From Cystobacter ferrugineus (GTDB lineage Bacteria; Myxococcota; Myxococcia; Myxococcales; Myxococcaceae), in contig NZ_MPIN01000003.1 of NCBI RefSeq assembly GCF_001887355.1, positions 569,238 to 633,237 on the forward strand: DNA of 64,000 nt. Direction: 5' to 3'. Below, one piece after another: positions 1 to 64,000 of the stretch. The notes under the pieces are model-generated. The model did not search any database. It was given only the letters and a program-made list of their open reading frames with translations, and was not told the DNA's origin. The position numbers and the translations under genes were made by a program. Position 1 is the stretch's first letter. The number at the start of each line of letters is the position of its first letter.

Positions 1-1
1 G

Positions 2-655
2 TTGCGCTCGCTGCCGAGCTTCCGGCTCGCTCAGGTGCAGCTCGCAGGGCAGGGGGCACCGAAGTGGGTGGTGGTGCGGTTGGAACAGGTCAAGGAGGTG
101 GCCGCCTCTGCAGAGGGGGCCCTGGCGATCACGGTGGGGCCCGAAGGGGCCCTCGCCGGAGCGATGATGAGTCGCAACAGCGCGGCGAGTGCCAGCACGA
201 GCGGGACGCCTGCCAACGAAGTGTACCGGCACCGCGGTGGTAATAGGCAGGTAGAGAGAAACGGCGAGCGGTGGCACCTGCCACGGGGAGTGTCCGTCAA
301 TGACATTCCGGCCTCGGATCCCTTGGGGGACCAACTCCAGGCGGCGGCGCGGCGGCTGGCGGCGCGCTGGGGACCGCAGTACTACACGCCGAAGGTGGAA
401 AGAGCCATAGAACGAATGCTCCAGAGGGGGCTCGTGCACCGCGCGAACCTGCTGGAGCGCCAAGCTCGAGGGCGGTGGGTGGAAGAGGAGCTCAAGCTGC
501 TCTTCCCTCAGCTGGACTGGAGAGCGAGGGGCGTCGATGTGGTAGGGCCAACGGGGCAAAAGTACCACTATGAGATCCTGTCCGGGACCGAATCGAACTT
601 CGAGCTTCACGGACGGCGGATGGCGAGCACCTTCTTTCGTATGATCCTCTTCTGA
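2..655 (+). CDS. C-terminal part of a toxin-like protein (5' truncated by window edge)
   Basis: The reading frame is open from the window edge, so the true start lies outside. The visible 217 residues have a small-residue-rich stretch (about 25-70) and then a charged, helical C-terminal half. The last 50 residues carry a D-V-V-G-P-T-G then Y-H-Y-E-I-L pattern followed by H-G-R-R and F-F-R-M. This resembles the compact beta-strand core of restriction-endonuclease-like toxin tips, but the usual E-x-K lysine is not present, so catalysis is uncertain. The next gene starts 8 bases after the stop, as expected for a toxin-immunity pair of the myxobacterial SitA/SitI or polymorphic-toxin kind. The family resemblance is from memory of myxobacterial proteins; the toxin role is inference. 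Confidence 0.5.
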   Translation: MRSLPSFRLAQVQLAGQGAPKWVVVRLEQVKEVAASAEGALAITVGPEGALAGAMMSRNSAASASTSGTPANEVYRHRGGNRQVERNGERWHLPRGVSVNDIPASDPLGDQLQAAARRLAARWGPQYYTPKVERAIERMLQRGLVHRANLLERQARGRWVEEELKLLFPQLDWRARGVDVVGPTGQKYHYEILSGTESNFELHGRRMASTFFRMILF

Positions 656-662
656 GGTACGC

Positions 663-1280
663 GTGAGCCGGAATATCCATTACGAGAACCGCGAGATTCA
701 GGGCGAGCGGCTGGAACTGACCGACAAGGAGGCCAGCTACTGGCTCGGGCCCAACCTCACGCTGCGGGGCTGTACGGTCGTTATCGGCGTTAGCCGACGG
801 CAATTCGTCCCCATGTGGGGGTCGCTTATCGACTGCACCATTGAGGCAAAGCGCCAGGTCGAGGACCTGTGGTGGACGCGCATGCGGTTTGAGGGCTGCC
901 GGTTCAAAGGGCGGTATTCAGGCGTTGGGTTCGGTCAGCGAGTCGGAGTCGACACCTGGTGGGAGCACGGCGGGATAGCGAATTGTGACTTCTCCGAGGC
1001 TCGGCTGGACCTGTGCAGTTTCCATGGTTGCGACATGCGGACAATTCAGCTCCCGAAGTGGCCGTGCTTCACCATCCTGGATCCGCTCAAGCACGGACCG
1101 GAGCTATTGAGCGTGCCCTGGCCGGGCGACTTCTTCCCGGTCACCCTCCAGGGGCCGAGCAAAGAGCGGCCTGATAGAGCGGCGCTGAGCTTTTACGCGC
1201 CTGCGGAAGCGAAGCGCTCTGGCGTATCGCTGGAGGAGCTCAAGGCGGCTGTGGAACGGTTCGACTTCATCGTGCGGTGA
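663..1280 (+). CDS. putative immunity protein with degenerate pentapeptide-like repeats
   Basis: This is a GTG-started 205-aa soluble protein with no signal peptide or membrane segment. Residues about 25-145 show loose five-residue periodicity with recurring C/L-x-x-C/F pairs (for example A-N-C-D-F-S-E-A-R-L-D-L-C-S-F), suggesting a short right-handed quadrilateral beta-helix of pentapeptide type. It begins 8 bases after the upstream toxin-like gene and is almost certainly co-transcribed and translationally coupled. By position it is the best candidate for the cognate immunity protein; this is inference from gene order. The family is not otherwise recognised. Confidence 0.6.
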   Translation: MSRNIHYENREIQGERLELTDKEASYWLGPNLTLRGCTVVIGVSRRQFVPMWGSLIDCTIEAKRQVEDLWWTRMRFEGCRFKGRYSGVGFGQRVGVDTWWEHGGIANCDFSEARLDLCSFHGCDMRTIQLPKWPCFTILDPLKHGPELLSVPWPGDFFPVTLQGPSKERPDRAALSFYAPAEAKRSGVSLEELKAAVERFDFIVR

Positions 1281-1400
1281 GCAACGATGACTACTCGAGG
1301 CCGCCTCACTGCGCTGGTCGCGCCGTCCGAGCAGAAGAAGGCCCGGACCCCCTCCTCCTCGCGGACCGACAACGCCCGAACTGAGGACGATGAGTAAAGC

Positions 1401-1964
1401 ATGCACAGGTACTTCGCGCTGGAGGACGACATGCGCATCGAGGGACGCTGGCACCTACGCCATCCTCTCGATGAGCAGGGTCAGAAAATCAACCCCTGGC
1501 GGTTCACCAAGAGCCAATGGCTCGAGCCCCAGGGAACCATCCGGTTCCCCGTGAAGCCTGATGGGCTGACGCTGGACTTCACCGTGGACGCCTTCGGCAC
1601 CCCCGTGGCCCACGGCCGCATGGTCCAGCTCTTCGAGCGCCTGGGCATCCGAGAGGTGCAATTCCTCCCCGCACGAATCGAGGGCCACATGGGACCCTTC
1701 TTCATCCTCAACACACTGCGCACCATCCGTTGCATCGACGACACCCGATGCGAGGAAGTGCAGTACTGGCAGCCAGAGGATGGTCAGCCCGAGAAGGTGG
1801 GCAGGTATCGGGTCGTCGCGGGCATGCGCATCGACCCGTTGAAAGTGGGGGATGCGCGCATCTTCCGCACGTGGGGCTTCTCCCTGGGCCTCATCATCTC
1901 CGAGGACCTCAAGCAGGCCATGGAGGCGGAGGGCCTCACCGGCACGCGCTTCGTCGAGGTGTGA
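1401..1964 (+). CDS. Imm11-family (DUF1629) immunity protein
   Basis: This 187-aa cytoplasmic protein has the signature of the Imm11/DUF1629 family. There is an N-terminal D-G-L-T-L-D-F-type segment, a central F-F-I-L-N block followed by C-I-D (about residues 98-113), and a C-terminal block with R-I-F-R near residue 155, I-S-E-D-L-K around 167-172 and a final T-G-T-R-F. In myxobacteria such proteins usually sit directly beside a polymorphic toxin (often an AHH nuclease) or a SitA lipoprotein toxin. Here no cognate toxin is visible between this gene and its neighbours, so it may be an orphan immunity gene retained against toxins of relatives. Start is the ATG at 1401; in-frame ATG codons further in are possible. 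Confidence 0.75.
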   Translation: MHRYFALEDDMRIEGRWHLRHPLDEQGQKINPWRFTKSQWLEPQGTIRFPVKPDGLTLDFTVDAFGTPVAHGRMVQLFERLGIREVQFLPARIEGHMGPFFILNTLRTIRCIDDTRCEEVQYWQPEDGQPEKVGRYRVVAGMRIDPLKVGDARIFRTWGFSLGLIISEDLKQAMEAEGLTGTRFVEV

Positions 1965-2073
1965 GGCGTCTGGCCGAGCGTTGTGGTCTGGAGAAGCCGT
2001 CTTCATGACCATTCAGGTCTATACAGCGGCCCAACATTCGGAGTAGGAAGCCGGAGTGACGGGAGGCAGGAGC

Positions 2074-2814
2074 ATGAGCGATACCTTGAAGTGGAAGGGC
2101 GGCCGGGTTGGGCCATATGAGATTGGCGGGCGCTACCAGGACATCCCCGACGATGTGGGCGAGGTTTATGAGGCGCGCCATGTCGAGACGGGCGCGCCTG
2201 CGCTGGCACTCCGGCCGGCTCCGGGTGCGGACTGGCGCCTGCGCTGTGCGTGGGAAGTGCTGACCACACATGTGCTCCAGCCGGACCTGCTCATCGTGCA
2301 GCCTCAGTGGAGAATGGGGGAGCGGGCTCCGAGCTTTCACGAGCTGTCCCTGGCCTACATCCACATCGCGGGCACCCTGGCCCTCCTGGATGAGCGACAG
2401 GGGGGCCGACCCCCCTTCTTGGGCGAGCCCCGGACGCGTCCCCGCTCACGTCGACGGGCGGTGCGTTGGGGTCTCGCGAGCGCGGGTGTGGCCTTGGCGG
2501 CGGGACTCGTGCTCCTGCTCTGGCCTCGTGCTCCCGACCCGCTGGAGACAGGTGCCACGCCTGGCGAGTCCTTGCTCTTCTCCAATGGGCAAGACCTCTC
2601 CGCTAACGCCATCGCCTATCCCATGCCGGAAACGCCCTTCAAGGAACAGCGCAAACCTCCTTGCATGCCTGAGTTGGAGGTGGAGGTTCGAGGGGGGTGC
2701 TGGATCCTCCACACGAAGACCGCGCCCTGTCCTCGCAGCTCGGCTGAGTATCAGGGCAAGTGCTACGTGCCCGTGAAGAAGCCTGATCCGGTGCCCAGGT
2801 CCATTCAACCCTGA
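2074..2814 (+). CDS. kinase-derived single-pass membrane protein with Cys-rich tail
   Basis: The ATG at 2074 follows GGGAGGCAGGAGC and is preferred to the in-frame GTG at 2056. The first about 110 residues look like a decayed N-lobe of a Hanks-type kinase: a glycine-poor loop region near V-G-P-Y-E-I and the string G-E-V-Y-E-A-R, then a P-A-L-A-L-R-P strand in place of the ATP-binding A-x-K. There is no HRD or DFG motif. A basic run (R-P-R-S-R-R-R) precedes one membrane segment at about residues 135-154, leaving an outer tail of about 95 residues with five cysteines. Short kinase-like membrane proteins of this kind are frequent in myxobacteria beside accessory clusters. No catalytic activity is expected; the function is unknown. 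Confidence 0.6.
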   Translation: MSDTLKWKGGRVGPYEIGGRYQDIPDDVGEVYEARHVETGAPALALRPAPGADWRLRCAWEVLTTHVLQPDLLIVQPQWRMGERAPSFHELSLAYIHIAGTLALLDERQGGRPPFLGEPRTRPRSRRRAVRWGLASAGVALAAGLVLLLWPRAPDPLETGATPGESLLFSNGQDLSANAIAYPMPETPFKEQRKPPCMPELEVEVRGGCWILHTKTAPCPRSSAEYQGKCYVPVKKPDPVPRSIQP

Positions 2815-3243
2815 TACCCCGCCTCCCCAAGTCCGCCGAGGCGTCCGCGATGGCCGGTCGCCGGGCTCGCGGCGAAGCACCATGGAATCAACGAGGCGCT
2901 CTCGTGGTTGGCGGCCCGTCGAGCGGCGGGGCTGGAGATGCGAGACACTCCGGGGGAGGTGTCCGATAAGAGGCGCCCCCAGCGGGACTGTTCGTTGTCC
3001 ACGTCCCGGCTCAATGAGAAAGCAGGGTCCTCACTCCGCTGACGAATGCGCGGGCCCTCCCTGCTCGTCACGCTCCTCTCCTCCGCTCCTGCTTGGGGGA
3101 GAATCGCGATCAATCTGGGCACTTCGATATCAAGGGACAGCCCTCGCCTGTCCCGCCTGTTGCCCAGAGTCCCCTCCAGCCTTGGAGACATTTTGGAGAC
3201 AGAATCGGGGACACAGTACTCAAGGTAGCTCGCTTCGGATGCA
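2815..3243. other. intergenic region without a recognisable gene
   Basis: There are 429 bases between the kinase-like protein and the minus-strand nuclease-fold gene. No frame has convincing codon bias or a good ribosome binding site. The base composition falls toward the right, into the low-GC patch. The right end contains the short GGAGACA repeats listed separately. It could be a scar of past insertion. Confidence 0.5.
3184..3213. repeat. three GG(A/G)GACA units at 11-12 bp spacing
   Basis: GGAGACA occurs at 3184 and 3195, and GGGGACA at 3207, in a short stretch at the edge of the low-GC patch. From memory, similar GGGGACAGAAT-type strings occur beside REP-associated (RAYT) transposase genes in other bacteria. 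No transposase is present here, so this would be a remnant at best. Confidence 0.35.
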
Positions 3244-4920
3244 TCAGCGCTGTAAATGCCTACGAGCCTCAAATTGGGCCAGTGCGCTCTGCTTCTGGCG
3301 CTCAAAGACACTGACAAGATGCGAATTCTTAACACCTTTGAAGTAGCTCGGATACTGGTGGAGGAAGAAGCTTTTGAAACCGGCCCCCCGCCAGACGTCC
3401 AAGTCCTGCTTCTTGGCAAGGATGTGCAACAGTTTGAGACCACGGCCAAGCCCGGCCTCAAGGACTTCCAGATCCGCCACGTTCAGCAGTTGGAGGGGGC
3501 GCGTCTCTGGTCCCAGAAGAAGGCTGCGGCGCGAGAGTTCCTCGGTGATGAAGTGGTGGGTGAGCGGCTCCATGATGAGGTTCTCCAGTGTCACAACAAT
3601 GGGGAAGAACCGGGTCACTTGGGCAGGCTCGACTCCGTCTATGACGAGGTCGCCGGCCTTGAAGGCTCGAATCGTTGAGTCGAGTTGCTTGGCGGAGTCG
3701 AAGAAGAGTTCCTCGTACTTTTGCTCAAGGCGCTCGTGCACGCCCATTCGCGCTTGAATGTCGAGTTGCTTGCCCTTGATCTCGAAAAGGACGAGTGCGT
3801 CCCCGCTCGCCCATGCCGCGTCGCAACAACGAAACCGTTGGTTTGACATAAGCCCCGTGTAAAAGCCGTTCCCGGGCGGGAAGCACCGTTGGAGGATTCT
3901 GTCCACATAGCGTTCGAACACTGCGCCACGGAATCTGAGGTAGCGGGTTCGCTCCGCATCAGTCGTCTTGTCCCGGCTGAGGAACAGGTAGTGAACGCCG
4001 TCGATGAGTTTCTTGAAGAGAAGTTCTTGCGAAAGGCAGATGTCCTTGCCCTCGTGGTGGACGAACGGGAATTCGGCAAACTCTGCAAGATCGTAGGGCC
4101 GTGCGCGCTCCAGCATGAACCCATTACCCTGAATAAGGGTCGCGAGTTCTGGGATGGTCGCACGTAGGTGGCGGGCCAAACGTGCGGCTTCATCCGGTGT
4201 GATGATAGGCGCCGCCTCTTTGTCGTCTACCAAGTCTCCCCTTACGTTGAAGAACGATTCGACGTTGAACGGATGTGCGAACTCAGTAACTGGCACAGCT
4301 TGGAGGTGCCCGTAGAGGGCGAGGAGCAGAAACCACAGGAGATTGGGCTCTAAATCCATGATGCGTCTGAGTTCACCTGGGAAATTAACGTAATCTGGGT
4401 GATCTTGAAGTTCCTCCCAGTTAGTTAGGTACAACTCGACACTACGAGCCAAGCCATGAGTCGGCACGTCCGTGCGGTGGAAGAGGCTGCTCGCCGTGAT
4501 CATGGTGGCGGCATGCTCCAGCGTGTTGGGCTGGCTGCTACCGGCCAGATCGGAAATCATGAGCAGCGCCTCAGCGAGTGGGCGCAGGCTTTCGCACGGC
4601 GTCGAGAAGTCTGATGACTGGTGCGTGAGCGCCACCTTCGCCAGCAGCAACGTCTGCGCAGGATGGAAGAGCGTTAGCTCGGCCTCCTCCATCTTAGGAG
4701 TGTTGGCGAAGCGGACAAGGCGTCCCCAGATTTCCGCGCCATCAGGGGCGAAGAGTTCAATACAGAGCTGGGCCTGCGACTGCACATCGGCGGATTTGCT
4801 GAGCGCCGCATTGATGTGGCCCACGTGCAGCAGGAGCTGGCTGATGGGGTACTGACGTATGCGCTCCAGTACGGATTCCCATGTGGGCGCGATCCCGAAC
4901 AGACTCTTCCACCCTGGCAC
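3244..4920 (-). CDS. PD-(D/E)XK nuclease-fold protein, function unknown
   Basis: This 558-aa protein has no signal peptide or clear membrane segment. Residues about 325-385 contain a PD-(D/E)XK-like core: an acidic helix G-A-V-F-E336-R-Y-V-D, then C-C-D367-A-A-W, twelve residues, and F-E380-I-K382-G-K. The long N-terminal (1-320) and C-terminal (420-558) parts are mostly helical and I do not recognise them. GTG at 4920 is the first usable start after an in-frame stop near 5050, with AGGGA about 12 bases upstream. The gene is clearly less GC-rich than its surroundings, a sign of transfer, and stands alone. Such proteins can be defence nucleases, restriction subunits or recombination enzymes. 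Nuclease fold is likely; activity and role are inference. Confidence 0.7.
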   Translation of the reverse strand: MPGWKSLFGIAPTWESVLERIRQYPISQLLLHVGHINAALSKSADVQSQAQLCIELFAPDGAEIWGRLVRFANTPKMEEAELTLFHPAQTLLLAKVALTHQSSDFSTPCESLRPLAEALLMISDLAGSSQPNTLEHAATMITASSLFHRTDVPTHGLARSVELYLTNWEELQDHPDYVNFPGELRRIMDLEPNLLWFLLLALYGHLQAVPVTEFAHPFNVESFFNVRGDLVDDKEAAPIITPDEAARLARHLRATIPELATLIQGNGFMLERARPYDLAEFAEFPFVHHEGKDICLSQELLFKKLIDGVHYLFLSRDKTTDAERTRYLRFRGAVFERYVDRILQRCFPPGNGFYTGLMSNQRFRCCDAAWASGDALVLFEIKGKQLDIQARMGVHERLEQKYEELFFDSAKQLDSTIRAFKAGDLVIDGVEPAQVTRFFPIVVTLENLIMEPLTHHFITEELSRRSLLLGPETRPLQLLNVADLEVLEAGLGRGLKLLHILAKKQDLDVWRGAGFKSFFLHQYPSYFKGVKNSHLVSVFERQKQSALAQFEARRHLQR

Positions 4921-5030
4921 TACATTTATGTCCCTACGGGCAAACGCAGCGACTGGGTCGACAGGCGGGAGAGATGGTCGCCAAGTGGTAGATATGGAGA
5001 AACCTTTGTGGGCGCTGCCAACGCCTTTAA

Positions 5031-5255
5031 CTAGGCACTTCGATTATAAGCCCCGAGCGTGAACAGGGGCCCCCCGCTCGCCAGCGCCTCGAGCGACTCA
5101 TGCGCCTGCACCATCGCCCGGATCCGATGGGCCGCCTGCGAATCACTCCCGAAGAGGTTGGTGAGCTGCTCGCTCTGGTGGGGGACTCGAGAAGGAGGTG
5201 GGCCGCCGGGAGAGCCCGTCCGGCCGTACTCGCTGGCTCGCCCCCTCCGCTCCAT
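5031..5255 (-). pseudogene. possible C-terminal gene fragment
   Basis: This is a 74-codon minus-strand frame. Its last about 45 residues (from Q-S-E-Q-L-T-N-L-F-G on) look like real helical protein, whereas the first 25 are proline/arginine-rich and look like random GC-rich translation. It has no plausible ribosome binding site. It is best read as the degraded 3' end of a lost gene ending just upstream of the nuclease-fold gene. I do not recognise the family. Confidence 0.3.
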
Positions 5256-5550
5256 CCCCCTCCCTCAACAGGGCCCCCATCCCGCCTATACGCCCCTGTT
5301 CAGCCCGCTGTAGCACCCGATGCTGGCGGCAATGACGGCCACCGCGGAGAGCAGCCTGCCAAGGCAGTGTTGAGTGAGCCACAAACCAGGGATGTTCAGG
5401 TAAGCAGTTTATTCTTGGATGACTCCGGAAGAACTGCCACCCTGAGCCGAGAAAGCGCGCACCGGAGGCTCGCGCACGTTCGAGCCCTGAGGAAAGCACC
5501 GGTGCGAGCCGTCTCGGCCACGCCCTCGTGAAGGGAAGGAAGCTCGAACA
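5256..5550. other. leader region of the GH31 gene
   Basis: There are about 295 bases upstream of the glycoside hydrolase start. A purine-rich GAAGGGAAGGAAGC tract just before the ATG at 5551 is the likely ribosome binding site. The 5440-5530 part has several short self-complementary GC stretches (CACCGG/CCGGTG, GCTCG/CGAGC), but I could not fit them to any riboswitch or RNA thermometer I know. Confidence 0.4.
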
Positions 5551-8500
5551 ATGAGCAGGACTCTTTCGATGCAAAGTCGCGCTGTACTCAGGAGAGGAGG
5601 GGGCCGCGCGCGTACGTTCGCGCTGCTCGCGGCGATCGCGTCAGCCTCGGCGGCTTGCACCGCGCCCGCGACGCCCCCGGACGACCCACAACCCCCGGAT
5701 GCTCCACAGCAGCCTCCGGACGCCCCACAGTCCCCGGTCACCAATACGGCTGTCATCTCGGGCAAGGCCCGCTTCGAGGTGCTCAGCCCCACGCTCATCC
5801 GCACGGAGTACGCGGGTGACGCCCGCTTCCTCGACGCCCCGACCTTCAACGCCATCGGGCGGGGCGGCTTCGGCAAGACGAGCTTCACGACGCGGACCGA
5901 GGACGGCTGGCTCGTCATCGACACCGGCGCGCTGACGCTGCGCTACAAGGTGGGCTCCGGCCAGTTCACCGCCGAGAACCTCGTCGTCAGGCTGAAGGCC
6001 GGCGCGCAGGACGTCGAGGCGCGCCCCTGGGCGAGCCGGGTCATCCCGACTTGCGCGCTCGGCGTGCTCTGCGAGGCAGAGGGCCTCGTGCTCGAAGGCA
6101 TCAGCGAGGCGCGCGACCACACCGGCTTCACCGGCACCGGCTTCGCCGCGGGCTTCGAAGGGACCGGGACCCGCGTCACCTTCCAGGTCGCGCCCGCGGC
6201 GGGCGGCTCCTACGTCCTGGACCTGCGCTACGCGAACGGACTCGGCGACCCGCGCACGCTCACGCTCACGGTCGACGGCGGGTCGGCGCGCCAGTTCTCG
6301 CTGCCGCGCACCGGCAACTGGGACTCCTGGGGCCACCTGGCACTGCCCCTCGACCTGACCGCCGGGCCGCACGTGGTTGCCCTGACGCGCACCAAGTCGG
6401 ACACGGGCCAGCTCAACATCGACAGCCTCGCGTTGCTCAAGCCCGGCGACGCGTACCCGCAGGCGGCGAGGACCTGCGGTTTCGGAGCGCTCTGCGAGGC
6501 CGAGGCGCTCGCGCTCAGCGGCCAGATGCACCTGGCGATCGACCACCTCAACTACACCGGCAACGGGTTCGCCGCGGGCTTCGAGCGCGTGGGTGACTCG
6601 ATTGGCTTCGCCATCGACGCGCCCGCCGCCGGCGACTACGAGCTGACCGCCCGCTACGCCAACGGCTTCCCGTCGCAGGCCGGCGTGACGCTGAGGGTCG
6701 AGGGCGGTTCGAGCACCCCCGTCTCCATGCCGCCCACGGGCAGCTGGGACGCCTGGAAGCCCGTCACCGTGCCGGTGCACCTCGCGGCCGGCACGAACCA
6801 CGTCACGCTCGTGCGGCAGGCGACCGACGCCGGCAACGTCAACATCGACAGCCTGGCCATCGGCCCGGCTGGCACGGGCCTTCCCGCGCCTGGCGGCACG
6901 GCGGGTGGGGTCTGCGGCTTCGGCGGCATCTGTGAGGCGGAGTCCGCGGGCCTGTCCGGCGGCGCGAGGACCGCCAAGGACCACAACGGCTACAGCGGCA
7001 AGGGGTTCGCGGCGGGGCTCGACGTCACCGGCTCGCGGATGACCGTGCGCGCGGTCGGCGTTCCGGCGGCTGGCACGTACTCGCTGCAACTGCGCTACGC
7101 CCGCGGGCTGAAGACGCCGGGCGCGGTGACCGTGCAGGCAGGTACGGGCGCGGCCTCCACCCTCACGCTGCCGCCCACGAGCGACTGGGATAGCTGGCGC
7201 ACGGTGCGTACGAACGTCACCCTCCCCGGCGGCACCAGCGACGTGCGCCTGAGCTGCCCGCAGGCCGGCGGGTGCGCGGTCAACGTCGACACCGTGGCGC
7301 TGACGAGGACCGACGCGCCGCTGCTCGCGCCGCACGCCGCGCTCGGCGGCTACCGGCGTGGCCTCGACGCCTTCGACGGCGACAAGGGCAGCGCGATCCT
7401 CAACCCGGGGCTTCTCTACCAGGACGGCTGGTCGCTGCTGGACGACACCGCCTCGGCGGAGTACGACCCGGCGTCGCGCAAGCTCACTCCCCGCGCCGCG
7501 CACCCGGGCGGCTACCAGGACGGCTACGTCTTCGGCTACGGCCAGGACTACCCACGGGCCCTCGGCGACCTCGCGACGCTCACGGGTCCGTCGAAGCTGC
7601 TGCCGCGCTGGGCGTACGGCGTCTGGTTCTCCGAGTACCTCGACTTCACCGCGGCCGACTTCCAGGAGGATCTGCTCCCGACGTTCCGCAGGGAGGGCGT
7701 GCCCCTCGACGTCCTCGTCGTCGACACCAACTTCAAGGCCGGCAACTACTGGAACGGCTGGGAGATCGACACCAACAAGTTCCCCGACCCCGAGGGGTTC
7801 TTCGACTGGGCGCGCTCGCAGGGCCTGCACACGACCCTGAACATCCATCCCAGCATCCTGCGGACCGACCCGCGGTTCGCGGCCGCGCAGGCGACCGCGA
7901 AGGGCAAGCTCACCCGGCACACCAGCGGCTGCTCGGGCGAGGCCTCCGAGTGCTACACCTTCGACTTCGGCGATCCCGACCAGTTGAAGGCGTTCTTCGG
8001 CTTGCACGACACGATGATGCAGCAGGGCACCGATTTCTGGTGGCTCGACTGGTGCTGCGACGCCAGCGAGGCCAACATCGACGGCGTCACCGGCGACGCG
8101 TGGATCAACCAGCAGTACACCGACTACACGAACTCCAGCATCGGCCGCGGCTTCGCGTTCTCCCGCGCGTTCGGCTCGCTGCAGGCGGGCGGCTACAGCA
8201 ACCCGACCGCGGTGCCGACCGGGCCGTGGGCGGACAAGCGCACGACGCTGCCCTTCACCGGTGACACCACCTCGACGTGGGGGACCCTCGCGGCCGAGAT
8301 CGGCTTCACCTCCGGCGAGGGCGCCGCCACCGGCCTGTCGGCGATCAGCCACGACATCGGCGGGCACAACGGCGGCCTGTGGGATATCCCCGGCTCGGTC
8401 GTCGTCCACGGCCAGCGCACGGACAAGCTGCCCGACGACCTGTACGCCCGCTGGGTCCAGTTCGGCACCTTCCAGCCGATCGACCGCCTGCACAGCAACC

Positions 8501-9294
8501 ACGGCGACCGGCTGCCCTGGCAGTATCCGGGCGCCGCGGGCGCGTCGGCGAAGAAGTTCCTCAACCTGCGCGAGGCGCTCGTGCCGTACACCTACACGCT
8601 CGCGCGTGAGGCGGAGGCGACCGGCGTCCCGGTAGTGCGGCCGACGTACCTCGCGTACCCGACCGAGCAGGACGCGTACGCGACGGCCGGCAGCGAGTAC
8701 CTGTACGGCTCGGACGTGCTCGTCGCGCCGGTGACCACGCCCGGGAACACCGCCACGACCACGGTGTGGTTCCCGCCGGGCAGCTCGTGGACCGACTGGT
8801 TCACCGGCAAGACGTACGCGGGCGGCACGATCCAGAGCATCACCACCGGACTGGACACCATGCCGGTGTTCGTCAGGTCCGGAGGGATCGTGCCCACGCG
8901 CAGCAAGGACGTCACCAACGACGTCCAGAACCCGCTGGACGCGGTCACGCTCACGGTGGCGGCGGGCGCGACGGGGCAAGCCAGCCTCTTCGAGGACGAT
9001 GGCACGACCTCCGACCGCGAGCAGAGCACCCGCACGGACATCCGCTACACCGAGGACGGCCAAAGCGCGGCGCTCCGTGTCGACGGCCCTGTCGGGTCGT
9101 TCGCCGGGCAGGTGCAGAAGCGCGCGTGGACGGTGCGGTTCGTGGGTGCGCGGGAGCCGGAGTCGGTGACCATCGACGGCAAGGCGGCGCCGGCCGGCAG
9201 CTGGACCTGGGACGCCGCGAGCCGCGTCCTGACGGTCAAGGTGGCCGAGCGTCCGACGAGCCAGGGTGTGGACGTGGCCTACCGGTACAGGTAG
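5551..9294 (+). CDS. secreted GH31 glycoside hydrolase with three CBM35-like modules
   Basis: This 1247-aa extracellular enzyme has a signal peptide ending near A-S-A-A-C (Cys36, so possibly a lipoprotein) and a Pro-rich linker. Next comes the first part of the GH31 N-terminal beta-sandwich (about 65-165). Three tandem CBM35-like modules follow, each opening with C-E-A-E (about 167-300, 308-438, 454-585). The N-domain then resumes at G-G-Y-R-R-G-L-D with L-N-P-G-L-L-Y-Q-D-G, followed by the catalytic barrel and C-terminal beta-domains. Asp833 in W-W-L-D-W is the expected nucleophile and Asp905 in F-T-G-D-T the acid/base. The family covers alpha-glucosidases, alpha-xylosidases and transglycosylases; substrate cannot be read here. 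It heads a cluster with two further secreted carbohydrate-related proteins. The style recalls actinobacterial enzymes, so transfer is possible. Confidence 0.9.
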   Translation: MSRTLSMQSRAVLRRGGGRARTFALLAAIASASAACTAPATPPDDPQPPDAPQQPPDAPQSPVTNTAVISGKARFEVLSPTLIRTEYAGDARFLDAPTFNAIGRGGFGKTSFTTRTEDGWLVIDTGALTLRYKVGSGQFTAENLVVRLKAGAQDVEARPWASRVIPTCALGVLCEAEGLVLEGISEARDHTGFTGTGFAAGFEGTGTRVTFQVAPAAGGSYVLDLRYANGLGDPRTLTLTVDGGSARQFSLPRTGNWDSWGHLALPLDLTAGPHVVALTRTKSDTGQLNIDSLALLKPGDAYPQAARTCGFGALCEAEALALSGQMHLAIDHLNYTGNGFAAGFERVGDSIGFAIDAPAAGDYELTARYANGFPSQAGVTLRVEGGSSTPVSMPPTGSWDAWKPVTVPVHLAAGTNHVTLVRQATDAGNVNIDSLAIGPAGTGLPAPGGTAGGVCGFGGICEAESAGLSGGARTAKDHNGYSGKGFAAGLDVTGSRMTVRAVGVPAAGTYSLQLRYARGLKTPGAVTVQAGTGAASTLTLPPTSDWDSWRTVRTNVTLPGGTSDVRLSCPQAGGCAVNVDTVALTRTDAPLLAPHAALGGYRRGLDAFDGDKGSAILNPGLLYQDGWSLLDDTASAEYDPASRKLTPRAAHPGGYQDGYVFGYGQDYPRALGDLATLTGPSKLLPRWAYGVWFSEYLDFTAADFQEDLLPTFRREGVPLDVLVVDTNFKAGNYWNGWEIDTNKFPDPEGFFDWARSQGLHTTLNIHPSILRTDPRFAAAQATAKGKLTRHTSGCSGEASECYTFDFGDPDQLKAFFGLHDTMMQQGTDFWWLDWCCDASEANIDGVTGDAWINQQYTDYTNSSIGRGFAFSRAFGSLQAGGYSNPTAVPTGPWADKRTTLPFTGDTTSTWGTLAAEIGFTSGEGAATGLSAISHDIGGHNGGLWDIPGSVVVHGQRTDKLPDDLYARWVQFGTFQPIDRLHSNHGDRLPWQYPGAAGASAKKFLNLREALVPYTYTLAREAEATGVPVVRPTYLAYPTEQDAYATAGSEYLYGSDVLVAPVTTPGNTATTTVWFPPGSSWTDWFTGKTYAGGTIQSITTGLDTMPVFVRSGGIVPTRSKDVTNDVQNPLDAVTLTVAAGATGQASLFEDDGTTSDREQSTRTDIRYTEDGQSAALRVDGPVGSFAGQVQKRAWTVRFVGAREPESVTIDGKAAPAGSWTWDAASRVLTVKVAERPTSQGVDVAYRYR

Positions 9295-9304
9295 GTCGCG
9301 TTGG

Positions 9305-9329
9305 CCCCGGGTCAGCCCCTGACCCGGGG
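9305..9329 (+). terminator. strong hairpin after GH31
   Basis: CCCCGGGTCAG-CCC-CTGACCCGGGG is a perfect 11-bp stem with a 3-base loop, 10 bases after the GH31 stop. No T-run follows, so it may act as a transcript-stabilising or attenuating hairpin as well as, or instead of, a classical intrinsic terminator. It could give different expression of the enzyme and the two downstream genes. Confidence 0.65.
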
Positions 9330-9448
9330 ACCAACACACGGCATGCTGCGCCTGGAGCTCCTTGGCCCGGGCGCGCGCTGCCTCAAGGGCAGCCCCGGCT
9401 ATTGACCCTGGCAAAGACACAGACATTCGCTCACGGAGGAGATCGCAA

Positions 9449-10978
9449 ATGAGAGTTCGGAAGGTCCGGGGGTTGCTCGCCGCCGGTGTCATCGCCGCGG
9501 CCGTCCTCGCGGCTACGCCGCCAGCCGCGTATGCCGCTACCGCCGTCAACGAGGACTTCGAGGACAGCGTGGCGAACGGTTTCTCCGTAGCGACAGGTGC
9601 CTACTCGATCGTCACCGACGGAACGAAGGTCTACAGGACGACATCCGCAACCGCGCGCGCGGTCGTCGGTGATCCGGCAAGCACGAACACCGAGGTTCAA
9701 GCGTCGGTGAAAGTAGCGAGCTGGTCCGCGGCAACGGGGCTCACCGCGGGGATCATGACGCGGTATACCGACGCCAACAACTACTACCTGTACGTCTGGG
9801 AAGACGGCGCCCTGATGATCAAGAAGAAGGTCGCCGGCGTCCTCACCACTCTCGCCACCACGCCGTACACGCTCACCTTGGGAACGACGTACACGTTCAA
9901 AGGCAAGGTGGACGGCTCTGCCCTGACTCTCTGGATCGACGGTGTTCAGCAGCTCTCGACCACAACAACTGGTCTGACTTCAGGAAGGGTTGGCCTGGTC
10001 TCGTTCAATGGCGACGTCCGCTACGATAACGTCGTTGCCAATGACGTCGTGTCTGCCGGCGCGGTAGACACCTTCGGCATCAAGAAGCTGAACGCGTCTG
10101 TCGGGAAGGAATGGTTCAGCGGTTGGGGAGCCGGCTTGGGGCGCACCTACACCACGACCAGCAACTTCGCCGTCGACCCTGAGCTCGCCTTCGACAACGG
10201 AGACCAGACGGCTGAGATCTACGGCGGTTCCGGAACTCGATCGGGTCAGATGAAGCTCTTCGGTGACTACCCGCGCGTGTACGTCCGAAAGAACACCTCC
10301 TTCAGCAGACCCCCGGGGATCTCCGCCGCCGACAAGTGGAACAACGTCGAGATCACCTTCTACGCGTATAGCACGGGTGATTCCGGCGTCGGTTGGGCCG
10401 GGCTCGAAGCTGTCGCGAAGACCAACCACTGGCCGGACAACTGGCAGTGCACCACCGGCGGTTACGGTGCGCGGATGCTGTTCGACGGTCGGGTGGACTT
10501 CGAGAAGGAGCTGTACCACACGCCGAACGTCAACTTCCAGGCGGGTTCCATCTCCAACTACTGGTCGGCCGCCGAAGGCAGTGTCGGCGGCAAGCTGCCG
10601 CTCAACCGCTGGATCGGGTTCAAGTTCGTCGCTCGCAACATCGACGCGGGGAATGACGGCAACTACGCCAACGACACCCAGGTACGGCTCGAGCTGTACA
10701 AGGAGATGTCGATCGGAAATGTCACGAACCCCGCGCCACCTGCCGACGGTGGCAACTGGCAACTCGTCACGTCGTACACGGACACCGGGAATCTGAGTTC
10801 TGGAACGCCATGCACGCACACCACATCATCTGACGATGACCCGTACGGTGCGGCGAGCAAGGCGTTCACGTGGCCGAACTACTCCGTGTACCTCCGGACC
10901 GATGGGCTCAGCTCGTCGATTCCGCAGTACTACAAGTGGTTCAGCGTGAGGGAGGTCGCGCCGATCCCGGCACCGTAG
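9449..10978 (+). CDS. secreted two-domain lectin-like protein of unknown function
   Basis: This is a 509-aa protein started at the ATG 9449 behind CGGAGGA. A clear signal peptide ends around A-Y-A-A-T (residue 30). Residues about 33-210 form a laminin-G/concanavalin-type beta-sandwich of the DUF1080-like kind (N-E-D-F-E-D ... R-Y-D-N-V-V). After a linker, residues about 225-505 look like a second jelly-roll rich in W, Y and G, with many aromatic positions such as W-P-D-N-W and P-N-V-N-F-Q. I do not recognise the second domain. Its place between GH31 and a beta-helix lyase-like protein suggests it binds or cleaves the same polysaccharide, possibly as a novel lyase; this is inference. Confidence 0.8.
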   Translation: MRVRKVRGLLAAGVIAAAVLAATPPAAYAATAVNEDFEDSVANGFSVATGAYSIVTDGTKVYRTTSATARAVVGDPASTNTEVQASVKVASWSAATGLTAGIMTRYTDANNYYLYVWEDGALMIKKKVAGVLTTLATTPYTLTLGTTYTFKGKVDGSALTLWIDGVQQLSTTTTGLTSGRVGLVSFNGDVRYDNVVANDVVSAGAVDTFGIKKLNASVGKEWFSGWGAGLGRTYTTTSNFAVDPELAFDNGDQTAEIYGGSGTRSGQMKLFGDYPRVYVRKNTSFSRPPGISAADKWNNVEITFYAYSTGDSGVGWAGLEAVAKTNHWPDNWQCTTGGYGARMLFDGRVDFEKELYHTPNVNFQAGSISNYWSAAEGSVGGKLPLNRWIGFKFVARNIDAGNDGNYANDTQVRLELYKEMSIGNVTNPAPPADGGNWQLVTSYTDTGNLSSGTPCTHTTSSDDDPYGAASKAFTWPNYSVYLRTDGLSSSIPQYYKWFSVREVAPIPAP

Positions 10979-11043
10979 AACACGAGCGACGCGAGATCAC
11001 CGGGGGAGTGGCGGGAGCGCTCCTCCGGAAAGGGAGTACGCAC

Positions 11044-12219
11044 ATGCAACCCAGTATCAATCGTTCAGGACGCACCGTCGGCGCGGGCTTCATGCTCACC
11101 CTCTCGTGGCTTGCCTGGGGGTGTGGAGGCGAAGGCTCCGCCCGCGAGGGCCAGGAGGGCACACAGCACGTGGGCCTCGAGAGCTGTGACCGGACCGCCA
11201 CCAACGCGGCGACGCTGGCGAGCCAGTGGAGCGCGGCCACCGCCGGGCAGACGATCTGTCTGGCAACCGGGAGCTACGGCACGTTCGCCGCGGGAGCCAA
11301 GCCTGGAATGGTCACCGTCAAGCCCCAGAGCGGGGCCACCGCCACCCTGGCGGTCCGCTTCAACGGCGCGAACAACGTCCGTCTCGAAGGACTCACCATC
11401 ACCTCGGCCGCGCTGCTGGGCTCGACCCGCAACGTGACGATCACCGGCAGCCACTTCACGGGCGCTGCGACGATTGACGGGGTGGCCAACTCCAACATCC
11501 TGTTCGACGGCAACACGCACCTCGACATCAACGCCCCCACTGGCTCCGCACCGGCACGCATCCACCTGCCCTACAGCAGCTCGACACACTCCGGCGTCAC
11601 CATCCAGAACTCGCGTTTCGAGGGGGGCGACGCTGACGGCATCCAGACGGGGGTGGCGGTCAACATCCTCAACAATCAGTTCAAGGACATCCAGGAGAAC
11701 GGCCCCAACCACACCGACTCGATCCAGCTGATCGGAGCTCCGGGCGCGGTGGTTCGAGGGAACTACTTCCTCAACTGCGCTACGGGCATCGTCGCCTACG
11801 ACGGCGTCGAGCGCGCGGTCATCGAAGACAACGTGCTGGATCTGCGCGGCCGCCCGTGGGCCATCGAGCTCTACTCGGATGACGGTTCCATCGTCCGCCA
11901 CAATACGCTGCAGTACGGGGCGTGCGACTGGAACCTCCCCTGCGGGATCATCGACATCACTCGCAAGACGGCGGCCGACGTCGGGCGGGGCACGGTCATC
12001 GTCGACAACGTGGCGACCGAAATCTCGGTGTCCAACGGCTCCACCGTGGCGGAGCGCCATCACAACCTCCTTCGGCGGGACGCCCAGAGCGGCGAGCTGA
12101 CCGGAGCCCCGGTGTTCGTGGGGGGAGCGAATCCCACGGACCGTTCCGGCTTCCGCCTTGCAACCGGGTCGCCCGGAAAGGGTGCGGCCTCGGACGGTAC
12201 GGACGTCGGTATTCGTTGA
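11044..12219 (+). CDS. right-handed beta-helix lipoprotein, polysaccharide lyase/epimerase-like
   Basis: This is a 391-aa lipoprotein; the lipobox L-A-W-G-C ends at Cys27 and the ATG 11044 lies behind AAAGGGAG. Residues about 45-370 show repeating coils of 20-25 residues with N-N-V-R-L-E-G-L-T-I, N-V-T-I-T-G-S and I-Q-N-S-R-F-E-G strings, the parallel beta-helix of chondroitinase-B/PL6 and related lyases. A-D-G-I-Q and H-T-D-S-I-Q on successive coils could form the active face. It is third in the GH31 cluster, 65 bases after the preceding gene and probably co-transcribed. Fold is confident; lyase versus epimerase versus binding role is not settled. Confidence 0.85.
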   Translation: MQPSINRSGRTVGAGFMLTLSWLAWGCGGEGSAREGQEGTQHVGLESCDRTATNAATLASQWSAATAGQTICLATGSYGTFAAGAKPGMVTVKPQSGATATLAVRFNGANNVRLEGLTITSAALLGSTRNVTITGSHFTGAATIDGVANSNILFDGNTHLDINAPTGSAPARIHLPYSSSTHSGVTIQNSRFEGGDADGIQTGVAVNILNNQFKDIQENGPNHTDSIQLIGAPGAVVRGNYFLNCATGIVAYDGVERAVIEDNVLDLRGRPWAIELYSDDGSIVRHNTLQYGACDWNLPCGIIDITRKTAADVGRGTVIVDNVATEISVSNGSTVAERHHNLLRRDAQSGELTGAPVFVGGANPTDRSGFRLATGSPGKGAASDGTDVGIR

Positions 12220-12358
12220 GGGTGAAGGGCGCCAGACGGTTGGCTGGCGGACCGGAGGCGCAGGGACTCGAGACCCGCGCCTCCCCTCTACTCTTTCGCG
12301 AGGCCCCCCATCGGTACGTCGTGGAATGGAAATCGCGAGCAGATTGCCTCGCTCTATT

Positions 12359-13315
12359 TCAGGGGGGCAATCCTTTCAGGAAGGAGAGGAGCGCGGCATT
12401 GACCTCGGCGGGGCGCTCCTGTTGGACCCAGTGGCCCGCGCCCGGGACGATGACCGGCTCGTGGAGGTGAGGCACCAGGGCCTTCATCGGCTCGACCGGC
12501 GCGAAGGCGCGTCCCGGGTCCTGCTCACCGATGACGAAGAGCGCGGGCTGATGGATCTTCCTCGTGGCGAGCTCGGGCAATTCCTCCCAGTCCCGGTCCA
12601 TGTTGCGGTAGCGATTGAGGCTGCTCCGAAAGCCACCGCGGGAGAACTCCTTCACGAAGTACGCGAGGTCCTCTTCCGTGAGCCAGGCGGGCAGGGTGGC
12701 GGGGGTCTCGAGGCCAACGAGGTAGCCGTCGCCTGGCTTCTTCGCGCGCACGACCGGTGACATGGGATCGTAGCCGGGAGTGCCGGTGTAGATCGTGCGC
12801 AGCGCCTTCGCGACATCCGCCTCGAACTCCGCCTCGGCGACGCCGGGCTGCTGGAAGTAGAGGAGGTACAACCAGGTGTCCTGGAACGTCTGCCGGAAGA
12901 GCTGCGTGGGCGGCTGGGGCGAGCGGCCGAGGTGCGGCACACTCATGCTGACGACCGCGCGGTAGCGCTCGGGGTGGAGCGCGGCGCTGGTCCACGCCAT
13001 CGCCGCGCCCCAGTCGTGGCCGACGATGACGGCGGTCTTCTCCCCGAGGGCATCGAGCAGGCCGGTGCAGTCGGCGAGCAGCTGCTTCATGCTGTACGCC
13101 TCGATCTCCCAGGGCTTGTCACTCTGGCCGTAGCCGCGCACATCGGGGGCCACGACGTGGTAACCGGCGGCGACGAGCGCGGGGATCTGGTGGCGCCACG
13201 AGTACCAGGACTCCGGCCAGCCATGGAGCAGCAGCACCAGGGGACCCTGGCCGGCCTCGGCGATGTGCAGGTGGATGCCGTTGGTTTGAACGATGCGGTG
13301 GGTGATTTCAAACAC
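12359..13315 (-). CDS. epoxide hydrolase-type alpha/beta hydrolase
   Basis: This soluble 318-aa enzyme has the complete epoxide-hydrolase signature: the oxyanion motif H-G-W-P-E-S-W-Y-S-W-R-H-Q, the nucleophile Asp in G-H-D-W-G-A, a cap tyrosine in S-L-N-R-Y-R-N, the acid in G-E-Q-D-P-G and the histidine in G-A-G-H-W-V-Q-Q-E. The reaction is hydrolysis of an epoxide to a diol through an ester intermediate. I chose GTG 13315 because relatives begin at F-E-I-T-H-R-I; an in-frame GTG at 13351 adds twelve unrelated residues. It lies downstream of a TetR regulator in the same direction with a short gap, so it is probably in the same operon and controlled by the operators at 13998-14137. Confidence 0.9.
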   Translation of the reverse strand: MFEITHRIVQTNGIHLHIAEAGQGPLVLLLHGWPESWYSWRHQIPALVAAGYHVVAPDVRGYGQSDKPWEIEAYSMKQLLADCTGLLDALGEKTAVIVGHDWGAAMAWTSAALHPERYRAVVSMSVPHLGRSPQPPTQLFRQTFQDTWLYLLYFQQPGVAEAEFEADVAKALRTIYTGTPGYDPMSPVVRAKKPGDGYLVGLETPATLPAWLTEEDLAYFVKEFSRGGFRSSLNRYRNMDRDWEELPELATRKIHQPALFVIGEQDPGRAFAPVEPMKALVPHLHEPVIVPGAGHWVQQERPAEVNAALLSFLKGLPP

Positions 13316-13387
13316 GGTGGAGCCTTTGTCTTGGAAAAGAAGGGAACTCACTCATAGCCCGCTGGATCGATGCGGCGCGGCGCTCCG

Positions 13388-13960
13388 TCATCTCTTCGTG
13401 GCACCGCTGCCCGGTCGCTCCGTCAGGATCGCGCTGGCGATGAAGTCGATGAGATGATCGGCACGCGGCGCAAACGAGAATTGGTCGCGGACCCACGCGA
13501 GCGCTCCGATCAGGGCGAGCAGGTCGGCCCCATCGAGATCGGCTCGCGCCATTCCCTCCGCTTGGGCGCGTTGGAGCAGCCGCGCGCCCGCCGAACGCAC
13601 CGTCGTGCATGAGGCGTGAAGAGCGGAATCCGGATCCGCGAGGGCGGCCGCCATCAGATTCACCACGCCGCTGTAGCTATGCGTGAATCCCACTGCCTCG
13701 CGGAACCAGGACACGAGAGCGTCATCGGGCGAACTCATTGTTTCGAGCTCGCTCGCCCTTCGCGTCAGTTCGTCGAGGTTCGCGCGGAGCAATGCCTCGA
13801 GCAGAGCCTCACGCGTGGGAAAGTGACGGTACAGGGTTCCGAGCCCGACGCCGGCTTTTCGGGCGATATCGCGTAGGGATGCATCCACACCGTGCTCGCT
13901 GATCACGTCACGCGCCACGGCAAGCAGGTGGCTGTAGTTCTTCCTGGCGTCGGCCCGCAT
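13388..13960 (-). CDS. TetR/AcrR-family transcriptional regulator
   Basis: This 190-aa regulator has an N-terminal helix-turn-helix at about residues 8-55, with S-L-R-D-I-A-R-K-A-G-V-G-L-G-T-L-Y-R-H-F as the diagnostic recognition region, followed by an all-helical ligand-binding and dimerisation domain. It is divergent from an SDR oxidoreductase and precedes an epoxide hydrolase on its own strand. The 260-bp divergent region holds three copies of one palindrome, so it very probably represses both directions and is released by a small-molecule ligand, plausibly a substrate of the two enzymes. Ligand unknown. Confidence 0.93.
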   Translation of the reverse strand: MRADARKNYSHLLAVARDVISEHGVDASLRDIARKAGVGLGTLYRHFPTREALLEALLRANLDELTRRASELETMSSPDDALVSWFREAVGFTHSYSGVVNLMAAALADPDSALHASCTTVRSAGARLLQRAQAEGMARADLDGADLLALIGALAWVRDQFSFAPRADHLIDFIASAILTERPGSGATKR

Positions 13961-13997
13961 CCGCTCTTCCGGTCAATCTGGTTGGCGCCCCGGCAGA

Positions 13998-14012
13998 CGG
14001 AGCGGTGCTCCG
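13998..14012. promoter_or_regulatory. TetR operator site 1
   Basis: CGGAGCGGTGCTCCG is a perfect inverted repeat (6-bp arms, 3-bp centre), 38 bases upstream of the TetR start codon. It matches the two sites at 14101 and 14123. By position it would autoregulate the regulator and the epoxide hydrolase. Confidence 0.75.
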
Positions 14013-14093
14013 CTCAATGTAGAGGATCCGCGACGAGGGATACAGCGGAGCGGCCGACAGGACGACGGCGTAGCAGATCAAGCCAAGCTCGCC

Positions 14094-14122
14094 TTGACAA
14101 GCGGAGCACCGCTCCGCATAAA
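14094..14122 (+). promoter_or_regulatory. sigma-70-type promoter of the SDR gene
   Basis: TTGACA at 14094-14099 is followed, after exactly 17 bases, by CATAAA at 14117-14122. The operator at 14101-14117 fills the spacer and another lies immediately downstream of the -10. A repressor bound there would block RNA polymerase directly. The start codon is about 100 bases downstream. Confidence 0.7.
14101..14117. promoter_or_regulatory. TetR operator site 2
   Basis: GCGGAGCACCGCTCCGC is a perfect inverted repeat with 7-bp arms and a 3-bp centre, inside the -35/-10 spacer of the SDR promoter. Its centre (14109) is 21 bp, two helical turns, from that of site 3, so both can be occupied on the same DNA face. 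Confidence 0.8.
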
Positions 14123-14137
14123 CGGAGCACTGGTCCG
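14123..14137. promoter_or_regulatory. TetR operator site 3
   Basis: CGGAGCACTGGTCCG is the same palindrome with one mismatched pair, directly downstream of the -10 element. It is probably the weakest of the three sites. Confidence 0.7.
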
Positions 14138-14220
14138 ATTATACGAGCTACCGGCGGGTGCGACCCGCCCCACTCGTGCGGACTTGCCCGACACGCCTCT
14201 ATCTCGACGAAGGGAAAATC

Positions 14221-14979
14221 ATGTCCAGCAAGCTCGATCTCTCAAAGGAGTTCACCGGTCGCCGTGCCCTCGTCACCGGAGGTTCGCGCGGCATCGGCGC
14301 GACGATCGCGCAACGCCTTCTCGACGGCGGTGCCGAGGTCGTGGTCGCCGCACGCTCGCGCAGCGACGTCACGCCCGCAGCGGCCACGTTCATCTCCGGC
14401 GACGTCAGTACGAGCGAAGGAGCGAAGGCGATCGCCGCGGAGGCGCTCGCGGCGCTCGGCGGCCTCGACATCCTCGTCAACAACGCGGGCGGTTCTCGCG
14501 TTTTCGCAGGAGGCGTGTCGACGATCCCCGACGAGGAGTGGCACGACACGTTCGCGCTCAACCTCCTCTCCGCGGTCCGCCTCACGAACGCGGTGCTCCC
14601 GGCGCTCCGCGCGTCGAAGGCCGCCGCGGTCGTGAACATCTCGTCGACAGCAGCGACGATGCCGTTCGGCCCCACTGCGCACTACGGCGCCGCGAAGGCG
14701 GCGCTCGACGCCTACTCGCGCACGCTCGCCGTGGAACTCGCGCCAGACGGCATCCGCGTGAACGTCGTCACGCCCGGCCCCATCTCGACGCCAGGCGCCG
14801 ACGAGCTTCGAAAGACGTTCCCGGGAATATCGAGCGACGCGTGGCTCCAGTACCTGCCGCTCGGTCGCATCGGCACGACCGACGATATTGCCGAGGTCGT
14901 CGCGTTGCTCGCGTCGGATCGCGGCAGGTGGCTGACCGGCGTGAACTACCGTGTCGATGGTGGAATGACGGCGCGCTGA
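14221..14979 (+). CDS. short-chain dehydrogenase/reductase (SDR)
   Basis: This is a 252-aa classical SDR. The N-terminal cofactor loop is V-T-G-G-S-R-G-I-G (about 19-27), the structural motif is N-N-A-G, the catalytic Ser is in N-I-S-S-T-A, and the Y-x-x-x-K motif appears as Y-G-A-A-K. A C-terminal V-N-V-V-T-P-G-P and a final V-D-G-G-M-T complete the family pattern. The likely reaction is NAD(P)-dependent oxidation or reduction of an alcohol/ketone; substrate not readable. ATG 14221 follows GAAGGGA. It is transcribed divergently from the TetR regulator under a promoter carrying two operators, so it is likely substrate-induced together with the epoxide hydrolase, with which it may act in one pathway. 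Confidence 0.93.
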   Translation: MSSKLDLSKEFTGRRALVTGGSRGIGATIAQRLLDGGAEVVVAARSRSDVTPAAATFISGDVSTSEGAKAIAAEALAALGGLDILVNNAGGSRVFAGGVSTIPDEEWHDTFALNLLSAVRLTNAVLPALRASKAAAVVNISSTAATMPFGPTAHYGAAKAALDAYSRTLAVELAPDGIRVNVVTPGPISTPGADELRKTFPGISSDAWLQYLPLGRIGTTDDIAEVVALLASDRGRWLTGVNYRVDGGMTAR

Positions 14980-15114
14980 CGGTCGGGCCTCGTTTCGCGA
15001 GCAGGCGCGCTTGGAGCCGCTCGTTGGCAGCGCGCGCCGGGACTCCTGCTGGCCGGTGGGCCCGGGAACGTGCGGGATGAGGCCTGGCGGGAGGGGATGG
15101 TAGAGTGCCTCCCC

Positions 15115-15720
15115 ATGACGCTCGTGAGCCGCTGTCCCCACTGCGCCCATCCCCTCGAGCCCTTCGTCGCCACCTCGCGCACGGGGGTCCAGGTCGAACT
15201 GGCCCGGTGCGCCCAGTGCGCGGGCTTCTGGGGAGCCGCCGGCCGCATCCAGGACACCTTCGGTGAGCCCGCCAGGTATCAGCTCGTCGGGGGCGAGACG
15301 CAGCGCTCGTGCGTGGAGTGCCGCATCCTCATGACCCCCGCGCGGCTCCCCTCGGGCACCACCGTCGAGGTGTGCTCGGCGTGCCGTGGCATGTTCCTCG
15401 ATGCCGGAGAGCTCGCCCCGCTCGGTGTCCGGGAGACGCCTCCCCCCGCGCTCCGTCCGCCTCCGCCTCCGCCCCAGGCCCTCGTGCCTCCGCCTCCGCC
15501 CCGGCGGGCCAGGCCCGCGCATATGCCCGGGCAGCCGCATTCCGTGGAGGACCACCGGGAGCTTCCCCTGCTCGTGGTGGAGGAGGCGCCCGTCGAGCCG
15601 CCCGCCCCGGGCACCTTCCGCTGCGTGGAGTGTGGCCGGGCCCGGCCGCTGCGCGAGGGGCAGGCCCTCCGGGACGGGCTGGCCTGTCGTGCCTGCATGA
15701 AGGCGCGCGCGGAGGGCTGA
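15115..15720 (+). CDS. TFIIB-type zinc-ribbon protein
   Basis: This is a protein of about 201 aa with three zinc-ribbon-like segments. C-P-H-C ... C-A-Q-C lies near the N-terminus, then C-V-E-C ... C-S-A-C followed by R-G-M-F-L-D-A-G-E-L, typical of bacterial zf-TFIIB proteins, and a C-terminal C-V-E-C ... C-R-A-C. A Pro-rich linker (about residues 105-135) joins the second and third. ATG 15115 is chosen because the first C-x-x-C then lies at the usual distance; ATG 15097 and GTG 15106 are alternatives. It appears monocistronic. Members of this family are abundant in myxobacteria and have no assigned role. Confidence 0.8.
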   Translation: MTLVSRCPHCAHPLEPFVATSRTGVQVELARCAQCAGFWGAAGRIQDTFGEPARYQLVGGETQRSCVECRILMTPARLPSGTTVEVCSACRGMFLDAGELAPLGVRETPPPALRPPPPPPQALVPPPPPRRARPAHMPGQPHSVEDHRELPLLVVEEAPVEPPAPGTFRCVECGRARPLREGQALRDGLACRACMKARAEG

Positions 15721-15753
15721 GTGGGCTGAATCGAGGCCCTCCCGCCGTGCCGT

Positions 15754-17241
15754 TCAGCCGATGATCATGTCCTCGCGCTCCAGCTTGCCCTCGTGGAAGC
15801 GGCGCAGGTTGAAGCGGGTGAAGAGCTCATCGGACGCGCCCGTGGTCATCCACTGGGCCATCCGCTCGGCCACCGCGGGCGCCATCATGAAGCCGTGGCC
15901 CACGAAGCCCGAGAGCTGGAGCAGGTTCTCCAGCCCCGGCGTGCGGCCCAGGATGGGGCTGTTGTCCGGCGTCACGTCGTAGCAGCCCGCCCACTGCCGC
16001 AGCACCTTCACGTGGCCCAGGTTCGGCAACTGCTCGGTGAGCGCCCGCGCGAAGCGCGACACGAAGCGCAGCGTGGAGCCCATGTTCAACCCCGCGGGCT
16101 CCAGCGGATCTCCCATGCCTCCGACGATCTCTCCGCGCATGGACTGGCTGAAGTACAGCCCCGAGTCCAACACCGACACCAGCGGCCCGAGGAAGGGCTT
16201 GAGGGGCTCGGTGCTGAGGATCTCATGCCGGTGGGGCTCGTTGGGCAGCGACACCCCCGCGAGCTTCGCCACCTCCGGGCTCCATGCGCCCGTGGCCACC
16301 ACCACCGTGTCGCACGAGATGTCGCCCCGATCCGTCTTCACCTTGCGCACCAGGCCGCCCGACAGCTCGAAGCCCGTGACGCGCGTGTACGTTTCCACCT
16401 TGATGCCCGCCTTGCGGCAGGCATTGGCGTACCCCCAGAGGAAGGGCCAGGGGAAGATGACGCCGTCCTCGGGGTTGTAGGAGACCGCCTGCGCGTCCTT
16501 GAGCGACAGGCCCGGCACCACGTCACGCGCCTCGTCCAGGGTGAGCATGCGCGTGGGCACGCCGTGCTTGTTGTGCAGCGCCGCGTTGCGCTCCAGGCGC
16601 TCGGCCACCGCCTTCGTCTTCGCCATGAAGAGGTAGCCGCCCTGACGCAGCCACACGTTGATGCCCAGGTCGCGCGCGAAGCGGCCCATCAGCTCGATGG
16701 AGCGCTTGGCCAGCTCGATGTTGGCCGCCGTGCCCCACTGCATGCGCACGCCGCCTCCGTTGCGCCCCGACGCGCCCGCGCACAGGTAGCCGCGCTCGAG
16801 CACCACCACGTCCGTCTCGCCGCGCAGCGACAGGTTGTACGCGAGCGCCAGGCCCAGCACGCCTCCGCCGACGATGACCACCCGGGCCCGCGTGGGCACC
16901 GCGCCCTCGGGCCGCAACGTCGCGGGGAAGGTGTCCAGTTCCTGGGGCACGCCGCCCACCGGGGGCTTGGACTCGTCCACCGGGAGCGAGGCCAGCAACG
17001 ACAGCTCCGTGGGGTAGAGCGGCGGCCGGGGCGTGAAGGGGACGATGCCCTCGGGCTTTTGCGCCTTCTCCTTCGCCAGCAGGGCCGCCACCGCCGACAG
17101 GCAGCTCTTGCCCTGGCACACGCCCGTGCCGAAGCCCGTGAAGCGCTTGACCGATTCCACGTCGCGAAAGCCCTTGGCGACCGCGTGGCGGATGTCCTCC
17201 ACCGTCACGTCCTCGCAGGAGCAGACCAGTGCCTTGCTCAT
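15754..17241 (-). CDS. FAD-dependent amine/amino-acid oxidoreductase with N-terminal BFD [2Fe-2S] domain
   Basis: This is a 495-aa two-domain protein. Residues 1-60 form a BFD-like [2Fe-2S] domain with Cys7, Cys9, Cys42 and Cys47 (C-S-C ... C-Q-G-K-S-C). Residues about 118-490 are a DAO-type flavoprotein: V-V-I-V-G-G-G-V-L-G-L-A for FAD, then G-A-S-G-R-N-G-G-G, and near the C-terminus the D-x-x-P-I-L-G segment followed by G-F-V-G-H-G-F. This is the architecture of sarcosine oxidase beta, octopine/nopaline oxidase, hydroxyproline dehydrogenase and HcnC. It overlaps the upstream gene by the four bases ATGA, so the two are translationally coupled subunits. Substrate unknown. Confidence 0.85.
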   Translation of the reverse strand: MSKALVCSCEDVTVEDIRHAVAKGFRDVESVKRFTGFGTGVCQGKSCLSAVAALLAKEKAQKPEGIVPFTPRPPLYPTELSLLASLPVDESKPPVGGVPQELDTFPATLRPEGAVPTRARVVIVGGGVLGLALAYNLSLRGETDVVVLERGYLCAGASGRNGGGVRMQWGTAANIELAKRSIELMGRFARDLGINVWLRQGGYLFMAKTKAVAERLERNAALHNKHGVPTRMLTLDEARDVVPGLSLKDAQAVSYNPEDGVIFPWPFLWGYANACRKAGIKVETYTRVTGFELSGGLVRKVKTDRGDISCDTVVVATGAWSPEVAKLAGVSLPNEPHRHEILSTEPLKPFLGPLVSVLDSGLYFSQSMRGEIVGGMGDPLEPAGLNMGSTLRFVSRFARALTEQLPNLGHVKVLRQWAGCYDVTPDNSPILGRTPGLENLLQLSGFVGHGFMMAPAVAERMAQWMTTGASDELFTRFNLRRFHEGKLEREDMIIG

Positions 17242-18608
17242 GACTTGCCTCCCACGGCGGCTCGCGTGAGCGATTGGGCGAGCGCCTCGGCCGCGCGCCG
17301 GCCATCCGCCGCCGCCTGGGCCGCGCTCCGTGCGCCCCTCACATCCCCCGCCACGTACACGTCCGCGGCCTCCGTGCGCCCCTCCGCGTCCGCCACCACC
17401 GCGAACACCTCGCGCGCCTCGTCGTACTCCACCTTCGCGCCGCCCTGCCGCGCCAGCTCGAAGCTCGGGCTGGGCGCCACCGCCACCAGCACCGCGTCAC
17501 ACGCCACCTTCACCCGGCGGCCCGATGCGTCCTGGTAGCTGAAGCCACTCACCGCGTTGTGGCCATGCGCCTTGGGCTCGCTGCCCTGTACGGCTCCAGC
17601 GGGTGCATCCGCGGGCACAGGGCCCTTCAGGTCCACCACCGCCGCCACCTTCGTCCCGCGCTCCGTCATCAGCCGCGCGAGCGCGTACAGCTCGGGGCCC
17701 GAGCCCACCAGCGCCGCCACCTCGGGCGCCACGCCGTAGCGGCGCACCAGCAGGCTCGCCGCGTGGCTGGCGTACACGCCCGGCAGATCGTTGTTCTCGA
17801 AGGGCAGCATCGGCGGGTGCCCACCGGGCGCGAGCAGGAAGCGCTCGGCGTACACGCGCAGCAGCCGCGGCTCTCCGGTGCCCTCGTTCACCGCCGCGAG
17901 GAAGCGGCCCTCCTCGTCGTCGAACAGGCCGATGACCGTGACGCGCGTGCGCACGCGCTCCGGGGCCAACAGCCCCTCGGCCGGCGGAGGCGGCGCGTCC
18001 GCCTCGGGCACGCCCGACAGGAGCCGGCCTCCGAGCACGTTGTCACGCTCGAGCAGCAGGAAGGGGAGGTTCTGGGCGGCGAGCACCTGGGCCGCCGCGA
18101 GCCCCGCCGCGCCCGCGCCCACCACGGCCACGCGGGTGCGCACCGTCTCCACGGGCAGGCGCTCGGGAGCAGGGGCGGTGGGCAACAGGCCGAGGCCCGC
18201 GAGCTGGCGCGCCACCTTGGCCATGACCTGCTCGGCCACGGGCACACCGGCGAACATCTCGTGGTGGTCCAACCCCTTGGGGAAGAACCAGTCGATCGCC
18301 TCGAACACGTCCACCTTCGCCGAGGGGTAGGCGTTCTGCCGCTCCAGCTTCATGCCTTGGCGGGCCGGCACGCGGCAGGTGTAGACGTTGGGCAGCCCGT
18401 CCACGCGCATGAGGCAGTGCGAGCACGCGCCGGAGAAGCAATACGGCCCACGGGCACGGTGGTACTTGATGGAGCGGGCGAGGACGGATTCACCGGCGGC
18501 GATGAGCGAGCAGGCAACGGGCTCGCCCTCGATGGCGGGCACCGTTTCGCCCTCGAGGTCCATGGTGATGGACTTGCCGCGCGAGGCGGCATCTGGGAGG
18601 CGGCGCAT
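17238..18608 (-). CDS. 2Fe-2S/FAD oxidoreductase subunit (sarcosine oxidase alpha-/HcnB-like)
   Basis: ATG 18608 is chosen as start because sequence upstream of it is unlike protein. The 456-aa product has an N-terminal plant-type [2Fe-2S] domain with Cys57, Cys62, Cys65 and Cys78 (C-F-S-G-A-C-S-H-C). A pyridine-nucleotide-disulfide-type FAD domain starts at V-A-V-V-G-A-G-A-A-G-L and includes A-P-G-G-H and a C-terminal Y-V-A-G-D-V-R-G-A. In heterotetrameric sarcosine oxidase and in HcnABC the equivalent parts are spread over one to two subunits. The BFD domain normally at the C-terminus of this subunit is absent and is instead fused to the partner encoded next. It probably passes electrons from the partner flavoprotein. 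Amine or amino-acid dehydrogenase is the safest call. Confidence 0.85.
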   Translation of the reverse strand: MRRLPDAASRGKSITMDLEGETVPAIEGEPVACSLIAAGESVLARSIKYHRARGPYCFSGACSHCLMRVDGLPNVYTCRVPARQGMKLERQNAYPSAKVDVFEAIDWFFPKGLDHHEMFAGVPVAEQVMAKVARQLAGLGLLPTAPAPERLPVETVRTRVAVVGAGAAGLAAAQVLAAQNLPFLLLERDNVLGGRLLSGVPEADAPPPPAEGLLAPERVRTRVTVIGLFDDEEGRFLAAVNEGTGEPRLLRVYAERFLLAPGGHPPMLPFENNDLPGVYASHAASLLVRRYGVAPEVAALVGSGPELYALARLMTERGTKVAAVVDLKGPVPADAPAGAVQGSEPKAHGHNAVSGFSYQDASGRRVKVACDAVLVAVAPSPSFELARQGGAKVEYDEAREVFAVVADAEGRTEAADVYVAGDVRGARSAAQAAADGRRAAEALAQSLTRAAVGGKS

Positions 18609-18818
18609 AGGGTGCGCGGGACAATGTCCCAGAGGCCCCGGGCGGTCAAAGCCCGCCTGGGGCTCTCCCCCGCCCACGAGACAAAAGGGCCAGTGGGCGA
18701 GATGGCGCGGACAACGGCGGCTTCTCCGCGGGAACTGGCGCGACGCGTCAGGCTCCTTTCACGCCCAAGGAGCCTCCGGGTTCACGGGAACTTCCACATC
18801 TCTGTCAGGGCGCGCCGC

Positions 18819-20213
18819 TCAGGGGGTGCGCTGGCCGCCGTGGATGGGCTCGGGGAAGCCCTGCGGGCGGTGGCCGAAGCGGGTGCGGATGATGGCGCCC
18901 AGGCCCACCAGTGTCGCGGCCACCATCACCAGCGAGCCGAGCACCGGGATGCGGCTCACCACGAGGAGGACGAGCAGCCCCAGGGCGAGCACGAGGGCCT
19001 GCGTCTTGCGCCTGGGCGGCAGCGGCAGGCGCGAGCCCAGCTCGCTCGCCACCGCGGTGAGGCCCCAGCCCGTCAGCACCGGCACCACGACGATGAGCGC
19101 CAGGGCGAGCGGGATGCCGATGCCGGTGATGGCCAGCATCACCAGGGCGGGGACGAGCGCCAGCGCTCCCAGCAATCCGACCGCGCCGCTGCGCGCCGGC
19201 TCGGCACGGATCTCCGCGCCCAGGGCCTTCATCCGCGCCGGGAAGAAGAGCTGACCGAGGAAGCCCATGCCGAAGAGCAGGGCGAATGTCAGCATGAAGG
19301 ACGCCAGCCGGCCGCCCGAGTCGGGCTCCTTGTCCTCGTCCTGCTTGGCTTCCTTGATGCCGTTCTTGAGCTCCTTCGCCAGAACGCGGCCGATGTTGGC
19401 GCCCCCGAAGGACTCGGTCCGGCCCTCCACCTCCGCCCCTTCCTTCTTGAGCACGCTGCCGCCATAGGCGGACACGTCTCCCTCCACCTGGGCGTCCGGG
19501 CCGAGCACCACGTTGCCCCCGAAGGCGTGCGCGTCTCCCTCCACGTGGCCGGAGATCTCCAGGTTGCCGCCGAAGACGACGGCGTCCTCGTTCACGTGCC
19601 CCTTCACCCGGAGATCGCCCCCGTAGACGACGGCGCTGTCCACCGTCTCGTCCTCCGCCACTTCCAGCGAGCGGCCCCGGGCGACCACGTCCTGCGAGCC
19701 CCGGCTGGAGCGGCGCGCCTTCTTCATCTGGTCGCGAACGCGCTCCTTGATCTCGTCCTCGTCCAGGCCGAAGTCGGAGGGGTGACCGGCCACCGGGGGA
19801 ACGGGCGGAGGCGGAGCCACGGCGGGCGCCGGTGGGGGGAGGGGTGCCGGAACATGGGCGGGCTCGGAGGGGTGCTCCTCCACGCCGTCCTCTTCCTTCT
19901 CCGCGTCCGTCATCGGGCGCAGGGTGTAGATGGCGCCATCGCGCTGCAGCTTCAGCGCGTGGGCACGAGCCACCGTGCGCAGGGCCTGCTCGGCGCTGAC
20001 GTTCTTCAGGCGGATGTCGGCCGGGGTGTCCAGGTCACCGGTGATGACCACGTTGAGGCCGCCCTCCTCGGCGATCTTCTGGATCGCGTCACGCAGGGTG
20101 CCGCGGAACTGGAGCTGGAGGGTGGGGGAGGGGGCGTCGGCGGAATCCTGCGCGAGCGACAAGGGCGCGGCGAGCAGGGCGGCGGACAGGAGCAGGGGCG
20201 GGGAGAGCTTCAT
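18819..20213 (-). CDS. membrane protein with STN domain, adhesin-like shield repeats and C-terminal TM bundle
   Basis: ATG 20213 opens a signal peptide ending at S-L-A-Q. Residues about 30-100 match the secretin/TonB short N-terminal (STN) fold (L-R-D-A-I-Q-K-I-A-E-E-G-G-L-N-V-V ... L-K-N-V-S-A-E-Q-A-L). A Pro-rich linker follows. Residues about 185-290 are short beta repeats (V-Y-G-G-D-L, V-F-G-G-N-L, A-F-G-G-N-V, A-Y-G-G-S-V) of the bactofilin/DUF4097-like beta-helix sort. Three to five membrane segments follow (about 310-455). It is the last gene of a sigma/anti-sigma operon with an 8-base gap, so it is probably a target or co-sensor of that system. STN plus stacked beta repeats in one inner-membrane protein is unusual. 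Confidence 0.75.
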   Translation of the reverse strand: MKLSPPLLLSAALLAAPLSLAQDSADAPSPTLQLQFRGTLRDAIQKIAEEGGLNVVITGDLDTPADIRLKNVSAEQALRTVARAHALKLQRDGAIYTLRPMTDAEKEEDGVEEHPSEPAHVPAPLPPPAPAVAPPPPVPPVAGHPSDFGLDEDEIKERVRDQMKKARRSSRGSQDVVARGRSLEVAEDETVDSAVVYGGDLRVKGHVNEDAVVFGGNLEISGHVEGDAHAFGGNVVLGPDAQVEGDVSAYGGSVLKKEGAEVEGRTESFGGANIGRVLAKELKNGIKEAKQDEDKEPDSGGRLASFMLTFALLFGMGFLGQLFFPARMKALGAEIRAEPARSGAVGLLGALALVPALVMLAITGIGIPLALALIVVVPVLTGWGLTAVASELGSRLPLPPRRKTQALVLALGLLVLLVVSRIPVLGSLVMVAATLVGLGAIIRTRFGHRPQGFPEPIHGGQRTP

Positions 20214-20221
20214 GGCGACAC

Positions 20222-20731
20222 TCACGCTTCGGAAGGTTGGGGACCGTTGCCGGCCAGCCGCTTGATGCCGAACAGGGAGGAGAGCAGGAGCAGGGCGAAC
20301 AGGCCGGCGACGGGGATCGCCGCCGTGTTCCACAGGGCATTCACTCCACTGCGCAGGCCTTCGAAAAAGGTCCTGCCATCCACGAGGAAGCGGGCCAGGC
20401 CCGTGCCCGCCCCGCTCAGGGCCGCGTCGTTGGAGACCAGCACCCCGAGCCCCACCAGGAGCGAGGCGGCGAGGATGGACAGGCCCGTCCACAGCTCGCG
20501 GTGCAGGGGCGGGGGCTCGGCGGCCACCCGCGCCATCACCCGGTGCACGAAGTCCGGCGGAGGCGCCGGATCCGCCAGCCGGTACAGGTCCTTCTCCAAC
20601 TGTCGGTGCTCCTCGAGGATCGCCGAGCACACCTCGCACTCGCGCGCATGCTCCAGCGCGGGGCCCGCGCCCGTTTCCAGCTCGGTGAAGAGCACCTCCA
20701 GCTCCGGGCACTCCGGGATCGTGGCGGTCAT
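20222..20731 (-). CDS. anti-sigma factor with zinc-finger domain
   Basis: This is a 169-aa single- or double-pass membrane protein. The N-terminal domain carries H-A-R-E-C-E-V-C (about residues 28-35), the H-x3-C-x2-C motif of zf-HC2/ZAS anti-sigma factors, and a helix L-E-E-H-R-Q-L-E. Membrane segments lie at about 80-100 and 138-156. It overlaps the ECF sigma gene by four bases (ATGA), the normal arrangement of a cognate pair, and would hold the sigma factor at the inner membrane until a signal arrives. Confidence 0.88.
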   Translation of the reverse strand: MTATIPECPELEVLFTELETGAGPALEHARECEVCSAILEEHRQLEKDLYRLADPAPPPDFVHRVMARVAAEPPPLHRELWTGLSILAASLLVGLGVLVSNDAALSGAGTGLARFLVDGRTFFEGLRSGVNALWNTAAIPVAGLFALLLLSSLFGIKRLAGNGPQPSEA

Positions 20732-21363
20732 GTCGGATCCTCCTGGGCGGGGCTCATCTTCTTGCGCAGCTTCTCGCGCGCCCGGAACAGGCGCGCCATG
20801 ATCGTGCCCGGCGCGCAGCCCAACACCTGGGCGATCTCCTTGGTCGTGCGCTTCTGCACATAGTAGAGGGCGAGCACTTCCCGGTCGTCGGCGGACAGGG
20901 TGGCGAGGGCCGCTTCCAGGGACTGGCGCTCCTGACGGGCGATCGCCCCCTCCTCCAGCGAGGCCTCGCCGCTGGGGAGCATATCCTTCATCGGCTCCAG
21001 CTCCTCGGTGCGCACCTTGCCGCGCCGGCGCAGCAGGTCCATGCAGAGGTTGCGCGCGATGGCCATCACCCAGAGATCAAAAGGGCGAGACTCGTCGTAC
21101 TTGTGCAGGTGCTGGTAGGCGCGCAGGAAGGCCTCCTGGGCGACTTCGGAGGCCTCCGCCTCGTTGCCGAGCAGGCGCAGCGCCAGGCCGTACACGGGGC
21201 GCTGCATCCCGCGCACGAGCGACTCGAAAGCCGAGGGGTCGCCGCGCCGGGCGGCCAGGACCTCGGCCTTCCAGGAAGGGGCGACGGCCTCATCCGCCAT
21301 CTGCATCCCAATGGCCCGGGCGAGGTCCGCGACGACTGCTGAGGGGTAGGCGAGAGCGTTCAC
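20728..21363 (-). CDS. ECF-type RNA polymerase sigma factor
   Basis: This is a 211-aa sigma-70 family protein of the ECF class. Region 2 spans about residues 48-115 (A-F-E-S-L-V-R ... A-E-A-S-E-V-A-Q-E-A-F-L-R-A-Y ... F-D-L-W-V-M-A-I-A-R-N). Region 4 spans about 150-203 (L-S-A-D-D-R-E-V-L-A-L-Y-Y-V-Q ... T-T-K-E-I-A-Q-V-L ... G-T-I-M-A-R-L-F-R-A-R). Region 3 is absent, as expected. The N-terminal 25 residues are extra and an internal start is possible. It is followed by its overlapping anti-sigma factor and an STN/repeat membrane protein, and lies 60 bases behind truD on the same strand. Confidence 0.95.
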   Translation of the reverse strand: MNALAYPSAVVADLARAIGMQMADEAVAPSWKAEVLAARRGDPSAFESLVRGMQRPVYGLALRLLGNEAEASEVAQEAFLRAYQHLHKYDESRPFDLWVMAIARNLCMDLLRRRGKVRTEELEPMKDMLPSGEASLEEGAIARQERQSLEAALATLSADDREVLALYYVQKRTTKEIAQVLGCAPGTIMARLFRAREKLRKKMSPAQEDPT

Positions 21364-21423
21364 GCATGGGTCTACGCCCCCATCGGCTCCTGATTGCGCC
21401 GCCCGGGACGGCGGCGGTCGGGA

Positions 21424-22989
21424 TCATTTTTTCCTTCGGGATTCCGGGCGCTTGGCGGCCTGCTCCTGGCGCGCCTGCTCCTTGGCGGTCTTCTTCTGCC
21501 GCTGGCGCTCGCGAAAACCGACGGGGGGCGTGGGGGCGGGCGGGGGCGTGGCGGCTTCCCGGGCCGGGGCACGCCGGTTGCCGGTGGGCTCGGAGTCAGG
21601 CGAGCGCCGGGCAGCCCGGCCAGCGGGCGCGGCGGCGAGCGTGGCGACTCGGGACGGGGCGCGGGAGGCCCGTGCCTCGTCGGTGGAGCCCCGGCCGGCG
21701 GGCGCGGTGCCTCGGGAGGAGGCCCGGCGCGGTCCGCGGGGTGCTGGCTCCTCCTGCTCGTCCCGATCCGCGGGCGGCGTGTACCAGCCCTCGCGGATCT
21801 TCTGGGCGCTCTCCTCCTCGTACTCGAAGTGGAAGAGCCGCTTGATGACGAGCGTGGCGTAGGCACCGGGGGGCAGGGTGAAGGCGATGTTGACCTTGAG
21901 GTAGCCCCGGTTGAGGTCGTCGTTCTGCACGCGGCCGATGACGAGCTTGTGCGGGACGACGATGGTGGGGCGCTCCTCGTGCTTGAAGAAGAGCATGCGG
22001 GGCGCCTCGCGCACGCGCAGATCCTCGAGCGAGAGCTTCTCGCGGCCCATCACCCAGTCCACGGCCTGCTTCACCTTCGGGTCCTCGATGCGGCTGTCCG
22101 GCGCGAGCAGCGGGAAGGTGGAGGCGCGCAGGGTGTTGAGCGTCTCGGCGTCCGCGTCGCGGTGGAAGAGCAGGGTGCCCGCCTGGTACTTCATGGGGAA
22201 GAGGTTCTCGCGCGGCAGCAGCAGTTGCAGGTAGCGCCGCACGCCCTCGTTCCACAGATAGCTCTGGTAGGTGAAGAGCAGCATCGCGCGGTAGTCCGCC
22301 TCGATCTGCAGGAAGGCGCGTACCCAGTCGCCGGGGTGCTCGCGCAGGGACTTGAGGATGCGGTGGTACTTGCGGCTGCCCTCGAAGGGCACGCGCGCGT
22401 CCCACCGGCCCCAGTTGTCACGCCAGAAGGCCTTCACCTTGGCGTCTTCCGTGCGATCCAGCTCCGAGGGGCGCGCCAGGTAGTTGTGCAGCGCGGCCTC
22501 GAAGTCGCCGCGCAAGAGATCCTTGGCGATGAAGCCCTGGCCGTGCTTGAGCGAGCCGAAGCGCTGGCTGTCGAAGTAGTTCACCACGCCCAGGCGGTTG
22601 ATCTCCGCGGCGGCCACGTTGAGCGGTCCGATGGACTCCTGCGTCAACATGCGCACGGTGACGGCGAAGCGGTTGGACGTGATGTTGGCCGCGGACAGGG
22701 GCTTGTCCGAGCGCCCCAGGTACTTCAGGCGCAGGTCGGGCTCCTGCATGTCCACGTCGGCGCCGTCCACGGCGATGAGCTGCTCGGTGCGGCCCTGCTT
22801 GTCCTTCAGGCCGCAGTAGGAGATGGAGCCGGGCTTGAGGCCGAAGGCCTCGCGCAGGCGGTTGGCCGCGTCGAAGGTGGACAGCTTCTGCTTGTCCATG
22901 AGGTAGACGCGGTAGCGGCCGCTGGCCACCTCGTCGAAGCGGTAGGACTCCTTGACGGAGAAATCCTCGGGTTTCTGCTTGATTCGCAC
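21424..22989 (-). CDS. truD: tRNA pseudouridine(13) synthase TruD with long disordered tail
   Basis: TruD converts U13 of certain tRNAs to pseudouridine in the cytoplasm. The catalytic motif G-L-K-D63-K-Q-G-R-T-E-Q is intact, and the N-Y-F-D-S-Q-R-F-G motif and the L-L-F-T-Y-Q-S-Y-L-W-N segment mark the family. The enzyme proper occupies about residues 1-400. The last about 115 residues are Arg/Pro/Ala-rich, disordered and lysine-rich at the end (R-Q-R-Q-K-K-T-A-K), which common TruD proteins of about 350-400 aa lack. Such a basic tail could add RNA or ribosome binding. The gene is followed on the same strand by the ECF sigma operon. Confidence 0.93.
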   Translation of the reverse strand: MRIKQKPEDFSVKESYRFDEVASGRYRVYLMDKQKLSTFDAANRLREAFGLKPGSISYCGLKDKQGRTEQLIAVDGADVDMQEPDLRLKYLGRSDKPLSAANITSNRFAVTVRMLTQESIGPLNVAAAEINRLGVVNYFDSQRFGSLKHGQGFIAKDLLRGDFEAALHNYLARPSELDRTEDAKVKAFWRDNWGRWDARVPFEGSRKYHRILKSLREHPGDWVRAFLQIEADYRAMLLFTYQSYLWNEGVRRYLQLLLPRENLFPMKYQAGTLLFHRDADAETLNTLRASTFPLLAPDSRIEDPKVKQAVDWVMGREKLSLEDLRVREAPRMLFFKHEERPTIVVPHKLVIGRVQNDDLNRGYLKVNIAFTLPPGAYATLVIKRLFHFEYEEESAQKIREGWYTPPADRDEQEEPAPRGPRRASSRGTAPAGRGSTDEARASRAPSRVATLAAAPAGRAARRSPDSEPTGNRRAPAREAATPPPAPTPPVGFRERQRQKKTAKEQARQEQAAKRPESRRKK

Positions 22990-23101
22990 CGGGCTCCCTT
23001 AACAGCCAGAGTGCCCTGAGTGGAAGGAGAGTGAAGAAGGAGTGGGGAGGGGGGCGGGCCTGACAATCGGGCGGGCGGCGGCGTAGTCTGCGCTTCCCCT
23101 C

Positions 23102-24055
23102 ATGCGACTCCCACTCCTGCTCGCCCTGCTGACGACCACCGGCTGTGCGTCCACGCTGTCCACGATGCAGACGGCCAAACCCCTCGCCCGGGGCCAGTTC
23201 CAGGTGTCCGGCGCGACGGGTGCCTTCGCCCCGGTGGGCCAGCTCGGCGCCCTCATCGACCAGGGCATCGCCCAGGGTAAGGCCATCAAGCGGGCCGTCG
23301 AGTCTGGCGAGCCCTACCAGTTGCCGGAGTCGGAGGCCCAGCGGCTGCTGGGCGTGGGCCTGGCGCTCGCGGTGGCGCCCCCGGGCGCCTCCAACGAGCT
23401 GATGGTGCGCGCCGGCCTGCTCGACTCCAACAGCCTCGACGTGGGCCTGCGCCTGAGCTCCACCTCCCTGCGCTTCGACGGCAAGCTGCGGCTCGTGCAC
23501 GGGGGTGATCCCGAGGACGACTCGCTGCCCGACTACCGGCGCAAGTCCTATGATCTGGCGCTCGGCGTGGGCCTCTCCCGCCACCTCTTCAAGAGCCCCG
23601 TGCTGGACGCCCTGGAGATCGTCCAGATCGACGAGTTCTCCCGGTGGGACCTCGAGGTGCCCATCTACCTGAGCCTGGATCTCGGGGACATCTTCAAGCT
23701 GTACGGCGCGCCCAAGTACATCTACAGCAGCACCTCGCTGGACTCGCGGCTGGTGGACTACTCGAACTCGGGCCAGGACGTGTCGGGCTTCGACGTGCGG
23801 CTGCCCGCCCAGGTGTCCAGCCACTTCGTGGGCGCCAGCGTGGGCTTCGCCCTGGGCTTCCGCTACGTGCACCTCTTCGCCGAGATCACCGCCGGCTACA
23901 GCTCCTGCCGCCCGGTCCTCTTCGGCCAGGAGCGCGACCTGGGAGGCGCCATCCTCTATCCCGCGGTGGGCCTGGCCATCAAAAACCCCTTCCCCCTGGG
24001 CTCCCGGACCCCTTCCGCCCCCCAGAGCCCGGGAAGTCCGGAAAGTTTCCTCTGA
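23102..24055 (+). CDS. outer-membrane beta-barrel lipoprotein
   Basis: This is a 317-aa protein with a short lipoprotein signal; the lipobox T-T-T-G-C ends at Cys15. The rest alternates polar and hydrophobic residues in long strands (V-G-L-R-L-S-S-T-S-L-R-F-D, Y-D-L-A-L-G-V-G-L-S-R-H-L-F, V-G-F-A-L-G-F-R-Y-V-H-L-F-A-E-I) and has many glycines and aromatics, consistent with a beta-barrel or porin-like fold. Two small amphipathic helices lie between about 45 and 80. Similar proteins are conserved in myxobacteria without known function. Ordinary codon use suggests a resident gene. Confidence 0.75.
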   Translation: MRLPLLLALLTTTGCASTLSTMQTAKPLARGQFQVSGATGAFAPVGQLGALIDQGIAQGKAIKRAVESGEPYQLPESEAQRLLGVGLALAVAPPGASNELMVRAGLLDSNSLDVGLRLSSTSLRFDGKLRLVHGGDPEDDSLPDYRRKSYDLALGVGLSRHLFKSPVLDALEIVQIDEFSRWDLEVPIYLSLDLGDIFKLYGAPKYIYSSTSLDSRLVDYSNSGQDVSGFDVRLPAQVSSHFVGASVGFALGFRYVHLFAEITAGYSSCRPVLFGQERDLGGAILYPAVGLAIKNPFPLGSRTPSAPQSPGSPESFL

Positions 24056-24147
24056 GCTGGCCCTCCAGGCAGGCGTTCGTAGTCGTTCCGGTGTTCGGGG
24101 AGGTCTGGTAGTGTCCCGGAGGTGACGTCGGAATCCGGAGCGTCGAG

Positions 24148-25839
24148 GTGGCGCGCGTGAGTCAAGGTTCCCCTCCATCCTCGAAGACCGCGGGTCCGCG
24201 GGGGCCGCATCTCAAGGGGCGGTTTCCGGACGGGACGACCGGGGAGTTCTCGCTCGGCCAGCTCACGACCCTGGGCCGGCACCCCTCCAACACGCTGCGG
24301 CTGGTGGACCGCGAGGTGTCCAAGGAGCACGCCACCATCGAGCGCGTGGGCCGCGAGTACGTCCTGCGCGACCTGGGCTCCTCCAACGGCACCTTCGTCA
24401 ACGGCAAGCGCGTCTCGGAGCTGAAGCTGCGCGACGGGGACGAGATCAGCGTGGGCGCCACCAAGCTCACCTTCTACTCCGGCGAGTCCCCGGGCGTGGC
24501 CGCCCCCCTGTCCTCCGGGCTGGGCGGCGGCTCGCGCTCGGCCCGGGTGACGGTGGTGGCGCAGTCGCACTCGGTGCCCGCGTTCCTCGCGCAGATGGAT
24601 CAACAGGGGCCGCCGCAGAACTTCCGGCCCGCCGAGCAGATCCATGAGCTCGCCACGCTCAAGCGCGAGTACGAGAAGCTGCGCACCGCCTACGAGTTCC
24701 ACCGCCAGGTGAGCCAGCAGGGCAAGCAGGCGGACCTCTTCGAGCAGATCCTCTCGGTGTCCTTCCAGCTCCTGGCGGCCGACCACGGCGTCATCCTCAA
24801 GGCGGGCCCGGACGGCCAGTTCACCGTGCCGGTGGCCGTCAAGCATCGCCACGGCCGGCCGGACAACGTCATGGTGTCCGACACGGTGCTGCAGAAGGTG
24901 GCCGAGACGCACAAGGCGGTGCTCACCGCGGACGCCATCATCGACGAGCGCTTCTCCTCCTCGGAGAGCATCGTGGCGCAGGGCATCCGCTCGGCCATGG
25001 CGGTGCCGCTGTTGTCCAAGGGCAAGCTGGAGGCGGTGCTCTTCCTCGACTCGCGCCAGCAGACCAACGCCTTCTCGGAGAAGGACCTGACCATCCTCTC
25101 GGGCATCGCGGCCCAGGCGGGCATCGCCCTGGAGAACGCGGCCCTGGCGGCGCAGATCCAGAGCGAGGCCATCACCCGCGCCGAGCTCAGCCGCTTCCTG
25201 TCGCGAGCGGTGGCCGAGGCGGTGATCCGCGGCGAGACGGAGGACCTGCGCCAGAGCCGGCTGGCGGAAGTCACGTGCCTGTTCGCGGACATCCGCGGCT
25301 TCACCACCCTGTCGGAGAACGAGTCTCCGCAGGAGGTGGTGAGCATGCTCAACGAGTTCTTCACCCTCATGGCCGGCGTGGTGTTCCGCCACGAGGGCAA
25401 CCTGGACAAGTTCATCGGCGACTGCGTCATGGCCGTCTGGGGCCCTCCCTCCAGCCACCCGGACGACGCGGCGCGGGCGCTGCGCGCGGCGCTGGAGATG
25501 CAGGACGCGGTGGACGTGCTCAACGGCACGCGCGTCGCCGCGGGCAAGCGGCCCATCGAGGTGGGCATCGGCGTCAACACCGGCCAGGCCGTCGTGGGCT
25601 ACATGGGCAGCAACGAGCGCCATGAGTTCACCGCCATCGGCGACACGGTGAACACCGCCTCGCGCCTGTGCGGGCTCGCGCGCGGTGGCGACGTCGTGGC
25701 CAACGACAGCACGGTGAAGAAGGCCGGCTCCGGCTTCGACGTGGAGCCGCTGCCCGTCACCCAGGTCAAGGGCAAGGAGAAGGGCGTCCAGCCCTACCGG
25801 GTGCTCGGCCTGGAGATCACCAACACCCACCACGACTGA
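24148..25839 (+). CDS. FHA-GAF-adenylate/guanylate cyclase
   Basis: This is a 563-aa soluble class III cyclase. An N-terminal FHA domain (about 30-110) shows G-R-H-P-S-N ... S-K-E-H-A ... G-S-S-N-G-T-F-V-N-G, the phosphothreonine pocket. A short coiled linker, a GAF domain (about 190-345) and the catalytic domain (about 370-555) follow. The catalytic domain has C-L-F-A-D-I-R-G-F-T, G-D-C-V-M-A-V-W-G and I-G-D-T-V-N-T-A-S-R; both metal aspartates and the transition-state Asn/Arg are present, so it should be active. GTG 24148 follows GGAG at good spacing. The stop overlaps the start of a Ser/Thr kinase gene (TGATG), suggesting the kinase phosphorylates a partner read by the FHA domain, or the cyclase itself. 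Confidence 0.93.
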   Translation: MARVSQGSPPSSKTAGPRGPHLKGRFPDGTTGEFSLGQLTTLGRHPSNTLRLVDREVSKEHATIERVGREYVLRDLGSSNGTFVNGKRVSELKLRDGDEISVGATKLTFYSGESPGVAAPLSSGLGGGSRSARVTVVAQSHSVPAFLAQMDQQGPPQNFRPAEQIHELATLKREYEKLRTAYEFHRQVSQQGKQADLFEQILSVSFQLLAADHGVILKAGPDGQFTVPVAVKHRHGRPDNVMVSDTVLQKVAETHKAVLTADAIIDERFSSSESIVAQGIRSAMAVPLLSKGKLEAVLFLDSRQQTNAFSEKDLTILSGIAAQAGIALENAALAAQIQSEAITRAELSRFLSRAVAEAVIRGETEDLRQSRLAEVTCLFADIRGFTTLSENESPQEVVSMLNEFFTLMAGVVFRHEGNLDKFIGDCVMAVWGPPSSHPDDAARALRAALEMQDAVDVLNGTRVAAGKRPIEVGIGVNTGQAVVGYMGSNERHEFTAIGDTVNTASRLCGLARGGDVVANDSTVKKAGSGFDVEPLPVTQVKGKEKGVQPYRVLGLEITNTHHD

Positions 25840-27722
25840 TGACCACCCAGGACTGCCCGAACTGCGCGCGGACGCATGAGGTGGGCTCCCTCAAGGCGGG
25901 AGAAGAGGTGTCGTGTGCCTGCGGCACCCGCTTCCCCGTGAGGGCCTCGCGCGCGGCGGCTCCTCCGACTGGTGCCGAGGAGGGCACCCTGGAGAGCACC
26001 TACGTGGGCGGCACGCTGGCGGTTCCTGGCTACGAGCTGTTGCGCGTGCTGGGCCGTGGCGGCATGGGCGAGGTGTGGCTCGCGCGGCAGATGTCGCTGG
26101 GCCGCCGCGTGGCGGTGAAGGTGCTGCCGCCGCGGCTCGCCAAGGATCCCGAGTTCGTCCAGCGCTTCGACAAGGAAGCCACCGCGCTCGCCACCCTCAG
26201 CCATCCCCACATCGTGCAGATCATCGACCGGGGCGTGGCGGGCGCGCACTACTACTTCGTGATGGAGTACGTGGAGGGGCGCTCGCTGCGCGATGTGATG
26301 CGCGAGCTGTCTCCGCCCGAGGCGCTGCGCGTGGCGCTCCAGGTGGCGCGCGCCCTGGAGTGCGCCCAGGAAAAGGACATCATCCACCGCGACCTGAAGC
26401 CGGAGAACATCCTGGTGGATGGGCGCGGGCACGTGAAGGTGGCGGACTTCGGGCTCGCGGGCATCCGCCGGGCGGACTCGACGGAGCGGCTGACGGCCAC
26501 GTCCGTGGCCATGGGGACGCTCAACTACATGGCGCCCGAGCAGCGGCGCGATGCCAAGAACGTGGATGGGCGCGCGGATCTGTTCTCGCTGGGCGTGATG
26601 CTCTACGAGATGCTCACCGGCGAGGTGCCGGTGGGGCGCTTCCGCCTGCCGTCCGAGCGCGTGCCCGGGTTGGACAAGCGCGTGGACGCGGTGGTGGAGC
26701 GGCTCTTGGAGACCGAGCCCGAGGCGCGCCCCGCACGGGCCTCCGAGGTGTGCCGGATGCTCGAGGCGCTCGTCAGCAACGTCTCGTCCACGGGGCCGGC
26801 CCTCGCGCCGCTCAGCCCGGAGCGCAGCCGGCTGCACTCGGGGTGGCGGCGGGTACGCGCGGCGCTCTCGGTGATGGGCGCGTTGGCGGTCATCGCCTAC
26901 GGGGTGAGGGGACTGTCGGACACGCCCGTGGGCCTGCCGTGGGGCGAGGACAAGCGGGTGGTGCTCGGGCGGCTCGTGCGCGTGGTGCCCAGCCCCAAGC
27001 CCTGGCCCGCCAACACCAATGGAGATCTGTTCGTCAGCTCGATGTTGGAGGATCTGGCCGACGGACGGGTGCGCCTGGGCGTGGACTTCGTCGAGGGCGA
27101 GGAGAACGTGAACGCCCACGCGGGGACGTGGACGCTGGAGAATGGACGGCTCCACGCCATCCAGGGCGGCAACGACGCCGGGGGCGGCCAGCTCATCCCC
27201 CGCGCCTACCTGGCCCACCGCTACTTCTCCAGCGACGACTTCTCCGCCGAGGTGCTGATGAGCGCGAGCCCGCTGGGCCGCGGCTACACCGAGGAGGTGG
27301 ACGCCCAGCACTTCGCCGAGCTGTCCTTTCGTGTCACCGGTCTGCAGGTGTCCGTCTACGCCATCCCCGGCACGGGCATGCGCCTGAGCTGGCGCTACAC
27401 CACGCCGGAGGGTCGCGACGTGGTGGGCAACAGCGCGCAGGAGGTGGTGGACCTGGTGCAGGACGAAACCCCCGTTCCCCAGGGTCCCTTCCGCGTGAAG
27501 CTCCAGCTCAAGCGCAAGAAGGACGGCGTGGAGGTGGCCGCCTACCTCAACGGTGAGAGTGAGCCCTTCGCGCACAAGTACCTGGAGGGACTCCAGGGCC
27601 GCTCGGCGAAGGTGGCCCTGGGGTGCCGCAACCTGGTGTGCACCTTCGACGATCTGGTGGTCCGTGGCCTCCAGGCGCGCAAGGAGTCGGATCGTTCGCT
27701 GGCGGAAACCCCGCTGGAGTAA
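25839..27722 (+). CDS. Hanks-type Ser/Thr protein kinase with zinc ribbon and extracytoplasmic domain
   Basis: This is a 627-aa transmembrane kinase. A short zinc ribbon (Cys6, Cys9, Cys26, Cys28) precedes the kinase domain (about 64-320): glycine loop G-R-G-G-M-G-E-V, Lys94 in V-A-V-K, H-R-D185-L-K-P-E-N, D-F-G and A-P-E-Q, all intact. One membrane segment lies at about 337-356. The outer domain (about 375-615) is a beta-sandwich of the DUF1080/laminin-G sort with W-T-L-E-N-G-R-L, likely a ligand sensor. The ATG overlaps the cyclase stop by one base, so the two are translated together. An eukaryote-like kinase fused to a lectin-like sensor is typical of myxobacteria. Confidence 0.95.
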   Translation: MTTQDCPNCARTHEVGSLKAGEEVSCACGTRFPVRASRAAAPPTGAEEGTLESTYVGGTLAVPGYELLRVLGRGGMGEVWLARQMSLGRRVAVKVLPPRLAKDPEFVQRFDKEATALATLSHPHIVQIIDRGVAGAHYYFVMEYVEGRSLRDVMRELSPPEALRVALQVARALECAQEKDIIHRDLKPENILVDGRGHVKVADFGLAGIRRADSTERLTATSVAMGTLNYMAPEQRRDAKNVDGRADLFSLGVMLYEMLTGEVPVGRFRLPSERVPGLDKRVDAVVERLLETEPEARPARASEVCRMLEALVSNVSSTGPALAPLSPERSRLHSGWRRVRAALSVMGALAVIAYGVRGLSDTPVGLPWGEDKRVVLGRLVRVVPSPKPWPANTNGDLFVSSMLEDLADGRVRLGVDFVEGEENVNAHAGTWTLENGRLHAIQGGNDAGGGQLIPRAYLAHRYFSSDDFSAEVLMSASPLGRGYTEEVDAQHFAELSFRVTGLQVSVYAIPGTGMRLSWRYTTPEGRDVVGNSAQEVVDLVQDETPVPQGPFRVKLQLKRKKDGVEVAAYLNGESEPFAHKYLEGLQGRSAKVALGCRNLVCTFDDLVVRGLQARKESDRSLAETPLE

Positions 27723-27867
27723 CGCGCCACTGGCGAACGGTGGCTCCCTGGACAGGGGGAACGGCCACCCGCGCACCCTTGTCGGCGACCCACCGCGTCC
27801 GCACCTTTGGCTCGGTCGAGGCCCGTGCGGGACGGTGGGCCGGGGTGGGATTGGGGGCAGGGGAGCC

Positions 27868-28770
27868 ATGGACTTGCGGTGGGCATTGGCCCCGTTTTGC
27901 GCGGCGGGACTGGGCGCGCTGATGGTGGCGGCGGTTTCCTGGAGTCGCGGAGACGTGAGGGCCTCGCTGCCTCGCGCGCCGCTCGCCTGGTTGGGGTTGC
28001 TGGCGGGGTGCTTCGCGCTCCTGTCGCTGCGCTACGGCGCGGGCCCGCTCATGTGGGTTTCTTCCACGGTCTTCCGTCAGGCACTGGGCGCCGGACTGCT
28101 CATGGTCGCGGCGGGGCTGGCGGTGATGGGCTCGCGGATCCGCGTGCGCGCGGACGCGCTGCGGGCCGAGGCGCCCCGGAGCCTCGACGAGGGGGTGGAG
28201 GCCCTGCGCCAGGGGCAGACGCCGGGCTGGGGCGTGTACCGGGGCCGGCTCGCGGCGAGTGATCAGGTGACGTCGCCGGGCGGGGTGGTGTGCGCCTTCT
28301 ACGAGGCGGAGCTGCGCGGCGTGACGCCTGGTGGAGGCAAGGGCTCGCTGTTGTCGGTGGAGCGGGCGTCCGCGCCGGTGGTGCGCATGCGCGGGGAGAA
28401 GGCGGAGGCGGCGTTGAGCTTCTCGCCGAGCCTCGTGCTGGCGCCGCTGCGCGTGCGGCCCTGCCTCGTGGGACGGCCCGCCGAGGTGGCGCCGGGACTG
28501 GACGCGTCCGTGGAAGGGGCGCCCCCCGAGGAGGCGCTGTCGTACGAGCGGGTGGGCAAGCTCGGCGAGGAGTGTCTGGTGGTGGGGGAGCTGCGGCCCG
28601 GCCCGGTGGCGGGCGGGTATGAGCTGCGCGGCCGGCAGGGTGGGCCCGCGATGGTGATCCTCGGCGACGCGGCCGAGGGCACGGGGACGCACCTGGCGCG
28701 CCGGGCCTGGAAGCTGTTCGCGGCGGCGGGGGCGCTCACCGTGGCCGCCGCCTGGGTGCTCGCGGGCTGA
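27868..28770 (+). CDS. membrane protein with GIDE-like domain
   Basis: This is a 300-aa protein started at ATG 27868 behind GGGGAG. Three N-terminal membrane segments (about 5-25, 38-55, 68-90) are followed by a soluble region of about 190 residues and a final membrane helix (about 278-297). The soluble part, with W-G-V-Y-R-G-R-L, G-V-V-C-A-F-Y-E-A-E-L and R-P-C-L-V-G, resembles the GIDE/BAM domain of mitochondrial MULAN-type proteins and its bacterial homologues, but no RING finger is present. It follows the kinase on the same strand and may be in the same operon. The GIDE assignment rests on pattern similarity and is moderate. Confidence 0.6.
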   Translation: MDLRWALAPFCAAGLGALMVAAVSWSRGDVRASLPRAPLAWLGLLAGCFALLSLRYGAGPLMWVSSTVFRQALGAGLLMVAAGLAVMGSRIRVRADALRAEAPRSLDEGVEALRQGQTPGWGVYRGRLAASDQVTSPGGVVCAFYEAELRGVTPGGGKGSLLSVERASAPVVRMRGEKAEAALSFSPSLVLAPLRVRPCLVGRPAEVAPGLDASVEGAPPEEALSYERVGKLGEECLVVGELRPGPVAGGYELRGRQGGPAMVILGDAAEGTGTHLARRAWKLFAAAGALTVAAAWVLAG

Positions 28771-28853
28771 ATTGTCGGTTGTGCTCCACGCTCCGCGATG
28801 CGACATCATCCGGGGCGCCAATGCAGCGGCCTGGGCCGCGAGGAGTGCAACCG

Positions 28854-30104
28854 ATGAAGAGCGGCGAGACGGTGGTCATCGTGGGAGCTGGGCAGGCCGG
28901 AGGCGAGCTGGCGACGCGCCTGCGGCAGCAGGGCAGCGAGGGGCGAATCGTCCTCGCGGGGGACGAAGCGCACCTGCCCTACCAGCGGCCCCCCCTGTCC
29001 AAGGGCTTCCTGCTCGGGAAGATGGGCCGCAACGAGCTCCACCTCAAACCCCAGGCGACCTACGAGCGCTTCTCCATCGAACTCAAGCTCGGCGCGCGTG
29101 TGGAGCGCATCGACCGCGACGCGCACGAGGTCCTCTTCTCCGAGGGCAGCCGGCTGCGCTACGACAAGCTCGTGCTCGCCACGGGCGGCCGGGCGCGCCA
29201 GCTCTCGTTTCCGGGCATCGACACCTCCCGGCTCGAGAACGTGTTCTCCCTGCGCTCCATCGCCGACGTGGAGGCGATGCATGGCCAGTTCGTGTCCGGA
29301 CGCCACCTGGTGATCATCGGCGGTGGCTACGTGGGTCTCGAGGTCGCGGCGGCCGCCACCCAGCTCGGGCTGCGCGTGACGGTGATCGAAGCCGCCCCCC
29401 GCATCCTCGCCCGCGTCACCGGCCCGGAGGTCTCCTCCTTCATCGAGGCCATCCATCGCGGACACGGTGTCGACTTCCGGCAGAGCGCGGGGGTGCAGGG
29501 CTTCGAGCTCGATGAGTCCCAGCGCCGGGTGCGCCGGGTGAAGCTCACCCACGGGGGAGGAGAGGAAGCGATCGAGGCGGATCTCGTCCTGGTGGGAATC
29601 GGCCTCATCCCCAACACGGAGCTGGCCACCCAGGCGGGGCTCGCCGTCGACAACGGCATCGTCGTGGACGAGTTCGCCCGCACCGCCGACCCCGACATCC
29701 TCGCTATCGGCGACTGCGCGAACCAACCCAGCTCCTACACGGGGACCCGGGTGCGCCTCGAGTCGGTGCCCAACGCGCTCGAGCATGCGCGTGTCGCCGC
29801 CGCCACGCTCATGGGCAAGCAGGAGCCCTCCACCGCCACGCCCTGGTTCTGGTCGGAGCAGTACGACCTGAAGCTCCAGATGGTGGGGCTGTCCACGGGC
29901 TACGAGCGGTGTGTCACGCGCGGCTCGATCGAGAACCGGACGTTCTCGGCCTTCTACCTCAAGGAGGGCCGCATCCTCGCCGCGGATGTCATTGGCCGGC
30001 CCGCGGACTTCATGGCGGCCCGGAAGATGGTCTCGAGCCGGACGCCCGTGGATGCCCAACGCCTCGCGGATGAGAGCGTTCCGCTCGGGCAGTGCGCCGT
30101 GTAG
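28854..30104 (+). CDS. FAD-dependent ferredoxin/rubredoxin reductase-like oxidoreductase
   Basis: This is a 416-aa pyridine-nucleotide-disulfide oxidoreductase of the putidaredoxin/ferredoxin reductase type. The FAD motif V-I-V-G-A-G-Q-A-G-G-E and the signature P-Y-Q-R-P-P-L-S-K are near the N-terminus, the NAD(P)H motif I-I-G-G-G-Y-V-G-L-E is central, A-I-G-D-C binds FAD later, and the C-terminal domain includes W-F-W-S-E-Q-Y-D-L-K-L-Q. The reaction is electron transfer from NAD(P)H to a ferredoxin or rubredoxin serving an oxygenase. ATG 28854 follows AGGAG. No ferredoxin or P450 gene lies beside it in the window. Confidence 0.92.
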   Translation: MKSGETVVIVGAGQAGGELATRLRQQGSEGRIVLAGDEAHLPYQRPPLSKGFLLGKMGRNELHLKPQATYERFSIELKLGARVERIDRDAHEVLFSEGSRLRYDKLVLATGGRARQLSFPGIDTSRLENVFSLRSIADVEAMHGQFVSGRHLVIIGGGYVGLEVAAAATQLGLRVTVIEAAPRILARVTGPEVSSFIEAIHRGHGVDFRQSAGVQGFELDESQRRVRRVKLTHGGGEEAIEADLVLVGIGLIPNTELATQAGLAVDNGIVVDEFARTADPDILAIGDCANQPSSYTGTRVRLESVPNALEHARVAAATLMGKQEPSTATPWFWSEQYDLKLQMVGLSTGYERCVTRGSIENRTFSAFYLKEGRILAADVIGRPADFMAARKMVSSRTPVDAQRLADESVPLGQCAV

Positions 30105-30147
30105 CGCCCCTGCGCCAAAGCAATCCCAGACGGTAGGCGGATGAGCG

Positions 30148-30536
30148 ATGCAATCGGAGAATCGGCGCAGCCGGACGAGGAGGTTGACTTTTGCCGGGTT
30201 CAACCTGGTGAGTGGGTTCTACACCACGTTTCTGGGAGTGGTTGAAAGGGTGTGGACCAATGATCCAGACAAGCACCTGGTGAACCCCAAGGGCATGCGA
30301 GAAGCGGAACTCGTGGCGTTCGCCACCATGGGGCTTGGCCTGCTGGCTTCAACGGCCAGCGTGGCGGTTCTGTTGAGACGACGGGCGGGTTGGGTCGTGC
30401 TCGCGGGCTTCGACGGTCTTTGGCTGGCTGTATCGGGTTTCTTCGCCACGCGAAGTTGGATTTTCATGCTGCCCGCCGTGCTGGCTGGTTGGCTCCTCTG
30501 GCTCGCCATCGGAACATTGCGACGGTCTGGGATGAA

Positions 30537-30540
<4 letters not shown>
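30148..30540 (+). CDS. small four-helix membrane protein, unknown function
   Basis: This is a 130-aa protein with a basic N-terminus (R-R-S-R-T-R-R) and about four membrane segments (about 14-35, 54-73, 79-97, 101-122). Composition is normal for a real gene. It is convergent with the NtrC-type regulator, and the two stop codons overlap by three bases (30537-30540). I do not recognise a family. Confidence 0.7.
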
Positions 30541-32108
<1,568 letters not shown>

Positions 32109-32122
32109 GTGTCCCTCCTGGC

Positions 32123-32971
32123 TCATGCGTGCGCCCCAGCCCCGAGCACGACGCGCTTGCCCTCGCGGGCCGGCTCGCTGGCGGCGAAGTACTGGCGGGC
32201 CTCCTCGGCCATGGCCTCCACCTGCTCGTCGTTGTGGGCGGGGTCATGGTGGAAGAGGAACAGCCGGCGGGCGTGGACGGCGTGGGCCACCTGGGCCGCG
32301 TCCACCATGGTGGAGTGGCCCCAGCCCTTGCGAGGCGCCCCACGCGAGCCGTTGTACTCGTCCGGGGTGTACTGCGCGTCCATGCACAGCGCGTCCACGC
32401 CCTCCATCCAGCGCGCGTGGCGAGCGTCCAGCGCGGCGAGCGACATCTCCATGTCCGTGGCGTAGACGAAGGAGTGGCCATCCGCCTCGACGCGGTAGGC
32501 CAGGCACCCCTGGGGGTGGGGGGAGTCGAAGGGCGTCACGCGGAAGGGGCCCACCTCCACCGTGTGGCCATGCAGCGCCGAGCGGAACGCCATGCGAGCG
32601 CGCATGGTGGACAGGGGCACCGGGAAGTTGGGCGGCTCCATCTGCTTCGCCAGCACCGAGGCCAGAGCCGAGTCCCCATCCGGGCCCGGGCCATACAGCT
32701 CCAGCTCCGTCGTGGGCAGGTAGCCCGGGGAGAAGAAGGGGAAGCCCTGCACGTGGTCCCAGTGCAGGTGCGAGAAGAAGAGCGTGGCCTTGCGCGGCGC
32801 GCCCTCGCGCATCATCACCTCGCCCAGGGCGCGCAGGCCCGTGCCGGCGTCGAGGATGAGCCGGTGCCCCTGGCTCGTCACCTCCAGGCAGGACGTGTTG
32901 CCGCCGATGCCCGCCGCGTGCGCCCCCGACACCGCGATGCTTCCCCGGACTCCGTAGAAACGCACTTCCAT
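32123..32971 (-). CDS. MBL-fold metallo-hydrolase
   Basis: This is a 282-aa soluble enzyme with the metallo-beta-lactamase metal motif S-H-L-H-W-D-H (about residues 85-91). It also has a preceding L-D-A-G-T-G strand, a later D-S-P-H-P-Q-G, a Y-A-T-D-M-E metal Asp and a final F-H-H-D-P histidine. The N-terminus V-R-F-Y-G-V-R-G-S-I is the hallmark of a subgroup related to RNase Z and phosphodiesterases; members linked to regulators often act on cyclic nucleotides, but no substrate can be assigned. Start ATG 32971 follows GAGGAGGAG. The gene lies just upstream of, and partly overlaps the possible start of, the GAF-NtrC gene, so it could make or destroy the ligand the GAF domain senses. Confidence 0.88.
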   Translation of the reverse strand: MEVRFYGVRGSIAVSGAHAAGIGGNTSCLEVTSQGHRLILDAGTGLRALGEVMMREGAPRKATLFFSHLHWDHVQGFPFFSPGYLPTTELELYGPGPDGDSALASVLAKQMEPPNFPVPLSTMRARMAFRSALHGHTVEVGPFRVTPFDSPHPQGCLAYRVEADGHSFVYATDMEMSLAALDARHARWMEGVDALCMDAQYTPDEYNGSRGAPRKGWGHSTMVDAAQVAHAVHARRLFLFHHDPAHNDEQVEAMAEEARQYFAASEPAREGKRVVLGAGAHA

Positions 32972-33520
32972 GTCGGCTCCTCCTCGAGAACGTGGGCGCT
33001 CCCGTGCGGGGGCGCCCTGGACGTTCCCTGGTCAGAGCAAGGACCCTGCCAACGCCAAATGGCCGGAGTTGCAGGGAGTTCCAGGCCCGTCTGGAGGGCG
33101 GATGCTCCATTCCGGTGCACCTGGATGGGGCGAGCGCGCCGATTCGGATCGCCCATGAGGGGGCTCGCCGCCGCCGGGCATCGTTGGAAGAATCTGAAAT
33201 CCCGCGCCCTGAGCCACGGCAGGAGCAGGCACGTCCTTCGCTGGCATCCCTCTCCGACTCTTCGTCCAGGTAGCCCTGACGTATCTGGTAGTCCGCGAGG
33301 ATCTCCGCGCCCCTCATGGCGGCTCCAATGGTGGATAGCTCCAAGTCCAGGCTGATCGCCCTCGGTTCCAGGCTCCTGATTTCAGTCCCTTCGGTCACCC
33401 TGGCCAGGGGCCATGGCGCATAGCCCTGAGTTGGTCTACTGTGGGAAGGCGAGAGGGCGTGATGGCGGGCCCATCGAGGGACTAGCTCGGCCGTGTCGCA
33501 TGACGGTTTCGATCTGACCT
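32972..33520. other. 549-bp divergent intergenic region
   Basis: This lies between the MBL hydrolase (leftward) and the DUF2169 gene (rightward). On the minus strand a stretch around 33240-33398 reads like genuine protein (M-R-G-A-E-I-L-A-D-Y-Q-I-R-Q-G-Y-L) but then degenerates into Arg/Ser-rich translation, so it is at most a gene fragment. No sigma-54 (GG-N10-GC) promoter stood out. Confidence 0.4.
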
Positions 33521-34531
33521 ATGTGGACGCTGAAGAACCACACGGCGTACGCCGCTGAACGCAACTGGACGCGCGACAAGGATGGGTTGCACTGGTGGCT
33601 CGTCGCGGTCAGGGCGACGTTCGACATCGTGCCCGGGGGGCGGCTCGTCCTGGCAGACGAGCAGCCAGCACCCGTGCTGATGCCGGAGTACTTCGGCGAG
33701 CCCGGCCAATCGAGCCTGCGCTATGACTCGGACCTCCTGGCCATGAAGCCAGGTACGGACGTGCTGATCCATGCGCACGCGCATGCTCCGAAAGGCAGGC
33801 CCGCCGAGACGGTGCCGGTCTCGTTGCGTCTCGGGCAGATCCACAAGGTGCTGGTCGTGCATGGGGAGCGCACCTACGTCAGGGGAATGCTCGGAGTGGT
33901 GCCGAGCCAACCGCAGACGTTCAAGACGCGCCCGATTCGATATGAGTTCGCGTTCGGCGGCCGCGATGTGTCCGATTCCGACCCCAGCAAGCATCGCCTC
34001 GACGAGCGAAACCCCATCGGCCGCGGGTTCGGGACGCGAAATGCCCATGTCGTCGGGAAGCCGGCCTGCACCCTTGAGTATCCAGAAGGTGACCCTGCCA
34101 AGATGGGCCCGGCGGGTTTCGGGCCTGTCGACTCCTCCTGGCTGCCGCGGCGCAAGCTGGCGGGGACGTATGATGCGCGGTGGGAGCAGACGAAGAAACC
34201 GCTGCTCCCAGATGACTTCGATCCCGCCTTCGCGCTGAGTGCCCCCACGGACCAGCGGACAGAGAAGTCCCTCGTCGGCGGAGAGCGTGTCGAGTTGCTG
34301 AACATGACGCCCGACGGCGTCCTGCGCTTCGAACTCCCGCGCATCTCGCTCAGATTCACCACGCGTATCGGCACTCGGCGGGAGCAGCACGGCGCGCGCT
34401 TGGTGACAGTGTTCGTGGAGCCTGAAGAAAAGCGCCTATCGCTGGTATGGCAGAGCGTGCTGCGCGTTCGAGCCCCCGAGGCGGACTATCTCGACGAGAC
34501 GGAAATCGTCGAACGAGGGGGTACGACGTGA
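33521..34531 (+). CDS. DUF2169-family type VI secretion cargo adaptor
   Basis: This is a 336-aa soluble protein with the DUF2169 pattern from its first residues: L-K-N-H-T-A-Y-A-A-E-R-N-W, W-W-L-V-A-V-R-A-T-F-D-I, F-A-F-G-G and R-N-P-I-G-R-G-F. DUF2169 proteins are encoded with PAAR-like/DUF4150 effectors of type VI secretion and are thought to act as loading chaperones for cargo on VgrG; that role is established for some members. The stop overlaps the next gene's GTG. There is no strong Shine-Dalgarno, but the N-terminus fits the family exactly at ATG 33521. No core T6SS gene is in the window. Confidence 0.9.
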   Translation: MWTLKNHTAYAAERNWTRDKDGLHWWLVAVRATFDIVPGGRLVLADEQPAPVLMPEYFGEPGQSSLRYDSDLLAMKPGTDVLIHAHAHAPKGRPAETVPVSLRLGQIHKVLVVHGERTYVRGMLGVVPSQPQTFKTRPIRYEFAFGGRDVSDSDPSKHRLDERNPIGRGFGTRNAHVVGKPACTLEYPEGDPAKMGPAGFGPVDSSWLPRRKLAGTYDARWEQTKKPLLPDDFDPAFALSAPTDQRTEKSLVGGERVELLNMTPDGVLRFELPRISLRFTTRIGTRREQHGARLVTVFVEPEEKRLSLVWQSVLRVRAPEADYLDETEIVERGGTT

Positions 34532-35524
34532 ACGTCCAGGTCGAGGTGGTGGCTGTCGCCGCGCGGACCCCTGTCGGCCTCACCGCCGAGAGCAGCGCGG
34601 CCTCCGTGCGCGCGGGCATCTGCCGGTATGCCGAGTACCCCTTCATCGACCCACGCGGCGAGCGTCTGGTGCCCATGGCTGCGAGTGTTCTCGAGGAGAT
34701 CGAGGCGAAGATCGATCAAAAGATCCTCTACGGAGACAAGCTCAGCGTGTTGCTCGCGCTTCCGGAAACCCGCCCGGGATTCTCCGAAGAAGATGCTGCC
34801 TGGGTCGTGGATTCGGTGGCCGCGCGCCTCCGGTCGAAAATGTCCAGTGCGCGCGTCGAGGTCGCGGGGCGTGGGCACGCCGGGGCGATTCGGGCGGCCG
34901 AGCAGGTAATGCGCGAGTGCTCCGAAGGCAGGGACAATCTCTTCCTGGTCGTGGGCGTTGACAGCTACCACCACGCGAACACGTTCATGTGGTTGGAGCG
35001 AAGCCGCCGGTTCGCGCAGCCGGGGATTCGCAGCGGGTTCACCCCGGGCGAGGGAGCCGGATGCCTCGCTCTGATGAGCGCGGGACTGCGCCGTCGCCTG
35101 CGCCTCCCCCCCATTGGCCATCGTGCGAGGGGCGTGCACGGCTCAGGAGCGATTCCTTCGCGACAGTGACACGGGATCGTTCGGTGTTGGAATGACGCAG
35201 GCCGTGCAGGGCGCCGTCGCTGGGCTCGACCTTCCGCGCGAGGGTGTCGACGTCGTGTACACGGATATCAATGGCGAGCGTTACCGCAGCGAGGAGTGGG
35301 GCTTCGTCGCGCTGCGGGCACCGTCGGTCTGGAGATCAGCCGGGTACAAGGCCCCGAGCGACTGCTGGGGGGACGTGGGCGCCGCGTTTGGGGCCCTCGG
35401 GGGAGTGCTGGCGATCCGGGCCTTCGCGAGGGGCTACGCGCGGGGCCCACGTGCGCTGGTGATGGCGGGTTCCGATGGTGGGCTGAGAGGAGCGATGCTC
35501 CTGCAAGCCCCACAGGTGTCATGA
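34528..35524 (+). pseudogene. thiolase-like (beta-ketoacyl synthase-fold) T6SS accessory gene, frameshifted at a C7 tract
   Basis: GTG 34528 overlaps the DUF2169 stop. The first part (to about residue 194) and the last part (in another frame, to 35524) together form one protein of about 330 aa with a thiolase fold: V-V-A-V-A-A-R-T-P-V-G at the start, V-V-G-V-D-S-Y at the usual active-site strand, G-E-G-A-G-C-L-A-L, then G-D-V-G-A-A-F-G-A-L-G in the downstream frame. The frame changes at seven consecutive C (35106-35112); removing one C joins the two parts perfectly. The catalytic Cys position is Ser/Tyr and the His is missing, so even the intact protein would be non-enzymatic. Such proteins accompany DUF2169 in T6SS cargo loci. 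It could be a pseudogene, a slippage-controlled gene or a sequencing error. Confidence 0.8.
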
Positions 35525-35537
35525 GGAGGTAATTCCA

Positions 35538-35690
35538 ATGCCGAGCGACCGAAGTGAGGTAAATCTAGGCTCCTTTGGTCACGGAGAGAGCGTCCCGCCG
35601 TGTGGGTCCTGCAACATCATCCTACCCTTGATGCTCTGCACCAAAGGCAAGAGCAAGGAGAAGAAATGCCAGCACAAGAACAAGAGGTAG
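35538..35690 (+). CDS. 50-aa Cys-rich protein, possible effector remnant
   Basis: ATG 35538 follows a strong ribosome binding site (GAGGAGGT) just 13 bases after the thiolase-like gene. The 50 residues include G-H-G-E-S-V-P-P-C-G-S-C, a further Cys in L-M-L-C, and a lysine-rich C-terminus with one more Cys. The H-x-E ... P-C-x-x-C order recalls the zinc-binding motif of deaminase-type toxins, but the protein is far too short to be a whole deaminase domain. It occupies the place where a DUF4150/PAAR effector would be expected in such loci. Its end overlaps the start of the SUKH immunity gene by 25 bases. It may be the relic of an effector's tip or a self-contained small peptide. Confidence 0.6.
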   Translation: MPSDRSEVNLGSFGHGESVPPCGSCNIILPLMLCTKGKSKEKKCQHKNKR

Positions 35691-36433
35691 AGGCCGCGAT
35701 GGAGGCGTTTCTCCTGAGAGTCGTGCCCAACCTCAGGCAGCAATGGAAGGGCGCCACGCCGGACGCAATTGCTCGAATCGAGCAGATTGCAGGCCGCCCC
35801 TTGCCGCCATTCTATCGCTGGTTCCTCAGCCGAATGGGGCAAAGCATGGGCCCTCTGGCCTATCCTACTCTCGACTTTTCGGCACAACGCGTGCTCGACT
35901 GCTATGCCAAGGGCTGGGTTGCGCCTCATCCCCGACTCTTGCTGATTGCGCATGACTCCAATAGCATGATGCCCATGCCTCTCTTCTATGACCTCGATGC
36001 GCCGGCACGCGGCGATGCGCTGGTGGCGTCAAAAGAAGAAGGCGCCGATGAGGATGACCTGTACGAGAAGTTCGAGACTTTGCGCGAGATGCTGGCATGG
36101 GGTGCGCTTTCACTGTTCCGATTGGAAAAGATGCCACAGATATGCAGGGGCACTTTCCATGGCGACCATCCCAACCTCCTCGCCCTCATCGAGCCAGTGA
36201 TGAGTAGCCTGGGTTTCAAGCAACCGATCTCCACCGGCCCCTACTGCGGACTGTATGAACGCGACGATGCGGCCCTGATCTGCATAGGGACGCCGAGGCA
36301 AGGACTCGACAAGGTGCGGTCCTTCAAGTTCAGCGGCAACACCGCTGGAGTCCTCCGGAAAATCCTGGGTGAAATCGCAGCGGCGTCTTCTCTGGAGGTC
36401 CAAGTCGATGAATGGGTTCCGGCGCTCCAGTGA
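35666..36433 (+). CDS. SMI1/KNR4 (SUKH)-family immunity protein
   Basis: ATG 35666 follows AAGGAG and gives 255 residues. The N-terminal domain has the SUKH helix-strand signature T-P-D-A-I-A-R-I-E-Q-I-A-G-R-P-L-P-P-F-Y (about 30-50), then L-S-R-M-G and a beta-rich core. SUKH proteins are the commonest immunity proteins of polymorphic and type VI toxins, including nucleases and deaminases. Position at the end of a DUF2169/thiolase cargo locus supports that role. GC content is visibly lower than in the flanks. The 25-base overlap with the Cys-rich small gene suggests coupled translation. Confidence 0.82.
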   Translation: MPAQEQEVEAAMEAFLLRVVPNLRQQWKGATPDAIARIEQIAGRPLPPFYRWFLSRMGQSMGPLAYPTLDFSAQRVLDCYAKGWVAPHPRLLLIAHDSNSMMPMPLFYDLDAPARGDALVASKEEGADEDDLYEKFETLREMLAWGALSLFRLEKMPQICRGTFHGDHPNLLALIEPVMSSLGFKQPISTGPYCGLYERDDAALICIGTPRQGLDKVRSFKFSGNTAGVLRKILGEIAAASSLEVQVDEWVPALQ

Positions 36434-36493
36434 TTCCTGGGCGCGGGGATGGGGCTGGATGAAATGCATGATAGGCATTGCATGTCCCGGTAA

Positions 36494-36509
36494 TGTGACG
36501 CCAGTCACA
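36494..36509. promoter_or_regulatory. CRP/FNR-type palindrome, orphan
   Basis: TGTGACGCCAGTCACA matches the CRP consensus half-sites TGTGA and TCACA exactly, at N6 spacing. It lies 60 bases after the SUKH stop and no gene starts downstream on either strand within 400 bases, so it may be fortuitous or left from a lost promoter. Confidence 0.35.
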
Positions 36510-36591
36510 GGGGCAGGTCAGTGCCACGGGCGGGGCCTCGGCGGATAGCCAGCACAGCAGGGAGCAGCTGGTTTCGGACCTGCTCCCCCGG

Positions 36592-36628
36592 TGAGTGTCA
36601 ACGGAGTTGTCGCGAGAAGCTGACTCAA
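36592..36628 (+). repeat. 37-bp dispersed repeat, copy A
   Basis: TGAGTGTCAACGGAGTTG followed by TCGCGAGAAGCTGACTCAA. The same 37 bases with two mismatches occur in inverted orientation at 51023-51059. Flanks are unrelated, so it is a defined element, most likely the terminal sequence of a mobile element. Confidence 0.7.
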
Positions 36629-36905
36629 GCAGTGAGCCGAAATGAAGGTACTGCAGGGGTGAAGTGCTGGGAGGGGTTGAGACAGGGCCAGCCGGTGTCC
36701 AGTCGCGGGTGTTGCCGCGCCAGCGCGAGGGGTGACGACGGCGAGCATGCTGGTACACATCGACGAAAGGAAGCCGCCCAGGAGCGAGCCTCCTCGGCGA
36801 CTCTTCCTACTCGCGATGTCGGGCCGCTGTCCAGACCCGATGGGTGGGGAGGGGCAGTGGGGGAGGGCGCAACGGGGACGAGTTCCAAACAGGGCGAGCC
36901 CGTGT

Positions 36906-37856
36906 CTAGGCCCGGCGCCAACGCGCCGCCAGCAGCGTCAGGGCCATGACTCCGCCCGCGCTCGCCATGGCCAGCAGGGGCCGACGCAGGCGTTCCGCGA
37001 GCGCGTCCAGCACTCCCGCGGTCACGTCCCGGGACATCCGCCGCACGGCCAGGGCATCCGCGTCCTGATTCCAGGCGCGCACCTGTTGCGTCAGCGCCCC
37101 GCCCGCCCCTCGCACCGCCGCGGCCGCCGTGCGCTCGGCGAGCGCCTCGAGCGTCGCCCCCAGGGTCTCTCGTGAGAGCTCCGGACTGGCCGCCAGTTCC
37201 TCCCGCACGCCAGCGGCCATGCCCCGCACCGCGTCCTGGCCCGCGCGGTGGACCACGCCCCCGAGTACGTCCACGTCCTTCTGGAGCTGCGTGCCCAGGC
37301 CCGTCACGAGCCCTCGCCCCACCGCCGACGCCACTTCCTCCCCCAGCGGGCCCGCCGCCCGAAGGTCCTCGGCGAACACCGGCACCGCGTCGTGCACCCG
37401 TCCCAGCGCCGCGTCCACCACCGCCTCGGTCATGGCCTGGGCGCGCTCCCTCGGCGTGCGGATCTCATCCGTGCGCGAGTGCGTGAAGGCGATGATCTCG
37501 TCCAGCAGGAGGTTGAACCGCTCGACGAGCGAGTGCATCGGCATGCCGCCGTCCTGCCACTCCCGCTCCAGCACATCCAACAGCCCCTGCATGGCCGACG
37601 CCGCCATGGTCTGCGCCGTGGCTCCCGGGTCCACCCGCTCGTGCTCGGCGGCCTCGTGGAGCAGCCGACCGAGCACCGTCAGTGCGTCCTGGAGAATCGT
37701 GCGCAGTTGCCCGTCGAGTCCCGGCAGCTCCTTGCGCAAGCCGTCCGCCGTGCCCCGCACCACGCCCTTCGCGGCCTCGTGGGCGATCAGGCGTTCGAGC
37801 GACAGCGCCAACTGGCGGAGCGCCGCCACGGGACTCGAGGGCTGGTCCTTCGACAT
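36906..37856 (-). CDS. helical protein with C-terminal membrane anchor, unknown function
   Basis: This is a 316-aa protein almost wholly alpha-helical, with repeated Ala/Arg/Glu-rich helices and a single hydrophobic segment at the extreme C-terminus (about 294-311) followed by A-R-W-R-R-A. This is a tail anchor with the bulk in the cytoplasm. ATG 37856 follows GGAAGGATGG. It is divergent from the NfeD/flotillin operon by 260 bases. I recognise no family; the helical arrays could form coiled coils or apolipoprotein-like membrane contacts. Confidence 0.6.
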   Translation of the reverse strand: MSKDQPSSPVAALRQLALSLERLIAHEAAKGVVRGTADGLRKELPGLDGQLRTILQDALTVLGRLLHEAAEHERVDPGATAQTMAASAMQGLLDVLEREWQDGGMPMHSLVERFNLLLDEIIAFTHSRTDEIRTPRERAQAMTEAVVDAALGRVHDAVPVFAEDLRAAGPLGEEVASAVGRGLVTGLGTQLQKDVDVLGGVVHRAGQDAVRGMAAGVREELAASPELSRETLGATLEALAERTAAAAVRGAGGALTQQVRAWNQDADALAVRRMSRDVTAGVLDALAERLRRPLLAMASAGGVMALTLLAARWRRA

Positions 37857-38116
37857 GCGTCCATCCTTCCGACGCGCCGCGCGTCGCCCGGGGAGACACC
37901 TGTCCTTGAGGATGGGAATGGCCCCGGGCTGGGACAACCACCCGGGGGGCCGCCCGGACGTCCTGGCACGCGTCCGCCCTCCCTCCCTGGCGCCTGCTGA
38001 ACCCGGTGCGGGGCGAGCCGTGCGCTCCGAGAGCCGCGGGCGAGTCCGATCGCGGAGCCGACCCGTCCCCACCTTGAGGTCGTACCGGGGCACCCTCGCC
38101 TCGGCTCGGAGGGCCC

Positions 38117-38725
38117 ATGTTCGCGCTCTACGTCACGAGTCTCGTCATCGGAGGAGGGCTGTTGCTCCTCTCGCTGCTCTTCGGCGGCGACGCCGGGGAG
38201 GCGAGCGGGCTCGCCGAGGGCGGGCTGGAGGGCTCGGAGGTGGGGGAGGGCGCCGCGGAGGGAAGCGCCCTGGGCCGCTCGCTCCCGCTGGCCTCGTTGT
38301 TCTTCTGGACCTTCTTCCTCGCCTTCTTCGGGTTGACCGGGGTGCTCCTGTCCACCCTGGCGCGAGGGACGGGGGTGCTGCTCACCGGAAGCCTGTCGGT
38401 GGGCGTGGGGCTGGGCGCGGGGCTCATCGCGTCGCGCGTGCTGCGGGCCCTGGGCCGCGCCGAGGTGGACAGCGTCATGCGGCCCGCGGATGTGGTGGGA
38501 CGGCTCGGCCGGGTGGTGGTGCCGGTGGGGCGCACGCAGCCGGGCAAGGTGCGGGTGGAGCTCAAGGGGCGCACGGTGGAGCTCCTCGCGTATGGCGACA
38601 CGGTGGTGCCGCTCGCGCCCTCCCACCGCGTGTTCGTGCATGACGTCCTGGAGGACGGCTCGGTGCGTGTCGTCTCCGCCGAGGAGCCGCGCGGCCTCCA
38701 GCCGCCCGTTCCCGTCTCTTCTTGA
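38117..38725 (+). CDS. NfeD/YqiJ-like membrane protein
   Basis: This is a 202-aa protein with three membrane segments (about 2-22, 56-78, 82-105) and a C-terminal small beta-barrel (about 118-190; V-G-R-L-G-R-V-V-V-P ... G-K-V-R-V-E-L ... L-A-Y-G-D-T-V) of the OB-fold kind in NfeD-type proteins. In many bacteria such a protein is encoded with a flotillin (YqiJ with YqiK) and the two act in membrane microdomains. Here it precedes two flotillin-like genes with a 9-base gap, in one operon. Confidence 0.82.
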   Translation: MFALYVTSLVIGGGLLLLSLLFGGDAGEASGLAEGGLEGSEVGEGAAEGSALGRSLPLASLFFWTFFLAFFGLTGVLLSTLARGTGVLLTGSLSVGVGLGAGLIASRVLRALGRAEVDSVMRPADVVGRLGRVVVPVGRTQPGKVRVELKGRTVELLAYGDTVVPLAPSHRVFVHDVLEDGSVRVVSAEEPRGLQPPVPVSS

Positions 38726-38734
38726 GGAGGTGCC

Positions 38735-40069
38735 ATGGAGCTGTCCGCGAATGGCGAGTGGTTCATCCCCCTGGTGCTCGGCGCCGTGGTGCTGCTGGCC
38801 GTGGTGGTGGCGCTGCTGGTGGCCAAGGCCCTGGTGCACGTGTGCCGTCCCAACGAGGTGCTCGTCTTCGCCGGACGGAGGCACCATGCGCGGGATGGCG
38901 GCTCGGTGGGCTTCCGCGTGGTGTCCGGCGGACGCGCCTTCCGCATTCCCCTGCTGGAGCGGGTGGAGCGGATGGACGTGAGCCTGCTGTCGGTGCCCAT
39001 GTCCGTCACCGGGGCCTACTCGCTGGGGGGCATCCCGCTCACCTTGCAGGCCGTGGCCAACGTGAAGGTCTCCTCCGAGCCCCAGGTGCTCGGCAACGCG
39101 CTGGAGCGCTTCCTCGGGCACGGCCGCACCACCGTCTCCGAGGTGGCCCGGCAGACGCTGGAGGGCCACCTGCGCGGCGTACTGGCCACCATGACGCCCG
39201 AGCAGGTGAACGAGGATCGCCTCACCTTCGCCAACCGGCTCACCGAGGAGGCTGGGGAGGATCTCCGCCAGCTCGGCCTGCAACTGGACACGCTGAAGAT
39301 CCAGCACGTCTCCGATGAGCGGAGCTACCTGGACAGCATCGGCCGGGTGCGCATCTCCGAGGTGCTGCGCGAGGCGGAGGTGGCCGAGTCCGACGCGGTG
39401 CGCCAGGCCGAGGAGGCGGAGGCGGTGGCCCATGCACGGGCCCGGGTGGCCGAGGCCCAGGCGGAGGCGCGCATCCAGCGGCACCATCACGCCCTATCCG
39501 AGCAGAGGGCCGGGCTCGAGGCCCAGGCCCGCTCGGCGGAGGAGCGGGCCCTGGCGGCGGCCGAGGAGGCCCGCGCGGAGGCGGAGAAGGAGCTGCAGGA
39601 GGTGCGTGCCGGGCTGGAGGAACTGCGGCTGAGGGCGGACGTCATCGTCCCGGCGGAGGCCCGGCGGCGCGCCCAGGAACTGGAGGCGGCCGGGGCCGCC
39701 GCGGCCGTGGCGGAGAACGGCCGCGCCACCGCCGAGTCCCTTTCCCTCGTATCGGAAGCCTGGCGGGACACCGGGGGCCATGCGATGGAGATGTTCGTCC
39801 TCCAGCATCTGGAGGAGCTGCTCGGGCACGTGGCGGGCGCGGCCTCCCGGGTGCGGGTGGACTCGGTGTCCCTGCTGGACTCGGGGGACGGCTCCACCCT
39901 GGCGGGCTACTTGCGCGCCTATCCCGCCGCGGTGGCGGAGCTGCTCCGGGAGGTCTCCTCCACGCTCGGTGTGGACATCCCCGCGGTGCTCGCCGGGCCG
40001 CGCGAGGCGCCACGCCCTCTGGCGGCGGAGGGTCCACCACGGGATTCGGCGGAGGAGGCCTGGTCATGA
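38735..40069 (+). CDS. flotillin-like SPFH-domain protein 1
   Basis: This 444-aa protein starts at ATG 38735 behind GAGGAGG. An N-terminal membrane segment (about 8-28), C-R-P-N-E-V-L-V-F-A-G and an SPFH domain (about 40-200) are followed by a long Ala/Glu-rich coiled coil (about 205-345; repeated A-E-A and E-A-E-A runs) and a flotillin-type C-terminus. Flotillins assemble into ring or scaffold structures on membranes. It overlaps the second flotillin gene by four bases (ATGA), so the two are presumably hetero-oligomer subunits. Confidence 0.9.
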   Translation: MELSANGEWFIPLVLGAVVLLAVVVALLVAKALVHVCRPNEVLVFAGRRHHARDGGSVGFRVVSGGRAFRIPLLERVERMDVSLLSVPMSVTGAYSLGGIPLTLQAVANVKVSSEPQVLGNALERFLGHGRTTVSEVARQTLEGHLRGVLATMTPEQVNEDRLTFANRLTEEAGEDLRQLGLQLDTLKIQHVSDERSYLDSIGRVRISEVLREAEVAESDAVRQAEEAEAVAHARARVAEAQAEARIQRHHHALSEQRAGLEAQARSAEERALAAAEEARAEAEKELQEVRAGLEELRLRADVIVPAEARRRAQELEAAGAAAAVAENGRATAESLSLVSEAWRDTGGHAMEMFVLQHLEELLGHVAGAASRVRVDSVSLLDSGDGSTLAGYLRAYPAAVAELLREVSSTLGVDIPAVLAGPREAPRPLAAEGPPRDSAEEAWS

Positions 40070-41322
40070 CGGTGTTCGCCGTGCTCGTCGTCGTCCTGGT
40101 GCTGGCCGCGGCCGCGGTGGCCGCAGTGGCCCGGAAGCTGATCCACATCTGCCAGCCCAACGAGGTGCTCATCTTCTCCGGGACGCGGCGGCTCGTGGAG
40201 GGGCAGCCCGCGCGCTACCGCCTGGTGCACGGCGGGCGCGGCCTGCGCATCCCCCTGCTGGAGCGCGTGGACTCGTTGGATCTCACCAACATGGTCATCG
40301 CCGTGGGAGTGAAGGGCGCCTACTCCAAGGGGGGCATCCCCCTCAACGTGGAGTCGGTGGCCAACGTGAAGGTGGCCAGTGGGGAGCCCATCCTCGGCAA
40401 CGCCATCGAGCGCTTCCTCGGCAAGCCGCGCGCGGAGGTGGTGCGCGTGGCGAAGGAGACGCTGGAGGGCAACCTGCGCGGGGTGCTGGCCACCCTCACG
40501 CCCGAGGAGGTCAACGGTGACCGGGCCCGCTTCGCGCAGTGCCTGCTCCAGGAAGCGGATCATGATCTCAACAAGCTGGGGCTGGTGCTGGACACGCTGA
40601 AGATCCAGAGCGTCTCGGACGACCGGGGCTTCCTCAACGCGCTGGGCCGCAAGCAGTCCGCGGCGCTGCAGATGCGCTCGCGCATCGCCGAGGCGGAGAA
40701 CCACGCCTTGGCGGCCGAGCGCGCGGCGCACAACCGCGAGGTGCGCGAGGTGGCGCGCCTGGAGGCGGAGTTCTCCGTGGCGCGCGCGGACGCGGAGCGG
40801 CGCATCCTGGAGGCCCAGGCGCGGCAGGCGGCCCGGGTGGCCGAGGAGCGAGGCCTGGTGGTGTCCCAACTGGCGCGCGCCCGGGCGGAGGTGGACGTGC
40901 AGCGGGTGCGCATCGAGCAGGTGCGGCTCCTGCTGGAGGCGGACGTCCTCAAGCCGGCCGAGGCGCGGCGCCAGGAGCAGGTGGCGGCGGCTCGTGGTGC
41001 GGCCTCCCGCATCGTGGAGGAGGGCCGGGCCACCGCCACCTCCCTCGCGGCGCTGGCGCGCACCTGGGAGGACTCGGACGGATCGGCGCGGCAGATCCTG
41101 CTCGCCCAGAAGCTCGCGCCCTTGCTGGAGTCCCTGCTCGGCCCGGTGGGGCAGGCCCCCGTCGAGCGGCTCACCATGCTGGACGCGCGCCTGGGCGGCA
41201 GCGGGGAGCTGTCTTCCCGCGTGGCCCTGGTTGGCGAGCAGCTCAAGCATGTGCTCGGGGTGGATCCGCGCGAGCTGCTCCGCCGGCTCGCCGGGCCTCC
41301 GCCAGCGGCGCAGGACGCCTGA
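40066..41322 (+). CDS. flotillin-like SPFH-domain protein 2
   Basis: This is a 418-aa paralogue of the preceding product with the same order: membrane segment (about 3-24), I-C-Q-P-N-E-V-L-I-F-S-G, SPFH domain (about 40-195), coiled coil (about 200-330) and C-terminal helix. The SPFH cores align closely (both have G-G-I-P-L and V-A-N-V-K-V), but the coiled coils diverge, as in flotillin-1/2 pairs. Four-base overlap with the upstream gene shows coupled translation. Likely partner of the NfeD-like protein. Confidence 0.9.
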   Translation: MTVFAVLVVVLVLAAAAVAAVARKLIHICQPNEVLIFSGTRRLVEGQPARYRLVHGGRGLRIPLLERVDSLDLTNMVIAVGVKGAYSKGGIPLNVESVANVKVASGEPILGNAIERFLGKPRAEVVRVAKETLEGNLRGVLATLTPEEVNGDRARFAQCLLQEADHDLNKLGLVLDTLKIQSVSDDRGFLNALGRKQSAALQMRSRIAEAENHALAAERAAHNREVREVARLEAEFSVARADAERRILEAQARQAARVAEERGLVVSQLARARAEVDVQRVRIEQVRLLLEADVLKPAEARRQEQVAAARGAASRIVEEGRATATSLAALARTWEDSDGSARQILLAQKLAPLLESLLGPVGQAPVERLTMLDARLGGSGELSSRVALVGEQLKHVLGVDPRELLRRLAGPPPAAQDA

Positions 41323-41435
41323 GCCTCGGGGCGGTGAGTGTCGGGTAGAGCTGCCGGCCACGGAAGCCTCCCCCGCGCAGGTGCGCCACCGCTTCCCGGG
41401 ACAGCGCCTCGCCATCGCGCCGTCAATGGTGAGGC

Positions 41436-43073
41436 TCACAACCGGAAGCCCGAGAGGGCCTCGGTCAGCCGCGCCGTCGTGCCGCGCAGTTGCTCGGCGG
41501 ACTGGCGCATGGCGGTCACCGACACCACCGCCTTGTCCGTCGTGCGAGACAGCTCGTTCACCGCCGAGAAGATCTGTCCCAGGCCCTCGTGCTGCTGCTT
41601 CACCACCTTGACGATGCTCCGCAGGCTGGTGCTCGACTCCTGGAGCATCCGGGTGAGTTCCTCCAGGCGCTCGCCTCCCGTCCGCACCTGCTCGAGTTCC
41701 GCCTCCATCCGGGCGCGGCCCCGCGCGGTGATGGCCACCGTGTCGCGCATGGCTCCACTCGAGCGCCTGAGCTGCTCGCGCACCGCCACCGTCTCCTTCA
41801 CCGAGCGGTCCGCCAGCGAGCGGATCTCCACCGCCACCACCCGGAAGCCCTGTCCCTCCGGCCCCGCCCGCGCCGCCTCGATGCCCGCCGACAGCGCCAG
41901 CACGTGACTCTGCTCGGCCAGATCCCGCACCGTCTCCGTCAGCGTGGACACCTTCACGCTGTGCTCGGCCAGCTCCACCACGTGCCGCGCGATGGCATCG
42001 AACTGTCCGCGCAGCTCCTGGATGCCCCGCAGGCTCCCGGTCAGCACCTGCATGCCGGAGCGACCCACCTCGTCGGCCCGCTCGGCCGTGCTCAGCACGC
42101 CCGCCACCTGCCGTTCCGCCAGCTCGGACGCCTGGCTGATCTCCTCGGCCACCGCGTTCGTCCGCGTCACCGCCGCCGCCTGCCGCTCGACGCTGTGCCC
42201 CTGCTCGTCCGCCGCGCTCGCCAGCCGCTCCACCGCCTCGGCCATCTCCTGGCCCGCCTGGCGCACCGCCAGCATCAGCTCGCGCAGTTGCGACACCATC
42301 TGCCCGAGGATGCGCGAGAGCTGAGCGATCTCGTCCTCGCCGGGAGTGGCCAGTTGCAGGGACAGGTCTCCCTTCTCCACCTGCCGCGCCGCCACCATCA
42401 ACTCCTTCAGGGGCCGGGTGATGGAGCGCCCCACCGCGGCGAGGAACACGAGCAGGAAGAGTCCGAGCCCTCCATCCACCGCCGCGAGCCCCCACCGGGC
42501 CCGCCGCAGCGTGCGCGCCACCTCGAGCTCCAGCTCGCTGGAGCGCAGGCGCAGGCTGTTGGCCGCCGCTTCGAGCAGCTCGGCCAGCCGCGCGTAGCGG
42601 CGCGTGTGGGCCCCCGCCAGGAAGTCCGCGAGCGCCCGGCTCCGCTCCGCCTCGGAGACGGCGAAGACGCGCGTGCGCACCGCCCGGGCGTACCCCTCCC
42701 AGGCCACGCGCGCGTCCTCGACGTACAGGCGGGCATCCGGGGCATCCGTCACCGACAGTGCTCGCTCGAAGCGCGCGTCCACGCCCGCGGCGATCTCCTC
42801 CCACTGCCTGACGAGCTGCCGCGCCCCATCCTCGCTGGAGGGCGCGAGCATGAGGTGCAGGACCGCGCGCGCGGCATGCAGTTCTCCCAGCAGCGCCTGG
42901 ACCGTGTCGTACGTCTCCGCCTGCAGCTTGAGCTGCTGGTGTACGGGACCGCCGACCTGGAACCGGTCCAGCGTGGACTCCTGGACCGCGTGGCTCGTCA
43001 CGAACACCGCGAGGATGATGACGAGGAGCAGCGAGAGCTTGTGACGGACCGTCAAGCGGCGCGGCGAGGACAT
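41436..43073 (-). CDS. methyl-accepting chemotaxis protein
   Basis: This is a 545-aa chemoreceptor. TM1 is at about 12-30 and a periplasmic four-helix-type domain at about 31-192. TM2 is at about 193-213, HAMP at about 214-268 and the cytoplasmic helical hairpin at about 290-540. The tip reads L-A-L-S-A-G-I-E-A-A-R-A-G-P-E-G-Q-G-F-R-V-V-A, close to the canonical L-N-A-A-I-E-A-A-R-A-G-E, with S and G replacing N and A. It lies 5 bases after a phosphate-binding-like lipoprotein gene, so the two probably form a receptor-binding-protein pair. No che genes are in the window. Confidence 0.92.
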   Translation of the reverse strand: MSSPRRLTVRHKLSLLLVIILAVFVTSHAVQESTLDRFQVGGPVHQQLKLQAETYDTVQALLGELHAARAVLHLMLAPSSEDGARQLVRQWEEIAAGVDARFERALSVTDAPDARLYVEDARVAWEGYARAVRTRVFAVSEAERSRALADFLAGAHTRRYARLAELLEAAANSLRLRSSELELEVARTLRRARWGLAAVDGGLGLFLLVFLAAVGRSITRPLKELMVAARQVEKGDLSLQLATPGEDEIAQLSRILGQMVSQLRELMLAVRQAGQEMAEAVERLASAADEQGHSVERQAAAVTRTNAVAEEISQASELAERQVAGVLSTAERADEVGRSGMQVLTGSLRGIQELRGQFDAIARHVVELAEHSVKVSTLTETVRDLAEQSHVLALSAGIEAARAGPEGQGFRVVAVEIRSLADRSVKETVAVREQLRRSSGAMRDTVAITARGRARMEAELEQVRTGGERLEELTRMLQESSTSLRSIVKVVKQQHEGLGQIFSAVNELSRTTDKAVVSVTAMRQSAEQLRGTTARLTEALSGFRL

Positions 43074-43078
43074 GGCGC

Positions 43079-43984
43079 TCAGCGCACCTCTCGGATGGGA
43101 ATGAAGGAGCGCGCGACGATGGCCTGGCCCTCGGGCGACATCACATAGTCGAGGAAGTCCCTGAGCGGCCCGTCGGGCACGCCCCGGGTCGCCAGCACCA
43201 TCGGCCGGGACAGCGGGTATTCCGCCGTGCGAATCGAATCGGGCCCTGGCGCCACGCCGTCCAATGGCAGCACCCGGACGCCCTGGACGTCAGGCGCCAG
43301 CGTCCCCCACGCGAGCGCGTGCGGATGCGAGGCCACGTAGGACTGCACCTCGCGCGGGTGCTCGAAGGCATGGGTCGGCGCGAACGGGGCGCCCTCCAGC
43401 ACCGCCTCCCGGAAGAAGTCCGCCGTGCCCGAGCCGGTGGTCAGCTTCACCGTCACGAGCTCCACGGGCGCATCCGGTCCACCCACGTCCTTCCAGTTCT
43501 TCAGCCGGCCGGTGAAGAACGCCTTGAGCTGGGCCCGGCTGAGGGCGGTGACGGGATTGTCCGGGTGGACGTACACCGCGAGCGCGGCATACCCGATGAT
43601 GACGTAATAGGGGTGCCGGGCCTTCTCCGTGCTCCGGAGCGAGCGCGCCAGGCCGCTCACGTCCGCACGCCCCTCCATCAGGAGCTTGAAGCCCTCCGCG
43701 GAGCCCACGTAGTGCTTCGCCTCGACGGGCGGACCTCCCCGACGGACGGAGCCCTCGCTGAGCGGTGACAGGACGGTGTCGCCGATGCTGCCGGAGCCCG
43801 CGTAGACGAGGGGTGTGTCGGACCCGGCCGGCCGCTGGCAACCCGGGCCGCTCCCGAGCAGCAGTGCCAGCCCGAGCACCCACGCGCGGGACCTCGCCCC
43901 GAGGCGAGTCCCGGGAGTCTGGAGAGTGGAGACGGACAGGACGGTGGGGGAGTGTAACGAATGGAGCACGGGCACGGTGCACAC
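43079..43984 (-). CDS. PstS-like substrate-binding lipoprotein
   Basis: This is a 301-aa lipoprotein. An N-terminal extension is followed by the hydrophobic segment A-W-V-L-G-L-A-L-L-L-G and a lipobox ending at G-P-G-C. The mature part is a type II periplasmic binding protein of the PstS group: G-S-G-S-I-G-D at the start, G-L-A-R-S-L-R-S, Y-A-A-L-A-V-Y-V-H-P-D-N-P and G-S-G-T-A-D-F-F-R-E-A-V-L, which bind phosphate in PstS. No pstCAB permease genes follow; instead the next gene, 5 bases on, is a chemoreceptor. It may present a ligand (phosphate or another oxyanion) to that receptor. GTG 43984 is the annotated start; internal GTGs at 43975 and 43969 are possible. Confidence 0.85.
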   Translation of the reverse strand: MCTVPVLHSLHSPTVLSVSTLQTPGTRLGARSRAWVLGLALLLGSGPGCQRPAGSDTPLVYAGSGSIGDTVLSPLSEGSVRRGGPPVEAKHYVGSAEGFKLLMEGRADVSGLARSLRSTEKARHPYYVIIGYAALAVYVHPDNPVTALSRAQLKAFFTGRLKNWKDVGGPDAPVELVTVKLTTGSGTADFFREAVLEGAPFAPTHAFEHPREVQSYVASHPHALAWGTLAPDVQGVRVLPLDGVAPGPDSIRTAEYPLSRPMVLATRGVPDGPLRDFLDYVMSPEGQAIVARSFIPIREVR

Positions 43985-44018
43985 GGGGAGTACGAGCGGA
44001 GCGGACGGGGCCTGCCCT

Positions 44019-44840
44019 CTACCGCGCCCTACCGCGCAAACCCACGGTCAGTACTCCTTCGGACAGGGCTCGACCATAAACCCCAAAGATGGGTTTTTTT
44101 TGTTGTCTCTCCCTGCTGAGCGCGGTCACCGCGGCCAGCGGTTCACGGCCTGCCGTGGCATCTTTCGGACTGACGTTGGGCATGATGCAGCGAATACAGT
44201 GACCTGAGAACTGGAGCTCTGGAGCCCCCTCACTCCACTGCAAGCTGGAAAAGCCCTCTTCAGCGAAAGGTGCAAGATCCGCATGATCCATCACCAGGTT
44301 GGGGCGGAAACGCTCATATTCCACCGGAGCATGCCCCTGAGCTGCGAGCCGCTGGTTGAGTTGCCTGAGTGAAGCCAGGGAAAGGACATGCAGGGGCATC
44401 AGGGCTCTGCGGGTCAGGCCATCCTGTCCGAGGCGAACCAGACGCAGGGGTTGACCCAGCACAGCCGTCAGCCATTCGCTGGCTTCATCTCCAGCATCCT
44501 GACCAGAGAATGTTTCATTGACCTTGTCGTCATCATTCCAGATCTTCACCTGACGGGGGCGCTCTGGCAGATGACGAGGGACCTTCAGGACACTGAACCC
44601 CGGGGCCTGAAGCACCATGGATTCACCTTCGAATCTGGGTTGAACCAGTGCCATCCGGTGAATTTCACCCATCCAGACCTGCTGGTTTTCTCGGTTGGTG
44701 ATGACCCACTCCCGGTCTCCAGCCAGACCGGACTGTGGGGTGACATGCGCGGACGAGACCTGAATCCCCGCACAGGATTTGATGGGATGGATCCATAGAC
44801 TGACAAGTTGAAGGGCAGAGGAGAGGGCTGTTTCGGTCAT
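44019..44840 (-). CDS. MOSC-domain protein (YcbX-like)
   Basis: This is a 273-aa soluble protein. ATG 44840 is chosen because AAGG lies six bases upstream, while ATG 44846 has no room for a ribosome binding site. An N-terminal MOSC beta-barrel (about 10-95; W-I-H-P-I-K-S-C-A-G ... G-L-A-G-D-R-E-W) is followed by the MOSC domain with R-F-R-P-N-L-V-M and H-C-I-R-C-I-M-P-N, the conserved molybdenum-cofactor-binding Cys region. YcbX-type proteins reduce N-hydroxylated compounds with a partner reductase. GC content is clearly below neighbouring genes and more like gammaproteobacterial sequence, so transfer is likely. Confidence 0.88.
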   Translation of the reverse strand: MTETALSSALQLVSLWIHPIKSCAGIQVSSAHVTPQSGLAGDREWVITNRENQQVWMGEIHRMALVQPRFEGESMVLQAPGFSVLKVPRHLPERPRQVKIWNDDDKVNETFSGQDAGDEASEWLTAVLGQPLRLVRLGQDGLTRRALMPLHVLSLASLRQLNQRLAAQGHAPVEYERFRPNLVMDHADLAPFAEEGFSSLQWSEGAPELQFSGHCIRCIMPNVSPKDATAGREPLAAVTALSRERQQKKPIFGVYGRALSEGVLTVGLRGRAR

Positions 44841-44950
44841 GGGCATCCTTTAGCGGCTGGCGGGCGACCTTGCCGCCCTCTCGTCCCGCGCGGACCCCGT
44901 CTCGTCGGAGCCGAGGCTGCCCCGCCAGCCCCTTTGGTTGCCGGGCGCGA

Positions 44951-45646
44951 TCAAAATTGCCGATCGAAGGGTGTCGCTTGCTGCAGAATCGCCACCTGCG
45001 CCTGGGTCAACTCCGAGATGCCCAAGCGAAGCTCCTGGTAGCCCTCGTCCCACACCGAGCTGCACGCGTATCTGACACCGGTGGTGGGGACCTTTTGCAC
45101 GAAGCACTCCGTGACGCCGAATTTGCGAAGGGGGTCACCGGGGATCAGTGCCAGCGCGAAGTGCTGGGGACGCGCGAACCAGGGGTCGTTCGCGTTGTCG
45201 TACCGCGCGACGATCTGGTACCTCTGCGTGTTATCGGGACTGGCTACCTGAAGCCCGGCCCGGATGAGTGCCAACGCAAGGAGGCTGGTGCGGCAGAGCA
45301 GGCGAGTTCCCGCGGTATTCGCGTTCGCTGCGGCGTAGTTGTTACGGATATAATTGAGTGCGGTGGTCGTATTCGCATTCTGCGGTGTGTTCGCATTGGC
45401 CTGGTTGAACCTGGTCAAGTTGAACGATGCTCCGGCCTGCGAAATGGCCATGATCGCGTCGTAGAATTCGTCCATGTGCGCGACGTTGCCCGTGGTGACC
45501 GGTGCTCCGGACACCGCCCAGACCCAGCATGCGAAGGCCCGATGGTCGTTACCATTCGGCGGGGCCGTCCCGGCGATCTCTCGCCCGTTGCGCGTGCGTG
45601 CCACGCTGGCGAGTTTTGTCCAGTCGGTGTTGGTAAGGTGGGGCAT
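44951..45646 (-). CDS. hypothetical soluble protein
   Basis: This is a 231-aa protein. ATG 45646 is preceded by GGGAGGAG at ideal spacing; longer frames upstream lack one. It has no signal peptide or membrane segment. The central part is rich in Asn and Ala (N-Q-A-N-A-N-T-P-Q-N-A-N-T-T), unusual for this genome, and there are short aromatic clusters (A-C-W-V-W-A, N-D-P-W-F-A-R-P). GC is low relative to neighbours. I recognise no family; accessory origin is likely. Confidence 0.6.
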   Translation of the reverse strand: MPHLTNTDWTKLASVARTRNGREIAGTAPPNGNDHRAFACWVWAVSGAPVTTGNVAHMDEFYDAIMAISQAGASFNLTRFNQANANTPQNANTTTALNYIRNNYAAANANTAGTRLLCRTSLLALALIRAGLQVASPDNTQRYQIVARYDNANDPWFARPQHFALALIPGDPLRKFGVTECFVQKVPTTGVRYACSSVWDEGYQELRLGISELTQAQVAILQQATPFDRQF

Positions 45647-45916
45647 GTGTTGGCACTCCTCCCATTGGAGTCGGCCTGCATGGCGGATCCCAAACGGTTG
45701 GGCTCTCCGTGAAACGCCGACCAGTTCCTTGACGGAATGCTTGCACGAGCGCTCCTGGCTTCTCAAGCTGATTCTGGCGTATAACGCCTGGACTTCCTTG
45801 AACACTTGGCGCGCCACGGTTATGGGGCGAGCTTTCGTGGGTGTTTTCCTTCGCGAATCACAACCCCACCGTGCTCTTCATGGCGGGGGACCAACTGACG
45901 CGTCCTCCTCGGCGGC

Positions 45917-47284
45917 TCAGGTGCCGCCGAGGAGTCCCAGGCCGTGCAGCAGGATGAGCAGGATGAGGACGGGCGTGACGTAGCGTACCAGGACGTGGAC
46001 CCCACCGTCGTACCAGGCTGGCTCGCCGTGGCCCTTGCTCGTCTCCTCACGGAGGATGGCGCGCGGGACGAGCCAGCCGCCCACCACCGTGATGGCCAGT
46101 CCGCCCAGCGGCAGCAGGACATTGGAGGACAGGAAATCGAAGAGGGAGAAGAGGTCCCGGTCCAGCACGCGCAGGTGAGAGAGCGCCGGCCCCTGCGACA
46201 GGGTGGCGGGGATGCCCAGCATCGCCATGAACAGCGCGGTGAGGATCGCGGCCGTGGGGCGGCGCAGCCGGGCGGAGCGGATGAGCCACGCCACGGGTAC
46301 CTCCATCAGGCTGACCATGGCGCCCAGGGTGGCCACCGCCGCGAGCACGAAGAAGAGGGCGGTGAAGAGATCGCCGCCGGGCATCTGCGCGAAGACGCGA
46401 GGGATGGTGACGAAGAGCAGGCCCGGGCCGCCCGCCGGTGTGTCACCCAGGGCGAAGACGGCCGGGAAGATGGCCAGGCCCGCCAGCAGCGACACCAGCG
46501 TATCGGCGAGCGCCACGCGCGCCGCATTGGGCACCAGGCGCGTGTCGTCCGGCAGGTACGAGCCGTACGTCGTCATGGTGCCCATGCCCAGCGACAGCTT
46601 GAAGAAGGCGAGCCCCAGGGCCGACAGGAGCACCGCGCTCGAGATCTTCGAGAGGTCGGGCGTGAAGAGGTAAGCCACGCCGGCCGACGCACCCGGCAGC
46701 GTGAGCGCGCGCACGTCGCAGGCCAGCAGCATCATCAGCAACAGCGGCATGAGTGTCTTGGTCACCTTCTCGATGCCACCCGACACCCCCACGGCCACCA
46801 CGCCCACCGTGACGGTCAGCACGGCCAACTGCCACAGCACTGGCTCCCACGTGCCGCCCACCAGCGCTTGGAACGTGGCGGGCGTGAGGGGCGCGCCCGA
46901 GACGAAGGCACCCAGCGACTTGAAGACGTAGGCCAGCACCCACCCGGCCACGTCCGTGTAGAAGGCCATGATGAGGAGCGACGAGGCAAGTCCCGCCCAG
47001 CCGATGGCGGCCCAGAAGCGCTGGCGCGGCACGATGCGCGCGTAGGCTTGCACCGCGTCCACGCGCAAGTGCCGGCCGATGGCGTGCTCCACCACCATCA
47101 CCGGCAGCGCGGCGAGCGCCACCGCCAGCAGGTAGGTGAGCACGAAGGCCGCTCCGCCGTTGGAGCCGGTGAGGTAGGGGAACTTCCAGATGTTGCCGAG
47201 GCCGACGGCGGAGCCGAGCGTCGCGGCGAAGGCGCCGAGAGAGGAGCCGAAGGCATCCCGCTTCGTGGGGGTAGGTTCGGGCAT
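45917..47284 (-). CDS. sodium-dependent transporter of the NSS (LeuT) family
   Basis: This is a 455-aa inner-membrane symporter with about 11-12 transmembrane helices. The family hallmark lies in helix 1: T-L-G-S-A-V-G-L-G-N-I-W-K-F-P-Y-L, the sodium and amino-acid binding segment. Helix 6 is also recognisable around A-L-G-L-A-F-F-K-L-S-L-G-M-G. Such proteins import amino acids or related amines driven by sodium. It is monocistronic; no regulator is adjacent. Confidence 0.93.
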   Translation of the reverse strand: MPEPTPTKRDAFGSSLGAFAATLGSAVGLGNIWKFPYLTGSNGGAAFVLTYLLAVALAALPVMVVEHAIGRHLRVDAVQAYARIVPRQRFWAAIGWAGLASSLLIMAFYTDVAGWVLAYVFKSLGAFVSGAPLTPATFQALVGGTWEPVLWQLAVLTVTVGVVAVGVSGGIEKVTKTLMPLLLMMLLACDVRALTLPGASAGVAYLFTPDLSKISSAVLLSALGLAFFKLSLGMGTMTTYGSYLPDDTRLVPNAARVALADTLVSLLAGLAIFPAVFALGDTPAGGPGLLFVTIPRVFAQMPGGDLFTALFFVLAAVATLGAMVSLMEVPVAWLIRSARLRRPTAAILTALFMAMLGIPATLSQGPALSHLRVLDRDLFSLFDFLSSNVLLPLGGLAITVVGGWLVPRAILREETSKGHGEPAWYDGGVHVLVRYVTPVLILLILLHGLGLLGGT

Positions 47285-47364
47285 GAGCGTGGGGCCCGGG
47301 CGCGATGCTTCCCCGGACTGGAGGAGCCTCTACCATGGCCCAGCGCCCGTCACACCAGAGCGCG

Positions 47365-47536
47365 GTGCAGCAGCTCGACCGGCCTGTGCCAGGCTGGCGT
47401 CGATCTCTCGGCCGGGTACTACATCCTGCCGAGCTTCCAGTTCGGCGGTGCCAGCGGCTCGGGCGATGCGTCAACGCCGACAGGGCAGGGGAACGCGTTC
47501 GACATCCGCTACATCCGGGCCTGGAAGTTCAAGTAG
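47365..47536 (+). pseudogene. C-terminal remnant of a secreted carbohydrate-active protein
   Basis: About 57 codons ending at the TAG 47534-47536 read as good protein: C-Q-A-G-V-D-L-S-A-G-Y-Y-I, F-Q-F-G-G and a final I-R-Y-I-R-A-W-K-F-K. The ending resembles the last strand of concanavalin-type glycanases and binding modules. Upstream in this frame only transporter antisense remains and there is no start, so the rest of the gene was lost. It sits in the 379-bp gap between the transporter and the deacetylase. Confidence 0.5.
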
Positions 47537-47663
47537 TCCTGAGGACTTGTGGGGTGGGGCTGGGCCGCCGGGCCGGGCCTTCTCCGTAGTCTCGCCGCGG
47601 CGGTAGAGTACCCGCGCCTGAGCGACGACGAGCTGGGCGAGTCCTACACGAAGAGGAAGACAC

Positions 47664-49379
47664 ATGCGTAGACGACTTGTCGTGCGAGGAATGCTGCGGG
47701 GGCTCGTGATGGCCCTGCTGGTGAGCATGGGCCCGGCGTGGGGCTCGACGCCGTTTCAACGTGGCATGGTGAGCATCACGCTGGATGACGGCCTGAGCTC
47801 GCAGTACACGACGGCGCGCCCGGCCCTCAACGCCCGTGGCATTTCCGCCACCTTCTTCCTCATCACCCAGAACATCCGCGGCGGGTTCTCGGGATACGTG
47901 ACCGTGCCGCAGGTGCAGACGCTCATCTCGGAGGGCCATGAGATCGGCTCCCACACGATCACCCACCCGGATCTCACCACCCTGACCGCCAATGCCCTGG
48001 AGATCGAGCTGCACGACTCGCAGGCCTGGTTGAAGTCGCAGTTCGGACTGCTCTCGGTGCCCTCGTTCGCCTCGCCCTACGGCGCCTACAACCCGAGCGT
48101 GCTGAGCACGATCTCGAAGTACTACGGCAGCCACCGCACGGTGAACGGCGGCCAGAACTTCAAGGACTCGAACATCCTGCAATTGCGCTCGTATGACGTG
48201 CACACGGGCATCACGGTGGACACGGTGCGCTCGTGGATCGACGCCGCCGCCGCTGACGGTAGCTGGCTCATCCTCACCTTCCACCAGATCGTGACCGGCA
48301 CGGCGAGCTCGTCCACGGAGTATGGCGCCGCCGACTTCGCGGCCATCCTCGATGCCATCAAGGCGAAGAACGTGGACATCGTCACCGTCTCCGAGGGCCG
48401 GTCGCGCATGGATGGGTCGACGGGCGACGCCTCGGGGGACACGTCTGTCTATGCCGATGCCCTGGGCGATGGCTTCTCGGACAGGAGCTACACCCCGCAC
48501 AACCTCGACAACCGCACCGTGGTGCGCACGGGCCTGGCGTCCCTCTCCGCCGAGCTCAACAAGTGGAACGCCGTCTATCTCCACCACATCTCGGGGCTTC
48601 CCGCGTCCCAGTACACGTCCCTCGAGCTGTGGGTGCATGGTGGCACCGAGGGCGGGCAGGGCGTGCGGCTGCTGGCGTACGATGGCTCGCAGAAGCTCGG
48701 CTCGGTGCGGCTGGATGCGGTGATGGGCCACGCCATCCAGGCGGGCACCTGGCAGCAGGTCCTCGTCCCGTTGAGTTCCATCGGCGTGTCCTCCACGGGC
48801 ACCGTGAGGGATCTCTACCTCCAGGACGACACGGGCACGAACCAGAGCACGGTGTACTTCGACGACATCCGGCTGCTGCGCTCCAGCACGCCGCCGCCCA
48901 CGACTCCTCCCACGGAGCCGCCGCCGACGCCCGCCTTCACCCTCTACGCGGACAGCCTCCACACCACGTTCAAGGACCGGAGCTGGGCCACGCGCAACCT
49001 GGCCGCGGCCAACCCCGTCCACTCGGGCACGTCGGCCATCTCCTTCGAGCCGGATTCCTGGAAGGCCCTCCTCTTCAACACCACCACGCGGGTGGACCTG
49101 AGCCTCTACAAGACCCTGTCGTTCTGGGTGCATGGGGGCTCCACGGGTGGACAGGTCGTGCGGGTGCTGCTCAAGGAGGATGGCTTGACCGAATTGGGGG
49201 GCATGCGCTTCGACGTGGCGTTGGGCCACGCCATCAAGCCGGGCGTCTGGGAGCAGGTCCTCATCCCGCTCAGCTCCCTGGGCGCGAGCAGCCGGCTGCT
49301 CCAGGAGATCTACTTCCAGGATCAGTCCGGCAAGGACCAGGGCACGCTCTTCCTCGACGACATCCAGCTACTGCCGTGA
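47664..49379 (+). CDS. secreted polysaccharide deacetylase with two C-terminal beta-sandwich modules
   Basis: This is a 571-aa extracellular protein; a signal peptide ends near A-W-G-S (residue 28). The NodB deacetylase domain (about 32-255) has T-L-D41-D42-G, H-E-I-G-S-H97-T-I-T-H101-P for the metal, S-P-Y-G and L-T-F-H. Two homologous beta-sandwich modules follow (about 258-410 and 425-570; both contain S-L-E/K-T-L/S-x-F/L-W-V-H-G-G and end in F-D-D-I/L-D-D-I), joined by a Pro/Thr linker. The activity is removal of N- or O-acetyl groups from chitin-like or other polysaccharides, with the modules binding the polymer. Start ATG 47664. Confidence 0.9.
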   Translation: MRRRLVVRGMLRGLVMALLVSMGPAWGSTPFQRGMVSITLDDGLSSQYTTARPALNARGISATFFLITQNIRGGFSGYVTVPQVQTLISEGHEIGSHTITHPDLTTLTANALEIELHDSQAWLKSQFGLLSVPSFASPYGAYNPSVLSTISKYYGSHRTVNGGQNFKDSNILQLRSYDVHTGITVDTVRSWIDAAAADGSWLILTFHQIVTGTASSSTEYGAADFAAILDAIKAKNVDIVTVSEGRSRMDGSTGDASGDTSVYADALGDGFSDRSYTPHNLDNRTVVRTGLASLSAELNKWNAVYLHHISGLPASQYTSLELWVHGGTEGGQGVRLLAYDGSQKLGSVRLDAVMGHAIQAGTWQQVLVPLSSIGVSSTGTVRDLYLQDDTGTNQSTVYFDDIRLLRSSTPPPTTPPTEPPPTPAFTLYADSLHTTFKDRSWATRNLAAANPVHSGTSAISFEPDSWKALLFNTTTRVDLSLYKTLSFWVHGGSTGGQVVRVLLKEDGLTELGGMRFDVALGHAIKPGVWEQVLIPLSSLGASSRLLQEIYFQDQSGKDQGTLFLDDIQLLP

Positions 49380-49460
49380 GGTGACGCACGAGGGCGCCCA
49401 GGGCGCGGCCCAATCCCACCACGGGTGACGCGGTCTCCGCTGGGGACCTGCCCCGGTCCA

Positions 49461-51014
49461 CTAACGAAGTCCACCACCGGGCCTGTTCGCCGCGCCTGAA
49501 AAAGCGTCATTCACGAAGCCGTAGTACAGGCGGAACAGCGAGCCGGCATGGCTGAGGTTTCCCAGGGTTGGGTCCGACGCGGCACGAGTCGACCATTGGA
49601 CTTCCACGCCAATGACATGGCCGCCGACGACTCGCAATTCACTCCCAACCCAGCCGTACGAGATGAGCTCCGTTCCAGGCGCATCTGGAAACCCTCGAAT
49701 GGCGTAGTTGCGGACACCGGCGTTGATGGAACCCGAGTCCCGGAGCAGCAGTCGCAAATCAAAAAGGTTCTGACCACCGCCTCCGGCGCGGAAGTCTCGA
49801 CCTCCGCTCGTCGCCGTGATTGCGCCTGCTCCCCCAAAGAAGATGGGAGCCAACAACACCGTACCCTGAAGCGTCACTCCCGCGCCCAAGGCCACGTTCA
49901 TCGCCAGACCCGGCCCCACCGCACTGGTCGAGACCCTCAAGAGAGGGAGCGTGCTGTAATCGTAGCTTCCAAAAACGCCGATGAGGCCATGCGCCCAGGG
50001 CTTGGGCTGAAAGTCAGTTCCGAGCAGGAGCCCGCGCACGAAAAGACCCACGTAGGGGGTCCTCGGCAACGAGAGCTCGAATCGCAGATCGTAATGATCG
50101 AACGGGCCGTAGTCGATGTCGCCGGAAGTTCCTGGAAAGCCCTGCGTCAGCCCGACGCCCAGGCTGAGCTGCTGACCAAAGCCGAGGAGCTCCGTGCGCG
50201 CACCGGTCTGGTCGCGGATGCTGCCGCCGTAGCTTGACCCGATCCATGCTCGATAGAAGAGATTCGAATCGACGAATCGAGCTCGCCGTTTGAACACGTA
50301 GTGGTTGAAGCTTCCGACTGGGGACAACGGCGCCGCGGCGATGTGGCGCAGGATGCTGGTCTTCCCACCTTCAGGCCCGATCAGGTCGTTCCATACCCGG
50401 TACAAGACTTCGCCAAAAAGAGTTCCGGCGAAGGTCGTGGTGATCTGGTCGTTGATGGAGGGCGGCTCCGCTTCTCCTCCGACTTCCCAGAGCAGACTGC
50501 CAGCGGCCACGTACAAGAATGACTCCCAGAACGAAAGTCCGCTCGACCGCGCGGCCGAGAAGTACACGGAGCCCTGGTAGGGATGTCCGATCTGGTTGAT
50601 CGCGAAGTCGTCGTTGTCGATGACCCAGGGGCCGTCGAGATTGTCGCGAATGCTGCCTGGCGTGACGTGCGACCACTCCTTGTCACGAAAGACCACCTTG
50701 TTGAACGCGACGATTCCGCCATAGAGCGCGAGGATTTCAGCGGAAGGAATCAGATAACTGGCAGCGGTCTTCTGGGAAGCCGATGTGTCGAAGGGCGCTT
50801 CCGCGTTCGCGGAAGAGGCCACTCTCGGTGGCACCAGCGGCGAGTCCGATTCGGGGAGCGTGCCTCCGTCGGGCGCCAACGCGGGCACGCTCCCCGCGGA
50901 TTGGCCCACATCCTGTGGTATCCCCGCGTCGGAGGAAGCTGCGACTTCCTCTGCTGTCGACGCGTTGAACGGGGCTTGCGATGTGACGACAGCGACGAGA
51001 ATCAGTGCGAACAT
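49461..51014 (-). CDS. DUF3943-family outer-membrane protein
   Basis: This is a 517-aa secreted protein. A short N-terminal hydrophobic segment (M-F-A-L-I-L-V-A-V-V-T-S-Q-A) is followed by a low-complexity Ser/Ala region to about 80. The DUF3943 core (about 95-230) has N-D-D-F-A-I-N-Q-I-G-H-P-Y-Q-G and L-L-W-E-V-G-G-E, and a C-terminal beta-barrel-like half runs to 517. The family is an uncharacterised outer-membrane group of myxobacteria and others. GC is lower than in flanking genes. The start codon lies 9 bases from copy B of the dispersed repeat, so the native promoter may have been replaced. Confidence 0.8.
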   Translation of the reverse strand: MFALILVAVVTSQAPFNASTAEEVAASSDAGIPQDVGQSAGSVPALAPDGGTLPESDSPLVPPRVASSANAEAPFDTSASQKTAASYLIPSAEILALYGGIVAFNKVVFRDKEWSHVTPGSIRDNLDGPWVIDNDDFAINQIGHPYQGSVYFSAARSSGLSFWESFLYVAAGSLLWEVGGEAEPPSINDQITTTFAGTLFGEVLYRVWNDLIGPEGGKTSILRHIAAAPLSPVGSFNHYVFKRRARFVDSNLFYRAWIGSSYGGSIRDQTGARTELLGFGQQLSLGVGLTQGFPGTSGDIDYGPFDHYDLRFELSLPRTPYVGLFVRGLLLGTDFQPKPWAHGLIGVFGSYDYSTLPLLRVSTSAVGPGLAMNVALGAGVTLQGTVLLAPIFFGGAGAITATSGGRDFRAGGGGQNLFDLRLLLRDSGSINAGVRNYAIRGFPDAPGTELISYGWVGSELRVVGGHVIGVEVQWSTRAASDPTLGNLSHAGSLFRLYYGFVNDAFSGAANRPGGGLR

Positions 51015-51022
51015 GTTCCTTT

Positions 51023-51059
51023 TGAGTCAGCTTCTCGCGACAACGACGTTGACACTCAT
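51023..51059 (-). repeat. 37-bp dispersed repeat, copy B (inverted)
   Basis: Reverse complement of copy A at 36592-36628 with two mismatches in 37 bases. It lies directly upstream of the DUF3943 start codon. Either a mobile-element end or a shared regulatory leader could explain it. Confidence 0.7.
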
Positions 51060-51386
51060 CGGCGACGTTCTCAGCCGCCTCGCGTCGAGCGCCTGAATCT
51101 CCATTGCCCGTAGGGACACAGCAGGGTCCAGAAACCAGAAAAGGCGATTTTCGGAAGGTGGAAACCACAGGGATTCCAGGGACTTGGAGGCGTCCGGGTT
51201 GCCCTTCGGGCGTACCGGACGGTGGCTCCGACGGGAGAAAGGACCCTCCGACAACCTCGTTCACTCAGCGTAACCAGGCGAAGGCGCGCTCGAGTTGCGG
51301 CGTATGGCCGTTTCGTCCCGGAACCGCTGACATTCGGCACGGGTTGGGCGAAGCCCTCGTTGACGAGCCTGTTGGCCGCGTCTGGC
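51060..51386. other. 327-bp intergenic region with degraded sequence
   Basis: The region has GC near 60%, below the genome level. Short frames are present on both strands, but none has a ribosome binding site or recognisable family. With the repeat at its left edge it is probably the inside of a decayed insertion. Confidence 0.4.
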
Positions 51387-52187
51387 TCAAGAACTCCTGG
51401 GCATCACGCAGAAGAACAGCCGTGAGTTGTCATTGGGGAAGAAGTTGATGTCGGCCACGCAGTCGCCGAGGAAGTCCTGCTCGAGGCGCAGGGGGTTCTG
51501 GGGGGCGGTCAATTGGCGGTTGGCGATGAGATCCCGGTAGGGTGAGCCATTGTCGGACAGCCGCAGCATCCACAGTTTGTTGTGGCGCAGGGAGAAGATC
51601 GAGCAGCGGTATTTGAAGTCCGCGCTGCTCGTCTTGAATTCCTCGTAGTTGCCAGGCTCCAGGGTCTTGGCGAACTGGCTCTTGTTCGGCTCGATGTCGG
51701 ACGGGTACTCCTTGGCATGGAAGAGCAGCAGCACGTCCTGGGCCGAGGGGGTCGAGTTGTCGAAGATGAGGTGGCCGTGGAAGAGGTCCGCCCGGCTCAA
51801 CCGGATGTGCTCGCCATCGAACCAGGGGGGGCTCCCGCTCTGATGACTCATGCTCACCGCCACCACCATCTCGAACAGCTCCTCGAAGTAGTCGGTGACG
51901 GTCTCCTCCTTGAATCGCCGGAAGGCCCGCCCTCCACTCGCCCAGTTGGACAGCTTGTAGTAGCCCTTGTCCTTGGCCAGCGTCGACTCGTTGTTCAGGG
52001 CGTCGTCGCTGATCTTGTCACTCAAGCGCTCCAACTGATCCCGGAGTTGATCTCCCGTGAAACTGCCCAGCAGGCCCGAGACGCAATCCGGCGGTGTCGC
52101 CACGTCGGACGTGATGCTCAGGTAGCGACTCCCGCTGGTGGCGGCCTTGAGTCGGCTGAGCGCGACTTTCTGCTCTTGGGTGGGCAT
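51387..52187 (-). CDS. hypothetical soluble protein
   Basis: This is a 266-aa protein from ATG 52187. It has no signal or membrane segment. The sequence is well-formed alpha/beta with charged helices (D-Q-L-R-D-Q-L-E-R-L-S-D-K-I) and a C-terminal strand-rich part (L-F-F-C-V-M-P). Codon bias is less extreme than in neighbours, and it has no obvious partner. The 76-bp gap upstream to the divergent enoyl-CoA hydratase would hold both promoters. No family recognised. Confidence 0.65.
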   Translation of the reverse strand: MPTQEQKVALSRLKAATSGSRYLSITSDVATPPDCVSGLLGSFTGDQLRDQLERLSDKISDDALNNESTLAKDKGYYKLSNWASGGRAFRRFKEETVTDYFEELFEMVVAVSMSHQSGSPPWFDGEHIRLSRADLFHGHLIFDNSTPSAQDVLLLFHAKEYPSDIEPNKSQFAKTLEPGNYEEFKTSSADFKYRCSIFSLRHNKLWMLRLSDNGSPYRDLIANRQLTAPQNPLRLEQDFLGDCVADINFFPNDNSRLFFCVMPRSS

Positions 52188-52263
52188 GGGGGGGCGGCTC
52201 CGGGGAAGGTGTTGGGAGCGACAGTAACCCGAGAAGCCTCCGAGCAGGATAGAGTGTACCTCC

Positions 52264-53055
52264 ATGTCCACTTCGCCCACCGCGGTCCTCCTCGAGGTAG
52301 AGGGGGCCGTCGCCACCCTCACGCTGAATGATGCCGCCCGCCGCAACGCGATGACGCCCGAGATCGGGGAGGCCCTGCGTGAGCGGGTGGCCGAGCTGCG
52401 GCAGCGCCCCGACGTGAGGGCGGTCGTCCTCGCCGGGGCCGGCGGCGCGTTCTCCGCGGGGGGAGACCTCCAGATGCTCGAGCGGTTGCGCCGGGTGTCC
52501 TCGGAGGAGGCCCGCACCTTCATGCTCGACTTCTATGCGCGCTACCTCAGCGTGCTGGAGCTGCCGGTGCCCACGGTGGCCGCGGTGGAGGGGGCGGCGA
52601 TTGGCGCCGGGCTGTGCGTGGCGCTCGCGTGTGACCTGTGCGTCGTCGCCGAGGACGCGAAGCTCGCGCTCAACTTCGTCCAGTTGGGCCTGCACCCGGG
52701 CATGGGGGCGACGTACTTCGTGCCCTGGAGGGCGGGCGCGCAGCGGGGCGCGGAGCTGCTCCTCACGGGCCGCCGCTTCGATGGGCGTGAGGCGGTGCGG
52801 CTCGGACTGGCGCTCGAGGCGACGCCAGGGTCCGAGGTGCTCGCGCGCGCCCACACGCTCGCGGCCCAGGTGGCGGCGAATGCCCCGCTGGCCACCCGCG
52901 CGCTCAAGCGCAGGCTGGCACCGGACCGGGCCGCCCTCCAGCGGGCCCTGGAGGAGGAGGCGCGCTTCCAGGCGGAGAGCTACGGGAGCGAGGACCTGGA
53001 CGAGGGGCTCGCGGCCGCGGCGGCCCGCAGGGCCCCCGTCTTCCAGGGGCGCTGA
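52264..53055 (+). CDS. enoyl-CoA hydratase/isomerase family protein
   Basis: This is a 263-aa crotonase-fold enzyme. The N-terminal strand block A-T-L-T-L-N-D-A-A-R-R-N-A-M and the oxyanion-hole segments A-F-S-A-G-G-D-L-Q-M and A-A-I-G-A-G-L-C-V-A-L-A-C-D are intact. The two catalytic glutamates of true hydratases are not clearly present (the second block reads N-F-V-Q-L-G-L-H-P-G), so it may be an isomerase or act on another acyl-CoA. It is monocistronic and convergent with the GH5 gene. Confidence 0.9.
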   Translation: MSTSPTAVLLEVEGAVATLTLNDAARRNAMTPEIGEALRERVAELRQRPDVRAVVLAGAGGAFSAGGDLQMLERLRRVSSEEARTFMLDFYARYLSVLELPVPTVAAVEGAAIGAGLCVALACDLCVVAEDAKLALNFVQLGLHPGMGATYFVPWRAGAQRGAELLLTGRRFDGREAVRLGLALEATPGSEVLARAHTLAAQVAANAPLATRALKRRLAPDRAALQRALEEEARFQAESYGSEDLDEGLAAAAARRAPVFQGR

Positions 53056-53085
53056 GAGGCCTCTCTTCCGCCTATGCGCCGAGGC

Positions 53086-54717
53086 CTACCACGTGTACAA
53101 GCCCGCCCACGCATACGCCCCACCCGACACGGCGAAGTAGTAGTAACCGTCGGACGAGCGCGTCAAAGGCATCTGGCTACAGGTTCGCTCCTGCCCACCC
53201 ACGGTGACCGTCCGGCCGTCGAAGTTGTGGCAACCCCAACCGTTGATGTTGGCGTTGGTCCGGTAGCACACCGCGCCGGTCGTGTTGAAGTTGCCCGTGC
53301 TGCCTGAGAACGTGATGGGGTTGGAACACGCCGTGCTGCTTCCGCTCGTGTTGAACGTCGCGGTCACCGAACGCGCGGCCGTCATCGACACCGTGCAGGC
53401 TCCTGTGCCACTGCACGCACCACTCCAGCCAGCGAACGTCGCGCCGCTCGCCGCGGTCGCGGTGAGCGTCACGGACGTGCCGCTCGAATAGGTCGCGCTG
53501 CACGTGCTTCCACAATCAATCCCGGACGGCGACGACGTCACCGTGCCGCCGCCCGCGCCTGACTTCGTGACCGTGAGCGTGAAATTGTTCGGGTTGCCGA
53601 TACCGGCGCCTCGCCGGATGGCATCCAGGGCGCCTTGATCGACGATGGCTCCGTTGGTCCGGTTGAACAAGGCGAAGCCGTTGGTCTGACTGGGGTTGAC
53701 GCCGTTGTCCCAGTAGAAGGTCTTGATGCCGTTGGCAGCCGCGGCGCGATTGACGTACTCGAGGTAGTATTGCCGCGACTCCAGGTTGAGGTTCGGACGC
53801 GTGGCCACGCCGTACTCGCCGATGATCACCGGGACACCTTGGGCAATCCACTTCGCCTTCACGCGCGCGAACAGGTCGTCATGGTAGGACTCCTGCGCCC
53901 AGGTGCATGAGCCCTGCGACGGATAGGGTGCGCCCCAGTACAAACAAACGTTGTTGGTGTTCAGCGTGTAGTCGTAGGGATCATAGTGGTGGACTTCGAC
54001 GATCAGCCGGTTGGCGATCGTGTCCGACGGCAGAGAGAAGTAATCGAGGCCGTGCCAGCTGTTCGTATTGTAGGTTTGCACCACGAGTGTCCGTGAGGCG
54101 TTGTTCCCGCCCGTCGCGCGCACGGCGTCGACGAAGGTCTGGAGGTACGACTGCTGCACGGTGATGTGCTCGGTCGTCGGCGTGCCGTAGTCGGCATGTA
54201 CCTCGTTGGTGCCGGCGAACAGCAGGCGCTCGTCGTAGTTCTTGAAGGTGTTGGCGATCTGCGTCCAGTAGGCGCGCTGTTTCTGGTTGACGGCCTGCTG
54301 ATGCGAATACAGCGGGTGCTCCTCGAGCCAGCCCCCATCCCAGTGGATGTTGAGGATCACATACATCCCCTGGCCGTGGGCGTAGTCCACCACCTCCTTC
54401 ACGCGAGCCATCCATGCCGGATTGATCGTGAGCGTGCTCTGATCGGCGTGGCAATCCCAGGCAGCGGGAATGCGCACGGCATTGAACCCAGCGGCCTTGA
54501 CGCTGTTGATGAACTGCTGGGTGACGGTCGGGTTGCCCCACGCGGTTTCACCGCAGATGGCCTCGAGCGTATTCCCGAGGTTCCAGCCGATGGAGATCTG
54601 GCCGGCTACCTGTGACGCTGGCGGAAGCGTCTGGGCGAATGCGGCCACCGGCAGGATGAGCATGGCCATACAGATGCGGAAAGCACGCTTGAACCACAGA
54701 GACCAATGCAGACTCAT
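53086..54717 (-). CDS. secreted GH5 cellulase with repeat domain and C-terminal binding-like module
   Basis: This is a 543-aa enzyme from ATG 54717 behind CGGAG. The signal peptide ends at A-F-A-Q-T. The GH5 domain (about 35-365) has W-N-L-G-N-T-L-E, acid/base Glu172 in T-N-E172-V-H, H-H-Y-D-P-Y and nucleophile Glu301 in I-I-G-E301-Y-G; the fold is a beta-1,4-glucanase type. A bacterial InlB-like repeat follows (about 380-455; two Cys pairs, A-T-A-A-S-G-A-T-F-A-G-W-S-G). Last is a Cys-containing module of about 80 residues with G-W-G-C-H-N-F-D-G, a probable carbohydrate-binding domain I cannot place in a numbered family. A 12-bp LacI-type palindrome lies about 52 bases upstream of the start. 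Confidence 0.92.
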   Translation of the reverse strand: MSLHWSLWFKRAFRICMAMLILPVAAFAQTLPPASQVAGQISIGWNLGNTLEAICGETAWGNPTVTQQFINSVKAAGFNAVRIPAAWDCHADQSTLTINPAWMARVKEVVDYAHGQGMYVILNIHWDGGWLEEHPLYSHQQAVNQKQRAYWTQIANTFKNYDERLLFAGTNEVHADYGTPTTEHITVQQSYLQTFVDAVRATGGNNASRTLVVQTYNTNSWHGLDYFSLPSDTIANRLIVEVHHYDPYDYTLNTNNVCLYWGAPYPSQGSCTWAQESYHDDLFARVKAKWIAQGVPVIIGEYGVATRPNLNLESRQYYLEYVNRAAAANGIKTFYWDNGVNPSQTNGFALFNRTNGAIVDQGALDAIRRGAGIGNPNNFTLTVTKSGAGGGTVTSSPSGIDCGSTCSATYSSGTSVTLTATAASGATFAGWSGACSGTGACTVSMTAARSVTATFNTSGSSTACSNPITFSGSTGNFNTTGAVCYRTNANINGWGCHNFDGRTVTVGGQERTCSQMPLTRSSDGYYYFAVSGGAYAWAGLYTW

Positions 54718-55073
54718 GGCGAACTCCGTTTCTTGAACCAAGTGATTCGATGATTCTATTCATACCTGGAAAACGTTTTCAATGAATAGTGTGAAATCAC
54801 GGTGTTTTCCCTTGAACAGGTGAGGAGGAGGCGAGGAGGCTCTCGGAGCGCGAGCGTTACTGGAGGGTCCTGGGGCTGGGCGGCGCCTGTGTGATGAACG
54901 CTCTAGCACCGCGACAGCTCGCCCGCGATACTGGCCGCATGAAAATTTCCAGCATCGGCCTTCTGTCGTTCCTCCCCACCTCGCAGGTCTGGCGTTGAGC
55001 ATAATTGTTCGATGAGGGGTTGGTTCGAGAGGAAGCCGGTTGTTCGACGAAAGCGCAAAAGGGAGGCAACACC
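54718..55073. other. 356-bp divergent promoter region
   Basis: This separates the GH5 gene (leftward) from the methyltransferase pseudogene (rightward). It is locally AT-rich at 54730-54800, where the GAAAACGTTTTC palindrome lies. No gene is seen. The purine-rich GGGAGG at 55061 serves the rightward gene. Confidence 0.6.
54769..54780. promoter_or_regulatory. LacI-family-type operator of the GH5 gene
   Basis: GAAAACGTTTTC is a perfect 12-bp palindrome centred on CG, the shape of operators bound by LacI/PurR/CcpA-family sugar regulators, placed 52-63 bases upstream of the cellulase start. No LacI-family gene is in the window, so the regulator would be encoded elsewhere. Confidence 0.55.
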
Positions 55074-55642
55074 ATGAAGCGCATGTCGCTGTTCGAGTTC
55101 GAGGACTTCCGCTGGTTCCCGGGCGGCCTCCGGGAGTGCCTGACGCACTACATCACCGCGATGCACCGCGTGCTCGGCACCGAGCGGATCCTGGCGCCCC
55201 CGCCGGTCGCGCGCCGCATCCTCCAGGACGCGTTCGAGAAGCGGCAGGCGCTCTGCGTGCTCGAGATCAGCGACAACTCCCAGCCGCGCTGGCTCTGGTG
55301 GACGGCCATCCCCGCCGGCGTGCTGATGGTGCTCCTGCTGACGCCCTTCATCCGCCCCCTCCGGCTGCGGCAGGTGCTGCTCACCTCCTGCTGACGCCCT
55401 TCATCCGCCCCCTCCGGCTGCGGCAGGTGCTGCTCACCTACGCGCTCCCCGTGCTCCCGCTGCTCATCGCCTGGGACGGGGCCGTGTCGAACGCGCGCAC
55501 GTACACCGAGGAGGATCTGCGGGAACTCCTGGCGGGGCTGGAGGCGCCGGACTACCGGTGGGAAATCACCCGCCCGCGGGCGCCCGGCGCCCCCGCGACG
55601 ATGCTCACCCTCGTGGGGCTGCCCCGCCGGCCGGAGGCGTAG
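55074..55642 (+). pseudogene. class I SAM-dependent methyltransferase gene with internal deletion and tandem duplication
   Basis: ATG 55074 follows GGGAGG. The start (M-S-L-F-E-F-E-D-F-R-W-F-P) and the end (S-N-A-R-T-Y-T-E-E-D-L-R-E-L-L) match, from memory, a bacterial methyltransferase-like family in which a Rossmann core with the SAM loop (D-L-C-S-G-S-G-G) follows the N-terminal G-T-E-R-I-L-A. Here L-A-P-P-P-V-A-R-R-I-L jumps straight past that core, so the SAM-binding part is deleted in frame. Further on, 53 bases are exactly duplicated (55332-55384 and 55385-55437), shifting the frame and stopping the first frame at 55394. The remainder, in the second frame, ends at 55642. Both lesions would abolish function. 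Confidence 0.75.
55332..55437 (+). repeat. exact 53-bp tandem duplication
   Basis: Two perfect adjacent copies of 53 bases beginning CTCCTGCTGACGCCC. The unit is not a multiple of three, so it shifts the reading frame of the surrounding methyltransferase gene. The perfect identity implies a recent event or an assembly artefact. Confidence 0.9.
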
Positions 55643-55676
55643 ATGAACTCCACGCTGAGCCCCGCGCCACCAAGAG

Positions 55677-55997
55677 CTACGCGGTGGATGCGAGCTTCAG
55701 CCCGATGATCCCCGCCACGATGAGTGCAATGCACGCCAGGCGAATCACAGTCGCGGGTTCGCCAAGTAGGGCGATCCCAAGGATTGCCGTCCCGATCGTT
55801 CCGATCCCGGTCCATACCGCATACGCGGTGCCCAAGGGCAGGGTGCGTAGCGCAACGCCCAAGAGTCCCATACTGCTGACCAGCGCCGCCGCTGTGCAGA
55901 CCGTCGGCCCAAGCCGGGTGAATCCTTCTGTGTACTTGAGCCCGATCGCCCAGGCGACCTCTAGCAGACCCGCGAGAAACAAAATGCCCCACGCCAT
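55677..55997 (-). CDS. sugE: SugE/Gdx-type SMR guanidinium exporter
   Basis: This is a 106-aa inner-membrane protein with four helices; ATG 55997. The first helix [13 protein letters not shown]13[10 protein letters not shown] carries the essential Glu13 and the W/K pattern of the Gdx (SugE) subclass, which exports guanidinium by proton antiport. The [11 protein letters not shown] segment in helix 3 is typical of the SMR family. A two-hairpin guanidine-II riboswitch lies immediately upstream, which agrees with this subclass rather than EmrE-type multidrug export. It is monocistronic. Confidence 0.93.
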
Positions 55998-56017
55998 GGC
56001 TCGACTCCGAGCTTGGT

Positions 56018-56063
56018 GTGAGGCCGTCCCCACGTTGGAATCAGAGGAACGGGGTCGTCCCCG
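56018..56063 (-). ncRNA. guanidine-II (mini-ykkC) riboswitch
   Basis: On the minus strand two hairpins with ACGR loops precede sugE. P1 at 56063-56050 is C-GGGG-ACGA-CCCC-G, and P2 at 56033-56018 is GTGGGG-ACGG-CCTCAC (6 bp with one G-U). A 16-base linker separates them. P2 ends 20 bases before the start codon, with GGAG between. Tandem hairpins with ACGR loops upstream of SMR exporters define the guanidine-II class; each loop binds guanidinium and the pair docks, exposing the ribosome binding site. Motif and context both fit. Confidence 0.85.
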
Positions 56064-56277
56064 CCCTGTGCTTTGAATCTGAACTAACCAAGGTGGAGGA
56101 ATATTGCAACCCTACCGGCACCGCCGAGGCGATGGCAGGACCCTCGCTCGCCTGTTCCTCCAAGGACTTCTCGTGACTCGGGCACACCCTCCAGGCCCCG
56201 GTGCCCGAGCACCCGCAGTCGTCCCCAGACACGCGCGAGGGCCACATCAGGCCGCGTGGTAAGAGGTATCTGGACCG

Positions 56278-57282
56278 ATGCGAACCCCTTTACCTCGAAC
56301 AGACCTGGACCTCCGGAGCAGGCGACGTCGCCGATGGCTCGCCGCCGGAGGCATCCTCGCCGGCATCGGACTGATCATGCTCTACGCGCTGCGCAGCCCG
56401 TCTCCGGTCGGGCACTTCACCTCCGCGGCGTCCCAGGACCGCTTCCTCGCGGCGTACGACCGCGCGATGGCGGACATGCCTCGACCGGATCGGACGCTCG
56501 ACCTGCGCACGTCGTACGGGGTGGTCCGGGTCTATCACTTCGCCGGAGCCGATCCCGCTGCCGTACCGCTGCTGTTGTTGCCCGGCAGGGTGTCGGCGTC
56601 ACCCGTCTGGGCGGACAACATGCCGGCCCTGCTCGGCGTTCGCGGTCTCTACACGATCGACCTCCTCGGCGAGCCCGGGATGAGCATTCAGTCCCGGCCG
56701 ATCACCAGCGCGGAGGATCATGCTCGATGGCTGCACGAGGTCCTGCTGGCATTGCCCGAGAGCGAGGTCCATCTCTTCGGGATGTCGATCGGTGGGTGGA
56801 CGGCGATCAATCTGGCCGTCCGCCAGCCGGAGAAGATCGCCAGTGTCATCGTGCTCGACCCGATCATGACCTTCAACAATCTCTCCGTGGAAGCGATCGT
56901 CCGGACCATCCCGGCGAGTGTGCGCTGGTTCCCCAAGGCGTGGCGCGACGGCTTCGCGAGCTGGACGGCGAACGGGGCACCGGTCGAGGACGTACCGGTG
57001 GCCGTGATGATCGAAGCCGGCATGCAGGCGTACGCGTTGAAGCTCTCGGCTCCGGTCCGGATCACCGAAGAGCAACTCACCGCGCTGGACATCCCGGTGC
57101 TGGCGATCATCGCCGGCGCCTCCCGCATGCACGACTCCGCCGAGGGGGCGGAGACGGCTCGTCGGCTGCTCGAGCCCGGTGAGGTGAAGGTCTATCCCGA
57201 CGCGTCGCACGCGATCAACGGTGAGCATCCCGGCGAGATCGCCGCCGACATCTCCGGCTTCCTCGGTCGGATCGAGCAGTGA
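56278..57282 (+). CDS. membrane-anchored alpha/beta hydrolase
   Basis: This is a 334-aa protein. A basic N-terminus (R-S-R-R-R-R-R) and a membrane segment at about 20-39 anchor it. The hydrolase domain follows with L-L-P-G-R, the nucleophile Ser in G-M-S-I-G-G-W and the catalytic His in D-A-S-H-A-I-N-G-E-H-P near the end. A Met/Ala-rich lid (about 215-260) covers the core. The fold gives no substrate; esterase, lactonase or proline iminopeptidase-like are possible. Arrangement resembles actinobacterial proteins. It appears monocistronic. Confidence 0.87.
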   Translation: MRTPLPRTDLDLRSRRRRRWLAAGGILAGIGLIMLYALRSPSPVGHFTSAASQDRFLAAYDRAMADMPRPDRTLDLRTSYGVVRVYHFAGADPAAVPLLLLPGRVSASPVWADNMPALLGVRGLYTIDLLGEPGMSIQSRPITSAEDHARWLHEVLLALPESEVHLFGMSIGGWTAINLAVRQPEKIASVIVLDPIMTFNNLSVEAIVRTIPASVRWFPKAWRDGFASWTANGAPVEDVPVAVMIEAGMQAYALKLSAPVRITEEQLTALDIPVLAIIAGASRMHDSAEGAETARRLLEPGEVKVYPDASHAINGEHPGEIAADISGFLGRIEQ

Positions 57283-57312
57283 CGTCGTCGCCGGGCTCAT
57301 CCACGTTGGCAC

Positions 57313-57483
57313 TCACCCTTCGACAGGCCTGGCACAGAGGATCGCGACGAGCGACGTGCCCGCGCCGTGCAGGGTGACGTAGCCGCGGTCGACGGTGATG
57401 GTGATGGCCTCGTTCGAGCCCTGGCTCAGCGAGGGCGAGGGCGGGGTGACTTGGCTCCAGAGAGACACGCGTCCTGAGCCGTG
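57313..57483 (-). pseudogene. C-terminal remnant of a secreted beta-sandwich protein
   Basis: A stretch of 56 codons bounded upstream by a stop reads as well-formed protein: S-G-R-V-S-L-W-S-Q-V-T-P-P-S-P, then A-I-T-I-T-V-D-R-G-Y-V-T-L-H-G-A-G-T-S-L-V. This looks like the last domain of an exported hydrolase. It has no start codon or ribosome binding site of its own. The surrounding 344-bp gap (57283-57626) shows no other gene. Confidence 0.4.
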
Positions 57484-57626
57484 TCACCACCCGTTGATGA
57501 AGTGTGCCAGGATGTGTCAGCGGCACGGGAACTCAGGCTCTCCTGATGAAGAGCCCGAATGATTGCCTGCCGCAGCTTCTAATGGGATTCGCGAGCGGGC
57601 AAGCAGGGATGACGGTAGTGAGCAAA

Positions 57627-58559
57627 TCAGGGAGTACAGGAGACTGCTTCCTTCCACTTGATGTATGGAGTGCCGTTATAATTGTTCTCGACATGCGCGA
57701 CGATGATCTGGTCGGCAGGGTTCTTGAGTTTCAATTTGACTGCCACATGTCCGCTTTCGAAGTGGTTGGTGTAGGATGTGCTGGGGGCGCCTGGAATTGA
57801 AATCAATGGATCGACCAGGAATGGTCCCGAGACTTCCTTGATGTTGTTCTTTTGAATGTAGGCCTTCAGTCCAGATGCATCGAAGGTGTAGAAGCTGATT
57901 TGATAGACATGGTTTTCGACGCAGCCTGAGATGATGCCATCGCCGTTCTCGTCGCTCACGGGACGCAGCAGCTTTGGGATACCGGCGGTGATATTGTCAT
58001 ATCCGTTGGGATCGGCATGGCAGGCGCCGTAATAGGTATAGTTGCCGGGGGCGCCTCCCCAGATGACCCGGAAGGACGTGGAGTCAGACGAGCGCCGATC
58101 ATCCACGATGGAGACCCAGTAATTACCTCGCAGCGGTGCATTGCAATCGTCGTTGACGATTCTGTTGCAAGTTTTGTCGAGAGGCCCCACATACGTGAAG
58201 ATGTTGGGGATGAGTTCGCCTGCTCCCGTTTCAGCAGGGCACGGGGTCATGTCCGCTGTTGTTCTGGACTCGAGAGGGACTGTGATGGCATTGATATGCC
58301 TGACGAGAGTGTTCACGTGGTCAATGAGGTCGGTTGTGCACTCCGTCAATCCCTGGTCTTTGCAGTCGTCCTCCAGGAAGTAGGGGTTCAGCAATTCTGC
58401 GGAAGCTTGATCTGTGTTGCTGACGCCGCCTACGACGAGCAGTTGTCCGTTGGACAGCAGCGTGGCGGTGTGCTGGTGCGTGGCTTGCGCTGGAGGGTCC
58501 ACAGCGCATCCAAAGGATAGAGTGGCCAAGGCGAACCCGACTAGCGACCGTGCCACCAT
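57627..58559 (-). CDS. kelch-like lipoprotein of unknown function
   Basis: This is a 310-aa lipoprotein; ATG 58559, lipobox L-S-F-G-C at Cys18. Residues about 28-60 contain one kelch-type motif as in many large myxobacterial kelch proteins (H-T-A-T-L-L-S-N-G-Q-L-L-V-V-G-G ... A-E-L-L-N-P). Nothing like a second blade follows. The rest is a Cys-containing region (about 65-310) with D-E-N-G-D-G-I-I-S-G-C near 203-213, a calcium-loop-like string. GC is much lower than in the flanks (about 52%), so the gene is probably imported. It may be a kelch protein whose other repeats were replaced by a different C-terminal domain. Confidence 0.7.
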   Translation of the reverse strand: MVARSLVGFALATLSFGCAVDPPAQATHQHTATLLSNGQLLVVGGVSNTDQASAELLNPYFLEDDCKDQGLTECTTDLIDHVNTLVRHINAITVPLESRTTADMTPCPAETGAGELIPNIFTYVGPLDKTCNRIVNDDCNAPLRGNYWVSIVDDRRSSDSTSFRVIWGGAPGNYTYYGACHADPNGYDNITAGIPKLLRPVSDENGDGIISGCVENHVYQISFYTFDASGLKAYIQKNNIKEVSGPFLVDPLISIPGAPSTSYTNHFESGHVAVKLKLKNPADQIIVAHVENNYNGTPYIKWKEAVSCTP

Positions 58560-58819
58560 CTGCGTCAACGATATTCTTTTTTGAGGAGGGCGAGCGAGCA
58601 GCGGAGCAGGGACCGATGTTTCTCCCATCCAGTCGACTGCGCTTACTCCTGCCGAAAGGTGCTGCGCCACCTGTCGCTCACCCTGTATGGAGAGCGCAAG
58701 TAGGTGCAATACAAGGAGTTGGTTGCCCGCTGGTACCGCTCCGCAGGCAGACCCCTGCTCAAAATCGTCATCGTAGGTGCATTGGGATGGGGCGGATGGG
58801 CGTTCCCGGGCCGCGAGGC

Positions 58820-60247
58820 TCAGCGGGCCCGTCGTCTCGGAACTGCCCGCCACGCAGCGGCGGCGAGGAGCAGTGCCCCGGGGAGTGCTCCAGGGGTGGT
58901 CTGGCACCCGCAGGGAGGCGGCTCGGCTGGGGGGGACTCCGAGGTGATGCGCAGCCGGCCATAGCGGCCGTCTCCCGAGTGGCGCCCGTTCACTACCGCC
59001 ACCACCACGCGCGTGGCGTCCTCGGCGGAAACCTGGGCGGAGAGGACTCCGGGCCCGTCCGCGCGGACGACGCGCAGCACCTCGCGCTCGGTCACCGCCG
59101 CCACCAGCAGGTGCAGCCCCGCGCTGTCCGTGCCCTCCCTCGGCTCGAAGGATGCGGAGACGCTCGGCGTCCCGCCCGGCACGTCGAAGTAGCGCGTCGA
59201 GGCGGCCGCCACCCGTACCGAGGGCTCGTCCACCGGCAGGTCCCTGGCGGCGGAAACGAGCCCGGAGTAGCCCGCGCCCCGTGCGTACCCGCTGCCTTCC
59301 CGCGCGTGCTCCCCGGTGGCCAGGTTCCACGCGGCGAACTCGCTGAACGCGGTGTCGAAGTCCGTGCCCGCGTCGCGGCGCAGGACCGTGTCGAGCAGCT
59401 CCGCCCAGTGCGAGGAGGGCGCGCGAACGCTCTCCTCCCACATCGCCCGGATCACCTCGTCGCCCAGTCGCTCGCCGAGGAACTGGAAGAAGAGCGCGGC
59501 CCCATAGCTGAAGGACTGCGCCGGTCCGTCCGGTTCCACCACCAGGCTGCGATCCGCGCGCGACAGGTACGCCGGGACGAAGTGCTCCAGGTCGTCCAGC
59601 TCGGGCGCGAAGCGCTCGGAGGCCCACACCGCCGTGCCTTCCTCCGCCACGCGTCCGAGCGCCGTGCCATACGCGGCCTGCACGGCGTGGAAGAACTCAT
59701 GGCTCGCGAGCGTCGTCACGGCCTGGTCGTAGGAGGCATATCCGTAGCCGGCGAAGTCGTTCTCCTGGAGCATGTACCCGCGGCAGCCCTGTTCCACCAA
59801 GAGGCAGTCCTCCCGCCGGAAGGCCCCATCCGCCCGTCCGGCGAAGTCCACCAGGTACACGTCGAAGCGTCCGTCGCCTCCCGCCTCGCCGGAGCCTCCG
59901 GAGTCCTCGGGCGGCGAGCGGTAGCCCAAACCCGCGTAGAAGGCCGCCACGGCATCGTAGGTGCGCGCCACGGTGTCCACGGCGTCAGGAATCCCGTCGC
60001 CATCCGCGTCCGCCGGCGCCACCGCGTTGGGTCCGCTCCGTGAGAAGTGGATCCGGAAGCGGCCCCCGGGAGACACCACCGACTCCACCGGTTCGCCGGG
60101 CTCGAAGCGCGGTGGCTCCGCCGTGGCTTCGGTGGGCCGTCCCCCCTGGAGCAGTGTCCGCGCCTCTTCCTCGAACACCTCATGCGGTGGCCGCTCCGGG
60201 CCGCCACATCCGACGAGCAGGAGCAGCGGCCACACGGAGCGCCTCAT
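58820..60247 (-). CDS. MXAN_6640-type putative metalloprotease with MYXO-CTERM signal
   Basis: This is a 475-aa exported protein; ATG 60247 overlaps the upstream stop (ATGA). A lipobox-like L-L-L-V-G-C-G-G lies near the N-terminus. The middle has D-A-D-G-D-G-I-P-D-A-V-D (calcium loop) and, at about residues 180-191, A-S-H-E-F-F-H-A-V-Q, an H-E-x-x-H zinc site with a downstream E-E-G-T-A-V-W. The C-terminus ends P-P-C-G-C, a hydrophobic helix and R-A-V-P-R-R-R-A-R, a MYXO-CTERM sorting tail for surface display. It is last in the TonB receptor-HmuY-HmuY operon, so it may act on host or prey proteins that supply heme/iron. Homologues are annotated only as putative metalloproteases. Confidence 0.85.
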   Translation of the reverse strand: MRRSVWPLLLLVGCGGPERPPHEVFEEEARTLLQGGRPTEATAEPPRFEPGEPVESVVSPGGRFRIHFSRSGPNAVAPADADGDGIPDAVDTVARTYDAVAAFYAGLGYRSPPEDSGGSGEAGGDGRFDVYLVDFAGRADGAFRREDCLLVEQGCRGYMLQENDFAGYGYASYDQAVTTLASHEFFHAVQAAYGTALGRVAEEGTAVWASERFAPELDDLEHFVPAYLSRADRSLVVEPDGPAQSFSYGAALFFQFLGERLGDEVIRAMWEESVRAPSSHWAELLDTVLRRDAGTDFDTAFSEFAAWNLATGEHAREGSGYARGAGYSGLVSAARDLPVDEPSVRVAAASTRYFDVPGGTPSVSASFEPREGTDSAGLHLLVAAVTEREVLRVVRADGPGVLSAQVSAEDATRVVVAVVNGRHSGDGRYGRLRITSESPPAEPPPCGCQTTPGALPGALLLAAAAWRAVPRRRAR

Positions 60248-61035
60248 GGCAGGAAGGCCCACCGGATGCGCAGTTGGGCCGCGCCGCTGGGCTGGGGCAC
60301 CTCGCCCGTCTCGTTGCAGACCCGTTGCGGCTCCGGATCGTAGTAATCCGTCACCTGAAGCTTCACATGCTTGCCATCCGCCAGGCGCAGCACGAACACC
60401 GCGCCGGTCATGGACAGACAGGCCTCATAGCCCCAGAAATCCTCCAGCCGCGTCGCCAGGCCCAGGGTGTACTGTCCGGGGATGGCCTCACAGGACTCGG
60501 TGAAGTAGTCCTCGGTGCGGAACTCCCAGGCGGCATCCACCGCCGTCACCGACTCGAAGGTCGTGCCCGCCGGAGTCCGAGCCACCGCGACGCACGAAGG
60601 GCCAGACACGCCGCTGTTCACCCGGAGGGTGTAGCGGCGCAAGGCGATGTCCCAGTCCGTCGAGGCCAGGGCCGCCTGATCATCCACCGCCACCCGGCTC
60701 AGTCCCTGGGGCGTGAAGCGGCCATAGGTATACGACTGCGTGGCGGAGGCGCCTCCCGCTCGCGCGTCCACATAGGTGTGGAACTCGCCCGCGGTCGTTC
60801 CCTCCTCGCGGATCTCTCCCGTGGAGACCGTGGTGAGCAGGTTCAATTGATCGATGCTCTGCTCCGCGCAGCGCACCAGGCTCGCCTCGCACCGCGGGGC
60901 GGCCGGAGATGGCTCCACGGGCTCGTTGACGCCACAGGCGCCCAGCAGCAGGGTCAGCGTCAGGGCGGTGGTGCTCCAGGTGCCTCGCGGTGCGCCGTGC
61001 ATCACTCGGGTCTCGGGGAATGGGCCGTTCTTCAT
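60244..61035 (-). CDS. HmuY-like heme-binding lipoprotein 2
   Basis: This is a 263-aa lipoprotein with lipobox L-L-L-G-A-C at about residues 29-34. The mature part has HmuY-type strands: T-D-W-D-I-A-L-R-R-Y-T-L-R-V-N-S-G-V-S-G near the middle and A-D-G-K-H-V-K-L-Q-V-T-D-Y-Y-D near the end, the usual positions in this family. HmuY proteins capture heme at the cell surface and pass it to a TonB-dependent receptor. It is a paralogue of the preceding gene's product. Stop and next start overlap by four bases. A later ATG (61002) is possible. Confidence 0.82.
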   Translation of the reverse strand: MKNGPFPETRVMHGAPRGTWSTTALTLTLLLGACGVNEPVEPSPAAPRCEASLVRCAEQSIDQLNLLTTVSTGEIREEGTTAGEFHTYVDARAGGASATQSYTYGRFTPQGLSRVAVDDQAALASTDWDIALRRYTLRVNSGVSGPSCVAVARTPAGTTFESVTAVDAAWEFRTEDYFTESCEAIPGQYTLGLATRLEDFWGYEACLSMTGAVFVLRLADGKHVKLQVTDYYDPEPQRVCNETGEVPQPSGAAQLRIRWAFLP

Positions 61036-61057
61036 GGGGGTCGTCCTTGCTCGTCTG

Positions 61058-61699
61058 TCAGGGAAGGGAAGGGCTCGGTGGATCCACCTGCTTCCACCGG
61101 AAGGAGATCACCGCGGGAGAGCCAGCCGGATCGTAGTAGCTCAGCATCCGCAGCTTGAAGTAGCGGCCCTCGTCGGTGCGCAGGACGTAGGTCCGCGCGC
61201 GCGGCGTGAGTGTATGGGTCATCACGTCGTAGCTGTACCAGCCGTCCTCCACCCGCTCGAAGACGTTGTCCGGCTCGCTGTCCGTGTCGTCGCCGTCCGC
61301 GGCATCCTCGTGATAGCCCGAGCCGGGCGCCTGGGTGAGCGACTCGAAGGCGTCCGGGAGCAGCGCCACTTCGACGCCGCCCGTACCGTTGACGCCTCCG
61401 CGGGTGCGGATGTGGAAGCGCTGGAAGGACAGATCCCAGGCGGACTGCACGGCGGCATCCGCGGCCTCGCCCGTGTCGAGATCCAGGGCGCGCCACGCCG
61501 CCCCATCGGTCGCGTCGACGATCGTGGTCACCGTGCCGTCCGCCTCGCGGGTATGGCGGAACACGGCGGGCGGCTCGCCGCCGGCGGGCTGCTGGGGGCC
61601 AGGCTCAGGTTGGATGTCCCCACCACATGCGGCGAGGCCGAGCAGCAGGAAAGGGGCGGGGGCCCAGCGGTGTCGCGACTGCCTGGCAATGCGTTGCAT
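61058..61699 (-). CDS. HmuY-like heme-binding lipoprotein 1
   Basis: This is a 213-aa lipoprotein from ATG 61699 behind GGGAGG; lipobox G-L-A-A-C at Cys25. It has family strands S-A-W-D-L-S-F-Q-R-F-H-I-R-T-R-G-G-V-N-G and T-D-E-G-R-Y-F-K-L-R-M-L-S-Y-Y-D, closely matching those of the next gene. It lies 10 bases after the TonB-dependent receptor gene. It presumably binds heme or a related iron complex for that receptor. Histidines are few, so the exact ligand is open. Confidence 0.85.
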   Translation of the reverse strand: MQRIARQSRHRWAPAPFLLLGLAACGGDIQPEPGPQQPAGGEPPAVFRHTREADGTVTTIVDATDGAAWRALDLDTGEAADAAVQSAWDLSFQRFHIRTRGGVNGTGGVEVALLPDAFESLTQAPGSGYHEDAADGDDTDSEPDNVFERVEDGWYSYDVMTHTLTPRARTYVLRTDEGRYFKLRMLSYYDPAGSPAVISFRWKQVDPPSPSLP

Positions 61700-61709
61700 G
61701 CTTCCTCCC

Positions 61710-63626
61710 TCACACGTTGAGGATGAGCCCCGCGTAGAAGGCGCGGGGCGGAATGGGCAGGTAGTTCGGATCTCCCGCGCCCAGCAGGTTGCGGCCGGCG
61801 ACGAAGAGCCGGATCGACTCCAGCACCCCATGGGCGAGCCGAGCATCCAGGGTCGCATAGGCGGGGGCGTGGACGGTTCGCGCCGTGCCGTCGGGGGCCT
61901 GGTAGTAGGGGCGGGGGCCCACCCAGGAGCCCTGCACGGACGCCTCCAGGCGCCAGGGCCGGTAGCGCAGGCCGAGCTGCGTGGTGAGCCGATGCGCGCT
62001 CTGTCCCTCGAGGGGCCGGTCCTCCTCGAGATCCCGTGCGTGGATGAACGTGTAGCCCACGTCCAGCCAGGCCCCGAGCGGCAGCCGCTGCTTCCAGCCC
62101 ACCTCGGCGCCCTGCACGGTGGCGCGCGCGACGTTGTCGTAGGTGAAGCGCAGGGTGGGGGAGAGGGGATCCTGCACCACGGTGATCATGTCGGAGAGGT
62201 CGTTGCGGAACAGGTTCGTCCACAGGAGGCTCCGGCCGCCGACCCGCCACTCCGCGGAGACGGTCGCGCCGCGCGAGTGCTCGGGGCGCAGCGCGGGGTT
62301 GCCCGCGACCACGTAGCCCACGCTGGGGTTCTCGAAGTCGATGAGCTGTTCCTGGAAGCTCGGCGCCCGGAAGGCGAGGCCGTAGCTGGCGCGCACCGTG
62401 AGCGCCTCCACCGGCTCCAGCCGCACGGCGAGCCGGGGGGTGAGCACCGCGCCGAACTCGGAGTCCACGTCCAGCCGCAGGCCGGGCACGACGTGGAGCG
62501 CCACCGGCAGGGGGGTCTTCCAGGAGTCCTGTCCGTAGAGGGACAACCGGCCGCGCTGGCCCGGGCTCGAGAGCCGATCGGAGTCGAGTGTCTCGCCAAT
62601 CGCCTCGACGCCCACCACGAGCTGGTGCACCTGGGCCAGGGTCTGGTCGAGCTGGAGGCCCACCCGTGCCATCTGCTCGCGCGTCTCCTCCACCTGATCC
62701 AGCGCGGAGGATTGGCGTTGATCCAACACGTAGCGGTGGCGGAAGCGCGAGTAGCGGCCCGAGAGCTGGAGCGAGCCGGTGGGGGAGAGCACCCACGAGG
62801 GGGACAGCGTCACTTCCTGACTCTCGTTCTGGCTCGCGCGATCGAACAGCGCGCCCGCCGCGCCCTCGTCGACGCCCCGTTGGACCTGGCGGGACGCACC
62901 GGCCCGGGCCTCGAGCCGGAATGCGTCCGTCACGCGCACGTCCCCACGTCCGGAGACCTGGAAGCCCTCGAGCGAGCTGCCCGTGGTGGCCGGAGTGTCG
63001 GGGGTCAGGTCGTAGCCATCCCGGCGCTGGAAGCCGCCGCTGAGCCGCAGTCCCGCTCGTTCTCCGCGCAGCTCCGCGGAGCCATCCGCCTCGAACTGCC
63101 ACAGGCCGCCGAGCGAGGCCTGGGCCGTGGCGCCCAGGGGCCGCTGGGCCTTGCGGGTGATGATGTTCACCACGCCCGCCACGGCGTCGCTGCCATAGAG
63201 GACCGAGGACGGGCCCCGGATGATCTCCACCTGCTCGATGTCCTCCGTGGAGAACCGGGAGAAATCCAGGGCGCCGCCGAGCCGTCCCGTCACGCGCTCG
63301 CCGTCCACCAGCACGAGGGTGTACTCGGGGGACATTCCCTGGACCCGCAGCTCCGTGCCCGCGAAGCCGCGCCGCAGCTCCAGGCCGGGACGCGCGCCCA
63401 GCGCCTCGGCCAGATCCCTCGCGCCCGTGGCCTCGATGTCCTTGCGGGTGATGACCTCGACGGCCACCGGTGTGTCCTGGAGCCGCTCCACCGAGCGCGA
63501 AGCCGTCACCACCGTCTGTATCACCGGCGGCTCCTCCGCGACCCCTCCGTCCACGGACGGCTCGCCCTGCTGTGCCAGCACCGGCACGCTCACGAGCAAC
63601 CCGAGAACCCATCCCATCCAGCGCAT
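61710..63626 (-). CDS. TonB-dependent outer-membrane receptor (heme/iron uptake type)
   Basis: This is a 638-aa outer-membrane protein; signal peptide to about residue 18. A TonB box-like T-V-V-T-A-S-R is followed by the plug (about 45-160; A-L-G-A-R-P-G-L, V-D-G-E-R-V, I-R-G-P-S-S-V-L-Y-G-S-D-A-V-A-G-V-V-N) and a 22-strand barrel ending in the C-terminal strand F-Y-A-G-L-I-L-N-V. F-R-A-P-S-F-Q-E and N-P-x-L-R-P-E are characteristic of heme and siderophore receptors. It heads an operon with two HmuY-like lipoproteins and a metalloprotease, and a Fur-box-like site lies 47-65 bases upstream. Heme uptake is favoured; other iron sources are possible. Confidence 0.93.
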   Translation of the reverse strand: MRWMGWVLGLLVSVPVLAQQGEPSVDGGVAEEPPVIQTVVTASRSVERLQDTPVAVEVITRKDIEATGARDLAEALGARPGLELRRGFAGTELRVQGMSPEYTLVLVDGERVTGRLGGALDFSRFSTEDIEQVEIIRGPSSVLYGSDAVAGVVNIITRKAQRPLGATAQASLGGLWQFEADGSAELRGERAGLRLSGGFQRRDGYDLTPDTPATTGSSLEGFQVSGRGDVRVTDAFRLEARAGASRQVQRGVDEGAAGALFDRASQNESQEVTLSPSWVLSPTGSLQLSGRYSRFRHRYVLDQRQSSALDQVEETREQMARVGLQLDQTLAQVHQLVVGVEAIGETLDSDRLSSPGQRGRLSLYGQDSWKTPLPVALHVVPGLRLDVDSEFGAVLTPRLAVRLEPVEALTVRASYGLAFRAPSFQEQLIDFENPSVGYVVAGNPALRPEHSRGATVSAEWRVGGRSLLWTNLFRNDLSDMITVVQDPLSPTLRFTYDNVARATVQGAEVGWKQRLPLGAWLDVGYTFIHARDLEEDRPLEGQSAHRLTTQLGLRYRPWRLEASVQGSWVGPRPYYQAPDGTARTVHAPAYATLDARLAHGVLESIRLFVAGRNLLGAGDPNYLPIPPRAFYAGLILNV

Positions 63627-63672
63627 CCGCGGCCCCTTCGAGAAGGTGACGCTCCGCGTCCTAGTTGAAATA

Positions 63673-63691
63673 GATAATCAAAGTCAATTTC
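63673..63691. promoter_or_regulatory. Fur-box-like operator
   Basis: GATAATCAAAGTCAATTTC matches the 19-bp Fur consensus at 14 of 19 positions and lies in the only AT-rich stretch upstream of the TonB receptor start. Iron-repressed expression of the operon is expected. The flanking TGAAAT/ATTTCA gives a wider, imperfect dyad. Confidence 0.6.
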
Positions 63692-63733
63692 AGAATATGG
63701 GAGATGTCGAGCGGCCCGTGCCAGAAAAGGAAG

Positions 63734-63766
63734 GGGGAGACAGTGCCCGGTGGGCGCTGTCTCCCC
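63734..63766 (-). terminator. intrinsic terminator
   Basis: GGGGAGACAG and CTGTCTCCCC form a perfect 10-bp stem extended by T-G wobble and GCCC/GGGC around a GGT loop, fifteen pairs in all. Reading leftward, the stem is followed by CCTTCCTTTTC, so it should stop transcripts coming from the gene ending at 63901. It protects the Fur-controlled promoter from read-through. Confidence 0.8.
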
Positions 63767-63900
63767 GCTATGCCGCCGCTCCGCGCTGCGCTGAGTTGTG
63801 GCATTCGCCGCGATCAACGCGGCCGTCTCCGCTCACTCCTCGGCGAGAGAGGAGGGGGGGAGCCAGGGCGCGTCCGTGTCGGCTCGGCTCCCCCGATGGG

Positions 63901-64000
63901 TCAGCGAGCGCTCCGCGACCGGCGCCGTGCCCCCAAGGCGACCAGGAGCAGCCACCCCGCGAACAGGGGTCCTCCTCCACCGACACCGCAGGCGTAGCCA
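63901..64000 (-). CDS. C-terminus of a MYXO-CTERM protein (truncated by window edge)
   Basis: The minus-strand frame that is open at the window edge and stops at 63901-63903 reads G-Y-A-C-G-V-G-G-G-G, then the hydrophobic run L-F-A-G-W-L-L-L-V-A-L-G and A-R-R-R-S-R-S-A-R. The Cys-Gly-rich segment, one membrane helix and basic end are the MYXO-CTERM sorting signal, processed for surface attachment in myxobacteria. The rest of the protein lies outside the window. Confidence 0.75.
   Translation of the reverse strand, partial: GYACGVGGGGPLFAGWLLLVALGARRRSRSAR

Follow-up and report, generated by a model that had tools for sequence, protein, structure and literature searches.

The hmuYRSTUV operon of Porphyromonas and Bacteroides sets a lipoprotein of the HmuY fold beside a TonB receptor. 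Gingipains are cysteine proteases that are encoded elsewhere and have many roles. In P. gingivalis, gingipain proteolysis of hemoproteins has been proposed to free heme for HmuY, and HmuY homologs were noted in Myxococcus and Stigmatella in 2009 (PMC2671838). The locus described here lies in a stretch of 64,000 nucleotides from Cystobacter ferrugineus, the whole of which is called the window. Like the hmuYRSTUV operon it pairs a receptor with an HmuY, and in myxobacterial relatives of the locus the likeness extends to HemS, an HmuT-like protein and a permease; what sets it apart is an additional HmuY distinct from the first, a dedicated metalloprotease of the cell surface, and a receptor that comes before the HmuY (Table 1). 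By contrast with the large HmuS de-chelatase of Bacteroidota (PMC12583661), myxobacterial HemS proteins are of the HemS/ChuS type, and a search of the window's own genome found no HemS. Proteolysis feeding an HmuY is common to the gingipain proposal and to the present one, but the enzyme here is a zinc protease genetically paired with one HmuY subfamily. The operon can be regarded as a variant of the Hmu heme-acquisition system, and no earlier description of the HmuYb-protease pair or of its Fur box was found in the open-licence literature.

The four genes, re-derived from the sequence, lie on the minus strand in the order receptor, HmuYa, HmuYb and protease, with spacings of 10, 22 and -4 bases. 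Order, strand and spacing all reproduce the original prediction, and from the spacing we infer that the genes form a single transcript. Scanning the region for consensus promoters and terminators returned nothing exceeding chance. A strong GC-rich inverted repeat (63731-63767), spotted by eye and absent from the output of that scan, separates the Fur-like box of the operon from the end of the minus-strand gene upstream and is possibly the terminator of the latter. The operon joins two modules, A (receptor and HmuYa) and B (HmuYb and protease), and is best explained, with a probability of about 0.55, as a heme acquisition operon of the outer membrane under iron control, in which the protease would free heme for HmuYb to catch. 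Within this explanation, iron/heme acquisition is well supported by gene neighbourhood, phylogeny and predicted operators, and the release of heme by the protease, argued by analogy, is the most likely reading; the "predatory" route that the original prediction proposed is unsupported.

Table 1. Features of the window operon, and M28-peptidase operons in other loci.
Feature	Coordinates	Strand	Evidence
TonB-dependent receptor (HmuR-like), 638 aa	61710..63626	-	Pfam Plug and TonB_dep_Rec barrel; receptor tree
HmuYa, HmuY-family lipoprotein of module A, 213 aa, lipobox LAAC	61058..61699	-	PF14064, 51.6 bits; alignment with invariant H162
HmuYb, HmuY-family lipoprotein of module B, 263 aa, sharply distinct subfamily	60244..61035	-	PF14064, 48.7 bits; AlphaFold model; subfamily bit gap
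Predicted surface zinc metalloprotease, MXAN_6640 family, 475 aa, HEFFH at 183-187, N-terminal lipobox, MYXO-CTERM-type tail	58820..60247	-	NF045524, 264.8 bits
ATGA stop/start overlap of HmuYb and protease, 4 bases	60244..60247	-	Sequence; possible in most orthologous pairs
Fur-like operator, GATAATCAAAGTCAATTTC on the + strand	63673..63691	-	14/19 to Fur consensus
HmuYb-receptor-HmuYa operons with a final M28 peptidase	L206 773-3580; L207 64-3240; L120 9055-12231; L125 4459-7266		

Module A is sister to the hmuR-hmuY genes of Myxococcus- and Corallococcus-type genomes, where they precede HemS, an HmuT-like protein and an FecCD permease. In about 19 loci receptor and HmuYa are followed by a HemS/ChuS-type protein (PF05171, 278 bits), and the hemS loci that were examined also contain, nearby, a Peripla_BP_2 (HmuT-like) binding protein and an FecCD permease, a gene set that matches an hmuRYSTUV operon. 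The window receptor falls into a clade of 22 receptors (starred in the receptor tree; support 97/96) with 13 members from hemS operons, and is 51-54% identical to the hemS-operon receptors. The assignment of module A to the myxobacterial hmuRYSTUV-type heme-uptake lineage is supported by this placement, which also bears out the heme-uptake setting originally given to receptor and HmuYa. The window's genome has two heme-oxygenase-family genes, the products of which could open the heme ring. It also contains a second receptor-HmuY locus (L005, G000:C2:724462), whose receptor falls in a different clade (42% identity); a search of the 1.6 kb upstream in its relatives L199 and L212 yielded no Fur box. 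In genus g7 (L190 6988-8565; similar in L014, L017, L019 and L024), HmuYa is enlarged to one open frame with three tandem HmuY matches, and stands in front of HemS wherever HemS is seen.

Both window HmuYs exceed the Pfam PF14064 (HmuY) cut-off of 27 bits and are assigned to the HmuY family. The AlphaFold model of HmuYb (pLDDT 86.4) has a predicted HmuY fold, with Z-scores of 11.8-16.4 against solved HmuYs; the match to P. gingivalis HmuY (3h8t; Z 16.4, rmsd 2.9, 146 residues) is level with that to BfrB (Z 15.7). The HmuYa alignment contains a single invariant histidine, while no invariant His or Met was found in that of HmuYb, where M209 (47/48) and H223 (43/48) come nearest; canonical axial heme ligands were identified in neither protein. 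HmuYb conserves four invariant or near-invariant cysteines, which may form disulfides, and the invariant residues Y104, R134, R138, Y203, K225 and Y232. In profile searches BfrB (8b6a) is the top match for both proteins and BfrC (8b61) the second for HmuYb. These nearest solved HmuYs are atypical: BfrB binds heme and PPIX without iron coordination and prefers PPIX, and BfrC binds neither (PMC12106395). For this reason heme binding by HmuYa and HmuYb is set no higher than plausible.

The kinship with the PPIX-preferring BfrB also bears on the nature of the ligand, which might be not heme but protoporphyrin, another tetrapyrrole (e.g., a corrinoid) or a metal, freed by the protease from other proteins. 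The receptor scores point partly the same way. Against the TonB-hemin receptor model TIGR01785 the window receptor reaches 164.6 bits, short of the cut-off of 316.85, and its best NCBIfam score, below all cut-offs, is to the vitamin B12 receptor model BtuB (TIGR01779); moreover, no His was found between the FRAP and NPNL (NPxL) motifs in the window receptor or in the relatives where the motif was found. However, sister receptors lie in operons with HemS and predicted Fur boxes precede both modules, and a ligand other than heme is considered quite unlikely.

When the four window proteins were compared by BLAST with loci of ~14 kb from related genomes, the protease was nearly always preceded by HmuYb, with a 4-base stop/start overlap possible in most loci, and the receptor and HmuYa were usually located elsewhere than this pair. 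Across 96 genomes of the family, an HmuYb profile separates HmuYb (about 264 bits and more) from other HmuYs (54 and less), and HmuYb and protease are both present in 59 and both absent from 37, with no exception. A full protease ortholog occurs in 58 genomes, all 58 of which have HmuYb; in the only further HmuYb genome (G047), the protease is cut by the contig end right next to HmuYb. The two genes are adjacent in 56 genomes, on the same strand and at most 124 bases apart in aligned sequence. Named genomes with the HmuYb subfamily include Myxococcus, Corallococcus, Hyalangium, Pyxidicoccus, Sorangium, Polyangium and Nannocystis, together with Sandaracinus MAGs. Among the best 80 HmuYb loci phylum-wide, the protease lies directly downstream in 57, is divergent in five and stands in reversed order in one; three loci end at a contig edge, and in 14 the protease is missing from the searched position. 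Three of these 14 have receptor-HmuYa directly after HmuYb (L120, L122 and L125), a few have the protease 1-2 kb off, and some are second copies in genomes that also contain the pair.

The pair thus recurs across the phylum Myxococcota, usually as a pair, and the description of module B (HmuYb and an M30-like protease) as a co-inherited pair with overlapping genes, often with its own Fur box, is supported by these sequence comparisons. Because HmuYb and protease co-occur without exception and stay adjacent, chance linkage is hard to hold and can be ruled out, and the recurrence of the pair in other genomes likewise rules out the protease as a strain-specific passenger; the linkage on which the original prediction was built is no accident of one strain. 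One Myxococcaceae genome without HmuYb (L102, G078:C44) retains broken remnants of a protease-like gene, which fits joint loss of the pair.

So strict a pairing, with a gene overlap involving HmuYb specifically, would also fit an enzyme and its substrate. The protease might act as a sheddase or maturase that, on the cell surface, clips the HmuY lipoproteins or the receptor and frees or activates a soluble hemophore, with no digestion of hemoproteins, and the distance of the pair from any receptor in most genomes agrees with this. However, HmuYb has a compact predicted fold with four cysteines possibly in disulfides, HmuY of P. gingivalis withstands that organism's own proteases (PMC2671838), and some lineages have HmuYb beside a receptor and a different peptidase; we regard such a role as unlikely.

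The perfect co-occurrence could alternatively mean that HmuYb is no hemophore but works with the protease as its inhibitor, chaperone or substrate-docking subunit, having borrowed the HmuY fold. No canonical axial ligand pair was identified in HmuYb, BfrC-type HmuYs bind no tetrapyrrole (PMC12106395), and at the reversed-order locus L129 the two genes read as a single open frame. A true fusion at L129 was rejected: the junction contains an entire MYXO-CTERM tail and a new lipoprotein signal, so the frame more likely represents two genes between which a stop codon was lost or an indel arose. A partner role is at odds with L120, L122 and L125, where HmuYb directly precedes receptor-HmuYa and this protease is not adjacent, and with the predicted Fur box in the HmuYb promoter; like shedding, it has little probability in our judgement.

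The combinations of the two modules are varied. Only in the window's genus (G000, G032 and G033) and in a second, neighbouring genus (G004, G006 and G007) was the four-gene order A-B found; in the latter a DUF6607 gene lies 6-7 bases before the receptor. G034, which also belongs to the window's genus, lacks module A next to its module B. What is conserved is HmuYb with the protease. The four-gene operon as a conserved unit is ruled out in favour of two modules, with the pair usually apart from the receptor. Other arrangements are convergent (L077), B-A (L165) and HmuYb-receptor-HmuYa (L120, L122 and L125), and in L128 the order HmuYb-protease-receptor-HmuYa is divergent from HmuT-like and HemS genes. 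On the receptor tree, where some positions are on long branches, linkage to HmuYb has to change state at least four times, so the linkage of receptor and HmuYb appears to have been gained or lost repeatedly; modules A and B seem to have been joined several times, in differing orders. In three Corallococcus-type loci (L123, L224 and L225) the two modules are loosely clustered: B lies ~4 kb upstream of A in the same orientation, and other sequence separates them. Loci of myxobacterial type are also carried by records under the names Comamonas, Bifidobacterium breve and Klebsiella pneumoniae (L113, L171 and L179), names that look wrong.

In two lineages, an HmuYb-receptor-HmuYa operon is closed by an unrelated M28 peptidase (PD40 propeller, PA, M28, PDZ), the gene of which overlaps HmuYa by 4 bases in L125 and L206; L206/L125 and L207/L120 are apparently identical contigs obtained via two collections. 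Because an M28 peptidase ends these operons, peptidases seem to have been joined to the heme module more than once. Myxobacteria have many secreted proteases, and the window enzyme could in principle be a general nutritional hydrolase within an ordinary iron-regulated operon, having no functional tie to heme. The frequent location of the pair away from the receptor accords with that, but exceptionless co-inheritance, phylum-wide adjacency and repeated joining to the heme module are hard to explain in this way, and we give it very little credence.

The protease itself is well above the cut-off of 140 bits for NCBIfam NF045524 ("MXAN_6640 family putative metalloprotease") and is a member of that family with the HExxH motif. 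H183, E184, H187 and E203 do not vary among 28 orthologs, and by analogy with other gluzincins E203 would be the third zinc ligand. In the predicted structure (pLDDT 78.8), the nearest fold is that of lugdulysin, a zinc peptidase of M30 (7bb8; Z 21.3, rmsd 3.8, 293 residues), with M1 aminopeptidases well under it (Z about 13-14). No significant sequence relatives were found in the PDB, and the M30 likeness comes from the predicted fold, not from a sequence match. From M30 metallopeptidases such as lugdulysin and hyicolysin the window protease differs in its low identity (11%) and in its predicted anchoring by lipobox and MYXO-CTERM-type tail. A GC-hydrophobic-Arg tail is present in 26 of the 28 orthologs, the window protein included, but at E up to 1 the TIGR03901 (MYXO-CTERM) model matches 11 of the 28, and the window protein is not one of these; the original label of MYXO-CTERM protease is upheld for the tail and not for the model match. 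Lipobox and tail together suggest anchoring at the surface, to which MYXO-CTERM proteins are sorted by myxosortase in M. xanthus (PMC11980579). The model name of the MXAN_6640 family comes without a role, whereas the HmuYb-linked branch is here tied to iron acquisition; no mention of MXAN_6640 or of MXAN_6639-6641 was found in the open-licence literature.

Iron control of the operon, also part of the original prediction, is supported by predicted Fur boxes before both modules. The AT-rich box of the window lies 46-47 bases ahead of the receptor start, at the end of the interval covered by that prediction, and its sequence match (14/19) would place the promoter in the Fur regulon. Genus g3 has a close variant (13/19) upstream of its homologous operon, and in all hemS-type operons tested a box lies 250-380 bases upstream of the called receptor ORF. 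Module-B promoters of Myxococcaceae contain GAAAATGAGAATCGTTATC (16/19 to the Fur consensus) or near variants. A box of at least 15/19 is present in 18 of 32 module-B promoters, while at least 14/19 was reached in none of 640 shuffles, an approximate control in which pairs of bases are preserved only in blocks. Module B loci beyond Myxococcaceae are mostly without this box. In genus g3 a DUF6607 gene lies a few bases before the receptor (L068 3646-4671, L187 3535-4563 and L188 8261-9289), with the Fur-like box in front of it, and DUF6607 may belong to heme uptake.

In the preferred explanation, iron starvation would lift Fur repression and induce the operon, and the surface-anchored protease would nick or degrade hemoproteins of environmental or prey origin. 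HmuYb, produced beside the protease, would capture the freed heme or porphyrin, and heme would then be handed to HmuYa and the receptor for import. The cut-and-catch step is drawn by analogy with gingipains and HmuY (PMC2671838). More tentatively, and short of even odds, HmuYb and the M30-like protease may form a phylum-wide, physically coupled surface device, not known elsewhere, that strips heme or porphyrin from proteins and passes it on to any HmuY/TonB system present in the cell.

These findings offer a putative function for the MXAN_6640 protease family, previously named without one, and single out, among the many proteases that a myxobacterium secretes, those predicted to serve iron nutrition. 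They would also bring the gingipain-HmuY idea to soil predators in a form that is genetically linked and tractable. Iron and predation in myxobacteria have so far been connected via siderophores (PMC9738627); the use of prey or environmental hemoproteins as an iron source by these bacteria now becomes directly testable.
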